From: Pseudo-nitzschia pungens
Lineage: Eukaryota; Bacillariophyta; Bacillariophyceae; Bacillariales; Bacillariaceae
Direction: 5' to 3'
NCBI GenBank assembly: GCA_037355855.1
Contig: CM074762.1
Coordinates: forward strand, 3,100,001-3,164,000
DNA length: 64,000 nt
Positions 1 through 64,000 of the stretch are shown here, piece by piece. The position numbers and the translations under genes were made by a program. The notes beneath the pieces were generated by a model. The model searched no databases. It saw only the letters and a list, made by a program, of their open reading frames with translations, and was not told where the DNA came from. Position 1 is the first letter of the stretch, and the number at the start of each line of letters is the position of its first letter.

Positions 1-240
1 TACGTACCTTTTACTCGTACGAGCTACGAAGACAAGACCAAGATTCATATTGACAAAATTATTACCCCAAAGCAAGATTAAAAGATTTACCTACGTAGTA
101 AGGTACCAAGCAAAGGTTACGTACATTATTTTTTTGAGTAAAAAATACCCGTACCGTACTTTGTACAAACCAAACGTGCCTTGTGCCTTCATTATTCTCG
201 ATTCGTGGAATTTTAGAACGTACCGTACATCAACCAAAAT

Positions 241-1129
241 ATGAAATCAAACAGACTGTATCGAATGGGTTACCGCCAAATGGCCGCACCAACGCTCGAG
301 AACGAAGTCATGAGAAGAACAGAAGAAAATGACGAAGAAAATTATTTTGTGAAGTCAGATGATTCGTCCTCGGACGACAGCACCAACGATGTTGGTGGGA
401 ACGCAGAGAGCGTGAATACAGATCAGGCCGTGGGCGACAGCGACAACCTCGGGGACGACGCCGGTGGTTTAGGTTTAGAAGGTAATCACTGGCATTCCGT
501 CCGGTCCTCGTCCACTGCCACCAGAACCGCTGCCAACCCCGAGATCCAGACGCTGCCCCTCCACCTGCTAAACTTCAAACCGGCTGCCAATTGCATAGAC
601 GCCTCGTTTTCCCACGGCGAAGCTCTTCTTGATCCGGATGAAGACGGGCATTACGGTAATGAAGCACGGAAGGTCGAGGTGGTCCAAGTCGCTGAAGCGG
701 GTCCTGAAAATTCGCAAGGATAAGACCAAGGATAAGAGCGAGGATAAGAGTGAGCTAAAGAGCGAGGGTATATGCAATCTATTTCTAACCTGGGAACCGG
801 CCCAAGACGAGCCCCGCCGCCGCACCAAGAGGAGGCTTCCCCGACTCGATCTGACAACCTGCAGAGAGGTTCGTCACGCCCGAAGCGAGGATCCGGACCA
901 CAAAATGTACACGGGGACACCCATTCTGAGGAAAAAGTGTGCAACAGACAAAATCCGCAAATCCTTTTCGTTGATATTTCCCGAACGGACCGTGGACATA
1001 ACGTCAGAGACGGAAGATCAGTGCAGGCTATTGACGGCGGGATTTTCTGCGGTGTGTTACCGGCTCAAGGTAGAGGACAATCGCAACTTCACCAACAAAA
1101 CGACATTGTCAGCCTTTCAGGATCTATGA
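241..1129 (+). CDS. PH-domain protein, probably two exons
   Basis: Two open frames overlap here. The first (241-723) gives an acidic, low-complexity N-terminus (DDSSSDDS, then Asp/Gly-rich). The second opens at 599 and runs to 1129. Its start has the shape of a pleckstrin-homology domain: MKTGITVMKHGRSRWSK, then basic beta strands, a linker, and the late strand RKSFSLIFPERTVDITSETE before a terminal helix. PH domains of this kind bind phosphoinositides or protein partners at membranes. The frame change is best explained by an intron ending at about 598, where TTGCATAG follows a CTGCTAAAC branch-like sequence. The donor is unresolved; GT at about 391, 412, 430 or 499 would keep frame. Nothing after the PH fold is conserved, so the protein is short. 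PH call moderate, exon structure weak. Confidence 0.55.
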
Positions 1130-1758
1130 GTAAGGTTTACTGTTTACTAGCACTAGTAGTAACCTTACTCGCACCTACACTTTGGTCTAACAATTTTTTT
1201 AAAAAAAAAGGAGTGTAAGGTTGCCGTACCGGTATTGTCACCGTTATCCCGTACGAACTTGTACGAATTCATGCCCCTCCTGTTTTTGAGATGACAAGTC
1301 AGTAACAATAATTACCGTTAACCGTTAAAATAGTTTCGAGTACAAACTAAGATACTACACGTGTACACTTAATAGCTACTGCTTTACATTCCGTTAGTCG
1401 AACATACGTACGGTAAGGTTAGTCTTACGTTCAATTGTGAAACGTGTCTTCGCAATCGTGCAGTTCGTATGTCTGTTGTACGTAAAGTTGAAAAAAAAAC
1501 GAAGTAAGTTTACGAGGACTTCATAATACAGTAATATTATGTGCGCGCACGCCTTGGCAACGTCACTTGGAACATCAATCAACCCTCTCCGCTCAAAAAG
1601 CAACTGAGAAGAAACGAAAACAACGAAGCGCTACTGAAGAAACATGCCCTCGTCGTTCACATTCCACATTGACGAATCGTTCTCTCCTTCATTTGAGTTT
1701 ATTCTTTTGTGGAACTAATATTTTCAATTCGGATAGTGTAAGCAGTAAGAAGTCTAAT
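1130..1758. other. Intergenic, AT-rich
   Basis: Holds the GTAAGGTTA/TACCGGTA-type words common between genes in this window and poly-A/T runs near 1195-1210 and 1490-1500. No gene seen. Confidence 0.5.
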
Positions 1759-2232
1759 ATGTCAAAGATACAATCAACAATTCTTCTTGCCCTCAGCTTG
1801 ACGACTCCGGTTTCGTCGTTTTCACCAACAGAGATTGGGAAAAAAGCTCTCGTCTGCAGCAGCGTTTGCAGAATGTCTTCCCCGGACGGAGGAGAAGAAG
1901 AACCCCGCCTTGTTTTGGGCGACATGGAAAAAGAGATGCAGAGCGTCCGAGCTTCATCCGGTGTCGACTTTGATTTTGGAGCCATCGATTATCTGGCCAA
2001 CGCCAAGGCCCGAGCCGCGGCCCAGGTAGAAAGCAACAATAATGTTGCGGGGGACGAGGATTGGGCGAACCTTGCCGAAGAAAAGAAGGAACAATACGGT
2101 GAAATCGATGACTGGGAAAATTCGATGAAAGAAGCAGGCAATGCCGACAGCCAGATTCTCATGTTTACCGAACCTCCGGCCGAAGGCGAGGATGGCGAGG
2201 GTGACGACGAACCCAAGCTACTGCTGTTTTAG
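1759..2232 (+). CDS. Small acidic plastid-targeted protein
   Basis: Encodes 157 residues from the ATG at 1759; the longer frame upstream (1567) lacks an ATG before a good signal peptide. Residues 1-20 form a hydrophobic signal peptide followed by VSSFSP, the Phe-centred bipartite import motif (ASAFAP type) of diatom plastid preproteins, so the product is probably imported across the four plastid membranes. The mature part is small and very acidic: RLVLGDMEKEMQSV, FDFGAIDYLANAKARA, a Glu/Asp-rich stretch and a hydrophobic end, PKLLLF. I recognise no family and see no catalytic motif. The FDFGAIDYLANAKAR helix looks like the likeliest conserved element. The gene stands alone, with about 2.6 kb to the next coding region. 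Confidence 0.72.
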   Translation: MSKIQSTILLALSLTTPVSSFSPTEIGKKALVCSSVCRMSSPDGGEEEPRLVLGDMEKEMQSVRASSGVDFDFGAIDYLANAKARAAAQVESNNNVAGDEDWANLAEEKKEQYGEIDDWENSMKEAGNADSQILMFTEPPAEGEDGEGDDEPKLLLF

Positions 2233-4102
2233 AACGAAGTGGGAGACTCCAAACAATTTTAAGCCGAGTCGAGTACCTGGCTAGGTCAAGCCTTCGTCCT
2301 CGCTGAAGAAACAAGAAGATCGAATCGAATGGAAAGCGCAAATTCGGTACTCATTCAATGAAGTGCGTGAACCTTTGCCAGTACTCATTTCCGAAACGAA
2401 CAATATCGGTTTAAGAATAAGTTTTTCTCGTCCCGCAAGTGGCAACCTTCCGTCGAATCAAGAGTCAGTCAATCTCCAACAAACTATGCTATATTAATGG
2501 AATATTGGTTGCCAAGCGATAGGGGGGTAAACGACTCAGAATCAGCGTCTACTTTGAGTGTCTTGCCCTGACCCCTATCATATTATCATAAGAAGATAGT
2601 ACCAAGATCATGCAATACACCCATAGCACAATATATGCTTGAAAAACCAATTCGAAGTGTGTAGCAATGATGATTTGAATCATATCCATTTGCCTTCAAG
2701 GATAGCTCTGGCCAAGAAGTATCACCTTTAATGTTCTCAATCTCTCGAGTATCATTGCTATGATTCATTTTTAGTCCAACTGTTCTTGGACTCTTAGTAG
2801 CAAATCTCTGCTTCCAAACTCTCATCAATAGTGACTCACAATACTGCTGCTATGAAGATGTTCAAGAAGATGCTTTGGAGGATGCTAAGGCCCCTGGTGT
2901 GTAGGGACCACTGTCCCAGGGCTACATGCTTAGACCTCCAGTAAACGCCTACAAGGTTCTAGTAGTAGGCTGTGTGCAAGGTAGCAGGCTTAGCAACAGG
3001 CTTCGTGAGCAACTGGTATAACAGGCTGCTGTGGGATGCTACCGGCCTGTGTGCTGGGTCCTTTGTGTAGGATCTGTACTAGTAAGGTTACCGGATACCT
3101 AGCGATAGCATCCCTAGCATACTATAGCATACAGGGTTAAGGTTGGTCTAGCCACGAATAAAAGGGTAAAGTACAAAGTAAGAAGGTTACTGATGCTACT
3201 ACCGGTACCCCTGCTGAAGGTCAATAAGTACAATGGGTACTAGAACCAGATACCCAGCCCTTCAGGTAGCACACAAGCATCTTAGCGATCGCGCTAGCTG
3301 TCAAAAGCAAGCACACGAATGAATAATTCTACGCCACTTCAAGACAGCAAGCGCTGTGACAAATAGGGAGCTGAGCTCAGCTCAGCTCAGCTCACTCTTT
3401 CTTCTGTTATCTTTTACTACCTTACTTTGTAAAAATTAAGCGCCTATTGCCCTGCCCTTACGATCGCTGATTCCTCCTTTGTACCTCTATTAGTATGGGA
3501 GTATGATCTTGTAGTATCTGCGTGTATGCAATAGTAGCGCTTGAACAGGATCCATTGTAGACTCACTGTTTGCCAGCACTCAGCGCATTACTGTTGGTGT
3601 TGCTCTCTATTGCCGACGGGCAAATATCATCCTTACACTGCACTACTACTAGTATCCTACTATCTTCTTTCCCAAAAATGATGAATAATCAAAGGAGTGG
3701 AACCATTCACTGCAACAAGCGCTGATGTGAAATACAATAATATGTAACAACCTGTGTTATTGCAGTGAGACAAAGCGAATGCCAGACCCAATTGTATCTG
3801 AATAGAATGTTGTGGTGGTGATTTTGGAAAATCAATGAGAAGACAGTAATTACCGTACCGGTAGTAATCATGTTGTTGTTTGAAGTTGACGTGCCGTGCC
3901 CTTGGCAGGCCCTTCCTGAAAATTGGGTAAGGTTAAGGTTACCGTACGAGGTTGGTGTTTGCGCCAAACAAAATGAAGATGATCTCGAAAAAAAGAAGGA
4001 ACCTGAATGACGAAACGCATGCATACCTTAGTCTTCACGTTGAAAAGCATTTTTTGTTTTCAGTATTGCAGTTACAATTAAGGGTGTTGCAACCGCCAAA
4101 AA
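2233..4102. other. Long intergenic region
   Basis: No convincing gene. An 80-codon open frame on the minus strand (2586-2828) has no family resemblance. A short (AGCTC)n run lies near 3370-3394. From about 2870 to 3660 composition is less AT-rich than the flanks and rich in GGCTTAG/TAGCAGGCT-like words; I could not assign it. GTAAGGTTAAGGTTACC words occur near 3926-3945. Confidence 0.4.
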
Positions 4103-4206
4103 GTATACTACAAAATTCCTATCAGCTGTCCCCGGTTCTACATCCCCAACTACTACTTGTTTCTTCGGAAGCCGGGAACACAGCTGATAGGAATTCCGTA
4201 GTATAC
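4103..4206. mobile_element. CAGCTG-type MITE, copy 1
   Basis: A 104-bp near-palindrome. The left end, TACTACAAAATTCCTATCAG, is mirrored on the right by CTGATAGGAATTCCGTAGTA, around a short unique centre (near CATCCCCAACTACTACTTG). TA occurs at both junctions (GTATA|CTAC ... GTAG|TATAC), consistent with a TA target-site duplication. Five more copies with these termini are listed below. No coding capacity. Confidence 0.88.
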
Positions 4207-4858
4207 GTTGATCTAGTTTTTACTCGATAATTTCGAACGATTGATAATTAAGATTACTACTAGTAGTTACAGTGTACTTCGTGCTTCGTATTATGTTGAA
4301 CAGTTCATGTTGGTATGGTTAACTTAAGATTTACCCTCTCATACTACGGTATGGAAAAAATTGCAGCGCGGCAGAGACGAAACATACGGTACAAAAAAAA
4401 CTTGTAATCACCACGCTGCACCTTCAACAAGAACGCAAAAATCAATAAAGATTAAAAAACGGCAGCACAAGCAACAAGCGTACCGTACGGTCAGGACTTT
4501 TCCTTTTGTTGCACAACCAAAGCCACAACAAAGATAACTCTGTTGCAAACCCTACCGCAAATGAGAACCCAATCTCAACGCGTGCATCAGCATGAGAATC
4601 AGCACCTATCATTATCCTACGGTCTCTCCGGGAACGCGGTGGGGCGAGCTCCACTGCAGATGGTCCGAGAAGCGACATCCTTGAGACAGGCACCAGCGCC
4701 GCGTGAGAAGAAGACCTCGCGCAACTCGGAACCCTCCATTTCCCTCCGGAGAGATTGCCGGAAACAAATGAACGTGTCCGCAGTCCGCGGCGGAAAGATC
4801 TACGAAAAGGCGTCGAGCCGAAGAGTCCGCAACCGGGACGCGCTCGAAAAGAGCGGAG
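4207..4858. other. Intergenic / possible 5' region of the next gene
   Basis: AT-rich to about 4540, then GC-richer. Open frames run on both strands through 4543-5070, but none resembles a protein; they probably reflect 5' UTR of the gene starting at 4859. An exon in this stretch cannot be excluded. Confidence 0.35.
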
Positions 4859-6223
4859 ATGCGGAAACGGCCGTGGCCCTTGGAAGCTGGAGTCGGAAAC
4901 GCTCGGAGCAATCCCAATCCACAACCACAACAACAACAACAACAATCATTAAACAAACAACGGCGACGAGGACGGTCCCCGAATCGGATTTCCCGCCGCA
5001 TGCCAGAGGTGGGAGACCTGGAAGCCCAGTTTGCCCAAAAATCCTTTTCCAGGAGTGCCATGATTCGTGACGGATTGAAGCGGATGCGACGACAGGAAAT
5101 GGCGCAACCCCGAAGGCACGCCGTTACGGCGAGTGTTGCCAACATGACGCAGAAGAAGACCAACAGAAAACCCAGGACCAGAAACATGGTGCTGCCGTCT
5201 CACTTGCAGCGAGCGCAGCAGCGTCGCGCACTCCACGCCTCGCAGCTCACCGGTCTCGAGCGGCAAACCAGCACGACCCGGAGGCCCCAGGGGACCCTTC
5301 CGAACGGGTCGGCGCCGAAGGCTCCGGTGTCACTGCGGACCGCCGCTGCATCCAACGATCAAGCCTTTGCAGCGAACGTGTCGGCCAAGATAAGTGGTCT
5401 CTTGGACAGTGACAACGAGAGCGTCAACTCGGATCCCGAGGAGGAAGGCGACGAATTCTATTTTATGGGTGATGATGGCAACGCCCAATCCCACACGCAT
5501 GGGATGGGGGACTCTTTTACCATCGACAGCGACAGTGGTTGTAGCTCCGACAGCAGTGAACAATGTACAGAAAATGGCAAGAGAAACAGAAAAAAAAGGA
5601 AACGCACGAAGAAGAGCAACCAGCAAACCAAACCAATAGCATCCAAAACACCTACTCAGAAGACGGGAGCGTCAACCAACGCATCCACACAGTCGTTGCC
5701 TGCAGAGGCTGTCGCATCAGCAGCGACACCAGTATCGAAAGTCACAGTTGCACCACCAAATAATATCAAACAAGAGTTTATCGATCTGACGAACGACGAC
5801 GTCTGTGTAAAGAATGAGCCGGAAACGACACAAACCACGACCCCGTCTCCGTCTCCAGCAGAAAACAGCAGCAGCAGCAGCAGCCACGCGTCCGTCACTC
5901 AATTTCTGCTGGACGAGGGCATTGGACGAAATGCCGATCGACACGAAATGGAAGGCTATGCCACCGAGTTTCTCCGGTTGGGCTTGCATTCAAAATCAAT
6001 GATCCGGGATGCCCTCCTGGACAAGCATTACGTCCCGGATCCCGAGCCGGTGGTGCGCGAGTGGGCATGGATGAAGGACTTTCACAAAAATGTGTTTTTG
6101 AACTGGATCCGGAGGCAATTGGGAACGCAACGACCGCAAACAAATGAAGAACCGGACACGGGCTGTAGCGATAGTCTGCGGAGACAGCCTCACTGCGGTC
6201 GCAGACCAAGCTTCGATTTGTGA
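4859..6223 (+). CDS. Nuclear-type protein with SUMO-interaction motif and SAM-like C-terminus
   Basis: 454 residues from the first in-frame ATG (4859); a later Met (MPEVGDLEAQ) could also serve. Layout: PQPQQQQQQ near residue 25, a basic region (about 30-110), an acidic Ser/Asp patch (about 180-235) and a strong basic nuclear-localisation-like run, KRNRKKRKRTKK. Then comes EFIDLTNDD, a textbook SUMO-interacting motif with an acidic tail, flanked by IKQE and VKNE, both psi-K-x-E sumoylation sites. The last ~90 residues (VTQFLLDEGIG to LNWIRRQLG) fit a helical SAM-like module: TEFLRLGLHSKSMIRDAL, then EWAWMKDFHKNVFLNW. Inference: a chromatin or transcription-associated protein under SUMO control. 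No DNA-binding fold or enzyme motif is visible. A Ser run from AGC repeats lies near 5860-5885. Confidence 0.75.
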   Translation: MRKRPWPLEAGVGNARSNPNPQPQQQQQQSLNKQRRRGRSPNRISRRMPEVGDLEAQFAQKSFSRSAMIRDGLKRMRRQEMAQPRRHAVTASVANMTQKKTNRKPRTRNMVLPSHLQRAQQRRALHASQLTGLERQTSTTRRPQGTLPNGSAPKAPVSLRTAAASNDQAFAANVSAKISGLLDSDNESVNSDPEEEGDEFYFMGDDGNAQSHTHGMGDSFTIDSDSGCSSDSSEQCTENGKRNRKKRKRTKKSNQQTKPIASKTPTQKTGASTNASTQSLPAEAVASAATPVSKVTVAPPNNIKQEFIDLTNDDVCVKNEPETTQTTTPSPSPAENSSSSSSHASVTQFLLDEGIGRNADRHEMEGYATEFLRLGLHSKSMIRDALLDKHYVPDPEPVVREWAWMKDFHKNVFLNWIRRQLGTQRPQTNEEPDTGCSDSLRRQPHCGRRPSFDL

Positions 6224-6933
6224 CTTGCTTGGAAAGTACCATCCGAGCGTTTGTCGGGGATTGGTGCGTACCGGATTCTCGATTGTGCGCTACCTCCCCT
6301 TAACCAAACCCTGATCATCCATCCGATGACGCCTTCCGTGAATTGCGGGGAACTGCTATAATTCTGTAATTTGTCTCAAAACGGAACGCAAAAGCTTGTG
6401 GCACGGAAAATTAGATTGATTCATTCAACGAATCAGTGCTCGGAGCTTCATATTCATACTTTAGCGTCATACAGTATTACCCCAATGAAAACGCTCGTAG
6501 TAACCTTAGTCCGTAATTACTGACTGCTACGTCGTACGAAGATGAAGTGGCCCCTTTAACAAGTCGTGGTTGAACACACTTACGCATACACATATTGAAT
6601 ATAGAGTTCAATTCTCAGCGGGACCCATTCTTGCACCGACACCAATCCTTCAGTAGCGCGTGTAATGAAAGCAAGTTCATTTCCAATAATCATCTTTTAT
6701 TGTTTGTGTATTTATAAATTTATTGAACTTATTTATTGAGTACAACAATAGAGTTGCTTTGTGGTCGTGGTGAGCATAAAAAAGAGTGCGAACAGATATA
6801 AAGGACAAATGCAACTTGTCGAAAAGCGTTCTCTTCGTCTTCCCAAGGACTCCTTCGGGAACCCATCGAGAGAATGTGAAGAATCGTGAGTTGTTATGCA
6901 CGACAGTCGCCGGTGAGACTGATTTGGTACAGA
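6224..6933. other. Intergenic between convergent genes
   Basis: 3' flanks of the genes ending at 6223 (+) and 6934 (-). AT-rich; no gene seen. Confidence 0.45.
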
Positions 6934-8484
6934 TTAGTCGACACGATGGACCCGCAGCCTTCTCCTCCGCGTCGATTTGGCCTTCGCTACCTTGGTCGAT
7001 TTCGTTGCTTTTTCTGACTTGAGCCCGTCAAAACTTGCTTTCGAAACCTTGAGTGATTTGTCGGTGGTGGCCTCCGATTTGCTGCTCTTGTAGGACTTCG
7101 TTGACAATCCCTTCATGGCCTTGGCCACCTTCCCCGTCTTCTCCACCTTGGATCGGAGGAACGCTCGATTTCCGCCGTCCTCGGTTTCCAGCTTCATTGC
7201 CGTCAGGGGCATCGACATGGACATATCGACCAGATCCGACATTCTGAATTCCATCATGGTCCTCATCAGTTCGGATGATCCCATGTCCATCGACATCGAC
7301 ATTGACAAGTCCATAGACATCGCAATGGGTGCAATTGTCGGAGGAACAATGGGAGCTTCGGTTGGAGGAACAACGGGTGCTTCGGTTGGAGGAACAACGG
7401 GAGCTTCTGTTGGTGGAACAACGGGAGCTTCTGTTGGAGGAACAACGGGAACTTCTGTTGGAGGAACAACGGGAGCTTTTGTTGGAGGAACAACAGGGGC
7501 TTCTGTTGGAGGAACAACGGGAGCTTCGGTTGGAGGAACGACGGGAGCTTCTGTTGGAGGAACTACAGGAGCTTCGGTTGGAGGAACGACGGGAGCTTCG
7601 GTTGGAGGAACAACGGGAGCTTCGGTTGGAGGAACAACGGGAGCTTCGGTTGGAGGAACAACGGGAGCTTCGGTTGGTGGAACAACGGGAGCTTCGGTTG
7701 GTGGAACAACGGGAGCTTCTGTTGGAGGAACGACGGGGGCTTCTGTTGGAGGAACAACGGGAGCTTCGGTTGGAGGAACAACGGGAGCTGCCGTTGGTTC
7801 GTCCGTTGTTACAGCTGCTGAGGGACAGAATTCGGGAGAGGGCGGTTCCAAACTTACCTGGAGCACAAGGAGAGCGTCGCAAAACATGAGATACACAATC
7901 TTACAATCTTCCTTTTGGCTTGGACAAGTCGATCACACGAGAAAACTTACGAACTCAGTCCATCCCGCACTTTGGCCGTCAACAAGTGTCGGGTATTCGT
8001 CGCAAATGTTCGTGTAGGCAACGGCGAAGAAATTCACAATGGGTTGCCCTGCAGCGTTGCGTGCGAAAATATTCAATTGAATCACTTTTGGAATCTCTGT
8101 GTTGTCATCTTCCTCAACAATTGAAGCATATTCGAATACGTCTCCATCCACAAAAGTACCAGTGATGTTTTGTTGCGACAACACCTCAAAACGTTGTCCT
8201 AGTTCCAGAACATCTACATACTGGACCTCAACGGGGACCAAGTCTGTTATGTTCTGATTCTCGTCGCCAAAAGGACTGATCTGACAAAATGTTGCGGAAA
8301 TCGCTCCGTTTCGTTCAACATTTACTGGTGGACACGTCAAGGAGAAATCGAACAGGAAACTATATTTGGAAGGAGAGCACGCACAGAGGTCTTGTGCTGT
8401 GGCTCGTCCCAACCACAAGGAGGCGGCCACAAGCAAAAGCATCACCGAAGATGTGTGGGTTCGTTGTTGTCGCGATCTCGCCAT
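6934..8484 (-). CDS. Secreted silaffin-like protein with PVVPPTEA repeats (two exons)
   Basis: Exon 1 (8484 to about 7951) starts with a clear signal peptide (MLLLVAASLWLGRATAQ) and a Cys-containing globular part (LCACSPSKYSFLFDF, CPPVNVERNG, TNICDEYPTL) of about 150 residues. A 93-bp GT-AG intron (7950-7858) keeps frame. Exon 2 encodes about 20 tandem octapeptides of the form APVVPPTE. It then has MDLSMSMSMDMG and VDMSMSMPLT, and a basic tail dense in Lys separated by two residues (GKVAKAMKGLSTKSYKSSKS, KATKSTKVAKAKS), ending RRRRLRVHRVD. The signal peptide, SMSM and KxxK tracts are features of diatom extracellular and biosilica-associated proteins; in silaffins, Lys/Ser clusters are modified to polyamines and phosphates. 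Inference: a cell-wall or silica-matrix protein. I do not recognise the N-terminal domain. Confidence 0.82.
7327..7800 (-). repeat. Coding minisatellite (24-bp unit) in the silaffin-like gene
   Basis: About 20 head-to-tail copies of a 24-bp unit encoding APVVPPTE, differing mostly at silent positions (GGAGGAACAACG and close variants on the plus strand). The regularity also opens long spurious frames on the plus strand. Confidence 0.9.
7858..7950 (-). other. Intron of the silaffin-like gene
   Basis: The donor reads TTC|GTAAGTTTTCTCG and the acceptor TTGTGCTCCAG|GTAAGTTTGG on the coding strand. The junction is phase 0 and joins ...GWTEF to VSLEPPSPEF. The eight bases GTAAGTTT occur both at the donor and immediately after the acceptor, forming a direct repeat across the intron. 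Confidence 0.8.
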
Positions 8485-9213
8485 CGTGTGCTACTCTTCA
8501 ATTCCGATTTCCACTTGCAATGTGTCCGACTAGTGGGATCAGTGATCAGAAGGCCTCTGGTTTTCTTTTAAGTATGTCGTGACTTCCGACGATGTGTTCC
8601 AAGCAAGTCACACAGTATTGTACCCGGTGCTAGTACTTGTCTTCTACCAATTGTGCTGTTGAATGTCACTGCGGGAAGCGTTTTGCATATAATATTGTGA
8701 GCGGCTGAGGGCCAATTACATCGTTTCCAAATTCGAGAAATTCGGCTGGACCAAAAATTCAAGTCTCAAAAATTTGGGTCAGTAAAGTGACTCGACTTGC
8801 TAAGTATTTGAGTGAGGCTATAATGAGAAGAGATAATGATGATACTCCGAATCCACGCGTACATCGACGAACGGAGAATGAACGGAAGTAATGTGGAATT
8901 TTTGTCGAAGTAAGGTTTTAATGCGCGCTCCAGACTTTGTGACTCATGCACGTATCCGTTTCAGAGTACTTTGTCCGCAACTCGCAGTCGTACCGATTCT
9001 TACACGGGTTTCAATCATTTTTTCTGTGTCAAGAATTGTATCAACCTAAATACTGCAAGGCTTAACCTTACCGTAGAAGAAAAGTCTTTTTCTGTTTAGC
9101 ACAGGAAGTGTCACTGTGCCAGTCTTCGAGCGCTCTAAAAGACGAAGTAACCTTACCGTATGCAACGGCAAGCAAGTCCAAAGATTCCTCTGTCATTAGT
9201 TTTTAGAGTATAC
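8485..9213. other. Intergenic / upstream of the silaffin-like gene
   Basis: The promoter of the minus-strand gene must lie here. No other gene seen; CCTTACCGTA words at 9065 and 9155. Confidence 0.4.
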
Positions 9214-10252
9214 TACGGGTTTAGTGTGCAAAGGGATCGCGTCACCGTAGAAAACAGTACATTTTCTACATCGCGTCAGCGGGTCTATTTACGCCTAAAA
9301 AAACGAGTGGTCTCAGCGTCTGTCTGCCCACCATAATTTCGATCGATAGAGGTTCGAAATACCGTAGAGGTTCGCGAATTTCGATTTGAATTTCGATTTC
9401 GATCACTTTTTTTTGCTCCGATCACGTTTTATTTGCAACACTAATAACAAAGGCATGTCTCTCTGTAACAAATAGACCACTTTAAACTATTAGATCGATC
9501 CACAAATTGGAGGGCTTCTCCTTCTTTATATAATAGAGCTCTTCGAAGCGTTCCTGTTCGATTCGACGCAGAGGGGACCGAGATATTAATTTTCGCCGTA
9601 GTTTCAGGTGTTTTTGCTTGCTGTTTCTTGGGGGGAGTGTACTCAGTCTACAGTTTGATTCTCGAAAACGACTCGTCCAATCGATCCGCAAATTGGAGGC
9701 CTTGTCTATCTTGATATAATAGAGCTGTTCGAAGCGTTCCTGTCCGAATCGACGCAGAGGGGACCGAGATATCAATTTTCGCCGTAGTTTGGACTGGGGT
9801 AGTTTTTCGATCGAAAAAAAGACGCGATTTTGCTGCTGCTTTGCCAGTTCCTTGCTCCCAAGCGAACGCTCCAATCGGTTCGAAACTTGCAGGTCCCCTT
9901 CCTCTGATACTGTAGATGGAGCCCCTGTAGTATCAGAATTAAGCTGGCGTTGGTTATGGAGATAGAGGGGGTGTGACAACTCTTAGTGCTGTGGTTGTTG
10001 AAATGGAGTTTTTTTCGAATTTTTGACCTTATTTTGTGGCCCGGTGTAAGAAAAGGCCAGGCGCGCAATATAAGTCATGTTGGGTACCTATCGAAAGCTC
10101 GTGACCTTGCCATTTCTGTCATCGGGTATAAATTAGTGTCCAACGTGTTGTCTTAGAGTGATTAGAGATACCAAAAACAGAGGACCTTTCGATGTGGCTG
10201 GGGCTCATAACCTGTCCACGAAAACGGGGTCCCTTTGCACACTAAACCCGTA
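9214..10252. mobile_element. 1.04-kb TIR element, non-autonomous
   Basis: A 23-bp perfect inverted repeat bounds this segment: TACGGGTTTAGTGTGCAAAG at 9214 and its complement ending at 10252. TA sits at both outer edges, so a TA target duplication (Tc1/mariner-like) is possible. Inside there is a minus-strand open frame (9482-9979) with an internal duplication: RRKLISRSPLRRxxQERFEx(L)YYIK occurs twice, about 185 bp apart. No transposase motif is visible. The interior is also rich in TTTCGATTTCGAT words near 9360-9410. Confidence 0.75.
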
Positions 10253-11039
10253 CCTCCGTTCCAAAATCCCGTATCGATGACTCCTCTGTGTGCGTTCCTA
10301 TATTAGAGACTGACAGGTGAATTGCGAATCGAATGAATCTATTACCGATCACTATCGACTCCAGTCCCCAGTGAATCTTACAAAAGAAGCATTCGTGATC
10401 CAAAATCAGAATAAAACACCTGCAACAACATTACTTATGTAATCTCGTAACTTGCAAACCCTTGCGACATTTTTTGACTTAACGCCTTTCGAACTACGAC
10501 GTCTATTACAATCATCCAGAAGCAGTCACATTATTTAATCCCCATAGTCCCTGACCCGCAACCTAAATACAAACTCAAGTAAGCGACAACTTACTTATCA
10601 CAACTCTTCGATATATGTTTCAAATACTTCAATAGAATAATAGAACCTCAAAAAAGATTTAATCTTCTTGAAAACGTTCAGAAGTCAAAAGTCTCTAGCT
10701 AGACACTTTTACCGTAACGTTGATCTACAAAACTGAGTAGCAATAACATTACCAAACACCGCGTCGAGAGAAAACTGTGACAACGTCTCAACAGGCAGCA
10801 TCATATTTCACGAGAAGTATCCATTGCTATGTTAGAATTGTTGCTTTACGACTGCTGTCTCTCGTGTGTACTCAATCAAAACGGCACTCGTACTTCTTGG
10901 CTACGTGTACCGGTAGAATAAGTGACAAGCGAATTGAGCACGGACAGATTTGAGGGTAATTATCAACAACAACACCTTCCCTTTAGAAGGAAATCCATCA
11001 AAAACCGTGATGTACCACGCAACGATATAAACTCTTGCA
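10253..11039. other. Intergenic, AT-rich
   Basis: No gene or repeat recognised; presumably includes the promoter of the gene at 11040. Confidence 0.4.
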
Positions 11040-11858
11040 ATGTTTCTAGAGACAATGGTTCCAATTTGTTCAACACTAAATGATCCCCCCTCTTTGGAAG
11101 ACTACGTGGCCTTCCACAGTATGTGCTGTGGACCGGGAGCCGCTCGTCGGTGCATCGACAGTTTCGAGCAAGGGGCGGTGCTGGTTGCCCTACAAGACGA
11201 CAGCGTAACAGCAGGGACTCCCACAAATGCAGAAGAAAAAAACGAGCACATTCATTTTTTCAGATTGAACGAAAAGCCGCCGTTTTCGCTGACTATGTTG
11301 TCATATTATGTGTCGGTAATCTTTTCGTTTACGGGGCTTTGTAGCTTGTTGCAACGGACTCGTTTGGTCAAGGCCGTCGAGTACACAAAAAATGGTGAAC
11401 ATGAGTCGTCGGCAGAAGAGAATCTCATCTGGCGATTCAAAACAGGCGATGCGAAGTGGATCGAGTCATCGTCCCCTTTGTCAGAGACGAAGATTGAGCC
11501 TCTTCGATTGCCTCCTGAAGCGATGGAATATATTATCGATCGATCATTTGCTCTTGGCCCACTTCACGAAAAAACTGCTTCTGTGGAAAAACATGAAAAC
11601 GATGATGCTGATAGTGAAGCGACAGACGAGGAAAATTCGATTCCACAAATCACTCTGATTCGGCGTTTCGAATACGAATTTGGCGGCTTTCTATCCGTAA
11701 TGATGTTACATTTTGCGTGTACGAACAAGAGGACACATCTGGTAGAGATTATTCGGACAAATAATGAAAGTACAGCAGGATCTGTTGTGAACAGGCTTCT
11801 AGGATGTATCAAATCGAAATATGGGCATTCGCGGCACACCTTGAGTCTACCCGACTAA
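11040..11858 (+). CDS. Hypothetical protein, 272 residues
   Basis: One uninterrupted frame from ATG to TAA. The N-terminus (MFLETMVPICSTLNDPPSLEDYVAFHSMCCGPGAARRCID) has no signal peptide. A hydrophobic stretch at about residues 82-102 (FSLTMLSYYVSVIFSFTGLCSLL) could be one membrane helix. An acidic linker (ENDDADSEATDEEN) precedes a C-terminal part that reads like a folded domain: QITLIRRFEYEFGGFLSVMMLHFAC, HLVEIIRTNNES, VVNRLLGCIKSKYG. I do not recognise the family. It faces the small gene at 12510-12037 tail to tail, 178 bp away. Real coding is likely from length and uniform composition; function unknown. Confidence 0.62.
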   Translation: MFLETMVPICSTLNDPPSLEDYVAFHSMCCGPGAARRCIDSFEQGAVLVALQDDSVTAGTPTNAEEKNEHIHFFRLNEKPPFSLTMLSYYVSVIFSFTGLCSLLQRTRLVKAVEYTKNGEHESSAEENLIWRFKTGDAKWIESSSPLSETKIEPLRLPPEAMEYIIDRSFALGPLHEKTASVEKHENDDADSEATDEENSIPQITLIRRFEYEFGGFLSVMMLHFACTNKRTHLVEIIRTNNESTAGSVVNRLLGCIKSKYGHSRHTLSLPD

Positions 11859-12036
11859 GCTAACACTATTCTAGCACCGACGGAAAAGACGGGGGTTGAC
11901 GTACCGTATTTCTCTGGTGTGTTTAGTTTATTATTCCGTGCCAAAAAATGAATGAGCAGAATCGGACACGCGTCTGGAAAATCAGCTTAGCGTAGAGTTT
12001 TTTGTTCTTGCTGTCAGTAACATACGAAGTATCTGC

Positions 12037-12510
12037 TTAACGCTTTCCAATATTTAATGAACGAATCACTGGAATAAGATGGAGTTGGCACCGTTCGCAG
12101 TATCGGCCGGTCACTGACTCAAGGAGTTTCAAAGGGGATTCCGTTGTTCTTAGTGTCTGGTGTTCAATCAACAGTTTTCCGACAACGAGCTGATGGTAAT
12201 GGATGTGTCGATGTCGATAGCGGCGATAGCGAAGATTTGTATGATCGTATACATCCATTGCCAGAGTGTTCGCCGCTGATTGGACTACTTGTTTGTGTGT
12301 TAGAGCAGAAGAAAGCAACCTCTTTGCCTGGCAAAGTGTCAACAATGATGGAGCATCGAGAAAGGAAAATATCTCGGATACGAGGTCACGTTGTTCTCTG
12401 AAGAATGACGTCGCACTCGGCGCGTTCTTATCTTCGTTTCTTTGTTTGATTCTATCGCGTTCGACATCATCAATTAATCTCGATCTGCTGTTTTGAACTG
12501 AGCAACGCAT
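12037..12510 (-). CDS. Small F-box-like protein
   Basis: 157 residues from the ATG at 12510. After a basic N-terminus, residues about 40-75 read LVSEIFSFLDAPSLLTLCQAKRLLSSAL, which fits an F-box-like helical motif (hydrophobic LVxEIFSFLD followed by LLxLCxxxRLL). The rest is His/Arg-rich (YRRYRHRHIHYH) and ends with YCERCQLHL, a single Cys pair. F-box proteins recruit substrates to SCF ubiquitin ligases; here no separate substrate-binding repeat is present, so the role stays open. It may also be the surviving 5' part of a longer gene, since the reading stops soon after the Cys pair. Confidence 0.45.
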   Translation of the reverse strand: MRCSVQNSRSRLIDDVERDRIKQRNEDKNAPSATSFFREQRDLVSEIFSFLDAPSLLTLCQAKRLLSSALTHKQVVQSAANTLAMDVYDHTNLRYRRYRHRHIHYHQLVVGKLLIEHQTLRTTESPLKLLESVTGRYCERCQLHLIPVIRSLNIGKR

Positions 12511-12934
12511 AATATTGGAATCGTTTCTAGCTGTTATTTGGGATCTAATTATGGTATCTGGATGTTATTTTATTCAATTAGAGCGTTGAAGAATGTTTCC
12601 GAGTTACCTTCTCTGCAGTGAAACTTGGAACCTGATCATCGCTCAATGCTAAAGACAAGTTCATTTTGATCGGAATACAGTAATGGTGTTCCTCATTAGT
12701 ATTTTGAGTAGTATTTTTTGTATGGTCGTATGAGCTATTTCGATTGGTCTTCGGTATAATCAATTTCTTTGTTAACTTAATTAATGGCAACAGTCGAATA
12801 CAAAACAATGACATCGTTGTATCCGCTTTTTTTGCACTATTGTAAAATATCGACGACGCGACTACGTACTTAGGCATAATACCGAGCTGTGAGGGCGTTG
12901 CATAATTAATATCTCATGCTTTCATTTTACTTCG
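12511..12934. other. Intergenic, AT-rich
   Basis: A minus-strand open frame of 99 codons (12578-12877) has no recognisable features. Otherwise empty. Confidence 0.4.
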
Positions 12935-13029
12935 TACTACAAAGTTCCTATCAGCTGTCCCCCGGTTTCCGTAGAAATTAGTAGTTGATGATGTAGAACC
13001 AGGGGACAGCTGATAGGAACTTTGTAGTA
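12935..13029. mobile_element. CAGCTG-type MITE, copy 2 (95 bp)
   Basis: Same family as 4103-4206: TACTACAAAGTTCCTATCAG at the left and its complement at the right, with TA at each junction. Almost identical over its whole length to the copy at 25318, including the central GTAGAAATTAGTAGTTGATG, which points to recent movement of both. Confidence 0.92.
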
Positions 13030-13151
13030 ACATACCGGTACGTGTATTACGTGTAGTTGTCGAGATTACGAAGTAATTTACGAAGTAAGGTACTGTATTA
13101 TTTTTCTGACAAATAAATACTTCGTAATTCGTAATCCATATGGAAATAAAA

Positions 13152-13597
13152 TACTACGGAATTCCTATCAGCTGATCCCCCATTTTTAATCAGATTAGTA
13201 GACGACTCTGTCATTTCCCAGAAAGAAACTCTGGCACTAATTTTCTACACAAATTCATGTACAAATTAGGCTACAACTCCTCCTGACCATGGTGATTAAA
13301 TTGGAAGCAGTTGCAATAGACTTGTAGCCATACCACCTATGTCCATCCAACCCTTGTGCCCAGAGTTGGTTTATCTGGTGTTATCAAGTCAAGATTGGTT
13401 GAGTAGGAGCCAAAATGTAATTTTGAATAATATCATGTAGAATTAGTACTGGAGAGATTTCTCAACGAGTTGCCTTGGAGATGCTCTGTAGAGCCATGTA
13501 GAACAATCTACTACCAGACGAAGGTCAAAATGCCCTAAACTCCCCAAGTTAATCTGATTAAAAATGGGGGGGATCAGCTGATAGGAATTCCGTAGTA
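13152..13597. mobile_element. Longer relative of the CAGCTG-type MITE (446 bp)
   Basis: Carries the same termini (TACTACGGAATTCCTATCAG) but the inverted repeat extends to about 47 bp, through GATCCCCCATTTTTAATCAG, around a unique core of about 350 bp. TA at both edges. No coding capacity. It may be a larger internal-deletion derivative of the parent transposon, or a separate subfamily. Confidence 0.85.
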
Positions 13598-14480
13598 ACA
13601 TCTTTGAGATGATTTTCTTGTTCAGAACTGTACACGTACTAGTACAACTATTCAGATCTGCACTGAAAGTAAAATCGAGACCCCTGTTACAGAAAATCAT
13701 TCTGGATATTTTTACATGGTGGAATTAACAACTCAAACATGGTATCTCAAAGAGCAAGCTACTACCGTATGGTAACCTTATGAACTAAGAGCTGCTGGAT
13801 GATTGCAGGAAATGGTCATCATAAACCATTCTGACCGATGTCTGTGAAAATTCATTCAGAACAATCAATCAATTTCAAAAGATACGAGTATGCTCCTAAT
13901 CATACACAAACGACTACCAAATGCGAAGTAGGCATGTTGAAAACTACAGTCATCCAGATCATCCTGGCTCGATTGTGATCATATTTCAGAGACTAGTACT
14001 TCACTTCAATTCCCGTAATTTGTACGTCAATAGTAGAGAACAGAAATAATAGAAAGCAACAATATAATACTAGTAGCAACAAAAATGAGCTAGATGTGAA
14101 CAGTATCTCTCGTCAACGATGATTCAATGTCCACCATAACCTATTTTTTTTGCAATATTTTGTCCACATTGGTGCACTCAAGTGGGAGATTGGTATAGAC
14201 TACTGCAGAGACTGCTGTGCAGAGATAACGAAAGTTTTGGAATGAAAAATCAAGGGAGTTGTCTTGCTGCTGACCAGTGTGAGAGGTACACAGTATTTCA
14301 GATTTACAAAGATATCTCTTGGAAGTTTTCTTCCACTATCAAAGTTTAGATTCTGTATTTTTGCCCTGAGATTTGCATCTCTGGCCTTTCAAGAAGAACT
14401 CACATATTATTGGGCTTTCTAAAGAACTTAATCTGCACAAACAAGCTCCTTGACAACAACAACAAACTCCTGGGTCTTCT
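13598..14480. other. Intergenic
   Basis: AT-rich, no gene recognised. Confidence 0.4.
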
Positions 14481-15039
14481 GGAACATTATGGAAAAAAGT
14501 TTTTTTTGAGAAAAATTTCCGTATTCATGCGCGTAAAATTGATGTAATTTTTAACGGCTGTTTTTTGTTAAATATACACTTTAACGGCTGGCTGGATGTA
14601 CGAGTACTTAGAGTGTCCTCAAAACTGTCCTCAAAACTGTCCTCAAAACCAGTGTCCTCAAAACGTGTCCTCAACGATTTTGTCCTCAACAGACTGTCCT
14701 CAACCATTATGTCCTCAACAATTATGTCCTCAACGTTTTGTCCTCAACCTCAACGTTGAAGTCATAGAGGTTGAGGACGAAACGTTGAGGACATAGTTGT
14801 TGAGGACAAAATGGTTGAGGACAGTCTGTTGAGGACAAAATCGTTGAGGACACGTTTTGAGGACAATCGTTTTTTGAGGACAAAGATGACGGTTGAAGAC
14901 CGTTAAATTATGGTCGCTCTTCTTTAATTATTAGTAGAAAAATGTAGAAAAGCCGTTATTGCCCTAAGATTTTTTTGAGAGTAGTCGCGCGCATGAAAAT
15001 GGAAATTTTCCAGAAAAGTTTTTTTTTCCATAATGTTCC
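14481..15039. mobile_element. 559-bp TIR element with a nested TGTCCTCAA palindrome
   Basis: Outer inverted repeats of about 52 bp (GGAACATTATGGAAAAAAGT at 14481; imperfect complement ending 15039, sharing ATGCGCG at the inner edge) enclose an inner palindrome. From about 14612 to 14755 the top strand repeats TGTCCTCAA at 9-16 bp spacing about ten times. From 14768 to 14880 the complement TTGAGGACA repeats in mirror order with matching spacers (AGACTG/CAGTCT, CGATTTTG/CAAAATCG). An AACGGCTG/CCGTTA pair lies just outside. No TSD is obvious and no protein is encoded. Confidence 0.82.
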
Positions 15040-15918
15040 TGTTTCCCACCAGCAACTTGTTTCAAAACTATGTGCGTACAGATGCCAATCCTGCCCTCAA
15101 GGATTAAAATTCAGCCTCAGGACAAGGCTTATAGCACAGATCAACACCAATGAAGAACATGAGGTATACAATAAATAATAACATGAATAGTCTTGCGAGT
15201 CAATATATAGTCTTATAAGCCAAAACTTAGCAGTGAATTGGCATCAAAATATGGCTCCACTAGGAGTGGCTGTAGTACACATTATAACACAGTGACATAG
15301 TTTTGTACCTGTACCAGTAGTACTATAGTAAATCAGACTGAGCAGATCAGACTGAGCACTGGTGGAATAACACAAAAGATATCAATAGCTTTGTGCAGGA
15401 CTACTACAGCTTTCACCACCATGCTACTACATTATGGCAGCTTACTGATGCTTCAACTATTCTCAAGACCATGCTACTACATTATGGCAGCTTACTGATG
15501 CTTCAACTATTCTCAAGAAATAACACAGAAGAAACAGATCAATGGAATTTCCTTCGTGGACATTTTCATTTTCAAAAAAGGTGTGAAGATGGAGAAAAAC
15601 CAGCAGGTAGAGCATTCTCAAAAACTTTTGGTGAGGTAGTCCAGCATAATGTTCCGAATCATCTTTTCCAGCTTCTTTCATTGTCTACGGATTTCCAAAA
15701 GTTGCACCGCATTTCACTCTTTCTTCATCTCGCTCAACGTTGTGTGCTGGAACAGCAATATATGCGGAGAAAGTCGATTTGCAATTTGACAAGTTGTCGT
15801 AGTGCACAATGTAACGAGCAGTACGAATGCGGTTGATCTAGCTATTTGATTGAAGGAAAACCGGATCGATAACATGATTATTTAGTCGGTTTTTTAGGTT
15901 CTCAATAATTTCAGGGAT
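15040..15918. other. Intergenic with a doubtful open frame
   Basis: A plus-strand frame (15393-15836) spans the 50-bp duplication listed next and has no family resemblance; I do not call it a gene. Otherwise empty. Confidence 0.4.
15418..15517. repeat. 50-bp tandem duplication
   Basis: Two exact head-to-tail copies of a 50-bp unit beginning ACCATGCTACTACATTATGG. Because 50 is not a multiple of three, it shifts any frame that crosses it. Confidence 0.9.
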
Positions 15919-17169
15919 CTATTCTTCAACATCAGAGTATGCGTTCTCCCAGTCATCATCATCACCGTCAACGCCTTTGTTCACTTTCAATTCTTGCAAC
16001 AAAGCGCGGCAATGTTCAACATCGATCCCTACTTCTTTTTGAGCGGGACTCTTCAAGGATCGCTGGTTGCGAATGGCTGTTTTATCAGTGGCACCAGGTT
16101 CATCGACCACACTATCCGACCATGCGCCATCACCGTAATACTTGTCGAACACTTCGCGAGCTATCGTAGTTTGATCCTCATCGTTGTAAACTTGTAAAAA
16201 GAACCAAGCCTTTTTCAGTGTTCCTCTGTCAATGGCAATATCAGAAATAACACGCAGGTGACGGTCACCCTTGACGAAGGACTCAGCGCAAAGTCTGGGT
16301 TCAACCTTTTGAATTCTTGCCACAGAAACTCTGTAAGCCATCCCCTTGAGTCTGTATGTCTCTCCTCGACTCGCAACAACGAGATATCTTGCTTGGTATC
16401 GAGCTGGGTTTGAACAAAACGAACGGAAAGAATTTCCACGGAATGAATTGAATTTGATATTTCGTTCAACCTTTTCGTTCGACGGACGAGACTTGATCTC
16501 ATAGGACGCCATGCACATTCTACACACCACATCTGCCCACGACCCCAGCTTTCCAATACCACCATTCCAAAACATCCGTCCGCGGCACTTACAAGACTCA
16601 CACTGCATATGGTAGACCATGTGGTGAGCCACCAGAGCTTCAAAAACGTATCCTGCCAGCATAGGGGACGAAGGCAAGGACCATCGTTTCCGAAAGTAAT
16701 CCTTGGCAACATACTCTTTTCCTGTGAAACGTTCGAATGGATCAAGCTGGTGCACACTCAGATTTCTAGACCACACTTTTGGACGAAGAACATGCGATTC
16801 TGTTTCTCTATCGTACCCCCGGTAAAAAGGGCTAAAGCCCTCACCCAAGGCGTCATCCACATCCCAAAACGTGAAGTCGTCTGCTGTTTCTAACTCATTC
16901 CGAAGAACTTGGCGTATCGCTGTAGCACGATCCCTTGACAAAACATTGGCTTTGTTAAAAATTTCATCGCGTGTAGATTCAGAATAAGGGCTTTGTTTCG
17001 AGTATTCAATAGCAACTTTTACAGCTGTGTTGTGAAAACGTTCGTGGCGTGCACTGAAGTTCTTTTTGATGCACCACTCATCTAATTCCAGTAAGATCGC
17101 TTTCCGTACATCGGCTTCATCGATCTCATTGTTGCAAGACATCCCTTGATTCATAGTTCTGAAGCTCAT
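15919..17169 (-). CDS. Candidate PD-(D/E)XK nuclease with embedded zinc site
   Basis: 416 residues from the ATG at 17169. The core lies at residues 170-230. A helix, LAGYVFEALVAHHMVYH, contributes Glu178. The first Cys pair is C190ESC193. Then GSWADVVC contains Asp213, the second Cys pair is C216RMC219, and SYEIKSR contains Glu224-x-Lys226. E...D...ExK is the catalytic pattern of the PD-(D/E)XK nuclease fold, and two CxxC pairs bracketing it suggest a zinc ribbon. The N-terminal 150 residues are helical and charged; the C-terminus is acidic (DGDDDDWENAYSDVEE). There is no targeting signal, so a nuclear or cytosolic role is likely. I infer a DNA- or RNA-cleaving enzyme from the motif alone; the family is not one I can name. 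Confidence 0.72.
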   Translation of the reverse strand: MSFRTMNQGMSCNNEIDEADVRKAILLELDEWCIKKNFSARHERFHNTAVKVAIEYSKQSPYSESTRDEIFNKANVLSRDRATAIRQVLRNELETADDFTFWDVDDALGEGFSPFYRGYDRETESHVLRPKVWSRNLSVHQLDPFERFTGKEYVAKDYFRKRWSLPSSPMLAGYVFEALVAHHMVYHMQCESCKCRGRMFWNGGIGKLGSWADVVCRMCMASYEIKSRPSNEKVERNIKFNSFRGNSFRSFCSNPARYQARYLVVASRGETYRLKGMAYRVSVARIQKVEPRLCAESFVKGDRHLRVISDIAIDRGTLKKAWFFLQVYNDEDQTTIAREVFDKYYGDGAWSDSVVDEPGATDKTAIRNQRSLKSPAQKEVGIDVEHCRALLQELKVNKGVDGDDDDWENAYSDVEE

Positions 17170-18595
17170 TGTATGAATAAGTCTTCCATGTGTTGGACAG
17201 TTTTGGAGTTTGGCAAAAAATCGAATGAATGATCATCAAGTGAAATTACAGTTTGCACATTGTAATGCGGTAGCACCACTCCGGTACAATGTTCACATCA
17301 ACAACTATTCCGAGACCACTTTCTCGAAGAAGGATACGAGTGTAGAATATGGATTTTTTGATTCTCCCCTTTTCTCAGTGCCATCTAATTGGCTGGGAAA
17401 AAAATTCGAACACTGTAATTTCAGTACTGTATCGTACTTCACACATCAATCGAAGAATCGACTCCAACTATAAATAGTTGAAGTTAGCGAATTTATGAGC
17501 AATGTCCGAAGTGTTTAATACGTATCTTCAACGTCGAGTGATGGAGCTCCTGAAGGGTATCTGTTCGACCCTTGCTATCGGTTATGTACGCAAGAAATGG
17601 AATTTCCATAATAATATTTTACAGTAGAAAATAGACTCGTATTTGTTCTCAGAAGTATAAATTTTTGTGACTGGTTTCGAGTCACATTCATCGCGCGCTA
17701 AATACGGTGACCATTCTTCGCACGTTTGTATCCCGCATCTGCTCTATTTTTTTCGAATCAATCAAAATCTTTTTTTGTAAGGTACCGGTATTTTTGAATT
17801 AAATACAGTAATACAGTAACTTAAAACTATTACAAAGTAGTACGAAGTAGTAAGTTACTACACGTACTACTACACGGTAGCCTTAGTATTACTACCGTAT
17901 TGAGTACGAAGTAAGATTAAGGTTACGTACTTTGTATTACTTCGTATTTATTTTTTAAAAAAAAAATATATTAGTCCGATACTGTACCTGGTATCTTACC
18001 GTAACTACTGTAAACAAGGACCGAAAGAATAACTCTACCACCTGGTCAGAGAAAGCAAGCACAAGAGATACGAAGTACGAAGTAAACCGTTGCGTTGAAC
18101 AATTCAACGAGTTTGAGTAGCTGATTTCGTTTACTATCTTTATCTTGAAGAGAGTATGTCACTCGCGCACCACAGTACTTGTACTCAAAAGAGCTGGTAG
18201 CTCCACGAGGACGAACCGCGGCGGACCATTGAATTGTTGAAAAAGGACGCTTCTGGATGAAAAAGCAATGAGGTGAATCGTGAACGTGCTATGATTAGAT
18301 TCCAATATTGTAGCATGGTGTGCTTTGTTTCGTGGTTCCTCCACTGCTTTACTCTTATACTGGCTCTTCCCCGTCGGTCTCGTCCACAATTCGTTCGGCC
18401 GTTACACTGCAACGCCGGATATCGAGCAGCGTTGTCAGAACGGCAAAAGCAAAAAATGCATCATTCGAATCATCCGCAGAATTGAGAATGCAAAGTCAGC
18501 AAGAACGAAACATCGAGGAATGGCGAGAGGGCGAAAAAATGGCAAGCGCACAGATAGTTCCGGTTAGAGAATGAATCAAACACCAACACACCGAA
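17170..18595. other. Intergenic, AT-rich then GC-richer
   Basis: 17780-17960 is dense in TACTTCGTA/GTAAGGTTA words and has poly-A at 17955. From 18180 to 18590 several short open frames occur on both strands, none recognisable. Confidence 0.4.
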
Positions 18596-19684
18596 TCACA
18601 ACAGAAGAACACAATAAACGCACACGTAATCGAATCCTAGCTCTATGCGCCTTCCCCGTTGAATCTTTTCGGTCGCAGCGTAGCTTTGCTTCTCTAGGTC
18701 GTCCAGGGTCTTTCTCATTTCGTTCGCCAATCCCCGCGAGGGAAACCTCGAAAGCTTGCTGCGGGCAACGTTTATTTGTTTGACAATGGTGTGGTGCCGA
18801 TACAGGATGGGGAACTCTTTCGAACCAATGTGTTTCAGCCGGGGCAGCGCATCCGAATGATCGGCGTTGTCGGTGGGCGAGATTCGAGTGGTTGCCAACC
18901 GCGCCACCTGGCGTTCGATCCAATCCCTGGGATATTCCCGGTAGCACCGATCTCCCGCCAACAGGATGCAGGCGTCTCGAACCTGGCGGACCTTACAAAT
19001 AATGTTCTGCGGGGCACTGGGGGGATCGTACTCGTCTGGGATCGGTTCGAGGCCCACAATGTACAGGCGACCCCCGGGCTTCAACCGCCGGGCCAGTTTT
19101 TCGATCATTCGGTCTTGCGAGTAGTGACCGGGAGGAAAGCCGGCCATGGCCCCGATCAAATAGTCGGCCAGAATGGTGTCGTAGAGCTTGGTGGTTTCGC
19201 CGTTGGCGTCATCGCCATCAACAGCATCGATGCTGGCCAGGCTCTGCCTGTCATCGTTGTCGGGGGGAAACCAGTTCCCAATGACGACCTTGCCGAGATG
19301 GGAGATTCCCAGTTCGTCGACCTCCTTTTGGACGTTGCTGCGCATTCCTTCGTCGGCCGTTACGGCAGTGAATTCCGTCATGTTTTTTGTTCCTTCCTCG
19401 TCAAATTCGGCGCCCAGAGTAGCGATCCACCGCAGCGAATGCAGTCCGGTCCCGGCGTCGAGGAAAGAACCAAAGGGTTTGTCGCCCTGGAGCTTTTCGA
19501 TGTGGCCAAAGAGGTAGTCGTCGGATCCATAGACCAAGCGTTCCTTGGATATCCGTTGCGTTGGTTTGGGTGTCAGGGAGGACATTCTTCGAACAAAGTA
19601 TGCAGAGAAGAGTCCTGTCAGAGCAAATGCGGCCGGGAGGGATAGTTTGATCACAGCAGCCTTGCGGGCAAGAACCGAATCCAT
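18596..19684 (-). CDS. Membrane-anchored SAM-dependent methyltransferase
   Basis: 362 residues from the ATG at 19684. Residues 11-30 (VIKLSLPAAFALTGLFSAYF) form one hydrophobic segment followed by RR, a likely membrane anchor or targeting signal. Motif I of class I methyltransferases follows: FGSFLDAGTGLHSLRWIATLG (about residues 72-92). YDTILADYLIGAM is the motif II/III region, and LARRLKPGGRLYIVGLEP the late strand. After this comes a family-specific part with VRDACILLAGDRCYREYPRDW and KHIGSKEFPILYRHHTIVKQIN. The last ~15 residues (FDYVCVYCVLLL) are unlike the rest and may be read-through past a splice site. Substrate unknown: nothing here decides between small molecule, lipid and protein. 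Confidence 0.8.
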   Translation of the reverse strand: MDSVLARKAAVIKLSLPAAFALTGLFSAYFVRRMSSLTPKPTQRISKERLVYGSDDYLFGHIEKLQGDKPFGSFLDAGTGLHSLRWIATLGAEFDEEGTKNMTEFTAVTADEGMRSNVQKEVDELGISHLGKVVIGNWFPPDNDDRQSLASIDAVDGDDANGETTKLYDTILADYLIGAMAGFPPGHYSQDRMIEKLARRLKPGGRLYIVGLEPIPDEYDPPSAPQNIICKVRQVRDACILLAGDRCYREYPRDWIERQVARLATTRISPTDNADHSDALPRLKHIGSKEFPILYRHHTIVKQINVARSKLSRFPSRGLANEMRKTLDDLEKQSYAATEKIQRGRRIELGFDYVCVYCVLLL

Positions 19685-20182
19685 CGGCCCAAACTAGGAA
19701 ACTGTTGTTGATGGGTGGAACCTTCGGCAAGCGATCAATTGATCTGCGAAACAATCCGGAACAGACAGAAGCGGGTAGATCTCTGTGACGCGTTTTAGTA
19801 GTGTCCTGGATTTGTGTGTTGGTTTCAGTCGATAAAATTCAAGACGAACACTTGTTGTTCCGAGATTATGTTGTATGCTACGGTACGAATGGTCGATGCA
19901 GTGGGGAGGAATTTTGGGAAATATGTTGATGAGCAATGATCATATTTTTATTGTCATCCACGAATAACAACTTCCTCTCGGACCGCCATCCAACCCAAAA
20001 AAGGCCCTTTGTTGTTCTTTACTGTGTAGGGTAAGGTTAACTTACCTTGTAAGATCTTACACGTACCGGTACACGGCGACCCGATTGAGACTGACTGACT
20101 CTCTTTTGTCATCTAGACTCGTGACTGAGGAAAAATCTTAGATTGATTGGATTTTGATTGAATTGATTGAATTGATTGAATT
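19685..20182. other. Intergenic upstream of the methyltransferase
   Basis: Should hold its promoter. (ATTGA)n run at 20150-20182. No gene. Confidence 0.4.
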
Positions 20183-20587
20183 GAGTGATTCCCGGAATTA
20201 CATATCGGAGTATTACATATTAGCTTTCCCGGAATTAATAAACACATATAAAAATTGCGCACCCAACGGAAGAACTAGATTTGTCTCAACGCACGAGGCC
20301 TATTTTGGAATTTGGAATCTTGTCCAAAGAAACCAAAATCCTCTATTAACTGCCAACCGGCGCATCTACTTATTTTTTGTGCGCGTCGTCACACATGTTT
20401 GATTACACGTGTCAAATTTTTTATTTTTAAATTCCATCTATTTTTATGCACGCTTGTAGTCGGACAGACGGCACTACAAGGTTATATGAACATTTGAATC
20501 AGATATACGAGTCTGGTTATTCCGGGAATGTTTTTTACCTAAGATATGAACGCCTAAAAACGTAATATGTAATTCCGGGAATCACTC
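20183..20587. mobile_element. 405-bp MITE candidate with GAGTGATTCCCGG termini
   Basis: A 23-bp perfect inverted repeat begins GAGTGATTCCCGGAATTACA at 20183 and ends, complemented, at 20587. A second, shorter pair with CCCGGAAT/ATTCCGGG lies inside near 20228 and 20518. AT-rich core without coding. Target duplication unclear; ATT on both sides is possible. Confidence 0.65.
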
Positions 20588-21264
20588 ATTCATTCATTCG
20601 ATAAGAAATAAAGTAACTTACTTAATTAATCGTACGTCGTACCGGTACCGGTACGCACTTCAAAGTAATCTTACCTCTACTCGGCACTAGTATGCTTCAA
20701 ATTATCGTACCTGCCCGGTAGGTACATTATGGTGTTATCTGTACGTCACCCGTTGCCAAGATACAATCTCGATAAATGCAATGGCTAGCGTTCGTTCATT
20801 CTTTATTCATTCCATCAAGGGTTTCCATACGGCAAGTAACCTTACCGGTACCCGTGAAAAACTATAATGAATCACGTTTACCATAATGAATCATGTCGAG
20901 TGACAGCATCTTTGCTTTTTGGAATATCTCCTTGCATACACCACCTCTGTTCAAAGTAAAGACATCCTCTGTTAGCTAACACTCTACTCTACAATGCTCT
21001 ATATTTACTTTTAAACAACTTCGCTTCCTCTTCCCTTAGTAAGCTCTCGAATACAGAAATTGGGCCGAAAATTGTGTGTTTTCGAGTGACAGCATCGAGA
21101 CGGCATAGTTTTTCGGCTTGCGCGCATAGGACACGCTAATTAGCCAATCATGTTACTGGTATTGTCTGTCTTTCATCACGTTGAAGTGAGTTCAGTCTCT
21201 CCTAGCGACTCTTCCGTTACTAATAGTGACGTAAACCGTATATTTCAGTGTGAACTCAACCGGA

Positions 21265-23755
21265 TGTGACTGATCCTGGTCTTTCGGGAATGCCAAGAGG
21301 CAACAACACGATGATCCCGGTCTTTCAGGAGTGTATGGAAAGAAATACAAGATGGTCCCAGTCTTTTGTGAGTGTAGGGAACCAAATACATAATGATCCC
21401 GGTCTTTCTTGAGTGCCATCTTTCGGGAATGCCGAGAGACAACAACACAATGATCCCGGTCTTTCAGGAGTGTACGGAAAGAAATACAATATGATCCTGG
21501 TCTTTCGGGAATGCAGAGAAACAATGGCACGATGATCCTGATCTTTCATAAGCGCCGCCAGGGAACCAAATAAATGATGATCCCAGTCTTTTGTGAGTGC
21601 AGGGAACCAAATACATGATGATCCTGGTGTTTTGGGAATGCAGAGAGACAACAACACGATGATCCCGGTCTTTCGGGAATGCAGAAAACCAAATGCATGA
21701 TGATCCTGGTCTTTCGGGAATGATCCCGGTCTTTCGGGAATGCCGGTGCACAAATAGTACATGATGATCCCGGTCTTTCGGGAATGCTGAGAAACAATGA
21801 CACGATGGTCCCGGTCTTTTGGGAATGCCGGTAAACAAATTCATGATGATAATGGTCTTTCGGGAATGCAGGGAACCAAATACATGATGATCCCCGTCTT
21901 TTGTGAGTGCCTGTACACAAATATTTGATGATCCCGGTCTTTCGGGAATGCAGGGAACCAAATACATGATGATCCTAGTCTTTCGGGAATGTAGGGAACC
22001 AAATGCATGATGATCCTAGTCTTTCGGGAATGCAGAAAAACAATAACACGATGATCCCGGTCTTTCGTGAGTGGAGAGAAACAATTACACGATGATCCCG
22101 GTCTTTCAGGAGTGTACGGAAACAAATACAAGATGATCCCGGTTTTTCCAGAGAGACAACAACATGATGATCCCAGTCTTTCGGGAATTCAGGGAACCAA
22201 ATGCACGATGATCCTGGTCTTTCGTGAGTGCAGGAAACCAAATGCATGATGATTCTGGTCTTTCCGGAATGCAGGGAACCAAATACATGATAATCCTGGT
22301 CTTTCTTGAGTTCCAGTACACAAATACATGATGATCCCGGTCGTTCGGGAATGCCAAGAGGCAACAGCACGATGATCCCGGTCTTTTGGGAATGCAGAGA
22401 AACAACGACAAGATGATCCCGGTCTTTCGGGAATGAACCCGATCTTTTGGGAATGCCGAGAGACAAGAACAGGATGATCCCGGTCTTTTTGGGAATGCAG
22501 GGAACCAAATACATGATGATCCCGGTCTTTCCGGCATGCAGAGAAACAATGGCACGATAATCCCGGTCTTTCAGGAATGCCAAGAGACAACAACACAATG
22601 ATCCCGGTCTTTTGGGAATGCAGTGAACCGAATACATGATGATCCCAGTCTTTCGGGAATGAAGGGAACCAAATACATGATCATCCCGGTCTTTCGGGAG
22701 TGCAGAGAAACAATTACACGATGATCCCGGTATTTTGCAAGCGCCAACAGGGAACCATATAAATGATGATCCCAGTCTTCTGTGAGTGCAAAGAATCAAC
22801 TACATGATGATCCCATTCTTTTGTGAAGGAGCTGCAATTGATCGACGTTCCTGCTGCTGCTGCTGCTGCTGCTGCTGCAATTGATCGACGTTCCTGCTAC
22901 TGCAAGTGATAGACGACACAAAATCCTGATGATCCCAGTTTTTGCAAGGAATCAAAAACACGATTCTCCCGGTCTTTTGTGAATGCAGGTGAACAAATAC
23001 ATTGTGATCCCGGTCTGTCGGTCTTCGGTCTTATACATGATGATCCCTGTCTTTTGTGAATGCAGTGAATCAAAGCCACAATGATCATGGTCTTTCGTGA
23101 AAGCAGTGAAAGAACGACACGATGCCAGCTACCACAAACATTATGATCCCGGTCTTTGGTGTAAGTGCAGGGAAAAAAACATTTTTTTTTCTCTCTGTTT
23201 TCCTCGTGGCCAAGGATCATCGTATATTTCTTCCTCTACACTCACAAAAGATAAGGAACATAGTGATGTTCTTTCTTTGCATTCACCATGATCCCGGTCT
23301 TTCGGGACACGATGATCCCGGTCTTTTGGGAATGCAGGGAAGCAACACAAAAACAGGATGCTTCTGGTCTTTCGGGAATGCAGAGAAACAATGACACGAT
23401 GATCCTGGTGTTTCGGGAATGAAGAGAATCAAATACATGATTATCCCGGTCTTTCGGGAAAGAAGAGAAATAACTACACAATGATCCTGGTCTTTTGGGA
23501 GTGTACGGAAACAAATACATGATGATCCCAGTCTTTTCATGATGATTCCGGTCCTTTGTGAATGTAGGGAAACAACGACACGATGATCCCGGTCTTTCGG
23601 GAATGTAGAGAAACAATGGCATGATGATCCCGGTCTTTCGGGAATGCAATTACACAGTGATCTAGGTGTTTTGGGAATGCAGAGAAACAACAAAACAGTG
23701 ATCTCGGTCTTTCGGGAATGCAAAGAAACAACGACTCAATGATCCTGGTCCTTCC
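21265..23755 (-). repeat. 41-bp satellite array, left arm
   Basis: Roughly sixty diverged copies (estimated from length) of a 41-bp unit whose core on the plus strand is GATGATCCCGGTCTTTCGGG followed by AATGC and a variable tail (AGAGAAACAAC, AGGGAACCAAATAC, CGGTACACAAATAC). Spacing between neighbouring cores is 41 bp where I counted (21617, 21658, 21699). Read on the minus strand, the unit is open in all three frames, which produces overlapping frames full of ERPGSS and RKTGII. These look like by-products of the repeat, not genes. Confidence 0.85.
22851..22912. repeat. CTG tract with AATTGATCGACGTTC spacer
   Basis: CTG repeats at 22851-22878, then GCAATTGATCGACGTTCCTG and a shorter tract. 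Related copies lie at 23757-23825, and in the opposite orientation at 23967-24015 (CAG tract with AACGTCAATCAATTGCAG), marking the mirror symmetry of the element. Confidence 0.8.
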
Positions 23756-24039
23756 TCCTGCTGCTGCAATCAATCAACGTTTCTGCTGCTGCTGCAATTG
23801 ATCTACGTTCCTGCTGCTGCTGCAAAGGATTAACATTCCTACTGGAAGGAAACAAATGGTACAGGATGCTCCCTATCTTATTTAACTAGGCATACCTTGT
23901 ACCTTTGCTCAAACCTGTCCTTCTGGTGCTCGCAACTCTGCCAGCAAGCCTGCAAGAACGTCGATCAATTGCAGCAGCAGCAGCAGCAGCAACAGGAACG
24001 TCAATCAATTGCAGCTCCTTCACAAAAGAATGGGAGGAT

Positions 24040-24780
24040 CATCGTGTCGATGTTTCCACAAGGGACCGGGATCATCATGTATTTGTGTACCGGCACTCAC
24101 AAAAGACTGGGATCATCATGTACTTAGTTCCCTGCCGGCGCTCACGAAAGACCAGGATCATGATGCCATTGTTTCTCTGTATTCCCAAAAGACCATCGTC
24201 ATGCATTTGGTTCCCTGCATTCCCAAAAGACCGGGAGCATCTTGTCGTTGTTTCCCTACATTCACAAAAGACCGGGATCATCATGTCTGTATTCCCGAAA
24301 GACCAGGATCATCATGCATTTGGTTCCCTGTATTCCCGATTCATCGTGTAATTGTTTCTCTGCATTCCCAAAAGACCAGGATCATCGTGTTGTTGTCTCT
24401 CGGCATTCCCGAAAGACCGGGATCATCATGTACTATTTGTGTACCGGCATTACCGAAAGACCAGGATCATCGTGTTGTTGTCTCTCGGCATTCCCGAAAG
24501 ACCGGGATCATCATGTACTATTTGTGTACCGGCATTACCGAAAGACCAGGATCATCGTGTTGTTGTCTCTCGGCATTCCCGAAAGACCGGGATCATCATG
24601 TACTATTTGTGTACCGGCATTCCCGAAAGACCAGGACCAGCATGTACTTCGTTCCCTGCCGGCGCCCACAAAAGACCGGGATCATCATGTATTTGGTTCC
24701 CTGCACTCCTGAATGAACAGGATCATCATGCATTTGGTTCTCTCCACTCTCGAAAGACTGGGATCATGATGCAAAAAAAC
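24040..24780 (+). repeat. 41-bp satellite array, right arm (opposite orientation)
   Basis: About seventeen units (by length) of the same satellite, now with CCCGAAAGACCGGGATCATC on the plus strand. A higher-order block containing TACTATTTGTGTACCGGCAT recurs at about 24430, 24514 and 24600. Open frames on the plus strand (for example 24009-24716) mirror those of the left arm. Confidence 0.85.
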
Positions 24781-25317
24781 GGGAATTCGACGTCAAGATG
24801 CTGTCACTCGATTGTATGGTCGCGTGTAGAAAATGTACCAGTGTCTACATTAACCATGATGGATCAATTTTTGGCAATTTTTCGAAAAAACCACTAACTA
24901 CAGGGGGCCAAAGCTATGGATGTAAGTCACCGATTTCAACAGGAGTTGTTGCAAACAGTCGGTTTATAGTGTTTACGAATAGGTTGTAACTTTCGTTGAG
25001 GAGGTTTCCGTTACTGGGAGGAGGTATTTGGTCAGATAGTGAGGCAACAATCTGTCACTCCGACGTGATTCATTTTAGTTTTTCACGGGTACTAGTAAGG
25101 TTTTCGTTACGGGTAACCTTACTTCGTACGATCCTGATGTTTTCTCGAAGTATTTTTCTGTGTGCCCTTAGCGCAAATGCAAAATCTGAGGTCTGGCTGT
25201 ATGCTGTATTGAGTATGGTGTTAGTACGCAAAAAATCGGGTGATTCGGACCCCAATGCAAACTCGATACGCAAAGTACATAATAATGAAAATATGATCAA
25301 AAACAGGGTCCTTCGTG

Positions 25318-25412
25318 TACTACAAAGTTCCTATCAGCTGTCCCCCGGTTTCCGTAGAAATTAGTAGTTGATGATGTAGAATCAGGGGACAGCTGATAGG
25401 AACTTTGTAGTA
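25318..25412. mobile_element. CAGCTG-type MITE, copy 3 (95 bp)
   Basis: TACTACAAAGTTCCTATCAG and its complement at the ends, TA at both edges; nearly identical to the copy at 12935. Confidence 0.92.
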
Positions 25413-27401
25413 ATGTACACGCCAACCACGAGGGAAAAACAAAAATAAAGTAACTACCGGTACGGTCAACGGTACGTATGTACGGTATTTTTTCATGTCA
25501 CTTGTCACATCGATCAAACATCGTATCGAGAGTGTCGAGTAAGGTAATCTTATCCCTTCACACCATAATCTTGGTACTCAGGAACCTAATGCTTCTTCGA
25601 TCTTTTCGTAGTGAGAACTGACGATGATGACCGAAACAAACATTACTTGTACCTCGTGCGAGCTCGTGGCGATCTCTTAATCATCTCAACAAGCCAATGG
25701 AAACTGTGACTGCTTTGATAGGATCTCATTCTCGGAATCAGTGAGAAACCTAATCAGTACCGTACCGTTACGACCCAGGCAACCGGATATTCCTCTATTT
25801 AGTCGGTTCGAAAGCGATCAAAAGTGATTCTGAAAATGAATTTGGCACACGCTTGTGCTCGTACGTACTGGTAAGTTGAAACGGAATTCAGAGATGCAAC
25901 ATGGAACAAAACAACGGGAAAGATGTCGAAAGCATGTGCAGTTTGCTTTGTTCCAATACAATGTTCGGTCTTGTTCCAGTCCAAGCCATGCTGCTGCTGC
26001 TGCTGCTGTAGATCTATTCCAAAACAAAATCCAAAGGATTCGAAATCTGGAAGCTTTATATGTTACAACCACCGAAAATTTATTTCGTGAAGATAACTTC
26101 CATTGGCGCTATGATGGATATGGAGAATGGTTCTGCATGCTGGGTAGCATTCCAATGGCTATGGTACTGACAATTCGAGCTTTGCACCTTTGTTTGTATC
26201 CTATCCTTGTTTTCGTCTCAATGCTCATGCTGTAATCAAAAGCGATAGACAGATTTTGTCCTCACCAAAGCTTCTCGCAATTTCTTGTGTTGGCTTTTCG
26301 TTGTCAAACTTTCTTGGGGTTCAACCGACCTCTCAGCTGAGTTGAGATACAAGCGACAAGGGATGTGATAGTTAATTTGCAGAAAAAGGCTTCCAATCCA
26401 ATTGTTGCAGAAGAAAAACGGTTGGATCAACAGGTGGATAGATTGTGGATTATTGACGCTCGAACGAATGAATAGACCAATCCGTGACATAAAAGTCCCG
26501 ACGGAACCAAACCAACGCCAGTGACACGATAGATTGCATCAAGCTGGTACGTGAAGTCCTTTTTGTTTAAAAAAACATCTACAACGCACGATGAAGGACT
26601 CGCAGAAATTTGAAGGTCCATGGCAGGTTTTGGTTATTGAATCAAACTTTGCGATATAGCTACAATGATAAGAGAGATTCTACGAAATGGGTGATCATCA
26701 AGCACCAAGAAATGGTGTCAACTTTTTAAAGCACACTCTTCGGAAACATTTATCGAGGCGATTCGCCCCGAAAGGAACAATGGTCTCAACCACCCAAGAG
26801 GAAATCCATCACCTCTGAAAGGCAACAAGAGGTCGCTATCGCAATCTTTCGATCCGCCCATTACAATGGCCATTGTGGTGGCGAGAGCAACGAGCACCCA
26901 TCGAATGAACACAACAGTGATAGATCAACATCCTGCTTTCGACTTGGCACAATTTCTATCAAGCGATCTACCCGTTACATTTGGGTAGCCGAAATCTTTT
27001 GAATAGAAAACAATCAAATGTTGTTGTTGTTGTTGCTCGTGATCTGCCCTACAGACATCGGGTTTTACCTTCTTGTTTAAATTAAAATATGTACCAGTTG
27101 GTCATACAATATGTATTCTTTTATGGACCTTGGCTTTTCGAAATCGTCGAAGAGAGGATTGACCAAACCAAATTCTATATTGAATTTTCCCGATTTTTCT
27201 TTTCGTTTTCAAAAAGCCTCGAAAACAATTCCCGTGAGTGGCACTGCCCCGGAAAACATCCATTCCGCACCCGTGTTCCGTTTCGTCCCATCGGAGTGAG
27301 TCACACGCAGGTGTAGTGAATCGGAGTCTCGTCCAATCTGCAGGCAGTTCGCGATAGAATCAAACAAGCCCCGCTTCGTACCCGAGGAATGAGTGTTGGG
27401 A
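25413..27401. other. Intergenic with weak small open frames
   Basis: A plus-strand frame with an ATG at 25897 (to 26235) encodes 112 residues with an Ala run from GCT repeats and a hydrophobic C-terminus (IPMAMVLTIRALHLCLYPILVFVSMLML). Minus-strand frames at 26236-26490 and 26427-26621 also start with ATG. None resembles a known family, so I do not call genes. A possible GTG-initiated signal-like segment lies at 26718-26912 (-). Confidence 0.35.
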
Positions 27402-30400
27402 TCAGAGTTCGGAACTCGCCCGTCGTCGGCCGTGCGTGTCGTTCATCGCGAACCAAAGCAAGGGAAGAGCCACCACCGCCGCTGCTGTTGCTAGAACTAC
27501 GGGGATCCACACCCGACGGGACGCAGCGGGAAGGTCCTCGTGGCTGTTGCTGCGTGGTAGTGTTTGTTTTGGATCGTCGCTGCTTGGTTTGTTGCCCTCA
27601 GGAGTGAGGTCGGGTGTTTGTGATTGTGCTCCGGCAGATTTGATTTCGGATTTTGCGTCTCCATTGTCTTTACAAATACTATTGCTTCTCTCCATAACAG
27701 CCATACCCGTATCGATTTCACCGAGTTCGATTGGCGCTTCGCCACAATGCGAAACGACTTTCTCTGTCCTCGGTTCCCTGTTTTCCTGGTTTTCTTCCTC
27801 CTCCACTTTTCCCTTTTGCGCAATCTCGTGGTCTGACATTTCATCGGCTTGGCGCGGTTCCGGTGGCGTGTCGGGCGAAGAGTTGGAGATGAACTCCGCA
27901 GATTCGTCATCATTGTTATCATCGTTGTGTTCCCCAGATTCGTGATGTTCTGGATTCTCTATGTTGTCGTCCGCACAGCTTTCCTTTGTTTCAGACTCCA
28001 CTCTGGATTCTTGCACCTCGGGCAAAAAGTTGGAAATGAACTCGGTCATTTCGTCGTCGTCGTCTTCGTCGTCGTGTTTTGCGGTTTCATTCTCTTCCTT
28101 AGTGTCGTCCTGTTGTGGTCGCTCTACTTCGTCTTCTCTGCTTTTCATGAACTCAGACTCGACATTGGGCTCTTTGGCTCCTTGCGCTTCAGGCAAGAAG
28201 TTAGAAATGAACTCAGCTAATTCCTCGTCGTCATTGTCATTGCCTTTACTGGTTTGTGTCTTCTTGGCTTCGCGCTGTTCTGGTTGTTCCTTCTCGTTGT
28301 CGCCGCACTCCTTGGACTCGGGCTCCACATTTGGTTCTTGTCCTTCAGGCAAGAAATTGGAAATAAATTCGGCCAATTCGTCCTCATCGTCATTGTCCTT
28401 GCTGTCATCCGTTTGGTTCATGGTTTCAGTCTCATCCTTTGCTTTGTGCTGTTCTGGTTTCTCGGTGTCGTAGTTGCTGCTGTCCTTGGTTGCGGACTCC
28501 GTACTTGGTTCGTCCGCTTCGGGTAAGAAGTTCGAAATGAACTCGGCTAGTTCCTCGTCGTCATTGTCATTGTTGCTGTCACGTTTCTTGGTTTGAGCGT
28601 CTTCCTTCGTCTTGAGCTCTTTTGGTTCCTCTCTGTCCTCCTCACTACTCTTCTTTGTCTCAGACTTTACACTGGGTTCTTGTGCGTCGGGCAAAAAGTT
28701 GGAAATGAATTCGGTCATTTCACCGTCGTCGTCGTTGTCATCATCCTTTTCTGTTCTACCTTTGTGATCTGACTTGCCCTTGTTGGATTCTTGCGATGGT
28801 GGTAGCTCGTCGGGCAAAAAATTGGATATGAACTCGGTCAATTCATCATCGACCTCTTCTTCCTGGACTGTGTTGTTTGCTTGTTCTGCTGTTTCCTCCT
28901 CAGATTCTTGCCGTTCTGGTTCCGGTTCTTCCTCCGGCAAAAAGTTGGAAATGAACTCGGTCAATTCTTCGTCATCCTCCTCCTTCTTAATGGTGTTGTT
29001 GGCTTGTTCTGTTCTTTCCTCCTTGGATTCTTGCTGTTCTGGTTCCGGTTCTTCCTCGGGCAAAAAATTGGAAATGAACTCGGTCAATTCTTCGTCATCC
29101 TTCTCCTTCTTAATGGTGTTGTTGGCTTGTTCTGTTCTTTCCTCCTTGGATTCTTGCTGTTCTGGTTCCGGTTCTTCCTCGGGCAAAAAGTTGGAAATGA
29201 ACTCGGTCAATTCTTCGTCATCCTCCTCCTTCTTAATGGTGTTGTTGGCTTGTTTTGTTCTTTCCTCCTTGGATTCTTGCTGTTCTGGTTCCGGTTCTTC
29301 CTCGGGCAAAAAATTGGAAATGAACTCGGTCAATTCTTCGTCATCCTTCTCCTTCTTAATGGTGTTGTTGGCTTGTTTTGTTCTTTCCTCCTTGGATTCT
29401 TGCTGTTCTGGTTCCGGTTCTTCCTCGGGCAAAAAGTTGGAAATGAACTCGGTCAATTCTTCGTCATCCTCCTCCTTCTTAATGGTGTTGTTGACTTGTT
29501 CTGTTGGTTCCTCCTCAGATTCCTGATGTTCTGGTTCCGGTTCTTCCTCGGGCAAAAAATTGGAAATGAATTCGGCCAATTCGTCATCGTCGTCTTGGTT
29601 GCTCGACTTTCGAGCCGAGGCATCTCTCTGAGGGATGCTGTCTTCGCGAGGCTCCCCGCCGTCACTGCTCACGGGGCTCTTCTCCTCCTTGTTGCTGTTG
29701 TTGTTGCTGCTGCTGGGGGTGTTCAAAGTGCCCGTGGCCACGACCGCAACCGCCGCCGTTTGCGACGCCCGTTCCCGTCGCCGAGTCATAATGGCCACGT
29801 CCTTGTTCCAGGACGCCTCGTCGTAGTGCCCGAGGTACCGGAGGGCCGATCGCTGGTTCGGGGTCAGGTCGTTCCAGGGCTGGAAAAAGGCGGCAAGATC
29901 CTGGGAGTCTTCGTTCCACAGATCTTCCGTGTAGCCGACCTCGACCGCGTTGACCTTTACCAGGGGTGGCAGATCCTTCCACTCCAGGTCGGAATCCAGG
30001 ATCCAATTGTAGGGATGCGGATGCGATGGAATCGAATTCGATTTGGGAGACCCTTGCAAGTGGTTCGATTGCTCATCCTTTCCTGCCTGGGAGTTGTTTC
30101 GTTGTGGTTGTGGTTGCTGCTGCTTCTTGGATGACGACGACGGCCGGCTCTTCGCAGCCGATGCAGCATTGGTGCTGATGCCCGCCATGGAAGACGGCAG
30201 TCCACCCGACGTCAAAAAGTCCAGAATGTCCTCTCGGGGCAACTCCATGATTTCGTTGAGACGATCCTGCAGGATCTCTGCCTTTTGGTGGAGGATTCGT
30301 TCCTCGATTTCCTTGGCGGTGTGCGGGGGCGTTGGGGTTTGACGCGGAGAGCTGCTGCCGCTGCCGCTGCTATGAATGTGGATTCCGGTGGTCTCGTCGG

Positions 30401-30734
30401 CAGAACCCGGACCCGGAGACGCGTCGTGATCCACGACGGCATCGTGGGCGTTGTATTCGAACTCGACATCGTCTTCGTCGTTTTCGACGGTGTCGTCGTC
30501 AAAGGAGCAATCGTCGACGGACGTCGGAACCAACAAATCCACTAGCTTGGCCTGGACCAGTTCTCGAATCTTCGACATCATCGAGTTGTCGTGGATTTCC
30601 GACTTGGAAAACCACAGGTTGGGCTTTTCGCTGGGATCCACCCGCGGAATTAGCATCACCGAGTTTTTTTCCTCGCAAAAGGACACCGAGCCCGCATCGG
30701 AGGTCGATGCTCGAATCGCTGGAGCCGCCACCAT
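27402..30734 (-). CDS. Tail-anchored acidic protein with 13 EFISN modules
   Basis: 1110 residues from the ATG at 30734; the longer frame lacks an upstream ATG, and TTCTTTCTCAG just before it looks like a splice acceptor of a 5'-UTR intron. N-terminal third: a helical part with LQDRLNEIMELPREDILDFL, then two copies of a short helical module found in many diatom proteins (LPPLVKVNAVEVGYTEDLWN, LTPNQRSALRYLGHYDEASWN). Residues about 390-1000 hold 13 modules of 40-60 residues, each opening with DDEELTEFISNFLP (last copy EFISNSSP). The first six are near-identical (EEEPEPEQQESKEE...NNTIKKE); the rest have diverged. The C-terminus has one membrane helix, VWIPVVLATAAAVVALPLLWFAM, and a basic tail. 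Inference: a membrane-tethered scaffold presenting many copies of one short binding motif to the cytosol. Confidence 0.85.
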   Translation of the reverse strand: MVAAPAIRASTSDAGSVSFCEEKNSVMLIPRVDPSEKPNLWFSKSEIHDNSMMSKIRELVQAKLVDLLVPTSVDDCSFDDDTVENDEDDVEFEYNAHDAVVDHDASPGPGSADETTGIHIHSSGSGSSSPRQTPTPPHTAKEIEERILHQKAEILQDRLNEIMELPREDILDFLTSGGLPSSMAGISTNAASAAKSRPSSSSKKQQQPQPQRNNSQAGKDEQSNHLQGSPKSNSIPSHPHPYNWILDSDLEWKDLPPLVKVNAVEVGYTEDLWNEDSQDLAAFFQPWNDLTPNQRSALRYLGHYDEASWNKDVAIMTRRRERASQTAAVAVVATGTLNTPSSSNNNSNKEEKSPVSSDGGEPREDSIPQRDASARKSSNQDDDDELAEFISNFLPEEEPEPEHQESEEEPTEQVNNTIKKEEDDEELTEFISNFLPEEEPEPEQQESKEERTKQANNTIKKEKDDEELTEFISNFLPEEEPEPEQQESKEERTKQANNTIKKEEDDEELTEFISNFLPEEEPEPEQQESKEERTEQANNTIKKEKDDEELTEFISNFLPEEEPEPEQQESKEERTEQANNTIKKEEDDEELTEFISNFLPEEEPEPERQESEEETAEQANNTVQEEEVDDELTEFISNFLPDELPPSQESNKGKSDHKGRTEKDDDNDDDGEMTEFISNFLPDAQEPSVKSETKKSSEEDREEPKELKTKEDAQTKKRDSNNDNDDEELAEFISNFLPEADEPSTESATKDSSNYDTEKPEQHKAKDETETMNQTDDSKDNDDEDELAEFISNFLPEGQEPNVEPESKECGDNEKEQPEQREAKKTQTSKGNDNDDEELAEFISNFLPEAQGAKEPNVESEFMKSREDEVERPQQDDTKEENETAKHDDEDDDDEMTEFISNFLPEVQESRVESETKESCADDNIENPEHHESGEHNDDNNDDESAEFISNSSPDTPPEPRQADEMSDHEIAQKGKVEEEENQENREPRTEKVVSHCGEAPIELGEIDTGMAVMERSNSICKDNGDAKSEIKSAGAQSQTPDLTPEGNKPSSDDPKQTLPRSNSHEDLPAASRRVWIPVVLATAAAVVALPLLWFAMNDTHGRRRASSEL

Positions 30735-32107
30735 TCCTGAGAAAGAACGATGGATCAATAGAAAAAAGAATACTCACACCAAAAAAAGAGAAACGATCTC
30801 TCGGAATCAATCAATCAATCAATTCAGGAATGATCTATCGTTGGGAGTTGCTTGCTGCTAATGGCTCTTTACTGTCGTTGTAATGCGCGAAGAACACGGC
30901 AATGTCTGTTGTTTTAGAAAGAATGAAACTACGGTACGGTAAACCTTACCGTGCGTGTTTGATGTGTCGGATGAAGTGACCCAATGGTGATATTCAACAG
31001 TAGAAAGTGACATCCAGAATAGAAGAATTAAGATTACTGCATCACCTCACCACTTCGTCACGTCTAGATTTACCGTACAAGTTGAAAGTACGATTACGGC
31101 ACAAACAGACATCACACAACATCATCTAGGTAAGGTTAACCTTACTCACTACTGACTGAAGGAACATACGATCAACGTCAATGTCTACGTATCGGGCTTA
31201 CGTGCCTCGAACAACCCAAAATAGTGCACCAGAATCTCTTTATTTTAAGTTGCGGTAAGTTACTATGGAATACGACGTCGACGACGACGACGACGACTCT
31301 TGCTCCATCCGCCTCAAATTGTTGACATACCAAAGCCCTTTTTTCCCATCGAAAAAGACTTCAATATGCCCCGTAAGTGATGGAGCCAAAAAATGAAAAC
31401 AAAATCCGCGCCGAAGGTCCAAATTCGGGTAGTTCTTCAGCGGGAGATGACTCCAAGACCAGTACGAAGTAAAAGAATGAATGAATGAATCAATATCGAG
31501 TTGTGACCTTTGGCTGAAGGTCATTGCAAGAGTAAGTTACTAGTAACCGTTATTAGGAAGTTTACATGTACAATAAGTACCGTAATGCTTAGAAAACGAC
31601 TGGAATGTGTTCTTCTTCTGTCGCCATCGTTTTCTCTAGTACGTCCCACATCGATATGTCTACTACTACTAGTTACTCGTACCTTACCGGTATGGGATCG
31701 CATTGCCATTCAAAAATAGAAACAATGCAGCAATGTACTACGAAGTACTTTTGTTTTAAATAATAGAAAATAGGCGGCACAATCCTCGTATCATCTTTCC
31801 AAAAAGATATAGTTCGGCATGGTGTGTATACGTGTAGAATAGCTACTAGCTCTATAGATATCTTTTTATCTGAAGTATAAAATAGTTTAGCATCACCGTA
31901 ACAAGCAACAAGAATCCAAAAGTCACTTCTCTCGACAGCGAGTCGATTGCAGGAGGTTCCACAGATGCAAGTGCTGGTTCCCGATTGCAGTTGGTGCCCA
32001 CACCAATCATTGCTCGCAACGCGGAGCGTAGGTTTTGTCGGAAACCGGTCGAACACTATCTCTACGTCCACGTCCACGTCCCTAGTGACAATTCGCGAAA
32101 CACTCCT
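30735..32107. other. Intergenic between two minus-strand genes
   Basis: Holds the upstream region of the EFISN gene and the 3' flank of sideroflexin. A minus-strand frame with an ATG (31524-31240, 94 residues) ends in a Ser run from GAC/GTC repeats and is not recognisable. Two GGTTAACCTTAC-type words lie near 31130. Confidence 0.4.
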
Positions 32108-33469
32108 CTACAGCCCCTTGTTGTACCGAAAGACCGTCACTGGGTTTCCTTGCTCGTCCCGTAGGTGATGGAATCGTTCTTCCAGGATCCTTGGCGTGGA
32201 TGGTGCCATTCTGCGGAAAGAGGGCAATGGTGGCCGGCAATCCAAAGCCGAACCCCAGCATCACAAAGGTGACATTGACCGGAAGGGTGAAGAGGCGCCG
32301 GTTCTTTCGCACGATCGGATCCAACAAGGACAGGGCCAGGGGTGGTATCAAAAATGTTGGCAGGGGCAGGACCATTCGCGAAATAATCATTTCGGACAGG
32401 GCCTTCTTGGCCGCCAGTTGCGAGGAACCGACCACCACCGGAGCCGCGGCCTCCTGGGTGGTAACAGTGCTTGTGTTAGTAGTGCTGGCACTGGGTTCGT
32501 AATACACATCGATTCCCGTGGTCAGCTCGTTCCGACGCATCAAAAAGACGTTGATGGCCGCCGCTGTGATGATGGCCGGCAGCGCCACGAACCGCTGCAC
32601 CGAGACTTTCTGGACCGAAGTCAGCCGCTTAGTGCGATCGATGGCGGCTTTGAGACCCATGGACATTCCTATGGATCCGGTGACGGCTCCCATGTATCCC
32701 TGAAGGACAGCGGAGGTGTTCAGCGGCTGCGTGGCGTTTCGGTTGAAATAGTTCACCAGTGCGTTCTGGGTTTGGTTCATCCAGTGGAAAAAAAAGATTG
32801 CCGGCGTCGAGGTAGCCATGATAGCACCCACGCAAACGGGTCCATTGTAGGGCTGTGTGTTTGCAGATTGTTGCATTTATGTTGTGCGAGTTTGCGCATC
32901 GTGGGTTGGTGCAATCGAAATTGGTTTGGTCAGAAGTTGCGTGTATCAAGAGGAGAAGAAACCAACAAGTTGCGCAATCCATACCGCTTGTGCAGTTTTG
33001 GTACTCCATGGCGCTTTTGCAGTTTTGGTACGTTCACTCTCGGCATTGCCACTGAAATCGCATTTGCGTTACGTACCACATATCCCGACATTCGAAAGGG
33101 CTGGGGAATGATTTCGTTCGTATCGGGATGAACGATCGCATCCTTGATTTTCTTGGCCTGCCACAGTTTCTCGTTGTCGAATTGTTTGACCACCCCGTTG
33201 CGGGTTCCACTGTCCATCAGCGTTTGGTGGTCTTCGAATTCCTTGAGCAGATTGACCGCATCGTCCAACTCTTGCTTCGAAGTCATGAGGGTTCTCGGAT
33301 CAACAACGTCCAGCATTTTACGGAAGCGTCCGTAGTAGGTCGACTGATCGTATCGATCGCCCTTCAGAGAAAACGGCGGCGCGTCATCGTTTCTGTCCTT
33401 GTCCAGGGATTTCGTGGAGGGAACGGCAATGGTACTACTAGTGCAGGTCGTAGGGTCGGAATTTACCAT
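32108..33469 (-). CDS. Sideroflexin (mitochondrial amino-acid carrier), one intron, 3' frame break
   Basis: Exon 1 (33469-33077) carries the family N-terminus: YDQSTYYGRFRKMLDVVDPRTL, LWQAKKIKDAIVHPDTNEII, PFRMSGYV. A 224-bp intron (33076-32853) joins V to PYNGPVCVGAIM in phase 0. Exon 2 continues with FHWMNQTQNALVNYFNRNAT, LQGYMGAVTGS, VQRFVALPAI, VLPLPTFLIPP and ALFPQ, covering the expected membrane helices. Sideroflexins move serine and related amino acids across the inner mitochondrial membrane. Between about 32190 and 32216 the frame must change by one base to give LEERFHHLRDEQGNPVTVFR and the conserved end YNKGL-stop at 32108. Without the change, the frame runs to 32082 with an unrelated tail. 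No GT-AG pair explains the shift. Confidence 0.9.
32853..33076 (-). other. Intron of sideroflexin
   Basis: Coding-strand donor TATGTG|GTACGTAACG and acceptor TGCAAACACACAG|CCCTAC. Removing it restores the family's SGYVP(Y/F) junction exactly. Confidence 0.92.
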
Positions 33470-34222
33470 GGTTTCATTAAGGAAAAGTTAAATATCGAAA
33501 ATGTCTTTTGTCAGTAATCTTAAGGTTTACCGGTATCTATGCGATTGGAGAATGAGAATGAGAACGGTGGAAACAGCCGATGATGGATTTGGTGTCGAAT
33601 GGTTCGGATTTGAGAGGAAATTTAGATTTTAGGTCTGAAAGGAATCGTACAGGAAACGTGAAACAGATGTTAAGGTTTTTTACTACAATTAGTATTTCGG
33701 TTCTTCTTCGCGGTTGAGATCTATGCATGATCCACGACTGGTATTATTTATGAACGCGTTGACAAGTACTGGCAGGAACGTACACCATTCCTCTGCTCAA
33801 AATTACCGGTAATTCAATCACGCAACGTTCGGAATTCGCTTCGCAACCGCCAATGAAATTCATTCCAGTGTTTTGGTTCATTCCTCGATAGTCGGCCATA
33901 ATGAGAGTGCGTCATTAGTCGAACAAGTCCAACATGGGCGCAGTCGTCCGTTGGTAGTCCGGAGTTGAAAAGACTCCATTCTCTATGACCTATGCCTTGT
34001 GGTCATTTCAAATGTCTCAAACTGTCACTATCTATCCCTGCCTGCTTCGATAGCGAACCCTAGACAACAACTATCGATCCCGTGCCAAGTGCCGAGTCGA
34101 GAAAGTGGAGAGTGGGACGCTCCTGTTGTCAGCAAGCGTCAACACATTCAATCCAGAGGACATTCCATCCTTCGTTATCCATACTTCCGAACTCACAATC
34201 CAAAACTACTCTACCGTACACC
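33470..34222. other. Divergent promoter region
   Basis: Lies between sideroflexin (-) and the EF-hand gene (+), so it should carry both promoters. No gene seen; from 33950 onward it is GC-richer and is probably the 5' UTR of the EF-hand gene. Confidence 0.45.
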
Positions 34223-34435
34223 ATGAGCGAAGCAGAAATCATCAAAGCCTTCTCGGTGTTCGACGAGGGTGAGACGGGAAAGGTCAGTTCGGAAGACCTC
34301 GTCGACGCCCTCACGACCTACAGCGATATGACCACCGACCAAGCGGAACAACTCATCAAGGATGCCGGCGGAAAGAGCAGCTTTGATTACGCCAAGTTCG
34401 TGAAGGAAATGAACGCCAAGGCCCAGGGAAATTAA
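34223..34435 (+). CDS. Small degenerate EF-hand (calmodulin/light-chain-like) protein
   Basis: 70 residues from the ATG at 34223, with ACACC just upstream. The N-terminal hand reads IIKAFSVFDEGETGKVSSEDLVDAL. The loop DEGETGKVSSED keeps ligands at positions 1 and 12 and the central Gly, but lacks acidic residues at 3 and 5. The second hand, TTDQAEQLIKDAGGKSSFDYAKFVKEM, has a shortened loop and probably no calcium. This matches the N- or C-terminal half of calmodulin-type light chains, which bind IQ motifs or a partner helix. It may be a light-chain-like subunit or a calcium-independent adaptor. Length is about half of calmodulin, and stop and start codons are clean, so it looks complete. Confidence 0.83.
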   Translation: MSEAEIIKAFSVFDEGETGKVSSEDLVDALTTYSDMTTDQAEQLIKDAGGKSSFDYAKFVKEMNAKAQGN

Positions 34436-34936
34436 GAACGGATTTCAGGACTGATGCGAGGAATGAACCGTGTGCAATGCAATGCAATGCAGGACACGAA
34501 ACGAAACGAAACGAAACGAAAAACAGGACAATTATTACTTTTTTTATAGCACTGTGAGCCCATACCGTAACACGGGAATCTGTTTTGTTTCCATGCCAGG
34601 GAGGTTGCAGAGGGAAAAATCTTTTCAAGAGACGCAAGAACGCGTTGACGAACGATATTCATGATTTTGTTTGAAGGAGATTGTCGAATGAATTGATGCG
34701 AATAATCCTTACTGTATGCAGAATAGATTAAGGGTAAAGGATGATCAGAACAGACTCAACAGCAACATGCACAACATGCAGGAACTATAAACATTCAATA
34801 CTGTTTTTGTGTGTTTGAATCTCCTTCCAATCTTTTACAAACAACTGATACCAATCAAAACAGAATCTTTCGATCAGATTTCGCAGTTCAAACTAGCCTT
34901 GTCAATAATAGTGGTCTCAACGAATCATGAATTCGA

Positions 34937-34973
<37 letters not shown>

Positions 34974-35103
34974 TTCGTTTGTGCTACTTGATAGGATCAT
35001 TTGTTCGTAGCGGGAGACCCGGCACGTTCGTCGGTCGCTCCATCGATCGTACAACACGCATCGCGTCGCATTGCATCGCCTACGCTACCGTACCCTACCC
35101 TCC
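34436..35103. other. Intergenic between convergent genes
   Basis: 3' flanks. Contains (ACGAA)n at 34495-34525 and a (GA)n run at 34935-34968. No gene. Confidence 0.5.
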
Positions 35104-36706
35104 TCAGTTGAGCTTGCTCCGGCCCTTGTTTTGCCACTTCCAATAGGGGACGAACCGAGACGCCAGCCGCTGCAGGCACAGCGACTTGACGACGATGCAC
35201 TGGGGCTCCAGCGCGTACTGGATCGATTTCACCAGGGCGATCGTGTCCAGCAATCCGTCGGCTCCCGAGAGCCCCCCAACGTCGACGTAGACGGCATCGA
35301 ACCCGATGGTGCGCTCGCCGGGCGGAACCCCATCGCTCCCGGTAGTATTCTTGCTGCAGCCGCAGCAGGCCCGCCGTCTTCCAGGCATCGCCCGTTCGGA
35401 AAAAGACGTCCGGGTATTTCTTCTGGGCCTCCCGGATGATCTTGCTGCCCACGTCGACTCCCATGACGTGGTCGAATTCCTTGTTCAACAAGACGGTGGA
35501 GGTTCCAAAGTGGCACCCCACCTCCAGAACGAACGAGCTCGACGGATCCCGTGCGTCGCCGCCATCGCCGCCGCCGTCGTTGCTGGCATTCGGGCCGGCG
35601 GCCTTGAGGTGGGAGTTCCGGAGGAGCGTCTTGACGCCCGGAATCGTTTGGCGGTAGTCGTGCACCCCGACCGTGGCCACGATCCGACAGAGGCGATTGT
35701 GGTTGGTCTTGTTGGGATCCAGCCAGGGCACGGTGTAGGTCAGCTGAGAGGCGACCGAATTGAGTCCGAGAGATTTCACCAGCACGTACTCGAGGCCGTG
35801 ATACTCGTTGTTTTTTTCGTCGGTTTCCCGGCAGCTCTTGGCCACCATGGCCGCCATTTGTTCGAATTCCAGAATCAGATCGAGACAGGTCCATTCCAGA
35901 TCGTTTCCGACAATGGCATTGACGTCCAGGACCAAAACATCGTACCGGCACGACGGAGAGGACGACGACGAATCCCGAAAGAAGGCGGATCGCCAGTCCG
36001 CAAACTTGTCCATTTCGCGAAAGTCCAGGTTTCCGGCGCTCTCGTCGTCGTTGTCATAGTCCTCGCCATCCTCCTCCAAGTGATCGCCCAATCGCATGGC
36101 GTTGATTCTCGTGGTTTCGTTGGGCGACAGGGTTTTCCCCTTGTGTTTGGCCGCGGCCTTGGGGTAATCCCGTTTGACGTCGCAATAGACCGACGAGGGA
36201 GAAGCCCTGGCACGAATGGCGTTGGAGACCTCCCGCAGCTGCGACCCGAGCTCGGCCACCACGTGTTTCTCGGTGACCACGGCGTTCACGGCGTGCACCA
36301 ATTCCTTGGTGGACGAACAGCAAATGATCTTGGGTGGCTTGCGGTCGCGCTGTTCCTTGAGTCGCTTCTGGACCTTGCTCGAGGTTTCCTTCGGGGACGA
36401 TGCGGTTTCGCCGGACTGTTCGGTTTCGGGTGTCTCGATGCTCGACGAAGCGCAGAGGCGGCTGGCAACACCGGAAAACCGCAGCGGCTTCCACCGCGTC
36501 GACCGATGCTGGTGCTGGTGTTGGTGTTGATATTGATATCGAACCACCGGATGAACGCTCCATGCACTAACCCGAGACGCCGAGAAGGCAAGGAGTCCCA
36601 GAACCGCACCGGCAAAGACTACTCGACTGCCAATCGTCGCCCACACATTGTCTCTCGCTCTGGCTCTGCTTCGGTGCTTGGTAGTACTACCGGTACCGCG
36701 ATTCAT
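35104..36706 (-). CDS. Plastid-type SAM methyltransferase with an apparent frameshift
   Basis: From the ATG at 36706 there is a basic start, a signal peptide (VVFAGAVLGLLAFSASRVSA) and WSVHP, a Trp-type plastid-import motif. A linker precedes two domains. The first (about 105-325) includes KIICCSSTKELVHAVNAVV, YDVLVLDVNAIVGNDLEW and LEYVLVKSLGLNSVAS. The second is a class I methyltransferase: FVLEVGCHFGTSTVLLNKEF (motif I), VMGVDVGSKIIREAQKKYP, FRTGDAW. At about 35320-35345 the frame fails. The -1/+2 alternative continues the fold (TIGFDAVYVDVGGLSGADGL, ALEPQCIVVKSL, RFVPYWKWQNKGRSKLN) to a stop at 35104; the original frame runs on to 34997 as Arg-rich nonsense. No intron fits. The first domain resembles the second domain's VYVD...VVKSL part, suggesting an internal duplication. 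Substrate unknown. Confidence 0.75.
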
Positions 36707-37918
36707 GGTCCTGAACCTTTGTCTCTTCCTTTCGAAATTGTCGTCGATGTTGTGTTTCTGTTTGTTCTCGTCTCCGGATGCTCAATCCCGATCAGATCCG
36801 TTGGCGGAAACAAACAACAATATTCCTTATGGAGATCCTTGTCTTCCTTCCGTCGCACGCTGACGATCAAACTGATGGATGCACGATTTTTTTCTTCGGA
36901 TTGATTGTTGATGATTATTTTTTGATCGAGATGCGTCTCATCTTCGTTCTTTCCGGAACGTGTTTTGATGGTTGGAAGTTGGAAGCGTGATCGGTGATGC
37001 AGTCCTATGATTTTAATGTATATTACATATGTATACACGCACGCAAGACGCAATACATTGTTATTTTTTTTCTGACGATGAACCGTCGCCCTGGGCTGCG
37101 AACGCAGCCTGCCCCGCTCGGTTGTGCCGGACGGCATTGCAGGCTTTTGGCGAGCTCGCCACTTCGTTCGCGCAGCTCCAGCGCGTGTTTCGATCGCTCG
37201 GAATGAATGAATGTTTCGTCGACTTTCTCCATCGCGTTACCTTAACTTGTACGGTACGCACCGGTGGAAGTACATTTACCTATCGGTAGAGGTGAAGAAA
37301 CAGTTCTCAAATACGTACATTACACGCACGTACGGTAAGGTTTACGGTATCATCGTTTCGTACATACCAAACTGTGCGGAACCGACCCATAATTGTTGGA
37401 AAAATTGTCATCATCGTTCAAAACGATGTCGTTAGTCGTTAAGGTTACTCGTTACGTAGCGCAGAGAAAAGGGTCGTGTGACCCAACCAAATTGAGCAAA
37501 ATCTGACGAAATCGTGTGAAAACAGCGGTAACCTTACCGGTAGGAAGAATACCGATAAAATTGCAATAGAATCTGCAGTAGCGTAACTTAACGTACGCAT
37601 GTACTAGGTTTGAACCGTACCGGAATTTTGTGTCGTTGTGGAACACATTCAACATCTGGTGAGGTAGTAACCTTATCGTAAGATTAGCCCTCCTTCGTTG
37701 TTGTTGTTGCAACATCACAATCGAAGAGAGAAGGTGACACCAACCTGTTAGAGCACTCGACAATTCACGAAGGCCAAGCAAGCAGTATTTATTAGATTCA
37801 GAGGGGAGTTTACTCTGAATAACCTATAGAGACCCCGATTTCCCGTTGGATCAAGACCACTTGCGTAGAGAACGATAACAGCAACAATACTACCGGTACT
37901 CCTACTACTCGAAAAATA
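36707..37918. other. Divergent intergenic region
   Basis: Shared upstream region of the methyltransferase (-) and the DUF1664 gene (+). Poly-T at 37066. GTAAGGTT/TACCGGTA words at 37310-37350 and 37530-37545. No gene. Confidence 0.45.
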
Positions 37919-38884
37919 ATGTCCGCTGCCGGTGCTGCACGGGGCCCATTGGCCTTTTTGCTCCAATCCCAGACGGGGCAATGGCTGACCATATCGATGG
38001 GAGCGATGTACGCCTTTCCCGAACAGGCAAAGCAGGTCCTGGGCGATTTGGGTTCGTACGCGATCCTCGCCAAGCAAATGTCCGGGTTCCAAGTCCCATC
38101 CCTCGAGGATAAGGCCTCCGCGGCCGTGGTTCCCGCCCCGCCGCAACAAATCGTGATTCACCAGACCCTTCCCTCCACCGGTGGAAACCAATACGTGGGA
38201 CTGCTGGTCAAGATCGTGGTCGGCGGATCCGCCTGCTGGATCGGATACTTTGCGCTGACCAACGCGCTCCCGGAATACGTCCAGGAATTCTTTCCCGTCA
38301 CGCGAAAGTTCTTTGCCAAGACGTCGAAGTTCCTGGTGACGTCCCTCGAAATGGTCAAGGAGGCCCTCGAGGAGCAGATCGGGGTCGTCTCGCGCAAACA
38401 GGACGATCTGTCCAAGAAACTGGACGGAACCCACGATTCCGTGATGGGACTCCACAAGGAACTCGGCGACGCCCGGACCGATCTGGACCGGCTGGGAGAC
38501 TCCATGGCCCGGCAGGAATCCACCCTCAGCTCGTCCCACAAAACCATGAGCTACACCTCCAAGGGCGTGACGCTGCTGGTGCGGTGCGTCGCCGGGATGC
38601 TCCCCACCAACGATCGCACCGTCCACGATCTCGCCGAGTACATCAAGGACGGGGAGGAAATCCAGAAGCACCGGGAGAAGGAGGAGCTCCAGAAACGCCT
38701 TTCGGGAGTAAGCGTGAGCAAGACGCCCCTCTCGTCGATCGCGGCGTCCCCGGTCTATCCGAGGCGCCAACCCCTGCCGAACCTGGTGGTCCGCGAGTCG
38801 CGTGCGGATTCGGACCTGGATTCCCTGGAGGACGTCCACACCGTCCTCGGCATTCGACCCGGATCGAACCTGCTCGTGTCGTGA
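37919..38884 (+). CDS. DUF1664-type membrane protein
   Basis: 321 residues from the ATG at 37919. The N-terminus (MSAAGAARGPLAFLLQSQTG) may be a mitochondrial presequence or simply uncharged. One membrane helix occurs at about residues 93-112 (YVGLLVKIVVGGSACWIGYFAL). It is followed by the DUF1664 signature: a helix with FFPVTRKFFAKTSKFLVTSLEMVKEALEEQI and then a long coiled coil (SRKQDDLSKKLDGTHDSVMG, LHKELGDARTDLDRLGDSM). The C-terminal 80 residues are charged and loose. Proteins of this family in plants and algae are uncharacterised; the helix-plus-coiled-coil design suggests an organelle-membrane tether. A very long frame antisense to this gene (37748-39421) is treated as a shadow. Confidence 0.85.
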   Translation: MSAAGAARGPLAFLLQSQTGQWLTISMGAMYAFPEQAKQVLGDLGSYAILAKQMSGFQVPSLEDKASAAVVPAPPQQIVIHQTLPSTGGNQYVGLLVKIVVGGSACWIGYFALTNALPEYVQEFFPVTRKFFAKTSKFLVTSLEMVKEALEEQIGVVSRKQDDLSKKLDGTHDSVMGLHKELGDARTDLDRLGDSMARQESTLSSSHKTMSYTSKGVTLLVRCVAGMLPTNDRTVHDLAEYIKDGEEIQKHREKEELQKRLSGVSVSKTPLSSIAASPVYPRRQPLPNLVVRESRADSDLDSLEDVHTVLGIRPGSNLLVS

Positions 38885-39777
38885 GGCCGTAGACAGAGAG
38901 AGAGAGCGAGAGAGAGAGAAGCGAAGCGAAGCGAAGCGAAGCAAACGATAGGATGACAAACCGAAACCGACATGGCGCAGAGCGGGTTCTCGCGATGCGA
39001 CGTTCGGTTGGATATGAGATGAGATGATATGAGATGATTGGATACTCATTTGTTGTATAATACGTCTTTCGGTAGTGGGAAAGACCGAGGGAAACACTGA
39101 CTGTTTAGTTCGCAGCGATACTAATGAAAAAAAAAATCGTTTAGGTGTAGTGGACAAGAAAGTTTTTGCTTTTTTTTCAAAATATAATATTGTAGGTCTT
39201 GCCTCTGACTTGTAGGTGCTTGTACGCTCGGTGAGACGAATAGCCACATTGATTGGTCGCACCATCCGGTCCTCATGGACGACAACAGGTTCTGTTTCCG
39301 GATGTTTGGGTGCCACAAATGCTCTTGTACGAATCCAATTCGACAAGTCCATGTAGGTACCGTGCGTTGTGGCAACACGTCGTGCGTAGTAGGACGCAGT
39401 TGGGACGTGCGCAGTTTCCATCCGAATCCAAATCCAAAAGATTCCAGGGAACCGAAACGGTGGAAGCAGCAGCCGATGGATTCATTCTGGCATTTAAAAA
39501 AAACAACAACGAAAACAACATCAACAGCAACGACCCATCGAAACCTCCTCCCGTTGGTTTTTTCTCGACCAATCTGGTTGGCGGCCGGACTTTGCTCGTA
39601 CGTGTGCGTACATGTGACCACCGAGCCAGCTGCCCAGCACGCCAATCAACCGATCAATCAATCAGCCAACCAAAAACCAACAAGCGACACAGCCCTCACG
39701 ATTGCTTCTGGTGCTCGCTTTTGGGTGTCGCAGTCGGGAGGATGCTGTCGAAGATCTGAAAAAGCCCCACAAACTCG

Positions 39778-39852
39778 GATCGGATCGGATCGAATTGAAT
39801 TGAATTGAATTGGATTGGATTGAATTGAATTGGATTGAATTGGATTGGATTC
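39778..39852. repeat. TTGAA/TTGGA pentanucleotide array
   Basis: About fourteen pentamers alternating TTGAA and TTGGA, next to GGATC/GCATC repeats at 39895-39920. Confidence 0.85.
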
Positions 39853-40482
39853 GCTGTGGGTGATTTGGTCTGCGTTTGGTGGTTCCCTTCATCGGATCGC
39901 ATCGGATCGCATCGCATCGTATTTGCGTCGTGTCGTGTTGCATGGTTGGCATGGTGGTTGCCGTTGGTTGGAGATGCCCGGGGCGAGCATGATGTTCCGC
40001 ACGGCGATGGGGAAAATTGCAACCGCCCACCGACCCGAACACTGCATCGCCGTGTTCTTCAATGTCATATCCAGTTCGATCCACCGGCAATGGTTTTGCA
40101 CGGTACCAACTGATGCTGACGATGATAATACTGATGCAACCACCACTGGTCTGTGATCGTTCGAGTCTCCTGCGGATAGTATACAGGGGCAAGAGCAAGG
40201 TTCAGTAACGGTTATTGGTCGTACCGTTTGGTATCGGAGAGGAATGAGACTCTGAGAGAGAGTGTGTGTGTGTGTGTGCAACGATGAATTCATCATGCTT
40301 GGTCTGGTTTCGAGTTTCGAACACGATTAACTCTGCCTGTTTTCGTGTGCCATCCACGTTTCCTTCCAAGGTGAATGAATCAAGCTGTGTCGACAAGACA
40401 AGAGACCTCCATTGTGCGCACTGCGTGTACAAGACTTCGGAAGAACCAAGATCCGTTCCTTGGCATGCCTTGGCTTGAATAC

Positions 40483-40588
40483 TAGCTTTCTCTTCTCTTC
40501 TCCTCTCTCCTTCTGTTCCCTTCCCTTCCCTTCCCTTCCTTTCTCTTCTCTTCTCTTCTCTTCTTTTCTTTTCTTTTCTTTTCTTCTT
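40483..40588. repeat. Pyrimidine tract (TCTTC/CCCTT/CTTTT)n
   Basis: An almost pure C/T strand of about 100 bases made of changing pentamers. It is capable of triplex formation in principle. Confidence 0.85.
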
Positions 40589-41115
40589 AAGACTTGCAGA
40601 ATACATGGGTTCCATCCACCTACAAGATCAACGAGGAACTGCATGACCATTAGAGAGATGTTTAAGGGAGGAGGGATGGAACAAAAAAGTGAGATGGTCG
40701 AGGTTTAGACAAGGATATAAATCTTTTAACTTAATCGTACTAATCTCATTTTTCCAAAAAAAATATGAATCCAGTCACGGATGTTACGTGTAACGAATCA
40801 TCCAAGACGCAACGAACGAAATCATCTTCTCATCATTTCAACAAAAAATATCAAAATCAACAAAATCAAAATGAAATGAAAAGTTTCCCGCCGCGTGTAA
40901 GATTGAAGTTGATGCGCCGATACAGTAAAGGTAGGATACGTACGATAATTACTCGTTGTCAAACTACCGTATGCACGAAACGCATTTCTTTCTTCTACTG
41001 GCGACCGGCAGGTCCTGCCTTGAACCTTCTTTTCTCTTTTTCGGGCGCAATGGCATACGAATCAACAAGGACTCGACCAAAGAGTACCAGTACGTTATAC
41101 GTTACTGCTGCAACC

Positions 41116-42420
41116 ATGAAGACTCTCCGCGACAACAACAACAAGCGAACGGCAGCAGCAGCACCTTCCCGGCTGCTGATCCTGGCGTCGGCGGCACTGC
41201 AGTTGCTCTCGATCCATCACCATGTTTCCTGCGCTTCGTCGTTCGCTCCAACCAATACGCCATCCCTGCGGGATCGCTCGGTGGTGGTGGCCGCCGGCGT
41301 CGTCGACACGGACTCTGCAACGACAGCAGCGACAGCAGCAGCAACACCCAGCGAAACATCCGATGCGTCTGCCTTGTTCGAGGAATTCGCGTCTTTTTTG
41401 CAAACCCAGCAGAGCGAAATCATCGAGCAGATCGAGCAACTCGAACGCGACCTGGTGCAAGACGGAGAAGCAGCCGGGACGTTCACCAGGGACTGCTGGG
41501 GCATCTTTGAGCGAGAGGACGACGACGACGACAGCAGCAGCAGCACTAGCACTAGCACTGGCACTGGCAGCGGAGGAATCACCCGCGTCATTCAAAAGGG
41601 TGCCATCATCGAAAAGGGTGCCTGCTCCCTGACCCTTCTGAGAAACGGCAAACTGACGGCGGAACGCGCCGCATCGATCCGGGGACGGCAGAACAACAGC
41701 GACGGGATTGCCATCGAGGAAGGCGACACCTACTGTGCCGCGGCATTGTCCATGGTCCTGCACACGCGATCGCCCATGGTGCCCACCTTTCGATCGGACG
41801 TGCGCATCTTTTTGGTCGAATCCTCGTCCTCGGCCTCGGCTTCCGGTACGGGCAGCGACCAAACACAAACCGTGGCCTGGTTCGGCGGCGGCAGCGACCT
41901 GACCCCCTACTATTTGTTCGACGAGGACATTTCCTTTTTCCACGGGGCCATCCGGGACCTGTGCGAACAACACTCGGCCAGCGACGACCAGATCGACTAC
42001 CCCACCATGAAACGAGCCTGCGACGACTATTTCTTCCTGCCGGCCCGCAGCGAGCACCGCGGCGTGGGAGGAATGTTCTACGACGACCTGCCGGCCACGC
42101 CCGAAACCCTCGCCTTTTGCAGAGACGTGGCCTCGGGGTGGATGCCCTCGTGGTTTCCCATCGTGACAAAGCGGCAGAAACTCCCCTACAACGAGCAGCA
42201 GCGCGAGTGGCAGCTGCTCCGCCGGGGCCGGTACCTCGAATTCAACCTGCTGTACGACCGCGGCGTCAAGTTCGGCCTGGCGAACGCCAACCCGCGCGTC
42301 GAGGGGGTCATGGTGTCGGCACCGCCGCTCATTGCGTGGGAATACAACCACCGGATCGAGCCCGGGAGCGAGGAAGACCGCCTGATGGCAATTCTCAAGG
42401 CTCCCATCGACTGGGTGTGA
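41116..42420 (+). CDS. Coproporphyrinogen III oxidase (HemF type), plastid-targeted, divergent active site
   Basis: 434 residues from the ATG at 41116; the frame is open further upstream but the signal peptide (RLLILASAALQLLSIHHHVS) and import motif CASSFAPT fix this start. HemF performs the oxygen-dependent decarboxylation of coproporphyrinogen III in haem and chlorophyll synthesis. Family landmarks: GGITRVIQKGAIIEKGA, AWFGGGSDLTPYYLFDEDIS, CDDYFFLPARSEHRGVGGMF, REWQLLRRGRYLEFNLLYDR and PPLIAWEYNH...DWV. Two normally invariant histidines are missing. PT(x)HxNVR is PTFRSDVR (Arg226, Asp228), and the His of FYLKHR is Ala310. The other two, His216 and His276, are kept. An acidic low-complexity insert (DDDDDSSSSTSTSTGTGSG) lies near residue 140. 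It may be a paralogue with altered activity. Confidence 0.9.
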   Translation: MKTLRDNNNKRTAAAAPSRLLILASAALQLLSIHHHVSCASSFAPTNTPSLRDRSVVVAAGVVDTDSATTAATAAATPSETSDASALFEEFASFLQTQQSEIIEQIEQLERDLVQDGEAAGTFTRDCWGIFEREDDDDDSSSSTSTSTGTGSGGITRVIQKGAIIEKGACSLTLLRNGKLTAERAASIRGRQNNSDGIAIEEGDTYCAAALSMVLHTRSPMVPTFRSDVRIFLVESSSSASASGTGSDQTQTVAWFGGGSDLTPYYLFDEDISFFHGAIRDLCEQHSASDDQIDYPTMKRACDDYFFLPARSEHRGVGGMFYDDLPATPETLAFCRDVASGWMPSWFPIVTKRQKLPYNEQQREWQLLRRGRYLEFNLLYDRGVKFGLANANPRVEGVMVSAPPLIAWEYNHRIEPGSEEDRLMAILKAPIDWV

Positions 42421-43515
42421 TGGGATGGGATGGATTGGAATTGGTATTGGTATTGGAATGAAATGAGATGCGATAGAATGAAATGAAATAAAATGGAATG
42501 AAATTGGATGGAATGTGCGTGTTCCGACGGAATGAATTCACGACTCGGAACGGGCGAGAACAACGATGCATGCGACGACGACGATCTCCATCAGGACTTT
42601 CCATCGGAACTTACCAGAAGAAAACCACAGGGCTTTCTACCTAGCCACTGCCTGCCTACCTTTCAAGACACTCTACTACGAAGCTCTTATTGCACACAAC
42701 GCAATCCTATCGTTTTGAGTGCCACCATAATATGAAAGAGAGACTTCATCCGAGCTCAACAGCGAATGAATCGTAGGTTTCATAAAGTATAACAGATGCA
42801 ATAGGTGTACCAAAGTATGTTCTAGCATTACAGTGTATTGACTATTACAAAGAAACCAATTGCATGAACACGCAACAAGCCGTTTCCACACTGTTGCCCG
42901 TAGATCTTTCGAATCGAAAGGACGTAAAACAGCGCGTATTGTCAACATGCAACGATTTTATTCATACAGTTTGATATTATTTTGTAATGCAACCTGATAG
43001 TCGTGCCGCGATCGAAGATATCGTACTGGTGTACTCAGTGCTGCGGCAACCATACTAACAGCATCACTACGGCAGATATCGACTGCGAATAATGTGTCTG
43101 CAATCTATTTTCAATTTTGATTCTTGGTTCGTAGTTTTTTGACGATGGCGCACGACCAAGACATGAAACCCAATCAAAAGTAATGTAACAAAGAAACATA
43201 AGGTTTACCCGGAACCGTACGACTCACAAAATAATAATAATAATATTCCGTTCGTGTTATTCATCATCATGTCGCTCTTGTCGAAAAAGCTGTCGATCCC
43301 ATCGGGTTCAAGAACTGTTGAGTGCACAAAGGCTTCTGGCAGTTCATTACCACAAGCTACTATTACCAAAACACCGCAGATACTCTATCCGGAATACTAA
43401 CTGGTTGCATTTCGTCTCAATTGGCACCAAACCAACACCACAGCAAACCTCGCAACGCCGCGAGTTCAGTTTCATTTTGACTTTTGGCTTTTGAATATCC
43501 CGCCATACAAACGGC
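42421..43515. other. Intergenic
   Basis: Starts with (GGAAT)n-like repeats to 42515. No gene recognised downstream; promoter of the gene at 43516 expected before the ATG. Confidence 0.45.
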
Positions 43516-45024
43516 ATGAACGCAGTGACCGGAGAGCTCAGCGAGCAAAGACGCTTCTTTTTACCGGATAGAAAATTGACGGATTTCCCTGAAAGTCGGG
43601 ATGCGATGTCCCAAGTTCTTGGCAAGCAGCAACGTAAACGCAGTTATTCCTGTCTCACACAAGACACGGACGAGGTGCACTTTCCCCTGAAAAGAGTGAA
43701 CAAAGTGCCCGACACCTCGCCGAAGCAGTGCTTGTTGAATGGTTTGCATTCTCTTCTGAATGAAGACATTCAAATGTTCGGTGATTATCAAACGGTGGAC
43801 CGTCTCTTGCAAGCCCAGTCGGACTTCAAGCAAAAAAAGATTCCGTGTCATGTCGACGTCGCTTATCACCACACTCGCAGTGAAAATCTCAAGACCATCG
43901 AGACCAACGGTCTGCTGTCGCGTTATGAGCGTGCTCGGGACTTGCCGGGTGTCGCTGCCGTCGAAAATGGGATAGTATACGGTGACGGGATCTACTGTTC
44001 GGATTATCCCCTATCGAATTTCGATCCAAAATTTGGAGACACTACTATCATATTAGTTCGAATGAAGGGGAAAGTAGGTAGACACCGTTCGCAAAAAGCA
44101 TTGTGCAATTCTCTAATACCCAGCAGAGATATTTGTGTCCTACAAAGTTGCAATCAATGCTTTCCACTAGTTCACTTTCCGTTTGAATGCGTTACAGGGG
44201 ATTTCCTCGACATTTTGTCGAAATTCCAAGAAAACTTACAAAAACTCCTTGACACTTTATTCAATGGAGGAACATCTACTCCGGTGAAAAGCGACTGGAA
44301 AACACGTTTTAGATGGAGGGACCGAATTCTCAAAGTGAAAATGTGCCGGAGCAAACATTTCTCATCTGATTTTCCCACCAAAAGGACATCGGCCGCACTT
44401 TCGTATTTAGCAGACGAGCACAGAATATCCCCCATAGAACGGTTTGGAATCAACCACAGACCTAGCCTGACGTCAACGATGCTGAAGCAAGGCTGCCAAA
44501 TATGCTCAAAATCACTCTTTCGGGGAGGCAAGGTAGTTCAGATCCAATGCAACGGTCACTGCGTCCATAAAGCGTGTCTCCTATCGAGAATGCCCTCGGG
44601 CAGGATGATCGTGCTACGCGATCCGAGCCCGTGCGCCGGTTTCGAACAGAAGGATGGCATTGACATTGGAACCATTGTCATCTGCTATGATTTCGATTGC
44701 AGTTGCCAGCGAGATTACCATCCAAATCCGGGAGTTTTGGTGGCATCCACCATCCACACGGCATACCTACCCGATACGGTCGAGGGCAGAGACTTGCTCA
44801 AACGGCTACTGTATGCATTTTCTACGGGCTGTACCTTCCAGGTGGGAACGAGCCCGATCACCGGTCAGCCAAACTCGATCGTGTGGGCCTCGATCCCCCA
44901 CAAAACCAATAGACAAAAAGCAGGTCCGAATGGCTATCCCGATCCATGCTATTTCAACGAATGCAATAGGGCGCTCGATCGATTGGCAGTTCCACCTGCC
45001 GAATCCCTCGCATGCCCGATCTAG
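43516..45024 (+). CDS. PARP-like / RING / Deltex C-terminal (DTC) fusion E3 ligase
   Basis: 502 residues in one exon. Residues about 113-240 are an ADP-ribosyltransferase (PARP-like) domain. AYHHTRSENLKTIETNGLLS supplies the NAD-binding His, VYGDGIYCSDYPLSNF the Tyr, and DICVLQSCNQCFPLVHFPF matches the final strand. The third triad residue is not Glu, as in mono-ADP-ribosylating or inactive PARPs. Residues about 326-360 are a degenerate RING (CQICSKSLFRGGKVVQIQCN, GHCVHKACL). Residues about 380-495 are the Deltex C-terminal domain: HPNPG, TAYLPDTVEGRDLLKRLLYA, FQVGTSPITGQPNSIVWASI, PHKT and GYPDPCYFNECN. Deltex RING-DTC proteins ubiquitylate substrates, bind ADP-ribose or NAD and can modify ubiquitin itself. 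Finding the ART in the same chain is unusual. There is no signal peptide, so it is probably nuclear or cytosolic. Confidence 0.93.
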   Translation: MNAVTGELSEQRRFFLPDRKLTDFPESRDAMSQVLGKQQRKRSYSCLTQDTDEVHFPLKRVNKVPDTSPKQCLLNGLHSLLNEDIQMFGDYQTVDRLLQAQSDFKQKKIPCHVDVAYHHTRSENLKTIETNGLLSRYERARDLPGVAAVENGIVYGDGIYCSDYPLSNFDPKFGDTTIILVRMKGKVGRHRSQKALCNSLIPSRDICVLQSCNQCFPLVHFPFECVTGDFLDILSKFQENLQKLLDTLFNGGTSTPVKSDWKTRFRWRDRILKVKMCRSKHFSSDFPTKRTSAALSYLADEHRISPIERFGINHRPSLTSTMLKQGCQICSKSLFRGGKVVQIQCNGHCVHKACLLSRMPSGRMIVLRDPSPCAGFEQKDGIDIGTIVICYDFDCSCQRDYHPNPGVLVASTIHTAYLPDTVEGRDLLKRLLYAFSTGCTFQVGTSPITGQPNSIVWASIPHKTNRQKAGPNGYPDPCYFNECNRALDRLAVPPAESLACPI

Positions 45025-45347
45025 AGACCGCGGGAATGGGGGGAACGCTATAAGATCTCACGTTCGACATAGATCTTGCACAGTACAACAGCATTCCATC
45101 GAATGCATCATAGATTCGCTTCAAGTAAAGCCTTATAGAACGGTTGCCTTGCTCATTCTCTCTCGCCATTTCTTCCTCTGTTCCTTCAATCCTCGAAAGC
45201 GTTGGACGATTCGTGGTTCCACAATCCCGGATCGAAACCGACCGCTCGACCCAATCGGTTCTTCATCGAGACAGCGGCAACGACCGTGTCTTTGTCTGTG
45301 TCTCTGCATGCGTCTATGCATGCGTCTCTGCATGGCTATGCGTGTGT
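45025..45347. other. Short intergenic between convergent genes
   Basis: 3' flanks only; (TGCATGCGTCTC)n-like repeat near 45305-45340. Confidence 0.5.
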
Positions 45348-46904
45348 CTATGTGTGCGCGTGTTTCGGACCGCACCCGGCCGCCAGAAAGGACGCCGCCA
45401 CAATGAGCGAGCCCCCCACCGCTTCGTGAAAGGACGGGCATTCCCCCAGGATCCAGAATCCCAGGAGTGCCGCAAAGACCGGCTCGAGCGACAGCAGGAC
45501 GTTGGTTTCGGCGGCCGGAACCAGGGCCTGGGCCTTTTGCTGGCAGACGTCGGCGATCGTGCACGGCCCGAGGGCCGTGTAAAAGAGTATCCCCCAGGCA
45601 ACGGGATCCTCCCTCCACCCCCTCCACAGCACCAGGGCAGCACCGTCGGTGTCACTCTCACTGCTGGTGCTTGTAGTCGTAGTTGTGGTTGGCTCGCGAT
45701 TGTGCCAGACCAGGGACACCAGCATCCAGATCGTGTAGAGGATTGCCAGGATCGTGTTCTTGACGAACTGGGTCGTCGTTTCGTCGAAGGAATCCCCCCT
45801 GGCGCTCAACCGGCAAATGTACATGCTCCAGCAAATGGCCGCCAGCAAGCAGCAGGCGTCGCCCCAGGCCGGGGAGAGCGACGCGGAAGACTGCGACACA
45901 GATGACGACGACGACGACGACGACGACGCGGCATCTCCGTTTGCGGTTTTACCACCAGAGTCGGAATCGGCGTCGGATTGGCCGCCCATGGAAAGAATCC
46001 ACGTTCCCACCAGTGCCAGGGCACAGGCCACCCAGACCACGGCCGTTGTGCGGCGACGATTCGGAGGCGGTGTCGGTTGCGCATGCGTTTGCATGTGCGT
46101 TTGCATACGCGGTGACGACACGACCGACGAGAGCAGGGGTGTCCACACCACGCTCGTAGCGACCAAAAACGAGGCCCTCGCACCTTCTGTCACGAGGAGG
46201 CTGGTGTTGATGAGGGCCTGTGTGCCGAAATTCCACAGGGCCAGTTCCAGGGCAAACCATCCCAGCGCCGCTGATCGGCTCGGAATTCGTTTTGATCTGG
46301 AAGGAAGAATATCGCTGCTGCTGCTGCTGCTGCCATTGCCACTGCCATTGTTGCTATTACTCCCACTGCCGCCACCGTTGCTGCCATGCGTTGTTGCCAC
46401 AACAACGCCCCGTTGTCGTCGTCGTCGTCGCCGTTGTTCCCACCACAGCAGCGGGCAAAAGCCGAGGACGGAAAACCATCCCTGAATGGTCGACGAAACG
46501 CTCGGTGTCGGCGGATCGGGACGGGCAAAGACCATCCGCATGCTCACGTTGAGAGATCCGTAGATGACTGCCAGAACGACGAGGACCAATCGACCCCACA
46601 GCCAGGAGCGAGAGCGAGAGGACGGTGAGAGCGGCGGAGAAGTGCCAATCTTGGTGCTTGCGGTTCGTTGCAGGAAGGCCGCGTCTGCGGTTTCGTCGGT
46701 GCTGGAATTGTTCGTGTTCCTGTCTTTGATTTCGAGAGGGTGACGGAATGGATCTTCGGCATCGCATTCGTCGACTCCATCGTCGTTTTGGCGACAACCG
46801 TATCCGCTGTGGATCGAAACAAAGGGAAGGGAATCAACCAGTGTCGATGACGACGATGGATGAGGCACATACGAATCGAGACCGTACAGCAGTTTTCTCG
46901 CCAT
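45348..46904 (-). CDS. EamA/DMT-superfamily transporter
   Basis: 518 residues from the ATG at 46904 (the frame upstream has only TTG). A 110-residue polar N-terminus precedes about ten hydrophobic helices: WGRLVLVVLAVIYGSLNVSM, ALGWFALELALWNFGTQALI, ASFLVATSVVWTPLLSSVV, TTAVVWVACALALVGTWILS, WGDACCLLAAICWSMYICRL, VKNTILAILYTIWMLVSLVW and ILFYTALGPCTIADVCQQKA. The end, ETNVLLSLEPVFAALLGFWILGECP, is the classic second EamA repeat with LEPVFA. Serine, Asn/Gly and poly-Arg linkers expand the loops. Family members export or exchange nucleotide sugars, phosphates, drugs and amino acids; the substrate cannot be told here. The N-terminus shows no plastid signal. Confidence 0.9.
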   Translation of the reverse strand: MARKLLYGLDSYVPHPSSSSTLVDSLPFVSIHSGYGCRQNDDGVDECDAEDPFRHPLEIKDRNTNNSSTDETADAAFLQRTASTKIGTSPPLSPSSRSRSWLWGRLVLVVLAVIYGSLNVSMRMVFARPDPPTPSVSSTIQGWFSVLGFCPLLWWEQRRRRRRQRGVVVATTHGSNGGGSGSNSNNGSGNGSSSSSSDILPSRSKRIPSRSAALGWFALELALWNFGTQALINTSLLVTEGARASFLVATSVVWTPLLSSVVSSPRMQTHMQTHAQPTPPPNRRRTTAVVWVACALALVGTWILSMGGQSDADSDSGGKTANGDAASSSSSSSSSVSQSSASLSPAWGDACCLLAAICWSMYICRLSARGDSFDETTTQFVKNTILAILYTIWMLVSLVWHNREPTTTTTTSTSSESDTDGAALVLWRGWREDPVAWGILFYTALGPCTIADVCQQKAQALVPAAETNVLLSLEPVFAALLGFWILGECPSFHEAVGGSLIVAASFLAAGCGPKHAHT

Positions 46905-47332
46905 CGTTTGGGCGGGTGATGTTTCACCCTCGTTTCGATAAAAAGGATTTGTCCGTGCGTTGTGCAATGGGTGTTGGATGATTAGTAAGGATTCAGGATA
47001 CAGTCAGTAAGGCTTATCTCGGTGTCGACTGTAGCTGCGGTAACCTTATTTGTTGTCAGTAATTTTACCGGAATGTACGTAAGGTTTTTACCGTGATGTA
47101 GCTGCCTGTCCTTTTCGAGAATAGAAGTCGGCATCATTGGAGCATCGTTGCGGTCACGGAAGAAGTTAGGGAACGAACGAGTCGAGTCGTCATCAAAATT
47201 AATCTCACTCTCAAAAAAATCATTAAGATTAAGACTTACTTCTACTTCGTAAGGTTTACTTCGTAGTACAGTACTTTGTACGAAGCAACTTACAGGTAAG
47301 ATCTTTTCTTACCATGAGATTTACTTTGTACG
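46905..47332. other. Intergenic upstream of the transporter
   Basis: Promoter side of the minus-strand transporter. Dense in GTAAGGTTT/TACTTCGTA words at 47235-47330. No gene. Confidence 0.5.
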
Positions 47333-47997
47333 GTACCCGTGAAAAACTATAATGAATCACGTTTACCATAATGAATCACGTTGAGTGACAGCATCTTTGC
47401 TTTTTGGAATATCTCCTTGCATACACCACCTCTGTTCAAAGTAAAGACATCGTCTGTTAGCTAACACTCTACTCTACAATGCTCTATATTCACTTTTAAA
47501 CAACATTGCTTATTCTTCCCTTAGTAAGCTCTCGAATACAGAAATTGGGCCGAAAATTATGTGTTTTCGAGTGACAGCATCGAGCCGGCATAGTTTTTCG
47601 GCTTGCGCGCATAGCAAAAAACAGAACTCATTTTTTTCGTTTCGTTTCGAATTCAGTTTTTTTTCGTTCAACATGCTGTCACTCGGCGTGTAGAAAATGT
47701 AGATGCTGTCACTCGATCGTATGGTCCCGTGTAGAAAATGTACCAGTGTCTACATTTACCATGATGGATCAATTTTTGGCCATTTTTTGAAAAAACCACT
47801 AACTACAGGGGGCCAAAGCTATGGATGTAAGTCACTGATTTCAACAGGAGTTGTTGCAAACAGTCGGTTTATAGTGTTTACGAATAGGTTGTAACTTTCG
47901 TTGAGGAGGTTTCCGTTACTGGGAGGAGGTATTTGGTCAGATAGTGAGGCAACAATCTGTCACTCCGACGTGATTCATTTTAGTTTTTCACGGGTAC
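47333..47997. mobile_element. 665-bp deletion relative of the 4.2-kb TIR element
   Basis: Has the same 30-bp ends (GTACCCGTGAAAAACTATAA at 47333; complement ending 47997). It also has the same 280-bp left end (to GCTTGCGCGCATAG, about 47612) and 296-bp right end (from about 47702), at high identity. Instead of satellite, a 90-bp T-rich stretch joins the two ends. The flanking GTAC is present on both sides. The next repeat begins about 12 bp to the right, so the element sits against or within it. Confidence 0.88.
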
Positions 47998-48008
47998 AGA
48001 AGTTTTTT

Positions 48009-48499
48009 AAATCGGGAGCGGAGATTTTTCGTGTCCTAAATAAATACGAAGTAAGGCTTACTTCATGCACGTAAGATTATAAGGCTAAGTTACCTTATTT
48101 CATACGAAAATACAGTAATTGCGAAGTACGAAGTAATAACTTGTAAGTCTTACTTCATACGAAGTACCAGTATTCAATCCAGTACTACTTCGTACTACGT
48201 ATTCAAAAATATTGATACGTACAGTACGTACGTATTTTAAGAAATAAAATAACCTTTGTTGTTTCCGTCATTTCGAGGTACCGGTACTTACGGGTATGGG
48301 GCATGATCCGTGGAGAAGAATGGAAGATTCTAAATTCATGCTCAATTCACCAACAAATACTACGGAATTCCTATCAGCTGTCCCCCGGTTTCCGAAGAAA
48401 TTAGTAGTTGAGGATGTAGAACCGGGGGACAGCTGATAGGAACTTTGTAGTAATAAACGAATGACTTCAGTCTGACACTTCCGAACAGTGATAAAGAAT
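48009..48499. repeat. Dispersed repeat, copy A (interrupted by a MITE)
   Basis: Begins GGGAGCGGAGATTTTTCGTG and ends around CTGACACTTCCG...GTGATAAAGAA. The same order of blocks occurs at 51360-51708, with many differences in the AT-rich middle. The MITE at 48358-48452 splits this copy. Confidence 0.8.
48358..48452. mobile_element. CAGCTG-type MITE, copy 4 (95 bp), inserted in a dispersed repeat
   Basis: TACTACGGAATTCCTATCAG at the left, complement of TACTACAAAGTTCCTATCAG at the right. The related repeat at 51360-51708 lacks it: CAATTCACC(A/G)AC is followed there directly by GAATAAATGAATGAC, giving a natural empty site. Confidence 0.92.
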
Positions 48500-48976
48500 A
48501 CTTCTGTATCTTCTTTGCTGGTTAGCATACCTTTTGTGCAAATCTTTTCTACCTAAACTGCTACGTCTTGTATGGTACTGAAAGAATATGCCATCGATAT
48601 TGCATACGGTACGAATGGCATATTTTTCCTCCTCAATAGGATTCTGTCTTTACCTCTCAACTCAAACGGGCACTTCGACAGATTCTTCTTTTTTAAAAAA
48701 AAGGAAAAAAAAACATCTCGATGGAATCAAAAATTGTCTCTCGGAGTTGCGCAGAATCTCTCTCGTTGAACGGATTACGGTTTCGTTTCATTGGCGCTCC
48801 AATGACTTTCTGTTGTCCGGAAAGCATTGTCAGAGTGATAGTCGGCTATGCTGTCGCAAAACATCGCCCGTTAATAGATAATTTTTGATGAATCTCTTCC
48901 AAAAGTGCTAGTAATATCCGCGATGACGTAAATATATTCTTTGGCTACACAGAGAGGGATCGCTTTCACAACATGC
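48500..48976. other. Intergenic
   Basis: A poly-T/poly-A patch at 48690-48712. No gene. Confidence 0.4.
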
Positions 48977-49071
48977 AACTACAAAATTCCTATCAGCTGT
49001 CCCCCTGTTCTACATCCCAAAGCACTGAATTCTACGGAAACCGGGGGACAGCTGATGGGAATTCCGTAGTA
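48977..49071. mobile_element. CAGCTG-type MITE, copy 5 (95 bp)
   Basis: Same termini, with the left edge AACTAC instead of TACTAC; the right edge keeps GTAGTA. It lies about 100 bp upstream of the start codon at 49172 and so may sit in that gene's promoter. Confidence 0.9.
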
Positions 49072-49171
49072 CAGTAATGTTTTACGAGAAGCTGGTGTCC
49101 TCGCGAAACGAATTCTTCCCAGCATAAAATATCTTTCCACAAGGATCAATCAAACAATAAGATAATTGGCC

Positions 49172-50530
49172 ATGAAGTCCATCCAGCATCTGTTTCTGAT
49201 TTCGTTTGGCCTGTTCTCCTGCGTCTGCGATTTGGCGATGTCCCGAGAGCGGAGGGAGAAACTGACCGGAGATGAGGAGGTAGAATATTTTGTGGTCGAC
49301 AAGCATGCGATCCGACATGAACGCCGCTTAAACGAAATTGATGCCGATGACGATGGCTACATCACCTTACAAGATATTATGACTTATTTTGATGGAAAGG
49401 AGTGTGTCTCCTCGTTTTCGTGGTATTCGAATGGTTTTAAGAAATACGATCAATGCACCACTGATGGTGAGGCATCTGGGTACAAATGGTGTTCCATTGA
49501 AACTGACGAATCTGGCCTTCATAAAGAAGGGTTTCGGAAGTATTGCAAGGAAGAAGACACTCGTGCCGCCTGGAACAATGCACTTGCGAGCCTCGACACG
49601 GACAACGATGGGAGGCTCAGCCTCGATGAAACAATTGATTTTTCGCTCGAACTTTGCGATAACGCTGTTGCAAGCGTTCTCAATAATAAATGCCGCCCAG
49701 GTCTTATGTCATCCCAACCAGCATTTCCCAATTTGTGGTTTAAAAAAGACGATAAGTGCATGCATGTATACACAAACCCTCGAAGCTTCGACGAGACCAA
49801 CAGAAGAGACAGTTATGTTAAACAAGTTAGACCTTGTGGTTACTATCAAAATGCTTACAAGGATTCTGGATGTGTACACGAATGGTCGTACACTATTCTT
49901 GAACCGAATGTGGACTATCCAGGAGTAGGGAAAGATGGCGATGTGGAGTTGGATGCGCTTTACCTTACGAGGTTTGATGTTGGACGTCATGCGAAACAAC
50001 CTTGGAGTTCGAACAGAAACATTAACGTTACCGCAATTAATTTCGGTGATGGACCGATTGATCCAGCTCCTCCGGAAACGATCATGGCAGCTGGCATGAC
50101 AATAACATCTGAGACTTGCCTTGAAATGTTTACAATTGGTGGTGATGACTTTGGTCCTATATATGGAGACAGCTACGATTGCATGGGACACTGTGGAAAA
50201 GGATGCATGGCATGGGGGAATGCTAAGGACTGCATGAAACATGATCTTTGCAGTTACTACAAAGCTCTGATACAAGGCTCGAATGTGCTAGGATACGCGG
50301 CAGATGTCGATTGTGGAGACGAGGCTGCTCAAGCTGTGATCAATTGTTGGCAAAAAAGGCAAGTAAGGCCTGACTATCAGATCGTTTGCGGAGATCCGGA
50401 CACTAATAGTCAACAGTATACTGAAATCAACCCAGCTGCAAGGTACCTTGGAAGACAGGCATGTCTTAATAGGACTGGTTGGGATCGTAATCAAGGAATG
50501 CCCCGTCCCTGGAACTTTCCGGAGGATTAG
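49172..50530 (+). CDS. Secreted EF-hand / fibronectin-II-like / PLA2-like protein
   Basis: 452 residues from the ATG at 49172, with a signal peptide (SIQHLFLISFGLFSCVCDLA). Two full EF-hand loops, DADDDGYITLQD (57-68) and DTDNDGRLSLDE (142-153), bind calcium. Between them a Cys-rich segment (78-125: CVSSFSWYSNGFKKYDQC, GYKWCS, FRKYC) has the spacing of a fibronectin type II module. The C-terminal domain (about 310-450) contains YDCMGHCGKGCMAW and KDCMKHDLCSYYKAL, the Cys-His-Asp-x-Cys pattern of secreted phospholipase A2-like folds, with later cysteines (VDCGDEAAQAVINCW, IVCGD, ACLNRTG). Inference: an extracellular, calcium-dependent lipid-binding or lipid-cleaving protein. The classical PLA2 calcium loop is only partly matched (GHCGKGC). 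A single exon. Confidence 0.88.
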   Translation: MKSIQHLFLISFGLFSCVCDLAMSRERREKLTGDEEVEYFVVDKHAIRHERRLNEIDADDDGYITLQDIMTYFDGKECVSSFSWYSNGFKKYDQCTTDGEASGYKWCSIETDESGLHKEGFRKYCKEEDTRAAWNNALASLDTDNDGRLSLDETIDFSLELCDNAVASVLNNKCRPGLMSSQPAFPNLWFKKDDKCMHVYTNPRSFDETNRRDSYVKQVRPCGYYQNAYKDSGCVHEWSYTILEPNVDYPGVGKDGDVELDALYLTRFDVGRHAKQPWSSNRNINVTAINFGDGPIDPAPPETIMAAGMTITSETCLEMFTIGGDDFGPIYGDSYDCMGHCGKGCMAWGNAKDCMKHDLCSYYKALIQGSNVLGYAADVDCGDEAAQAVINCWQKRQVRPDYQIVCGDPDTNSQQYTEINPAARYLGRQACLNRTGWDRNQGMPRPWNFPED

Positions 50531-52183
50531 AAAGAGAAAAGGAAAAGCATCTCCCCCTCATGTTAAATTGTAACCAAAATCGGTTGCGTTTGACAAACCC
50601 TTAACCCTACATACATTACATACGAACATTCGCACACTGCGCGAAAAGAAAACAAACACTTGTAATTTTCTACTGGGTTCACAGCACAAGAAAACACAAA
50701 CAGCAGCAGCAGCAGCAGCAGCAGCAAACATCCAGTAGAATTAACACGACAGCAACGTCGATTTCCCGACAAGGTTGTTGTCCTCACATCTTTAGTTTAA
50801 CTCCGATTTATATACCTTGATACTTACATCCTGCTCCCCTGAGCAGCTCCCTGTCGAACTACAAGCCTAAGATCTAACTGACTGAGCCTACAAGTGGTAG
50901 TTAGAATAGTAGATCTGGTTGATCCATCGATCGGTCGTAGTGGTGAATCTGTATATCTCCAAGCTTGCCTTAGGACCTACTTCTATCAGCTTAAACCCCG
51001 TTTCAGCTTCATTTTAACACCTCGTATTAACTGTCGTTAATTAATTTTGTTTATGGCGCAATTGATGGTATTCTCCAAGCGCCGTCATGTCTGATGCTTT
51101 TTGTAAATAGATCAATTCTCGTCCGGAGGAGACTAAAGCCCTGCTACATGCAATCGCATATGCGATCACACTTTCTCTCCAGCAGCTTTGTTAGCCCGCC
51201 AACCTATGTCTAATAGTTAGTATATCTATACATAGGACCGCAGGTCCCATAGCTCCTAGGTGGGTTGGTCAACGAGCAACACGACACCTCAGACCGGTAA
51301 GGTTAGTTGCTGGCCAGACGAGACGGCGCCCGGGAATTGGGCATAGCAGATTCTTTTTAAAAATCAGGAGCGGAGATTTTTCGTGTCCACACTAATTAAA
51401 CCTTACTTCATGCACGTAAGATTAAGGTTAACTTACCTTACTCATACTACGTACTTCATACGAAGTACCGTAGTAAAAAAATATTACAGTAAGGTTATTC
51501 AATAACTGCAACGTATTCAAAAATACGAGTACAAGTACGAGAACAACAAAAATAGCCCTTGCATACCCCGTAGGGTTGTTTCCGTCATTTCTACGTACTT
51601 ATGGGGCATGATCATTGGAGTAGAATACGAAGACGCTAACTTTATGCCCAATTCACCGACGAATAAATGAATGACTTCAGTCTGACACTTCCGATCAGTG
51701 ATAAAGAAGAAGTACCGGTAGTAATCATTTTTTCGAACTTCTGATGTCACAGAAAAAATGCTTGTACTTGTAGTTGTTCCTTTCTCAAAATCGTGATGGT
51801 ATGTTACTTCAATGACACGATTAATATCACTATTTTGTTCTGTAGGGCGAGTAACACGAGAAGCCTGTTCTTGTACGGTGCGGTGCAGCGCTTCATACTG
51901 TCACCGTAGGAGAGAATTCCGATATTCAATATACCATATATCTTCTGCGGCCGTTGAATGCATCCACGTGTGAATGGATCAATTCTCGTCCGGAGGAGAG
52001 ACCGATCAATCGATCCATCAATCAATCAATTATCCATCCATCCATCCATCCATCCATCCGCCATTCTACTCGAAAGCGGCGTCCACCAGTATCATCCCTG
52101 CTGGGCGTGAAAGACGCAACAAACCCAAAAGCTTTGCCAGCCACCTACCTTCCATAAACTTCTATTTCCAACCTCAAAACACG
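50531..52183. other. Repeat-rich intergenic region
   Basis: A (CAG)n run at 50701-50725. 50830-51350 is less AT-rich and unassigned. The dispersed repeat copy B lies at 51360-51708. ATCA/ATCC tetranucleotides lie at 52005-52060, just upstream of the DUF4116 gene. No gene recognised. Confidence 0.5.
51360..51708. repeat. Dispersed repeat, copy B (uninterrupted)
   Basis: Related to 48009-48499: both share AGGAGCGGAGATTTTTCGTG-like starts, ACTTCATGCACGTAAGATTA, GTTTCCGTCATTTC, GGGGCATGATC and GAATGACTTCAGTCTGACAC. It lacks the MITE present in copy A. Confidence 0.8.
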
Positions 52184-53392
52184 ATGAATCATCCCAACGC
52201 AGAGGACGGAAACGACGTGGATGTCTCTGCTGCCTCAACGGAGAATGATGCTCTGCCCGATGAAACAACAACAACCACCACCACCACCACCACGGACAAC
52301 AACGAGCGGGAAATCATTGCCCTGCTGAAAAAGGACGGCCTTGCCCTCAAAACCCTGCCGGACGACGCGAGAAACACCAAAATGGTTGTCCTCACCGCCG
52401 TGAGACAGAATGGTTTTGCTCTCCAGTTTGCATCCCACGAGATGCAAAACGACGAGGAGGTGGCGATTGCCGCGGTCGCACAGAACGGTCTCGCCCTGCG
52501 GTTGCTGGCGGAAGCCAGCGCCAGAAAATGCCCGAACACAAAGAACAACGAGAGGGTGGTCCTTGCCGCGGCGAGGCAGAATGGATTGGCTCTGCAATAC
52601 GCGACCACGGAAATGAGGAACAACGAGAGGGTGGTTCTGGCAGCGGTGACGAGGGACGGCCATGCTCTCTACTATGCGTCCCCGGACCTCGGCAACAACG
52701 AGAAAATCGTCCTCGCCGCGGTGAGGGAACACGGCCACGTCCTGCACTATGCCTCCAGGAATCTCAGGGCCAACGAGGCGGTCGTCCTCGCCGCGGTCCG
52801 AGCGGACGGCTTTGCCCTGCAGTGTGCCTCGGAGGCGTTGAAAACCAACGAGAACGTGGTCCTGGCCGCGGTGGCACAGAACGGTCTCGTGTTGCAGTGT
52901 GCGTCCCACGAAATGAAGAACCACAAGAAGGTTGTTCTGGCCGCGGTGCGGCAGAATTTTCTGGCCCTCGACCACGCATCCTTCCGACTCAGGAGCGACG
53001 AGGAGGTCGTGGCTGCCGCGCTGAGCAAGGACGGCCACGCCCTGCGATTCGCATCCGAGAAACTCCGGAACAACCCCCGAGTGGTCCTCGCGGCGGTGCA
53101 AAAGAATGGACGCTCCCTGCGGTTCGCATCCCGCGAGATGAGGAACCGGGAGGACGTTGTCGGTGCGGCGGTGCGACAGGATGGTCGGGCCCTGGAACAC
53201 GCGTCAAGCACACTGAAGAACAAACCTAGGATTGCGATTGCTGCGGTGGCACAGAACGGTCTTTCCTTGAAATACCTCACCAACGAACAAAAGAGATATC
53301 CCGGTGTCGTGCAAACAGCGTTGGCACAAAACCCAGAAGCGTGCAGATATTGTTCGCAAGACTTTATCATCGAATCGATGACGCAAGCCTAG
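52184..53392 (+). CDS. DUF4116 repeat protein
   Basis: 402 residues from the ATG at 52184; a Thr run (TTTTTTTTTT) follows at about 30. From residue 45 onward the protein is about fourteen 25-residue units of the form NGLALQYA(S/T)xxMRNNERVVLAAVRQ, one with a short insertion (ASARKCPNTK). This is the DUF4116 pattern, expanded in diatoms, dinoflagellates and some giant viruses. Each unit makes a helix pair, so the whole should be a solenoid binding another protein; no enzyme motif is present. The last unit ends NPEACRYCSQDF. The coding DNA is GC-richer than its flanks. Confidence 0.92.
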   Translation: MNHPNAEDGNDVDVSAASTENDALPDETTTTTTTTTTDNNEREIIALLKKDGLALKTLPDDARNTKMVVLTAVRQNGFALQFASHEMQNDEEVAIAAVAQNGLALRLLAEASARKCPNTKNNERVVLAAARQNGLALQYATTEMRNNERVVLAAVTRDGHALYYASPDLGNNEKIVLAAVREHGHVLHYASRNLRANEAVVLAAVRADGFALQCASEALKTNENVVLAAVAQNGLVLQCASHEMKNHKKVVLAAVRQNFLALDHASFRLRSDEEVVAAALSKDGHALRFASEKLRNNPRVVLAAVQKNGRSLRFASREMRNREDVVGAAVRQDGRALEHASSTLKNKPRIAIAAVAQNGLSLKYLTNEQKRYPGVVQTALAQNPEACRYCSQDFIIESMTQA

Positions 53393-54941
53393 CTAGTAGA
53401 GGAACGACCGATTGTCTTTTTGCGACGCGACGCGATGGGATGCGACGCAAGTCGATTCGATTCGATTCGATTCGATTCGATTCGATTCGATTCGATTCGA
53501 TTCGATGCGATGCGATGCGATGCAATGCGACAGTTTGGGGGGGCAAACATACCATTGTGAAACGAGGAGGACAAATAGTGAGCCCAAGCTCCTCCTAAGG
53601 ATTTGAGTTCACGGGCACCCATCCGCGGAAGCAACCTCCTCGTGTCGTGTCGCGTCGCGTCTCATGGAATCATTTCCACATCACTATTACTCGGTGGTGC
53701 TTTTCATTGCTCCCACGGGGAGTCGATTCATGTCGACGACAACGACGACGACGACGACTACGTGTGCGAGTACGAGTACGAGTACTATGGAACTTCTAGG
53801 ATGAAAGCTCACGCGAGAACAAAAGTCAAGAGCTGTCTCGGAACAAATCAGAACGAGGGTTGATGCTTTCTAGGAGCAGAGGCATCGTGTTCGTTCGACC
53901 TTCGAGTCGGGTCGCCCGGATGGAGTGATTGTGGTATTAAGTCAAACTACTACACTGCAATGCAAGTTTCTTCGGAGGACCTATAATTTACGTCACTACC
54001 ATTTTCTTCACAAGTCGAGTTCGAGCACAAGAAGCAAGCCCTGCTTTTGTGGTTGGATTTGCATGTGCTGGCAGTTGGATGATCATAACCGTGCAGAGAA
54101 CGAAAACAACACAAAAGGTATTTGTGTGAGAGATGTACTAGTGGTGTAGAATATAGGAGGGCATCATTGTTTTGTTCTTCCTCTTCCCAACCCTTGTTCA
54201 AATGCATAACAAAGCCTAGCTATACACTCAGTTCAAAGAAGAAACAATGATCATAATACTACGGTAGGGGCACTGCAGAGTCCACACTTAGTAATTAAGG
54301 TAATGCTTAGGCGTCTATTGGAGGACGATTGGGCGAAAGGCGGAAGTGGTTCCCATTCATCGCTCGGTCAGCTTGGTTTTGGCAGTGGGCAATCACCTGC
54401 TCCGTCTGTCCGACGCACTGCTGAAGACTATGTCACCAAGCACCACACTCTTTTGGGTGAACATTTACGGTAATTTACTGTACGAATGATGACCCCTGTT
54501 TCATACGCACCGTAGTAATTCTACTAAGATGAAGTACGGTAGGCTTTACCTTGCACGAGTAAAACTCGCTCTAAACAACAAGTCGTATCGTACGGTACTA
54601 ACCACGCTCAACCGTGAAAATTTCTTCCCCTTGTTGCACAAGAGTAAGGTTACCTGTACGTGTAAGATTACCGTACTGGTAACTTACCAAGTACCAGTAA
54701 AAAACTCTGTCCCTGACGCCAACCGGCTTGACCTTTCTGCAGTGGGAGTGGGATCATGTTCAAATTTCAGAAAAACGGAACGATTCATAATTTCACTGAA
54801 ATAACAGTAGTAATAGTTGTCAACAACATAACTCGCCTTGAACGAAAAGGCACCGACCAGAACCAACCATTCGAAGTGCCTCTCGACTCGGTTCGATTCG
54901 ATTCGATCCGACTCGACTCGACTCGAAATATCGATTCCCAA
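53393..54941. other. Intergenic
   Basis: An (ATTCG)n array directly follows the DUF4116 stop. 53740-53790 has ACG and GAGTAC repeats. The same GATTC/GACTC pentamers occur at 54880-54925, in the probable 5' UTR of the next gene. No gene or RNA recognised; 54300-54440 is GC-richer but unassigned. Confidence 0.45.
53452..53507. repeat. (TTCGA)n pentanucleotide array
   Basis: About eleven uninterrupted TCGAT/TTCGA pentamers, flanked by GCGAT/GCGAC variants on both sides. Confidence 0.92.
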
Positions 54942-56204
54942 ATGACCACGGAAACAGCGGAATCGTCCCTGGCGGATGGCACAATTCCCAGTGCCAGTGC
55001 CAGTGCCAGTGCCAGTGCCAAACCCACCACCGATGAGAAATCTGTGGATGCCGATGCCGATGCCTCTGTCCCCGCCTCTGCCACCGGTGAAACGACATTT
55101 GGAAGCAGCAGCAGCAGCAGCAAAAACAATAGCGTTAGCAGCGATCCCGAACCCATCGGCAAGGAGGACCTCATCGAACTGATTCGCGCCGTCAAATTCA
55201 AGAATCCAGACTTTTCCCAGCGACAGGTCTACAACGAAATAGTGACCGAAATCCCGGAGAAGTTCCCACAGTACGCCAATTCCCTCTCTCCCGAAACCCT
55301 CTGTCTGAACGACGTCAAAAAAGTCTGGAAAAAGGCCATCCTCCAGCAGCAACAAACGCCGTCCGCATCGAACTCCAAATCGAACAACAACAACAACAAC
55401 AACAACAACCCCAACGCCGATCTGGCGGCACGGCTAAAAGCCATGACCACCAAGCCGCAGCTCTACACGATTGGTTTGGACGGTCCCAATGCTTCCTCCG
55501 ACGATGGAAACCACACCGCCGCGGCGGCACGGGCCTACGTCGCCCGATTCCTGGAAGACGAGCGGGCCGAGAACAGCGCCCGGGAGCGCGAGCTCCTGGA
55601 GGACTACGTCCACGTCTTTCTGGACGTGCCCGCGGACACCTCCGTGGCTACCAAGCCCCACCAGGCCCTCATCAATTTCCAGACCAAACCGGCAGGAACC
55701 GCAACAGTGACAGCGGCTTCCAAATCCGGCGGCGGAAGCAGCAAGAAGAAAAAGGGGGGCAAGAAAAAGGCGGCGGCAGCGGTGGCGGCAGCATCGGATG
55801 CCGCCGCGGCCGCTGCAGCAGCCGCGGCCCCCTTTGAGGATGCCATTGTCGTCAAGATCCAAATGGCGGCTCCCCTGGACGAGAACGACACCGCCAAACA
55901 TCCCATGCTGCTCTACGACAAAACGAGGACCCATAAAACCTTTGTTCACCCGTCCGGTGCCCTGACGGGAGCCACCAACGATACCAACAACAGGAACGAC
56001 GACGACGACGGCGACAATACCCACACCGATGGCTATTCGAGGCTGGCCCATTGGATTCGGAATCAGGGAGTCCAGGGTGCCCTGGGCACCTCGGGTGGCA
56101 CCAAGGCCTACTTTTACGGCAGACTGACCCAAGCAAAGGCCACCAAACGAATACTGAGCATTTACGTCAAGAAATTGGTGCCGCCCGAAGGCCAGGATTT
56201 CTAG
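54942..56204 (+). CDS. Unknown protein with low-complexity linkers
   Basis: 420 residues from the ATG at 54942; the frame is open upstream but that part is pentamer repeat and probably 5' UTR. After (SA)n and (DA)n runs there is a helical block: GKEDLIELIRAVKFKNPDFS, QRQVYNEIVTEIPEKFPQYA, LNDVKKVWKKAI. Asn, Gly/Lys and Ala runs separate it from a second conserved-looking part: LLEDYVHVFLDVPADTSVATKPHQALINFQ, AIVVKIQMAAPLDENDTAKHPMLLYDKTRTHKTF, then LAHWIRNQGVQGALGTSGGTKAYFYGRL and ILSIYVKKLVPPEGQDF. The sequence is clearly a folded protein, but I do not recognise the family. It carries no targeting signal. Confidence 0.82.
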   Translation: MTTETAESSLADGTIPSASASASASAKPTTDEKSVDADADASVPASATGETTFGSSSSSSKNNSVSSDPEPIGKEDLIELIRAVKFKNPDFSQRQVYNEIVTEIPEKFPQYANSLSPETLCLNDVKKVWKKAILQQQQTPSASNSKSNNNNNNNNNPNADLAARLKAMTTKPQLYTIGLDGPNASSDDGNHTAAAARAYVARFLEDERAENSARERELLEDYVHVFLDVPADTSVATKPHQALINFQTKPAGTATVTAASKSGGGSSKKKKGGKKKAAAAVAAASDAAAAAAAAAAPFEDAIVVKIQMAAPLDENDTAKHPMLLYDKTRTHKTFVHPSGALTGATNDTNNRNDDDDGDNTHTDGYSRLAHWIRNQGVQGALGTSGGTKAYFYGRLTQAKATKRILSIYVKKLVPPEGQDF

Positions 56205-57681
56205 CCTTGTCTAGTATGGTGTTGTCTAGTAGCAGTAGCAGCAGCAGCAGCAACCATAAGTATCGGACGCATCAACATCAATATTGAAAAACAATCTTGC
56301 TCTCTGATCAGCAAATATAACAGTAGGACAGGCACGCAGAGGATTCATGCATTATTACTTCGTATTATTATCTTTTTTGGTGCATGTCAACATGCATCCA
56401 GCAACCATATTGCATGTCAACATGCATCCAGCAACCATACTACGCACGCATTTTGGTGGTCCTTTCCGTGGCAGCATCGTGGTTTGAGTTCCATCCTCAT
56501 TCGTAAACACCTAATTCCATCGCATCGCATCGAATCGCATTTACCACTCGTCCGCAACCCAGTCGTGCCCGCGGGGGTTCCCCTGGTTTCCCGTCCCTGA
56601 TTGGCGGATGCTTGCCGCAAAATCGACCGCAATAATAATAATAATAATTGGCGGATGCTTGCCCCGAAATCGACCGCACCAAGAATACTATTACTACTAC
56701 TACGAATGACTACTCATAATACTATGTTGTGACGACGGGATCGCAGAACCCTGAAACGAGAACGTGGCGACGAAACATGCAGTCCCGCCTGGAGTTGTTT
56801 CCAAGCCGGACCATCTAGTATGTTTTCAAAACATCGGGTTTGGGCTTGCTGGCGGAGGCCGGTTGGGAGGTGCAAGCGCAAAGAAGAATAGGCTCGAACG
56901 AAGACGGATCAATCAAAATTCAAAGGAAATCATCACTTGTTGGAGGTGGGCGCATATGAGAAAGAAGCTCCTCGAATGATGGTCGCTAGGAACGAAACAG
57001 CACCAGAGAGCGAGAAGCTCCAGCTCTTGGTGTAGAAGTGGTGGGTTGAAGAGAAGGCACAGCCGAGGACTGATCAATAAACCTTACCACTAGTTGTAAG
57101 GAGGAAAAATCAGCAAGGTTCTGACAACAAGAATCGTTTTGAGGCGTCTCATGATTCCCTTTCCTCTTTTTGGTATGATTCGAAAAGATGCTGATGTTAG
57201 TGAGCTTCGTGAGATGCGGTTTGCGTATTTCGCTTTTACTGAAGGCGTCGTTAAAAGTGAAAGCGTCTAGAAAGAAAAATACTGCAGAAGAAAAAATAAT
57301 AAGAGATTATTGTTACGGTAAGGTTTTTTTAAGGTTTTGAGTTTACTTGTAGTTCTCATAATAATAGTTTTAGAAAATAATAGTTCGAAAGTTCTGTTAT
57401 GTATTACTTCGTATTTATTTGTTTTTCCTGTTTCTATTGTTGACCTCTGCCCTTATTGTCCGTTTCACACGTCTCAAAGGTGGACAAACCCGATAATTCA
57501 GAAAAAGAACCACTATCCGGTAACCTTACTACATATGTTGTACTCCTAGTAACCTCAGGGTTCTGGTCCTTCAGATTGATCCAGATCGAGCTAGCTTGCC
57601 ATTGAAGCAAGGTACATTCGCCATTTCACCCCACTCTTTCGATAGAGGCACACTTTATGACGAGAGTGAGAGGAACGCACG
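56205..57681. other. Intergenic with small tandem duplications
   Basis: 30-bp direct duplication at 56381-56440 (TGCATGTCAACATGCATCCA...), 30-bp duplication at 56601-56630/56648-56677 separated by (AAT)n, and a CAG run at 56229-56250. No gene. Confidence 0.5.
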
Positions 57682-59426
57682 ATGAACGAGGAAACCAAAA
57701 CTGCCGATGATTCTTCCGACAGTTTTGCAAATCCATTCCGGTCACCATCGGGGGAGAAGTCCTCGTCTCAGAGAGTAAGTGTTGAAGAACAGAGCCTATG
57801 CACGACTTTGCGGAAAGACAGGGCCAAATTTCGAATAGGTATGAATGGCCACCATAGAAATCGCCAAAACAAAAAAAGGCACTGGAAATGCTGCTATTGC
57901 CCGCAATAGTGTTAGCAGTACCAGCTCGCGTCGAAGACGAAGATCCAGGTCCAGTCAATTAGTATCCCAACGTCTCTTGATGCCTTTGTACCGGTGAACA
58001 ACGGAGAAGAGGAAAAAGAAAGTGCCGATCACAAACAACAACAACAACAACAACGGTAGCAACGGTAGCAACGGTAGCAACAATGACGAGGTCAACACTA
58101 CCAACATGAGCACCCGTGGTAACCTCGCGCCATCGCGTCTCGTGCATCGCAAGCGGACCTCGCGGTTTTCGTTTGGCAACAACAGAGGCACACAGCCACA
58201 TTCATCGCCACTGGGAAATGGAAACAGTGGTCACACGACAGTTTCTTCAGGTATACACCGAGATCACCTTACCATTCCGAGAGGGACATGCTTTCTCCCG
58301 ATGCGAGTGCCAACGCGCATTGCAGCACTCGGGTAGGGCATTGCTTCATCGCACCTTGCAAACCGTGTGCGAACCCCTCGGTTTTCTGTGGGGAGCAGAG
58401 GATCACAACAGCGGCTGCAAAAGCTGGCTATCGTCGCCTCTTCGTGATGGCAACAGCGGGCATTCGACGGTTTCGTCGTACACCGAAATCACGTACCATT
58501 CCGACGGTGACATCGTTTCTTCCGAAGCCGACGAAGTTTCGATCAGTGACTGCTCGTCTTCCTTTTGTCTTCCGGACAGCGAGACTTTCGACCGAACAAT
58601 TGCTACCAACACGGATGTCCCGGACCGTAGCAAGACGCAAACGGATGCTCGTGCCGATGGCGGTCGCAAGGGCAGATGTTCCGAAGAGGAGGACAGCAGC
58701 GTTCAGATCAACGAGGGGAACAGTGTCGGTCGTCGACCATTGACCAACACCAGTCAGCGAACCATGCACTCCTTCTTTTCCTTGAACGAACTGGGCTCCA
58801 CGGGAACTATTTCCAGTGTTTCCTTGACTGAGGGCGACGACTCTTACCAAGAAGACGATAGTGTCGACGACGACAGTGACACCAGGGACAGCAACACGGA
58901 CGGCGAGGAAGAGAAGAAATATTTTCACGAGAACGAAAACCAACGACGAATGGAAATTGCGTTTGCGTCTCTCGTTGCCAACGACCAACAGCAACAGCAA
59001 TCGCCGCTACAAAACCGACGATCTAGAGGACGTTCTTGTGCTAGCAGCCAGGGTGGTCTTCAAGATGGCATGAACGAGCATGGCGAAGAAGGATGCAAAA
59101 TTGTCGCAAACAGCGAAACCGACACAGAGGAGTTAGCTGTAGATGAAGCGCAACCGGAAGTTGGAGAGGAGTCGGACCATGACGTTGAACAGGAAGAGGA
59201 ATATCAACCTGACATAGTATTGAAAAGTGAAGAACGTGAAGAAGGAAACGAAGAAGACTACTTCGAGGAATACATCATTGAGTCCTTGGACGATGTATCA
59301 GTTCTAGTAGAAAAAACTTTAGAACAGGATGAAGACGGGGGAGCACTCTTGACCTTTAATAGTGAGGAGGAGTGGGAGTTGGAAGTCGAAGCAGAAGTTG
59401 GTGAGAGCGACAACGAGGAGGAATAG
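57682..59426 (+). CDS. Acidic low-complexity protein, three-exon model
   Basis: Proposed exons: 57682-57774 (MNEETKTADDSSDSFANPFR..., donor AGA|GTAAGTGTT), about 58007-58250 (Asn/Gly-rich, then RLVHRKRTSRFSF and NGNSGHTTVSS), and 58399-59426. The second intron (58251-58398, GTATAC...GGGAGCAG) shifts frame as needed. The third exon carries DGNSGHSTVSSYTEITYHSD, repeating the end of exon 2, then Ser/Asp-rich text, ENQRRMEIAFASLVANDQQQ, and a long acidic tail (EEEYQPDIVLKSEEREEGNE, YIIESLDDVSVLVEKTLEQD). I see no enzyme or binding domain; the C-terminal YFEEYIIESLDDVSVLVEKTL could be a short recognition helix. Exon 3 is well supported; the acceptor of exon 2 is a guess among 58006, 58009 and 58018. 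Confidence 0.62.
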
Positions 59427-60869
59427 GGAAAACTAGAATAGAAAATTATTCCAGACTCGTTTGAAGGAACAGAGGGTTGAATTGGAATCGGGAGAAACAG
59501 CTTAAGTCATCCTGGCACGGGCGGCGTAATTCGAAATGTTTCATTCCGTTGCTGGAATGATTTGTAGAACCGGAAAGATAAGTTTAAAATCTTCCTGTTA
59601 GGACGAATGGGTTCGGTTGTTTATTTTACCCAAGAGTAAAGCTCCAGGATCCACTCTGAAAACTGACGCTAAAAAATACTAGCATGGTGCTCTCCAAACT
59701 AGCAGAAAAATAGTTACTGACGATATTTCAACGCTGTTACCACCTACACTATGGAGTAACCAACTAGACCAACCCGTAGTGCCGTATCGTGCAGCTTCCG
59801 TTTCAACAGACATTGTCACTGATCGAGTGCCCCAAAGTGACACGTTGATCACGAAATTCGACATTATACCAAAATGAAAATGCATGCGTCCAATTTGGTT
59901 TGTTGTGAAATAATATATTAAATGCCCTAATTTGCAGTTTGGTATCACTTTCAGGGCTGGGTTTCGCCATATTTGTATCATCAAAAGGCATCACCTGAAC
60001 GAGCTGGAAAGTTCCATTGGAATCACTGCCAGGCCTCGGTTTCGCCACATTCGTATCTAAAATGTATCACTAGAAATAGTTAGAAGGTTCTTCAATGTGA
60101 TAACATTGTGCTTTCAATCGATCTGACGCAATGTTTTACGAATAGGGTTCACCCTGCCGATGATACAGCTGTGTCAATCACCTTGCCGTTTGCGAAAGGT
60201 GTATTCATTATTTTGGCAGAACATTTCTCATCTTTCGCAGTTTGCACAAAATGCAATGATAATGTTTACGGTGAAGGTGGTGACCTACCGGTAATTACCA
60301 GTAGGCCCCGGCGATTTTTGAGTAAGGTTATTGCATGAGGGGTGATAAAAAAATGATTTCAAAATGCCATTACCATTAAATAAATGATTCGTAAAAGTGG
60401 TATGCAAACTCATGCTAACGTTTCTTCAACCTCGAATGACAATTAAAAAAGTTTCACATTATTGATTATTTTTAATATCTGGCAATACTACCAAACCCAT
60501 TAAAGTACGTGTGTAGCACATGGAATATTGCGTACAGGTATTGCGTTCACTTTTTCTTCTTTCCACAATTTGTTCATTCTCTACTCTACCATCTTTTCAT
60601 TAAGCCTCGCGACCTTCTTTCATTGCATTATTTTTCCTCTTAGTCACGATACAGAAAACCGTTTCAAAGTGTTCTTGAGACTGACTTCATTGATCGCAAT
60701 CTATTGGAGGAGGAGATTTTTTTCAAATCAAAACATGATACATTCAAGTCTATGAAACAAACAAATTCAGATTGCCAGACTTTCCTTACGCTTGTATACG
60801 AACATTTCCAAAATCGTTTGATCTGCTAAAAAACTATTATCATGAAATTCTATTCTACCTATTTAGTTG
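59427..60869. other. Intergenic
   Basis: A short imperfect repeat occurs twice (around 59945-59990 and 60025-60068, both with GGTTTCGCCA and TATC). Minus-strand frames there (59803-60048, 59679-59984) read MAKPxPxSD twice but resemble nothing known. Confidence 0.4.
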
Positions 60870-61490
60870 TTATCTATGGTGATATAAGACCCTTAGCTGA
60901 CTGAGCACACATCTTTTTACGTTGATGTTAGGAACTGGACTGGACGGCATCCAATAGTTGAAATCGTCTTTCTTCAAGAATAGTTCAGAGGGTTCTGGCG
61001 GCGAGATAGTGTAGAAATCTTTCTCGAGCTTTCTTTCGCTGGTTTTGAACCGGATCAGTTCATCTGCGATGTCGCAAATACTGTCACAGCTCTTTTGTTG
61101 AAAATCGTGAACCGATTTCCGATCGAGCAGGTCCGGTCGACCACGCACGAGAAACGGGTGCTTGCACTCTCCACGTCTTGGGCCGGTGAATGTTCTTTGG
61201 AATCCATAGAGCTGAAGCTGTCGTAAAAACGATTTGTATCGTTTCTGGTTGAATCCGTTTTGTTGTAGTACTTCCAAAATTGCTCTCTCCCCCGCCATTC
61301 TCTGTTGGTTGTCGTCTCCAGGTTGGAGACAGTTCGAGTCTGCATGTATCTTGAATGAGTTACCATCGGGCATCCACGAAATTACATGGTCGTAGCTGAA
61401 CAGTTCGGCATTTTCGAGCATAGAATAAAGCCGTTGTGGAAAGAGTGGCGTCCGTTTCTTTAATGGGATTGCTATACGTTTGTTCTGCAT
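60870..61490 (-). CDS. Heat-shock-factor-type DNA-binding protein
   Basis: 206 residues. Residues about 14-112 are an HSF DNA-binding domain: TPLFPQRLYSMLENAELFSY, DHVISWMPDGNSFKIH, and the recognition helix region FNQKRYKSFLRQLQLYGFQR followed by HPFLVRGRPDLLDRK. The wing contains a longer insert than usual (CLQPGDDNQQRMAGERA). After it, a short coiled stretch (SICDIADELIRFKTSERKLEK) replaces the heptad trimerisation region, and the rest is brief, so it may bind as a monomer or dimer. HSFs are strongly expanded in diatoms and only some respond to heat. It acts in the nucleus, and its targets cannot be read here. Confidence 0.92.
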   Translation of the reverse strand: MQNKRIAIPLKKRTPLFPQRLYSMLENAELFSYDHVISWMPDGNSFKIHADSNCLQPGDDNQQRMAGERAILEVLQQNGFNQKRYKSFLRQLQLYGFQRTFTGPRRGECKHPFLVRGRPDLLDRKSVHDFQQKSCDSICDIADELIRFKTSERKLEKDFYTISPPEPSELFLKKDDFNYWMPSSPVPNINVKRCVLSQLRVLYHHR

Positions 61491-64000
61491 TTTTCCTTTC
61501 TTTTGTTCCGAGTGAAGGTAAAGTTTTGGAGGGGAAAATGTTTTTATGAGGGGAAGAAGAAGAACAGAGAACGTGTGTTGGTGAGAATGAAAATGAAATT
61601 ATTTCATGTCAAAATGTTGTGACAGAGAAAAAAGTTCTACTTCAATGTTACACGAATGATTATATTCATTCTTCTGGAACAAGGCAATTCTTTGTTCAAT
61701 CCAAAGTAATACATACTCGTAACTTAAATCCGATTTCGGTTTTCGATTCGTCCTTATTCGGAAATATTCTTCAGACCCTGACCACACGCCGGTTCAACTT
61801 GAACTTTGTCAATTTTTCTTAAGTCTTTTTTCAAGTCCTACGTGCGTTTTCAAAACAATCAATCCCAGCAAATCCAAAACTGAAGGACTATATTTTGATT
61901 CATCGATTCACGCGAATCAGAACATTATTTAGTGACAATGAGTTTCAACGAAATGAACAAAGTGATACAAGCGAAAGCGAAGGAAAGGGTGATGATTTGT
62001 ATGGAATTCGAGTGTTGATAATAGTTTCTTTCCCGCAGACGAAGAAAGTTATATTTGAAGCAGGGTCAACGTAGCTCGTGCACATTCAAGTTCGCATAAT
62101 AGCAAGAATCTTCAGACGCAGCAAGAGTATTTTTTCATGGGGGAAGGGAGTAGGAGTAGGTAACTTCAAGTTCGCACGTGTCTTCGGCCAGCATTGATGA
62201 AGGCGGTCGAAACAACAATCTTTTGCACATGAAAGGAAGGAATGTTTCGTGCGTGTGCCAAACGTCCACGTGGGAAAGAGTTTGAGGAACAAAAAAGTAT
62301 TTCTTTGCCCTTTCTAATGGCGAGGCAGTCTTGGGAGTAACACAAAGAATCGTCGTAATGACCTTTTTTCTTCAGTTTCAAGTCTGAGGTGACGGAAGGA
62401 AAGTGTGAGTACCAGTACCAGTACCAGTTCGTAGAGTAGGGGAAGTATCTGAAACCGGGAAAAAACCTTGTTTCTGTAGTCACTCGATGCAGCTTTTCTG
62501 AATGTATTCGAAGATAGCATTTAGGCTCTACTTTTACTCAAATCCATGCTTTCCTGACATTGATGATCAGTGCTCGCGATCATTAATGAATGACACGATT
62601 GAAACGATGTCTCATCGACTGAAACCAATTTCAGAAAAGTTGTAACGTGCAGCATCGATCGACACTACCAGTAGTACTATGAGACTTGCTAAAAACATGG
62701 CGAGAAGGTGAATTCACCGGCATTAAACAGACGCCATGCTGTCGACGAATAATGGTCAATGGATAGCTATTGTTTGTCACGCAAATTCCCACCGTACATC
62801 ACTCTCCTGTCACTTTTAGTGCCATCTCTTTGTTGTTGCTCCATCAATTCTTACAATTTCTCTTCCGCCACAAATTTAATTTGTCAATAACAATAGCCGA
62901 CTCTCGCAGAAGCCTAACCCTCTTGAACAAATGCAAACGAAATCTGTACGAGTACGAAAATGCAGTTTAGTTTGAGCCCAAGGTGCTATGTACTTTTTCG
63001 TTTTGTAGAGGCGTTGTCCGACACAGGAAACTCGCACGAAGTAATATTTTTCGTTCAATCTATTGTTTTTTTTACTGAAAATAATTTAAACATGGAAAGT
63101 GATCTTGTTTTTTTTTTGTTCAGAAAAAGAAATGAAGGATCAGATCTAAACTTACGGTAACTTACGTAACCTTACTACGTACTATTTCCGTCTGAAAATC
63201 ATCATGCAGTAAGTTTAGTTAAGGTCGTACTACCGATGATATTGACGATCGAACTATTTTCATTATTATTTCGTTCTTACTCGTAGTCGAGGAGCAAAAT
63301 TTTGAACGACGAACGAACTGTAATTACGACTAATCACGACTATTCTCGGATTTTTCTTGCACCCACTCGAAACGTACATAGAACGAAGCAATACGTAGGA
63401 GGTCAGTATTCGCGCATTCACAAGTGCGCAACACACGCCTTGTATTTCCACTCCACACGAAGAGACTCGACCCGATCAAAGAAGAACTCCACTAACGTAC
63501 TTATTGCTGAGTCACTCTGAGTCACAAAATATCATCGATTCTCATTCATGTTGCAGTCAAGCGTAAAAAGTAGTCATTCGCATTAGTCCTTCGTAACAAT
63601 AATGCACGCAATTGTACGAGAAGAGACATCACAATGACGGTGAAAAACAAAAGAGAGTACGTATCTTTCTGGAATAGATCGCTATCGTACGGTAGATACA
63701 AGTCCTCTGACAAGTACGTGCCCCTGCCATCTACTTGTAGTAACCTTACCGTATGATTTTTGTTGCGTGCTTACCATGATCGTTCAGAATGAATCGTCCA
63801 CCACCGCAGCTGATGGCCATCAGTACCACGATTCCAGTTCAGTCTCGTTCTGCAGAATTTTCGTTTAAGTTACTGATTCGTTCGGTACAGTACAGTAATG
63901 ATTTTGTTGATGACCTCAATACGCTTCCTCAAAATTTGGAAACCATCAGAGCTGAGTGTTGGTAGCATAAAAAGATAGTTGACGAAGTACACAAGAACAG
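61491..64000. other. Intergenic to the window end
   Basis: Includes the upstream region of the HSF gene. AT-rich, with only short frames on both strands; poly-T near 63108. GTAAGGTT/TACCGTA words at 63155-63180 and 63740. Nothing I can call. Confidence 0.45.

Follow-up and report, generated by a model that had tools for sequence, protein, structure and literature searches.

In vertebrates, PARP9-DTX3L and PARP14-DTX3L bring an ART-fold protein together with a Deltex ligase that carries a RING and a Deltex C-terminal (DTC) domain, and the two partners act together. His582 and Glu608 of DTX2 are described as conserved in DTX proteins and needed to ubiquitylate ADP-ribose, and His582 is reported to be important for binding as well (PMC7615817). 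In animals, writer and ligase are separate proteins, and the way in which ADP-ribosylation is linked to ubiquitylation is an open question. PARP and ubiquitin-system domains have been described earlier in one chain, in Dictyostelium DDB0232928 (U-box, macro and PARP domains) and in clade 6A PARPs with UBCc (PMC2964712).

Here we analyse a gene of the diatom Pseudo-nitzschia pungens for which the original prediction, made from the DNA alone, was a single-chain fusion of a PARP-like ART domain with a RING and a Deltex domain. The gene (hereafter the query) occupies positions 43516..45024 of the window, i.e., of the whole stretch of 64,000 nucleotides under analysis, which corresponds to C5:3100001-3164000 of a 66.9-Mb genome in 28 contigs.

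Results

The query frame is uninterrupted in the DNA over 502 codons, in agreement with the single exon that had been proposed. For comparison, 60 windows of 64 kb simulated with matching local dinucleotide composition contain no ATG frame longer than 334 aa. The positions of its domains and key residues are given in Table 1. Macro, KH and WWE domains are absent from the Pfam matches of the query. The predicted structure has a pTM of 0.50, and the model therefore does not fix the placing of the domains relative to each other.

Table 1. Coordinates of the query gene, its domains and selected residues (window positions), and of the second gene on the same contig
Feature	Position	Strand	Remarks
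Whole reading frame, 502 aa	43516..45024	+	DNA uninterrupted; 509-codon open frame in assembly
N-terminal tail, residues 1-63	43516..43704	+	pLDDT <50; low confidence, probably disordered
ART (PARP-like) domain, residues about 69-248	43720..44259	+	
His118, first ART triad position	43867..43869	+	Invariant in 27/27 aligned ART rows
Tyr160 (GDGIY), second ART triad position	43993..43995	+	Invariant in 27/27 aligned ART rows
Asp205, at the place of the PARP catalytic Glu	44128..44130	+	Sequence alignment, not superposed coordinates
RING remnant, residues 327-354	44494..44577	+	Zinc site 1 kept, second site broken
DTC domain, residues 359-488	44590..44979	+	
Pro461, replacing DTX2 His582	44896..44898	+	Alignment
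Ala486, replacing DTX2 Glu608	44971..44973	+	Alignment
Second ART-RING-DTC gene	C5:3450265-3451494		About 306 kb from the query, same contig

ART motifs were found in 25 of 31 homologues; in 17 of these, a RING region and then a DTC domain come after the ART. The predicted combination of ART and Deltex domains in one chain is thus borne out, and since this domain order recurs in homologues from several sources, we rejected two separate genes or a fusion (joining) artefact as its origin. A further eight homologues have an ART without a Pfam DTC domain (some are fragments), and six have a DTC domain without an ART, one of which, P0001, is a fragment that begins inside the ART. Where a source is named, the homologues come from Amphora coffeiformis, Chaetoceros tenuissimus and an organism labelled Psemu1, which we take to be Pseudo-nitzschia. 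The best examples of intact ART-RING-DTC members are P0009, P0010 and P0011, and the predicted model of P0010 superposes on the RING-DTC part of DTX2 over 205 residues. The same database also includes other Deltex chains, such as P0031, a macro-RING-DTC protein without an ART. Inspection of the homologues further revealed a RING with three DTC stretches in P0002, two DTC stretches in P0006, and one kind of N-terminal segment (e.g., YPLDGRWEMSW...FEMFEYPCEI) ahead of the ART in P0004, P0024, P0025, P0027 and P0029. When viral contigs were scanned once, with a single peptide pattern, 13 matches to the pattern turned up and none was confirmed; this does not exclude viral relatives.

The genome itself contains three DTC genes (four matches): the query, a second gene on C5 and one on C4. 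The RING of the second C5 gene is complete; the two DTC positions listed in Table 1 are Pro and Glu in this gene, and its third ART position is Gly; an open stretch upstream of it (796-1410 in L006:796-2995) may represent its first exon. The C4 gene (L007:2500-3903) encodes a DTC-RING-DTC protein without an ART that resembles P0006. Genome searches with the query ART and with the ART-rich P0028 returned only the two C5 genes as ART genes among the best candidates scored.

Several repeats are found elsewhere in the window. A large minisatellite with units of about 41 bp extends over 21280-24771 (blocks 21280-22827 and 23307-24771), and the long frames within it are probably not genes. An acidic frame of 1118 aa (27402-30758, minus strand) contains a 123-bp tandem repeat at 28810-29596 (93% matches) that encodes EFISNFLPEEEPEPE-type units, and 19 copies of a 24-bp repeat at 7340-7797 encode a mucin-like PPTEAPVV stretch on the minus strand.

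A fold search with the predicted structure identifies a PARP-type ART fold in the query, so the original prediction, which would have failed without a PARP-fold match for residues 113-240, survives this comparison. Among the best 50 matches listed, the ART fold is closest to the PARP10/12/13/14/15 group. Against the Pfam PARP profile (PF00644), the query scores 15.5 bits (E 0.012), under the gathering score of 26.7, and it is therefore classed as a PARP-like ART and not as a Pfam PARP member. This holds for the family wherever a score was shown: all scores lie below the cut-off, with a best E of 0.002 among 16 family ART segments, 10 of which match at E 1. A different gene of the same genome, on C12 (C12:1934712-1935284, L012), passes the Pfam PARP cut-off with an E of 6.9e-15; its triad, judged by eye, is His, Tyr and Ile, the pattern seen in mono-ARTs.

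A profile built from the ART alone also matches DarT1, an ssDNA thymidine ADP-ribosyltransferase (8baq), with an E of 1.9e-4, but the likeness is limited to a short segment of 33 positions from the first His onward. DarT is absent from the best 50 fold-search matches of the query, where PARPs are listed instead. A DarT-like rather than PARP-like ART was rejected, as PARPs follow the Deltex rows among the best 50 matches of both predicted models (query and P0010).

In the sequence alignment, the third triad position of the query is Asp205; the residue is thus not Glu, as had been anticipated, and the query lacks the catalytic Glu for polymer formation. Within the family this position is variable, with Glu in 8, Asp in 6 and other residues in 12 of the 26 rows with data (P0029 has none and was left out of the count). 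Since neither acid is present in those 12 rows, the ART could be an inactive binder of NAD or ADP-ribose. Taken to its limit, this would mean a catalytically dead ART that acts as a reader or scaffold and sets ADP-ribosylated or NAD-bound targets beside the RING-DTC, with no member of the family writing ADP-ribose. We consider this doubtful. A position other than Glu in 18 of 26 rows (Asp included) is in its favour, as is the best ART match by Foldseek (rank 9 among the matches listed), which is PARP13 (2x5y), a protein whose ART is inactive. A pure scaffold would not need the His and Tyr residues that are invariant in all aligned rows, Glu is retained in eight rows, and PARP10 is an active mono-ART without this residue. 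The vertebrate partners of DTX3L are described in both ways: PARP9 as ART-inactive, as a scaffold would be, and PARP14 as an active mono-ART that lacks the Glu (PMC13224862).

All eight RING ligands are present in 18 of the 21 members with this region (20 alignment rows and P0001), and three depart from this, namely the query, P0001 and P0008, the last of which lacks ligand 1. Following the ligand order of cross-brace RING domains, C327, C330, H351 and C354 of the query constitute the first zinc site. The last CxxC (ligands 7 and 8) is absent, the Cys preceding GH is shifted one residue out of register, and the second zinc site is broken. The RING that had been read from CQICSK...GHCVHKACL consequently fails for this copy. 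P0001 likewise has no last CxxC and has also lost ligands 3 and 4, while P0003, the closest row to the query in the ART tree (94/84), has a full RING.

About 18 residues are absent from the query at a single place when compared with P0003, as a mis-join could produce, and an unseen intron or an assembly error might in principle conceal the last zinc ligands of a RING that is complete in the mRNA. This is extremely improbable, and a hidden exon was rejected, because only nine bases, all in open frame, lie between KACL and MPSGRM, too few to accommodate an exon, and because P0001, on a separate JGI contig, has the identical junction HKACLQSRMPSG.

The DTC domain is present in the query and, among the matches listed in the fold search, is nearest to those of DTX3L, DTX1 and DTX2. 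The full Deltex domain proposed for this protein stands as a domain, but its His/Glu pair is replaced by Pro461 and Ala486. Of the 18 family rows that could be aligned here, 9 retain both residues (counted by eye), so the loss is not peculiar to the query; this count leaves out 9 of 27 rows without an alignable DTC end (P0003, P0022-P0025, P0027-P0030). The DTC domain of the query might still bind a ligand.

The lost RING ligands and DTC catalytic residues raise the question of whether the query is a decaying gene on its way to a pseudogene, with no present function. Its end branch in the ART tree, 0.96 against 0.47 for the nearest row, and the modest codon-position signal (GC of 0.507/0.423/0.531) would fit such a gene. 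Nevertheless, we regard this as unlikely: the frame is intact throughout, the ART fold and its His and Tyr are retained, and P0001, which is 81% identical across 64% of the query length, has the same losses, so that this form must have existed long enough to diverge.

Discussion

With moderate confidence, we identify the query as a diverged member of a diatom ART-RING-DTC family that has intact members, itself ligase-dead and either NAD-binding or a mono-ART. We infer these and the following activities from the architecture, the predicted folds and the residue losses. In the intact members, the ART would move a single ADP-ribose from NAD onto a target, perhaps the protein itself, the RING would recruit E2~ubiquitin, and the DTC domain would hold the ADP-ribose and activate its 3'-hydroxyl to accept ubiquitin. 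One chain would then write a hybrid ADP-ribosyl-ubiquitin mark for which animals need separate PARP and Deltex proteins; nearby lysines would be an alternative target of ubiquitylation by the RING-DTC. In the query, the ubiquitin half of this scheme would have decayed with the loss of one zinc site and of the DTC His/Glu pair. Given these losses, the query is most likely an NAD binder and not a ubiquitin ligase, an activity that its sequence makes improbable; it may still perform mono-ADP-ribosylation, and a role in modulating its intact relatives or its partners is conceivable. The predicted union of NAD use and ubiquitin transfer in a single chain is therefore unlikely for the query and plausible for its intact relatives.

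The expression of Deltex-family ligases is reported to rise in four diatom species when they reproduce sexually (PMC12618581), which offers a biological setting for the ART-RING-DTC family, although the passage in question is silent on the presence of an ART. We tentatively suggest that diatoms have single-chain enzymes whose ART adds mono-ADP-ribose and whose RING-DTC then ubiquitylates that same ADP-ribose, that these enzymes arose without the animal PARP9/DTX3L partnership, that the query is a ligase-dead regulatory offshoot, and that the family may include the sex-induced Deltex genes. A single chain with both functions would determine which ADP-ribose receives ubiquitin, and it would provide a compact in vitro system, with the query as a natural loss-of-ligase control beside the intact members.

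From two diatom genomes, it was stated in 2010 that diatoms do not appear to have PARPs (PMC2964712). The ART-RING-DTC family and the Pfam PARP match on C12 indicate that PARP-type ART folds are present in diatoms. We found no description of an ART-RING-DTC chain in the accessible passages of the open-licence literature, which is not proof of its absence in print.

Among the known systems, the Dictyostelium protein DDB0232928 and the clade 6A PARPs contain a U-box or an E2-like domain, not a RING-DTC, and the relevant section of the source names no Deltex domain (PMC2964712). The RING-DTC parts of human DTX1, DTX2 and DTX3L resemble the diatom proteins in DTC fold and sequence, but the human chains have no ART. 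Human DTX proteins are also described as having no linchpin Arg behind their final CxxC (PMC7615817), whereas 13 of 19 CxxC-bearing family members have an Arg there (by eye); the query differs from the human proteins in that it lacks the CxxC altogether, together with the His582/Glu608 pair. In PARP9-DTX3L, finally, separate chains are joined by KH domains and the macrodomains reside on PARP9 (PMC13224862), whereas the query combines its ART and Deltex domains in one chain.
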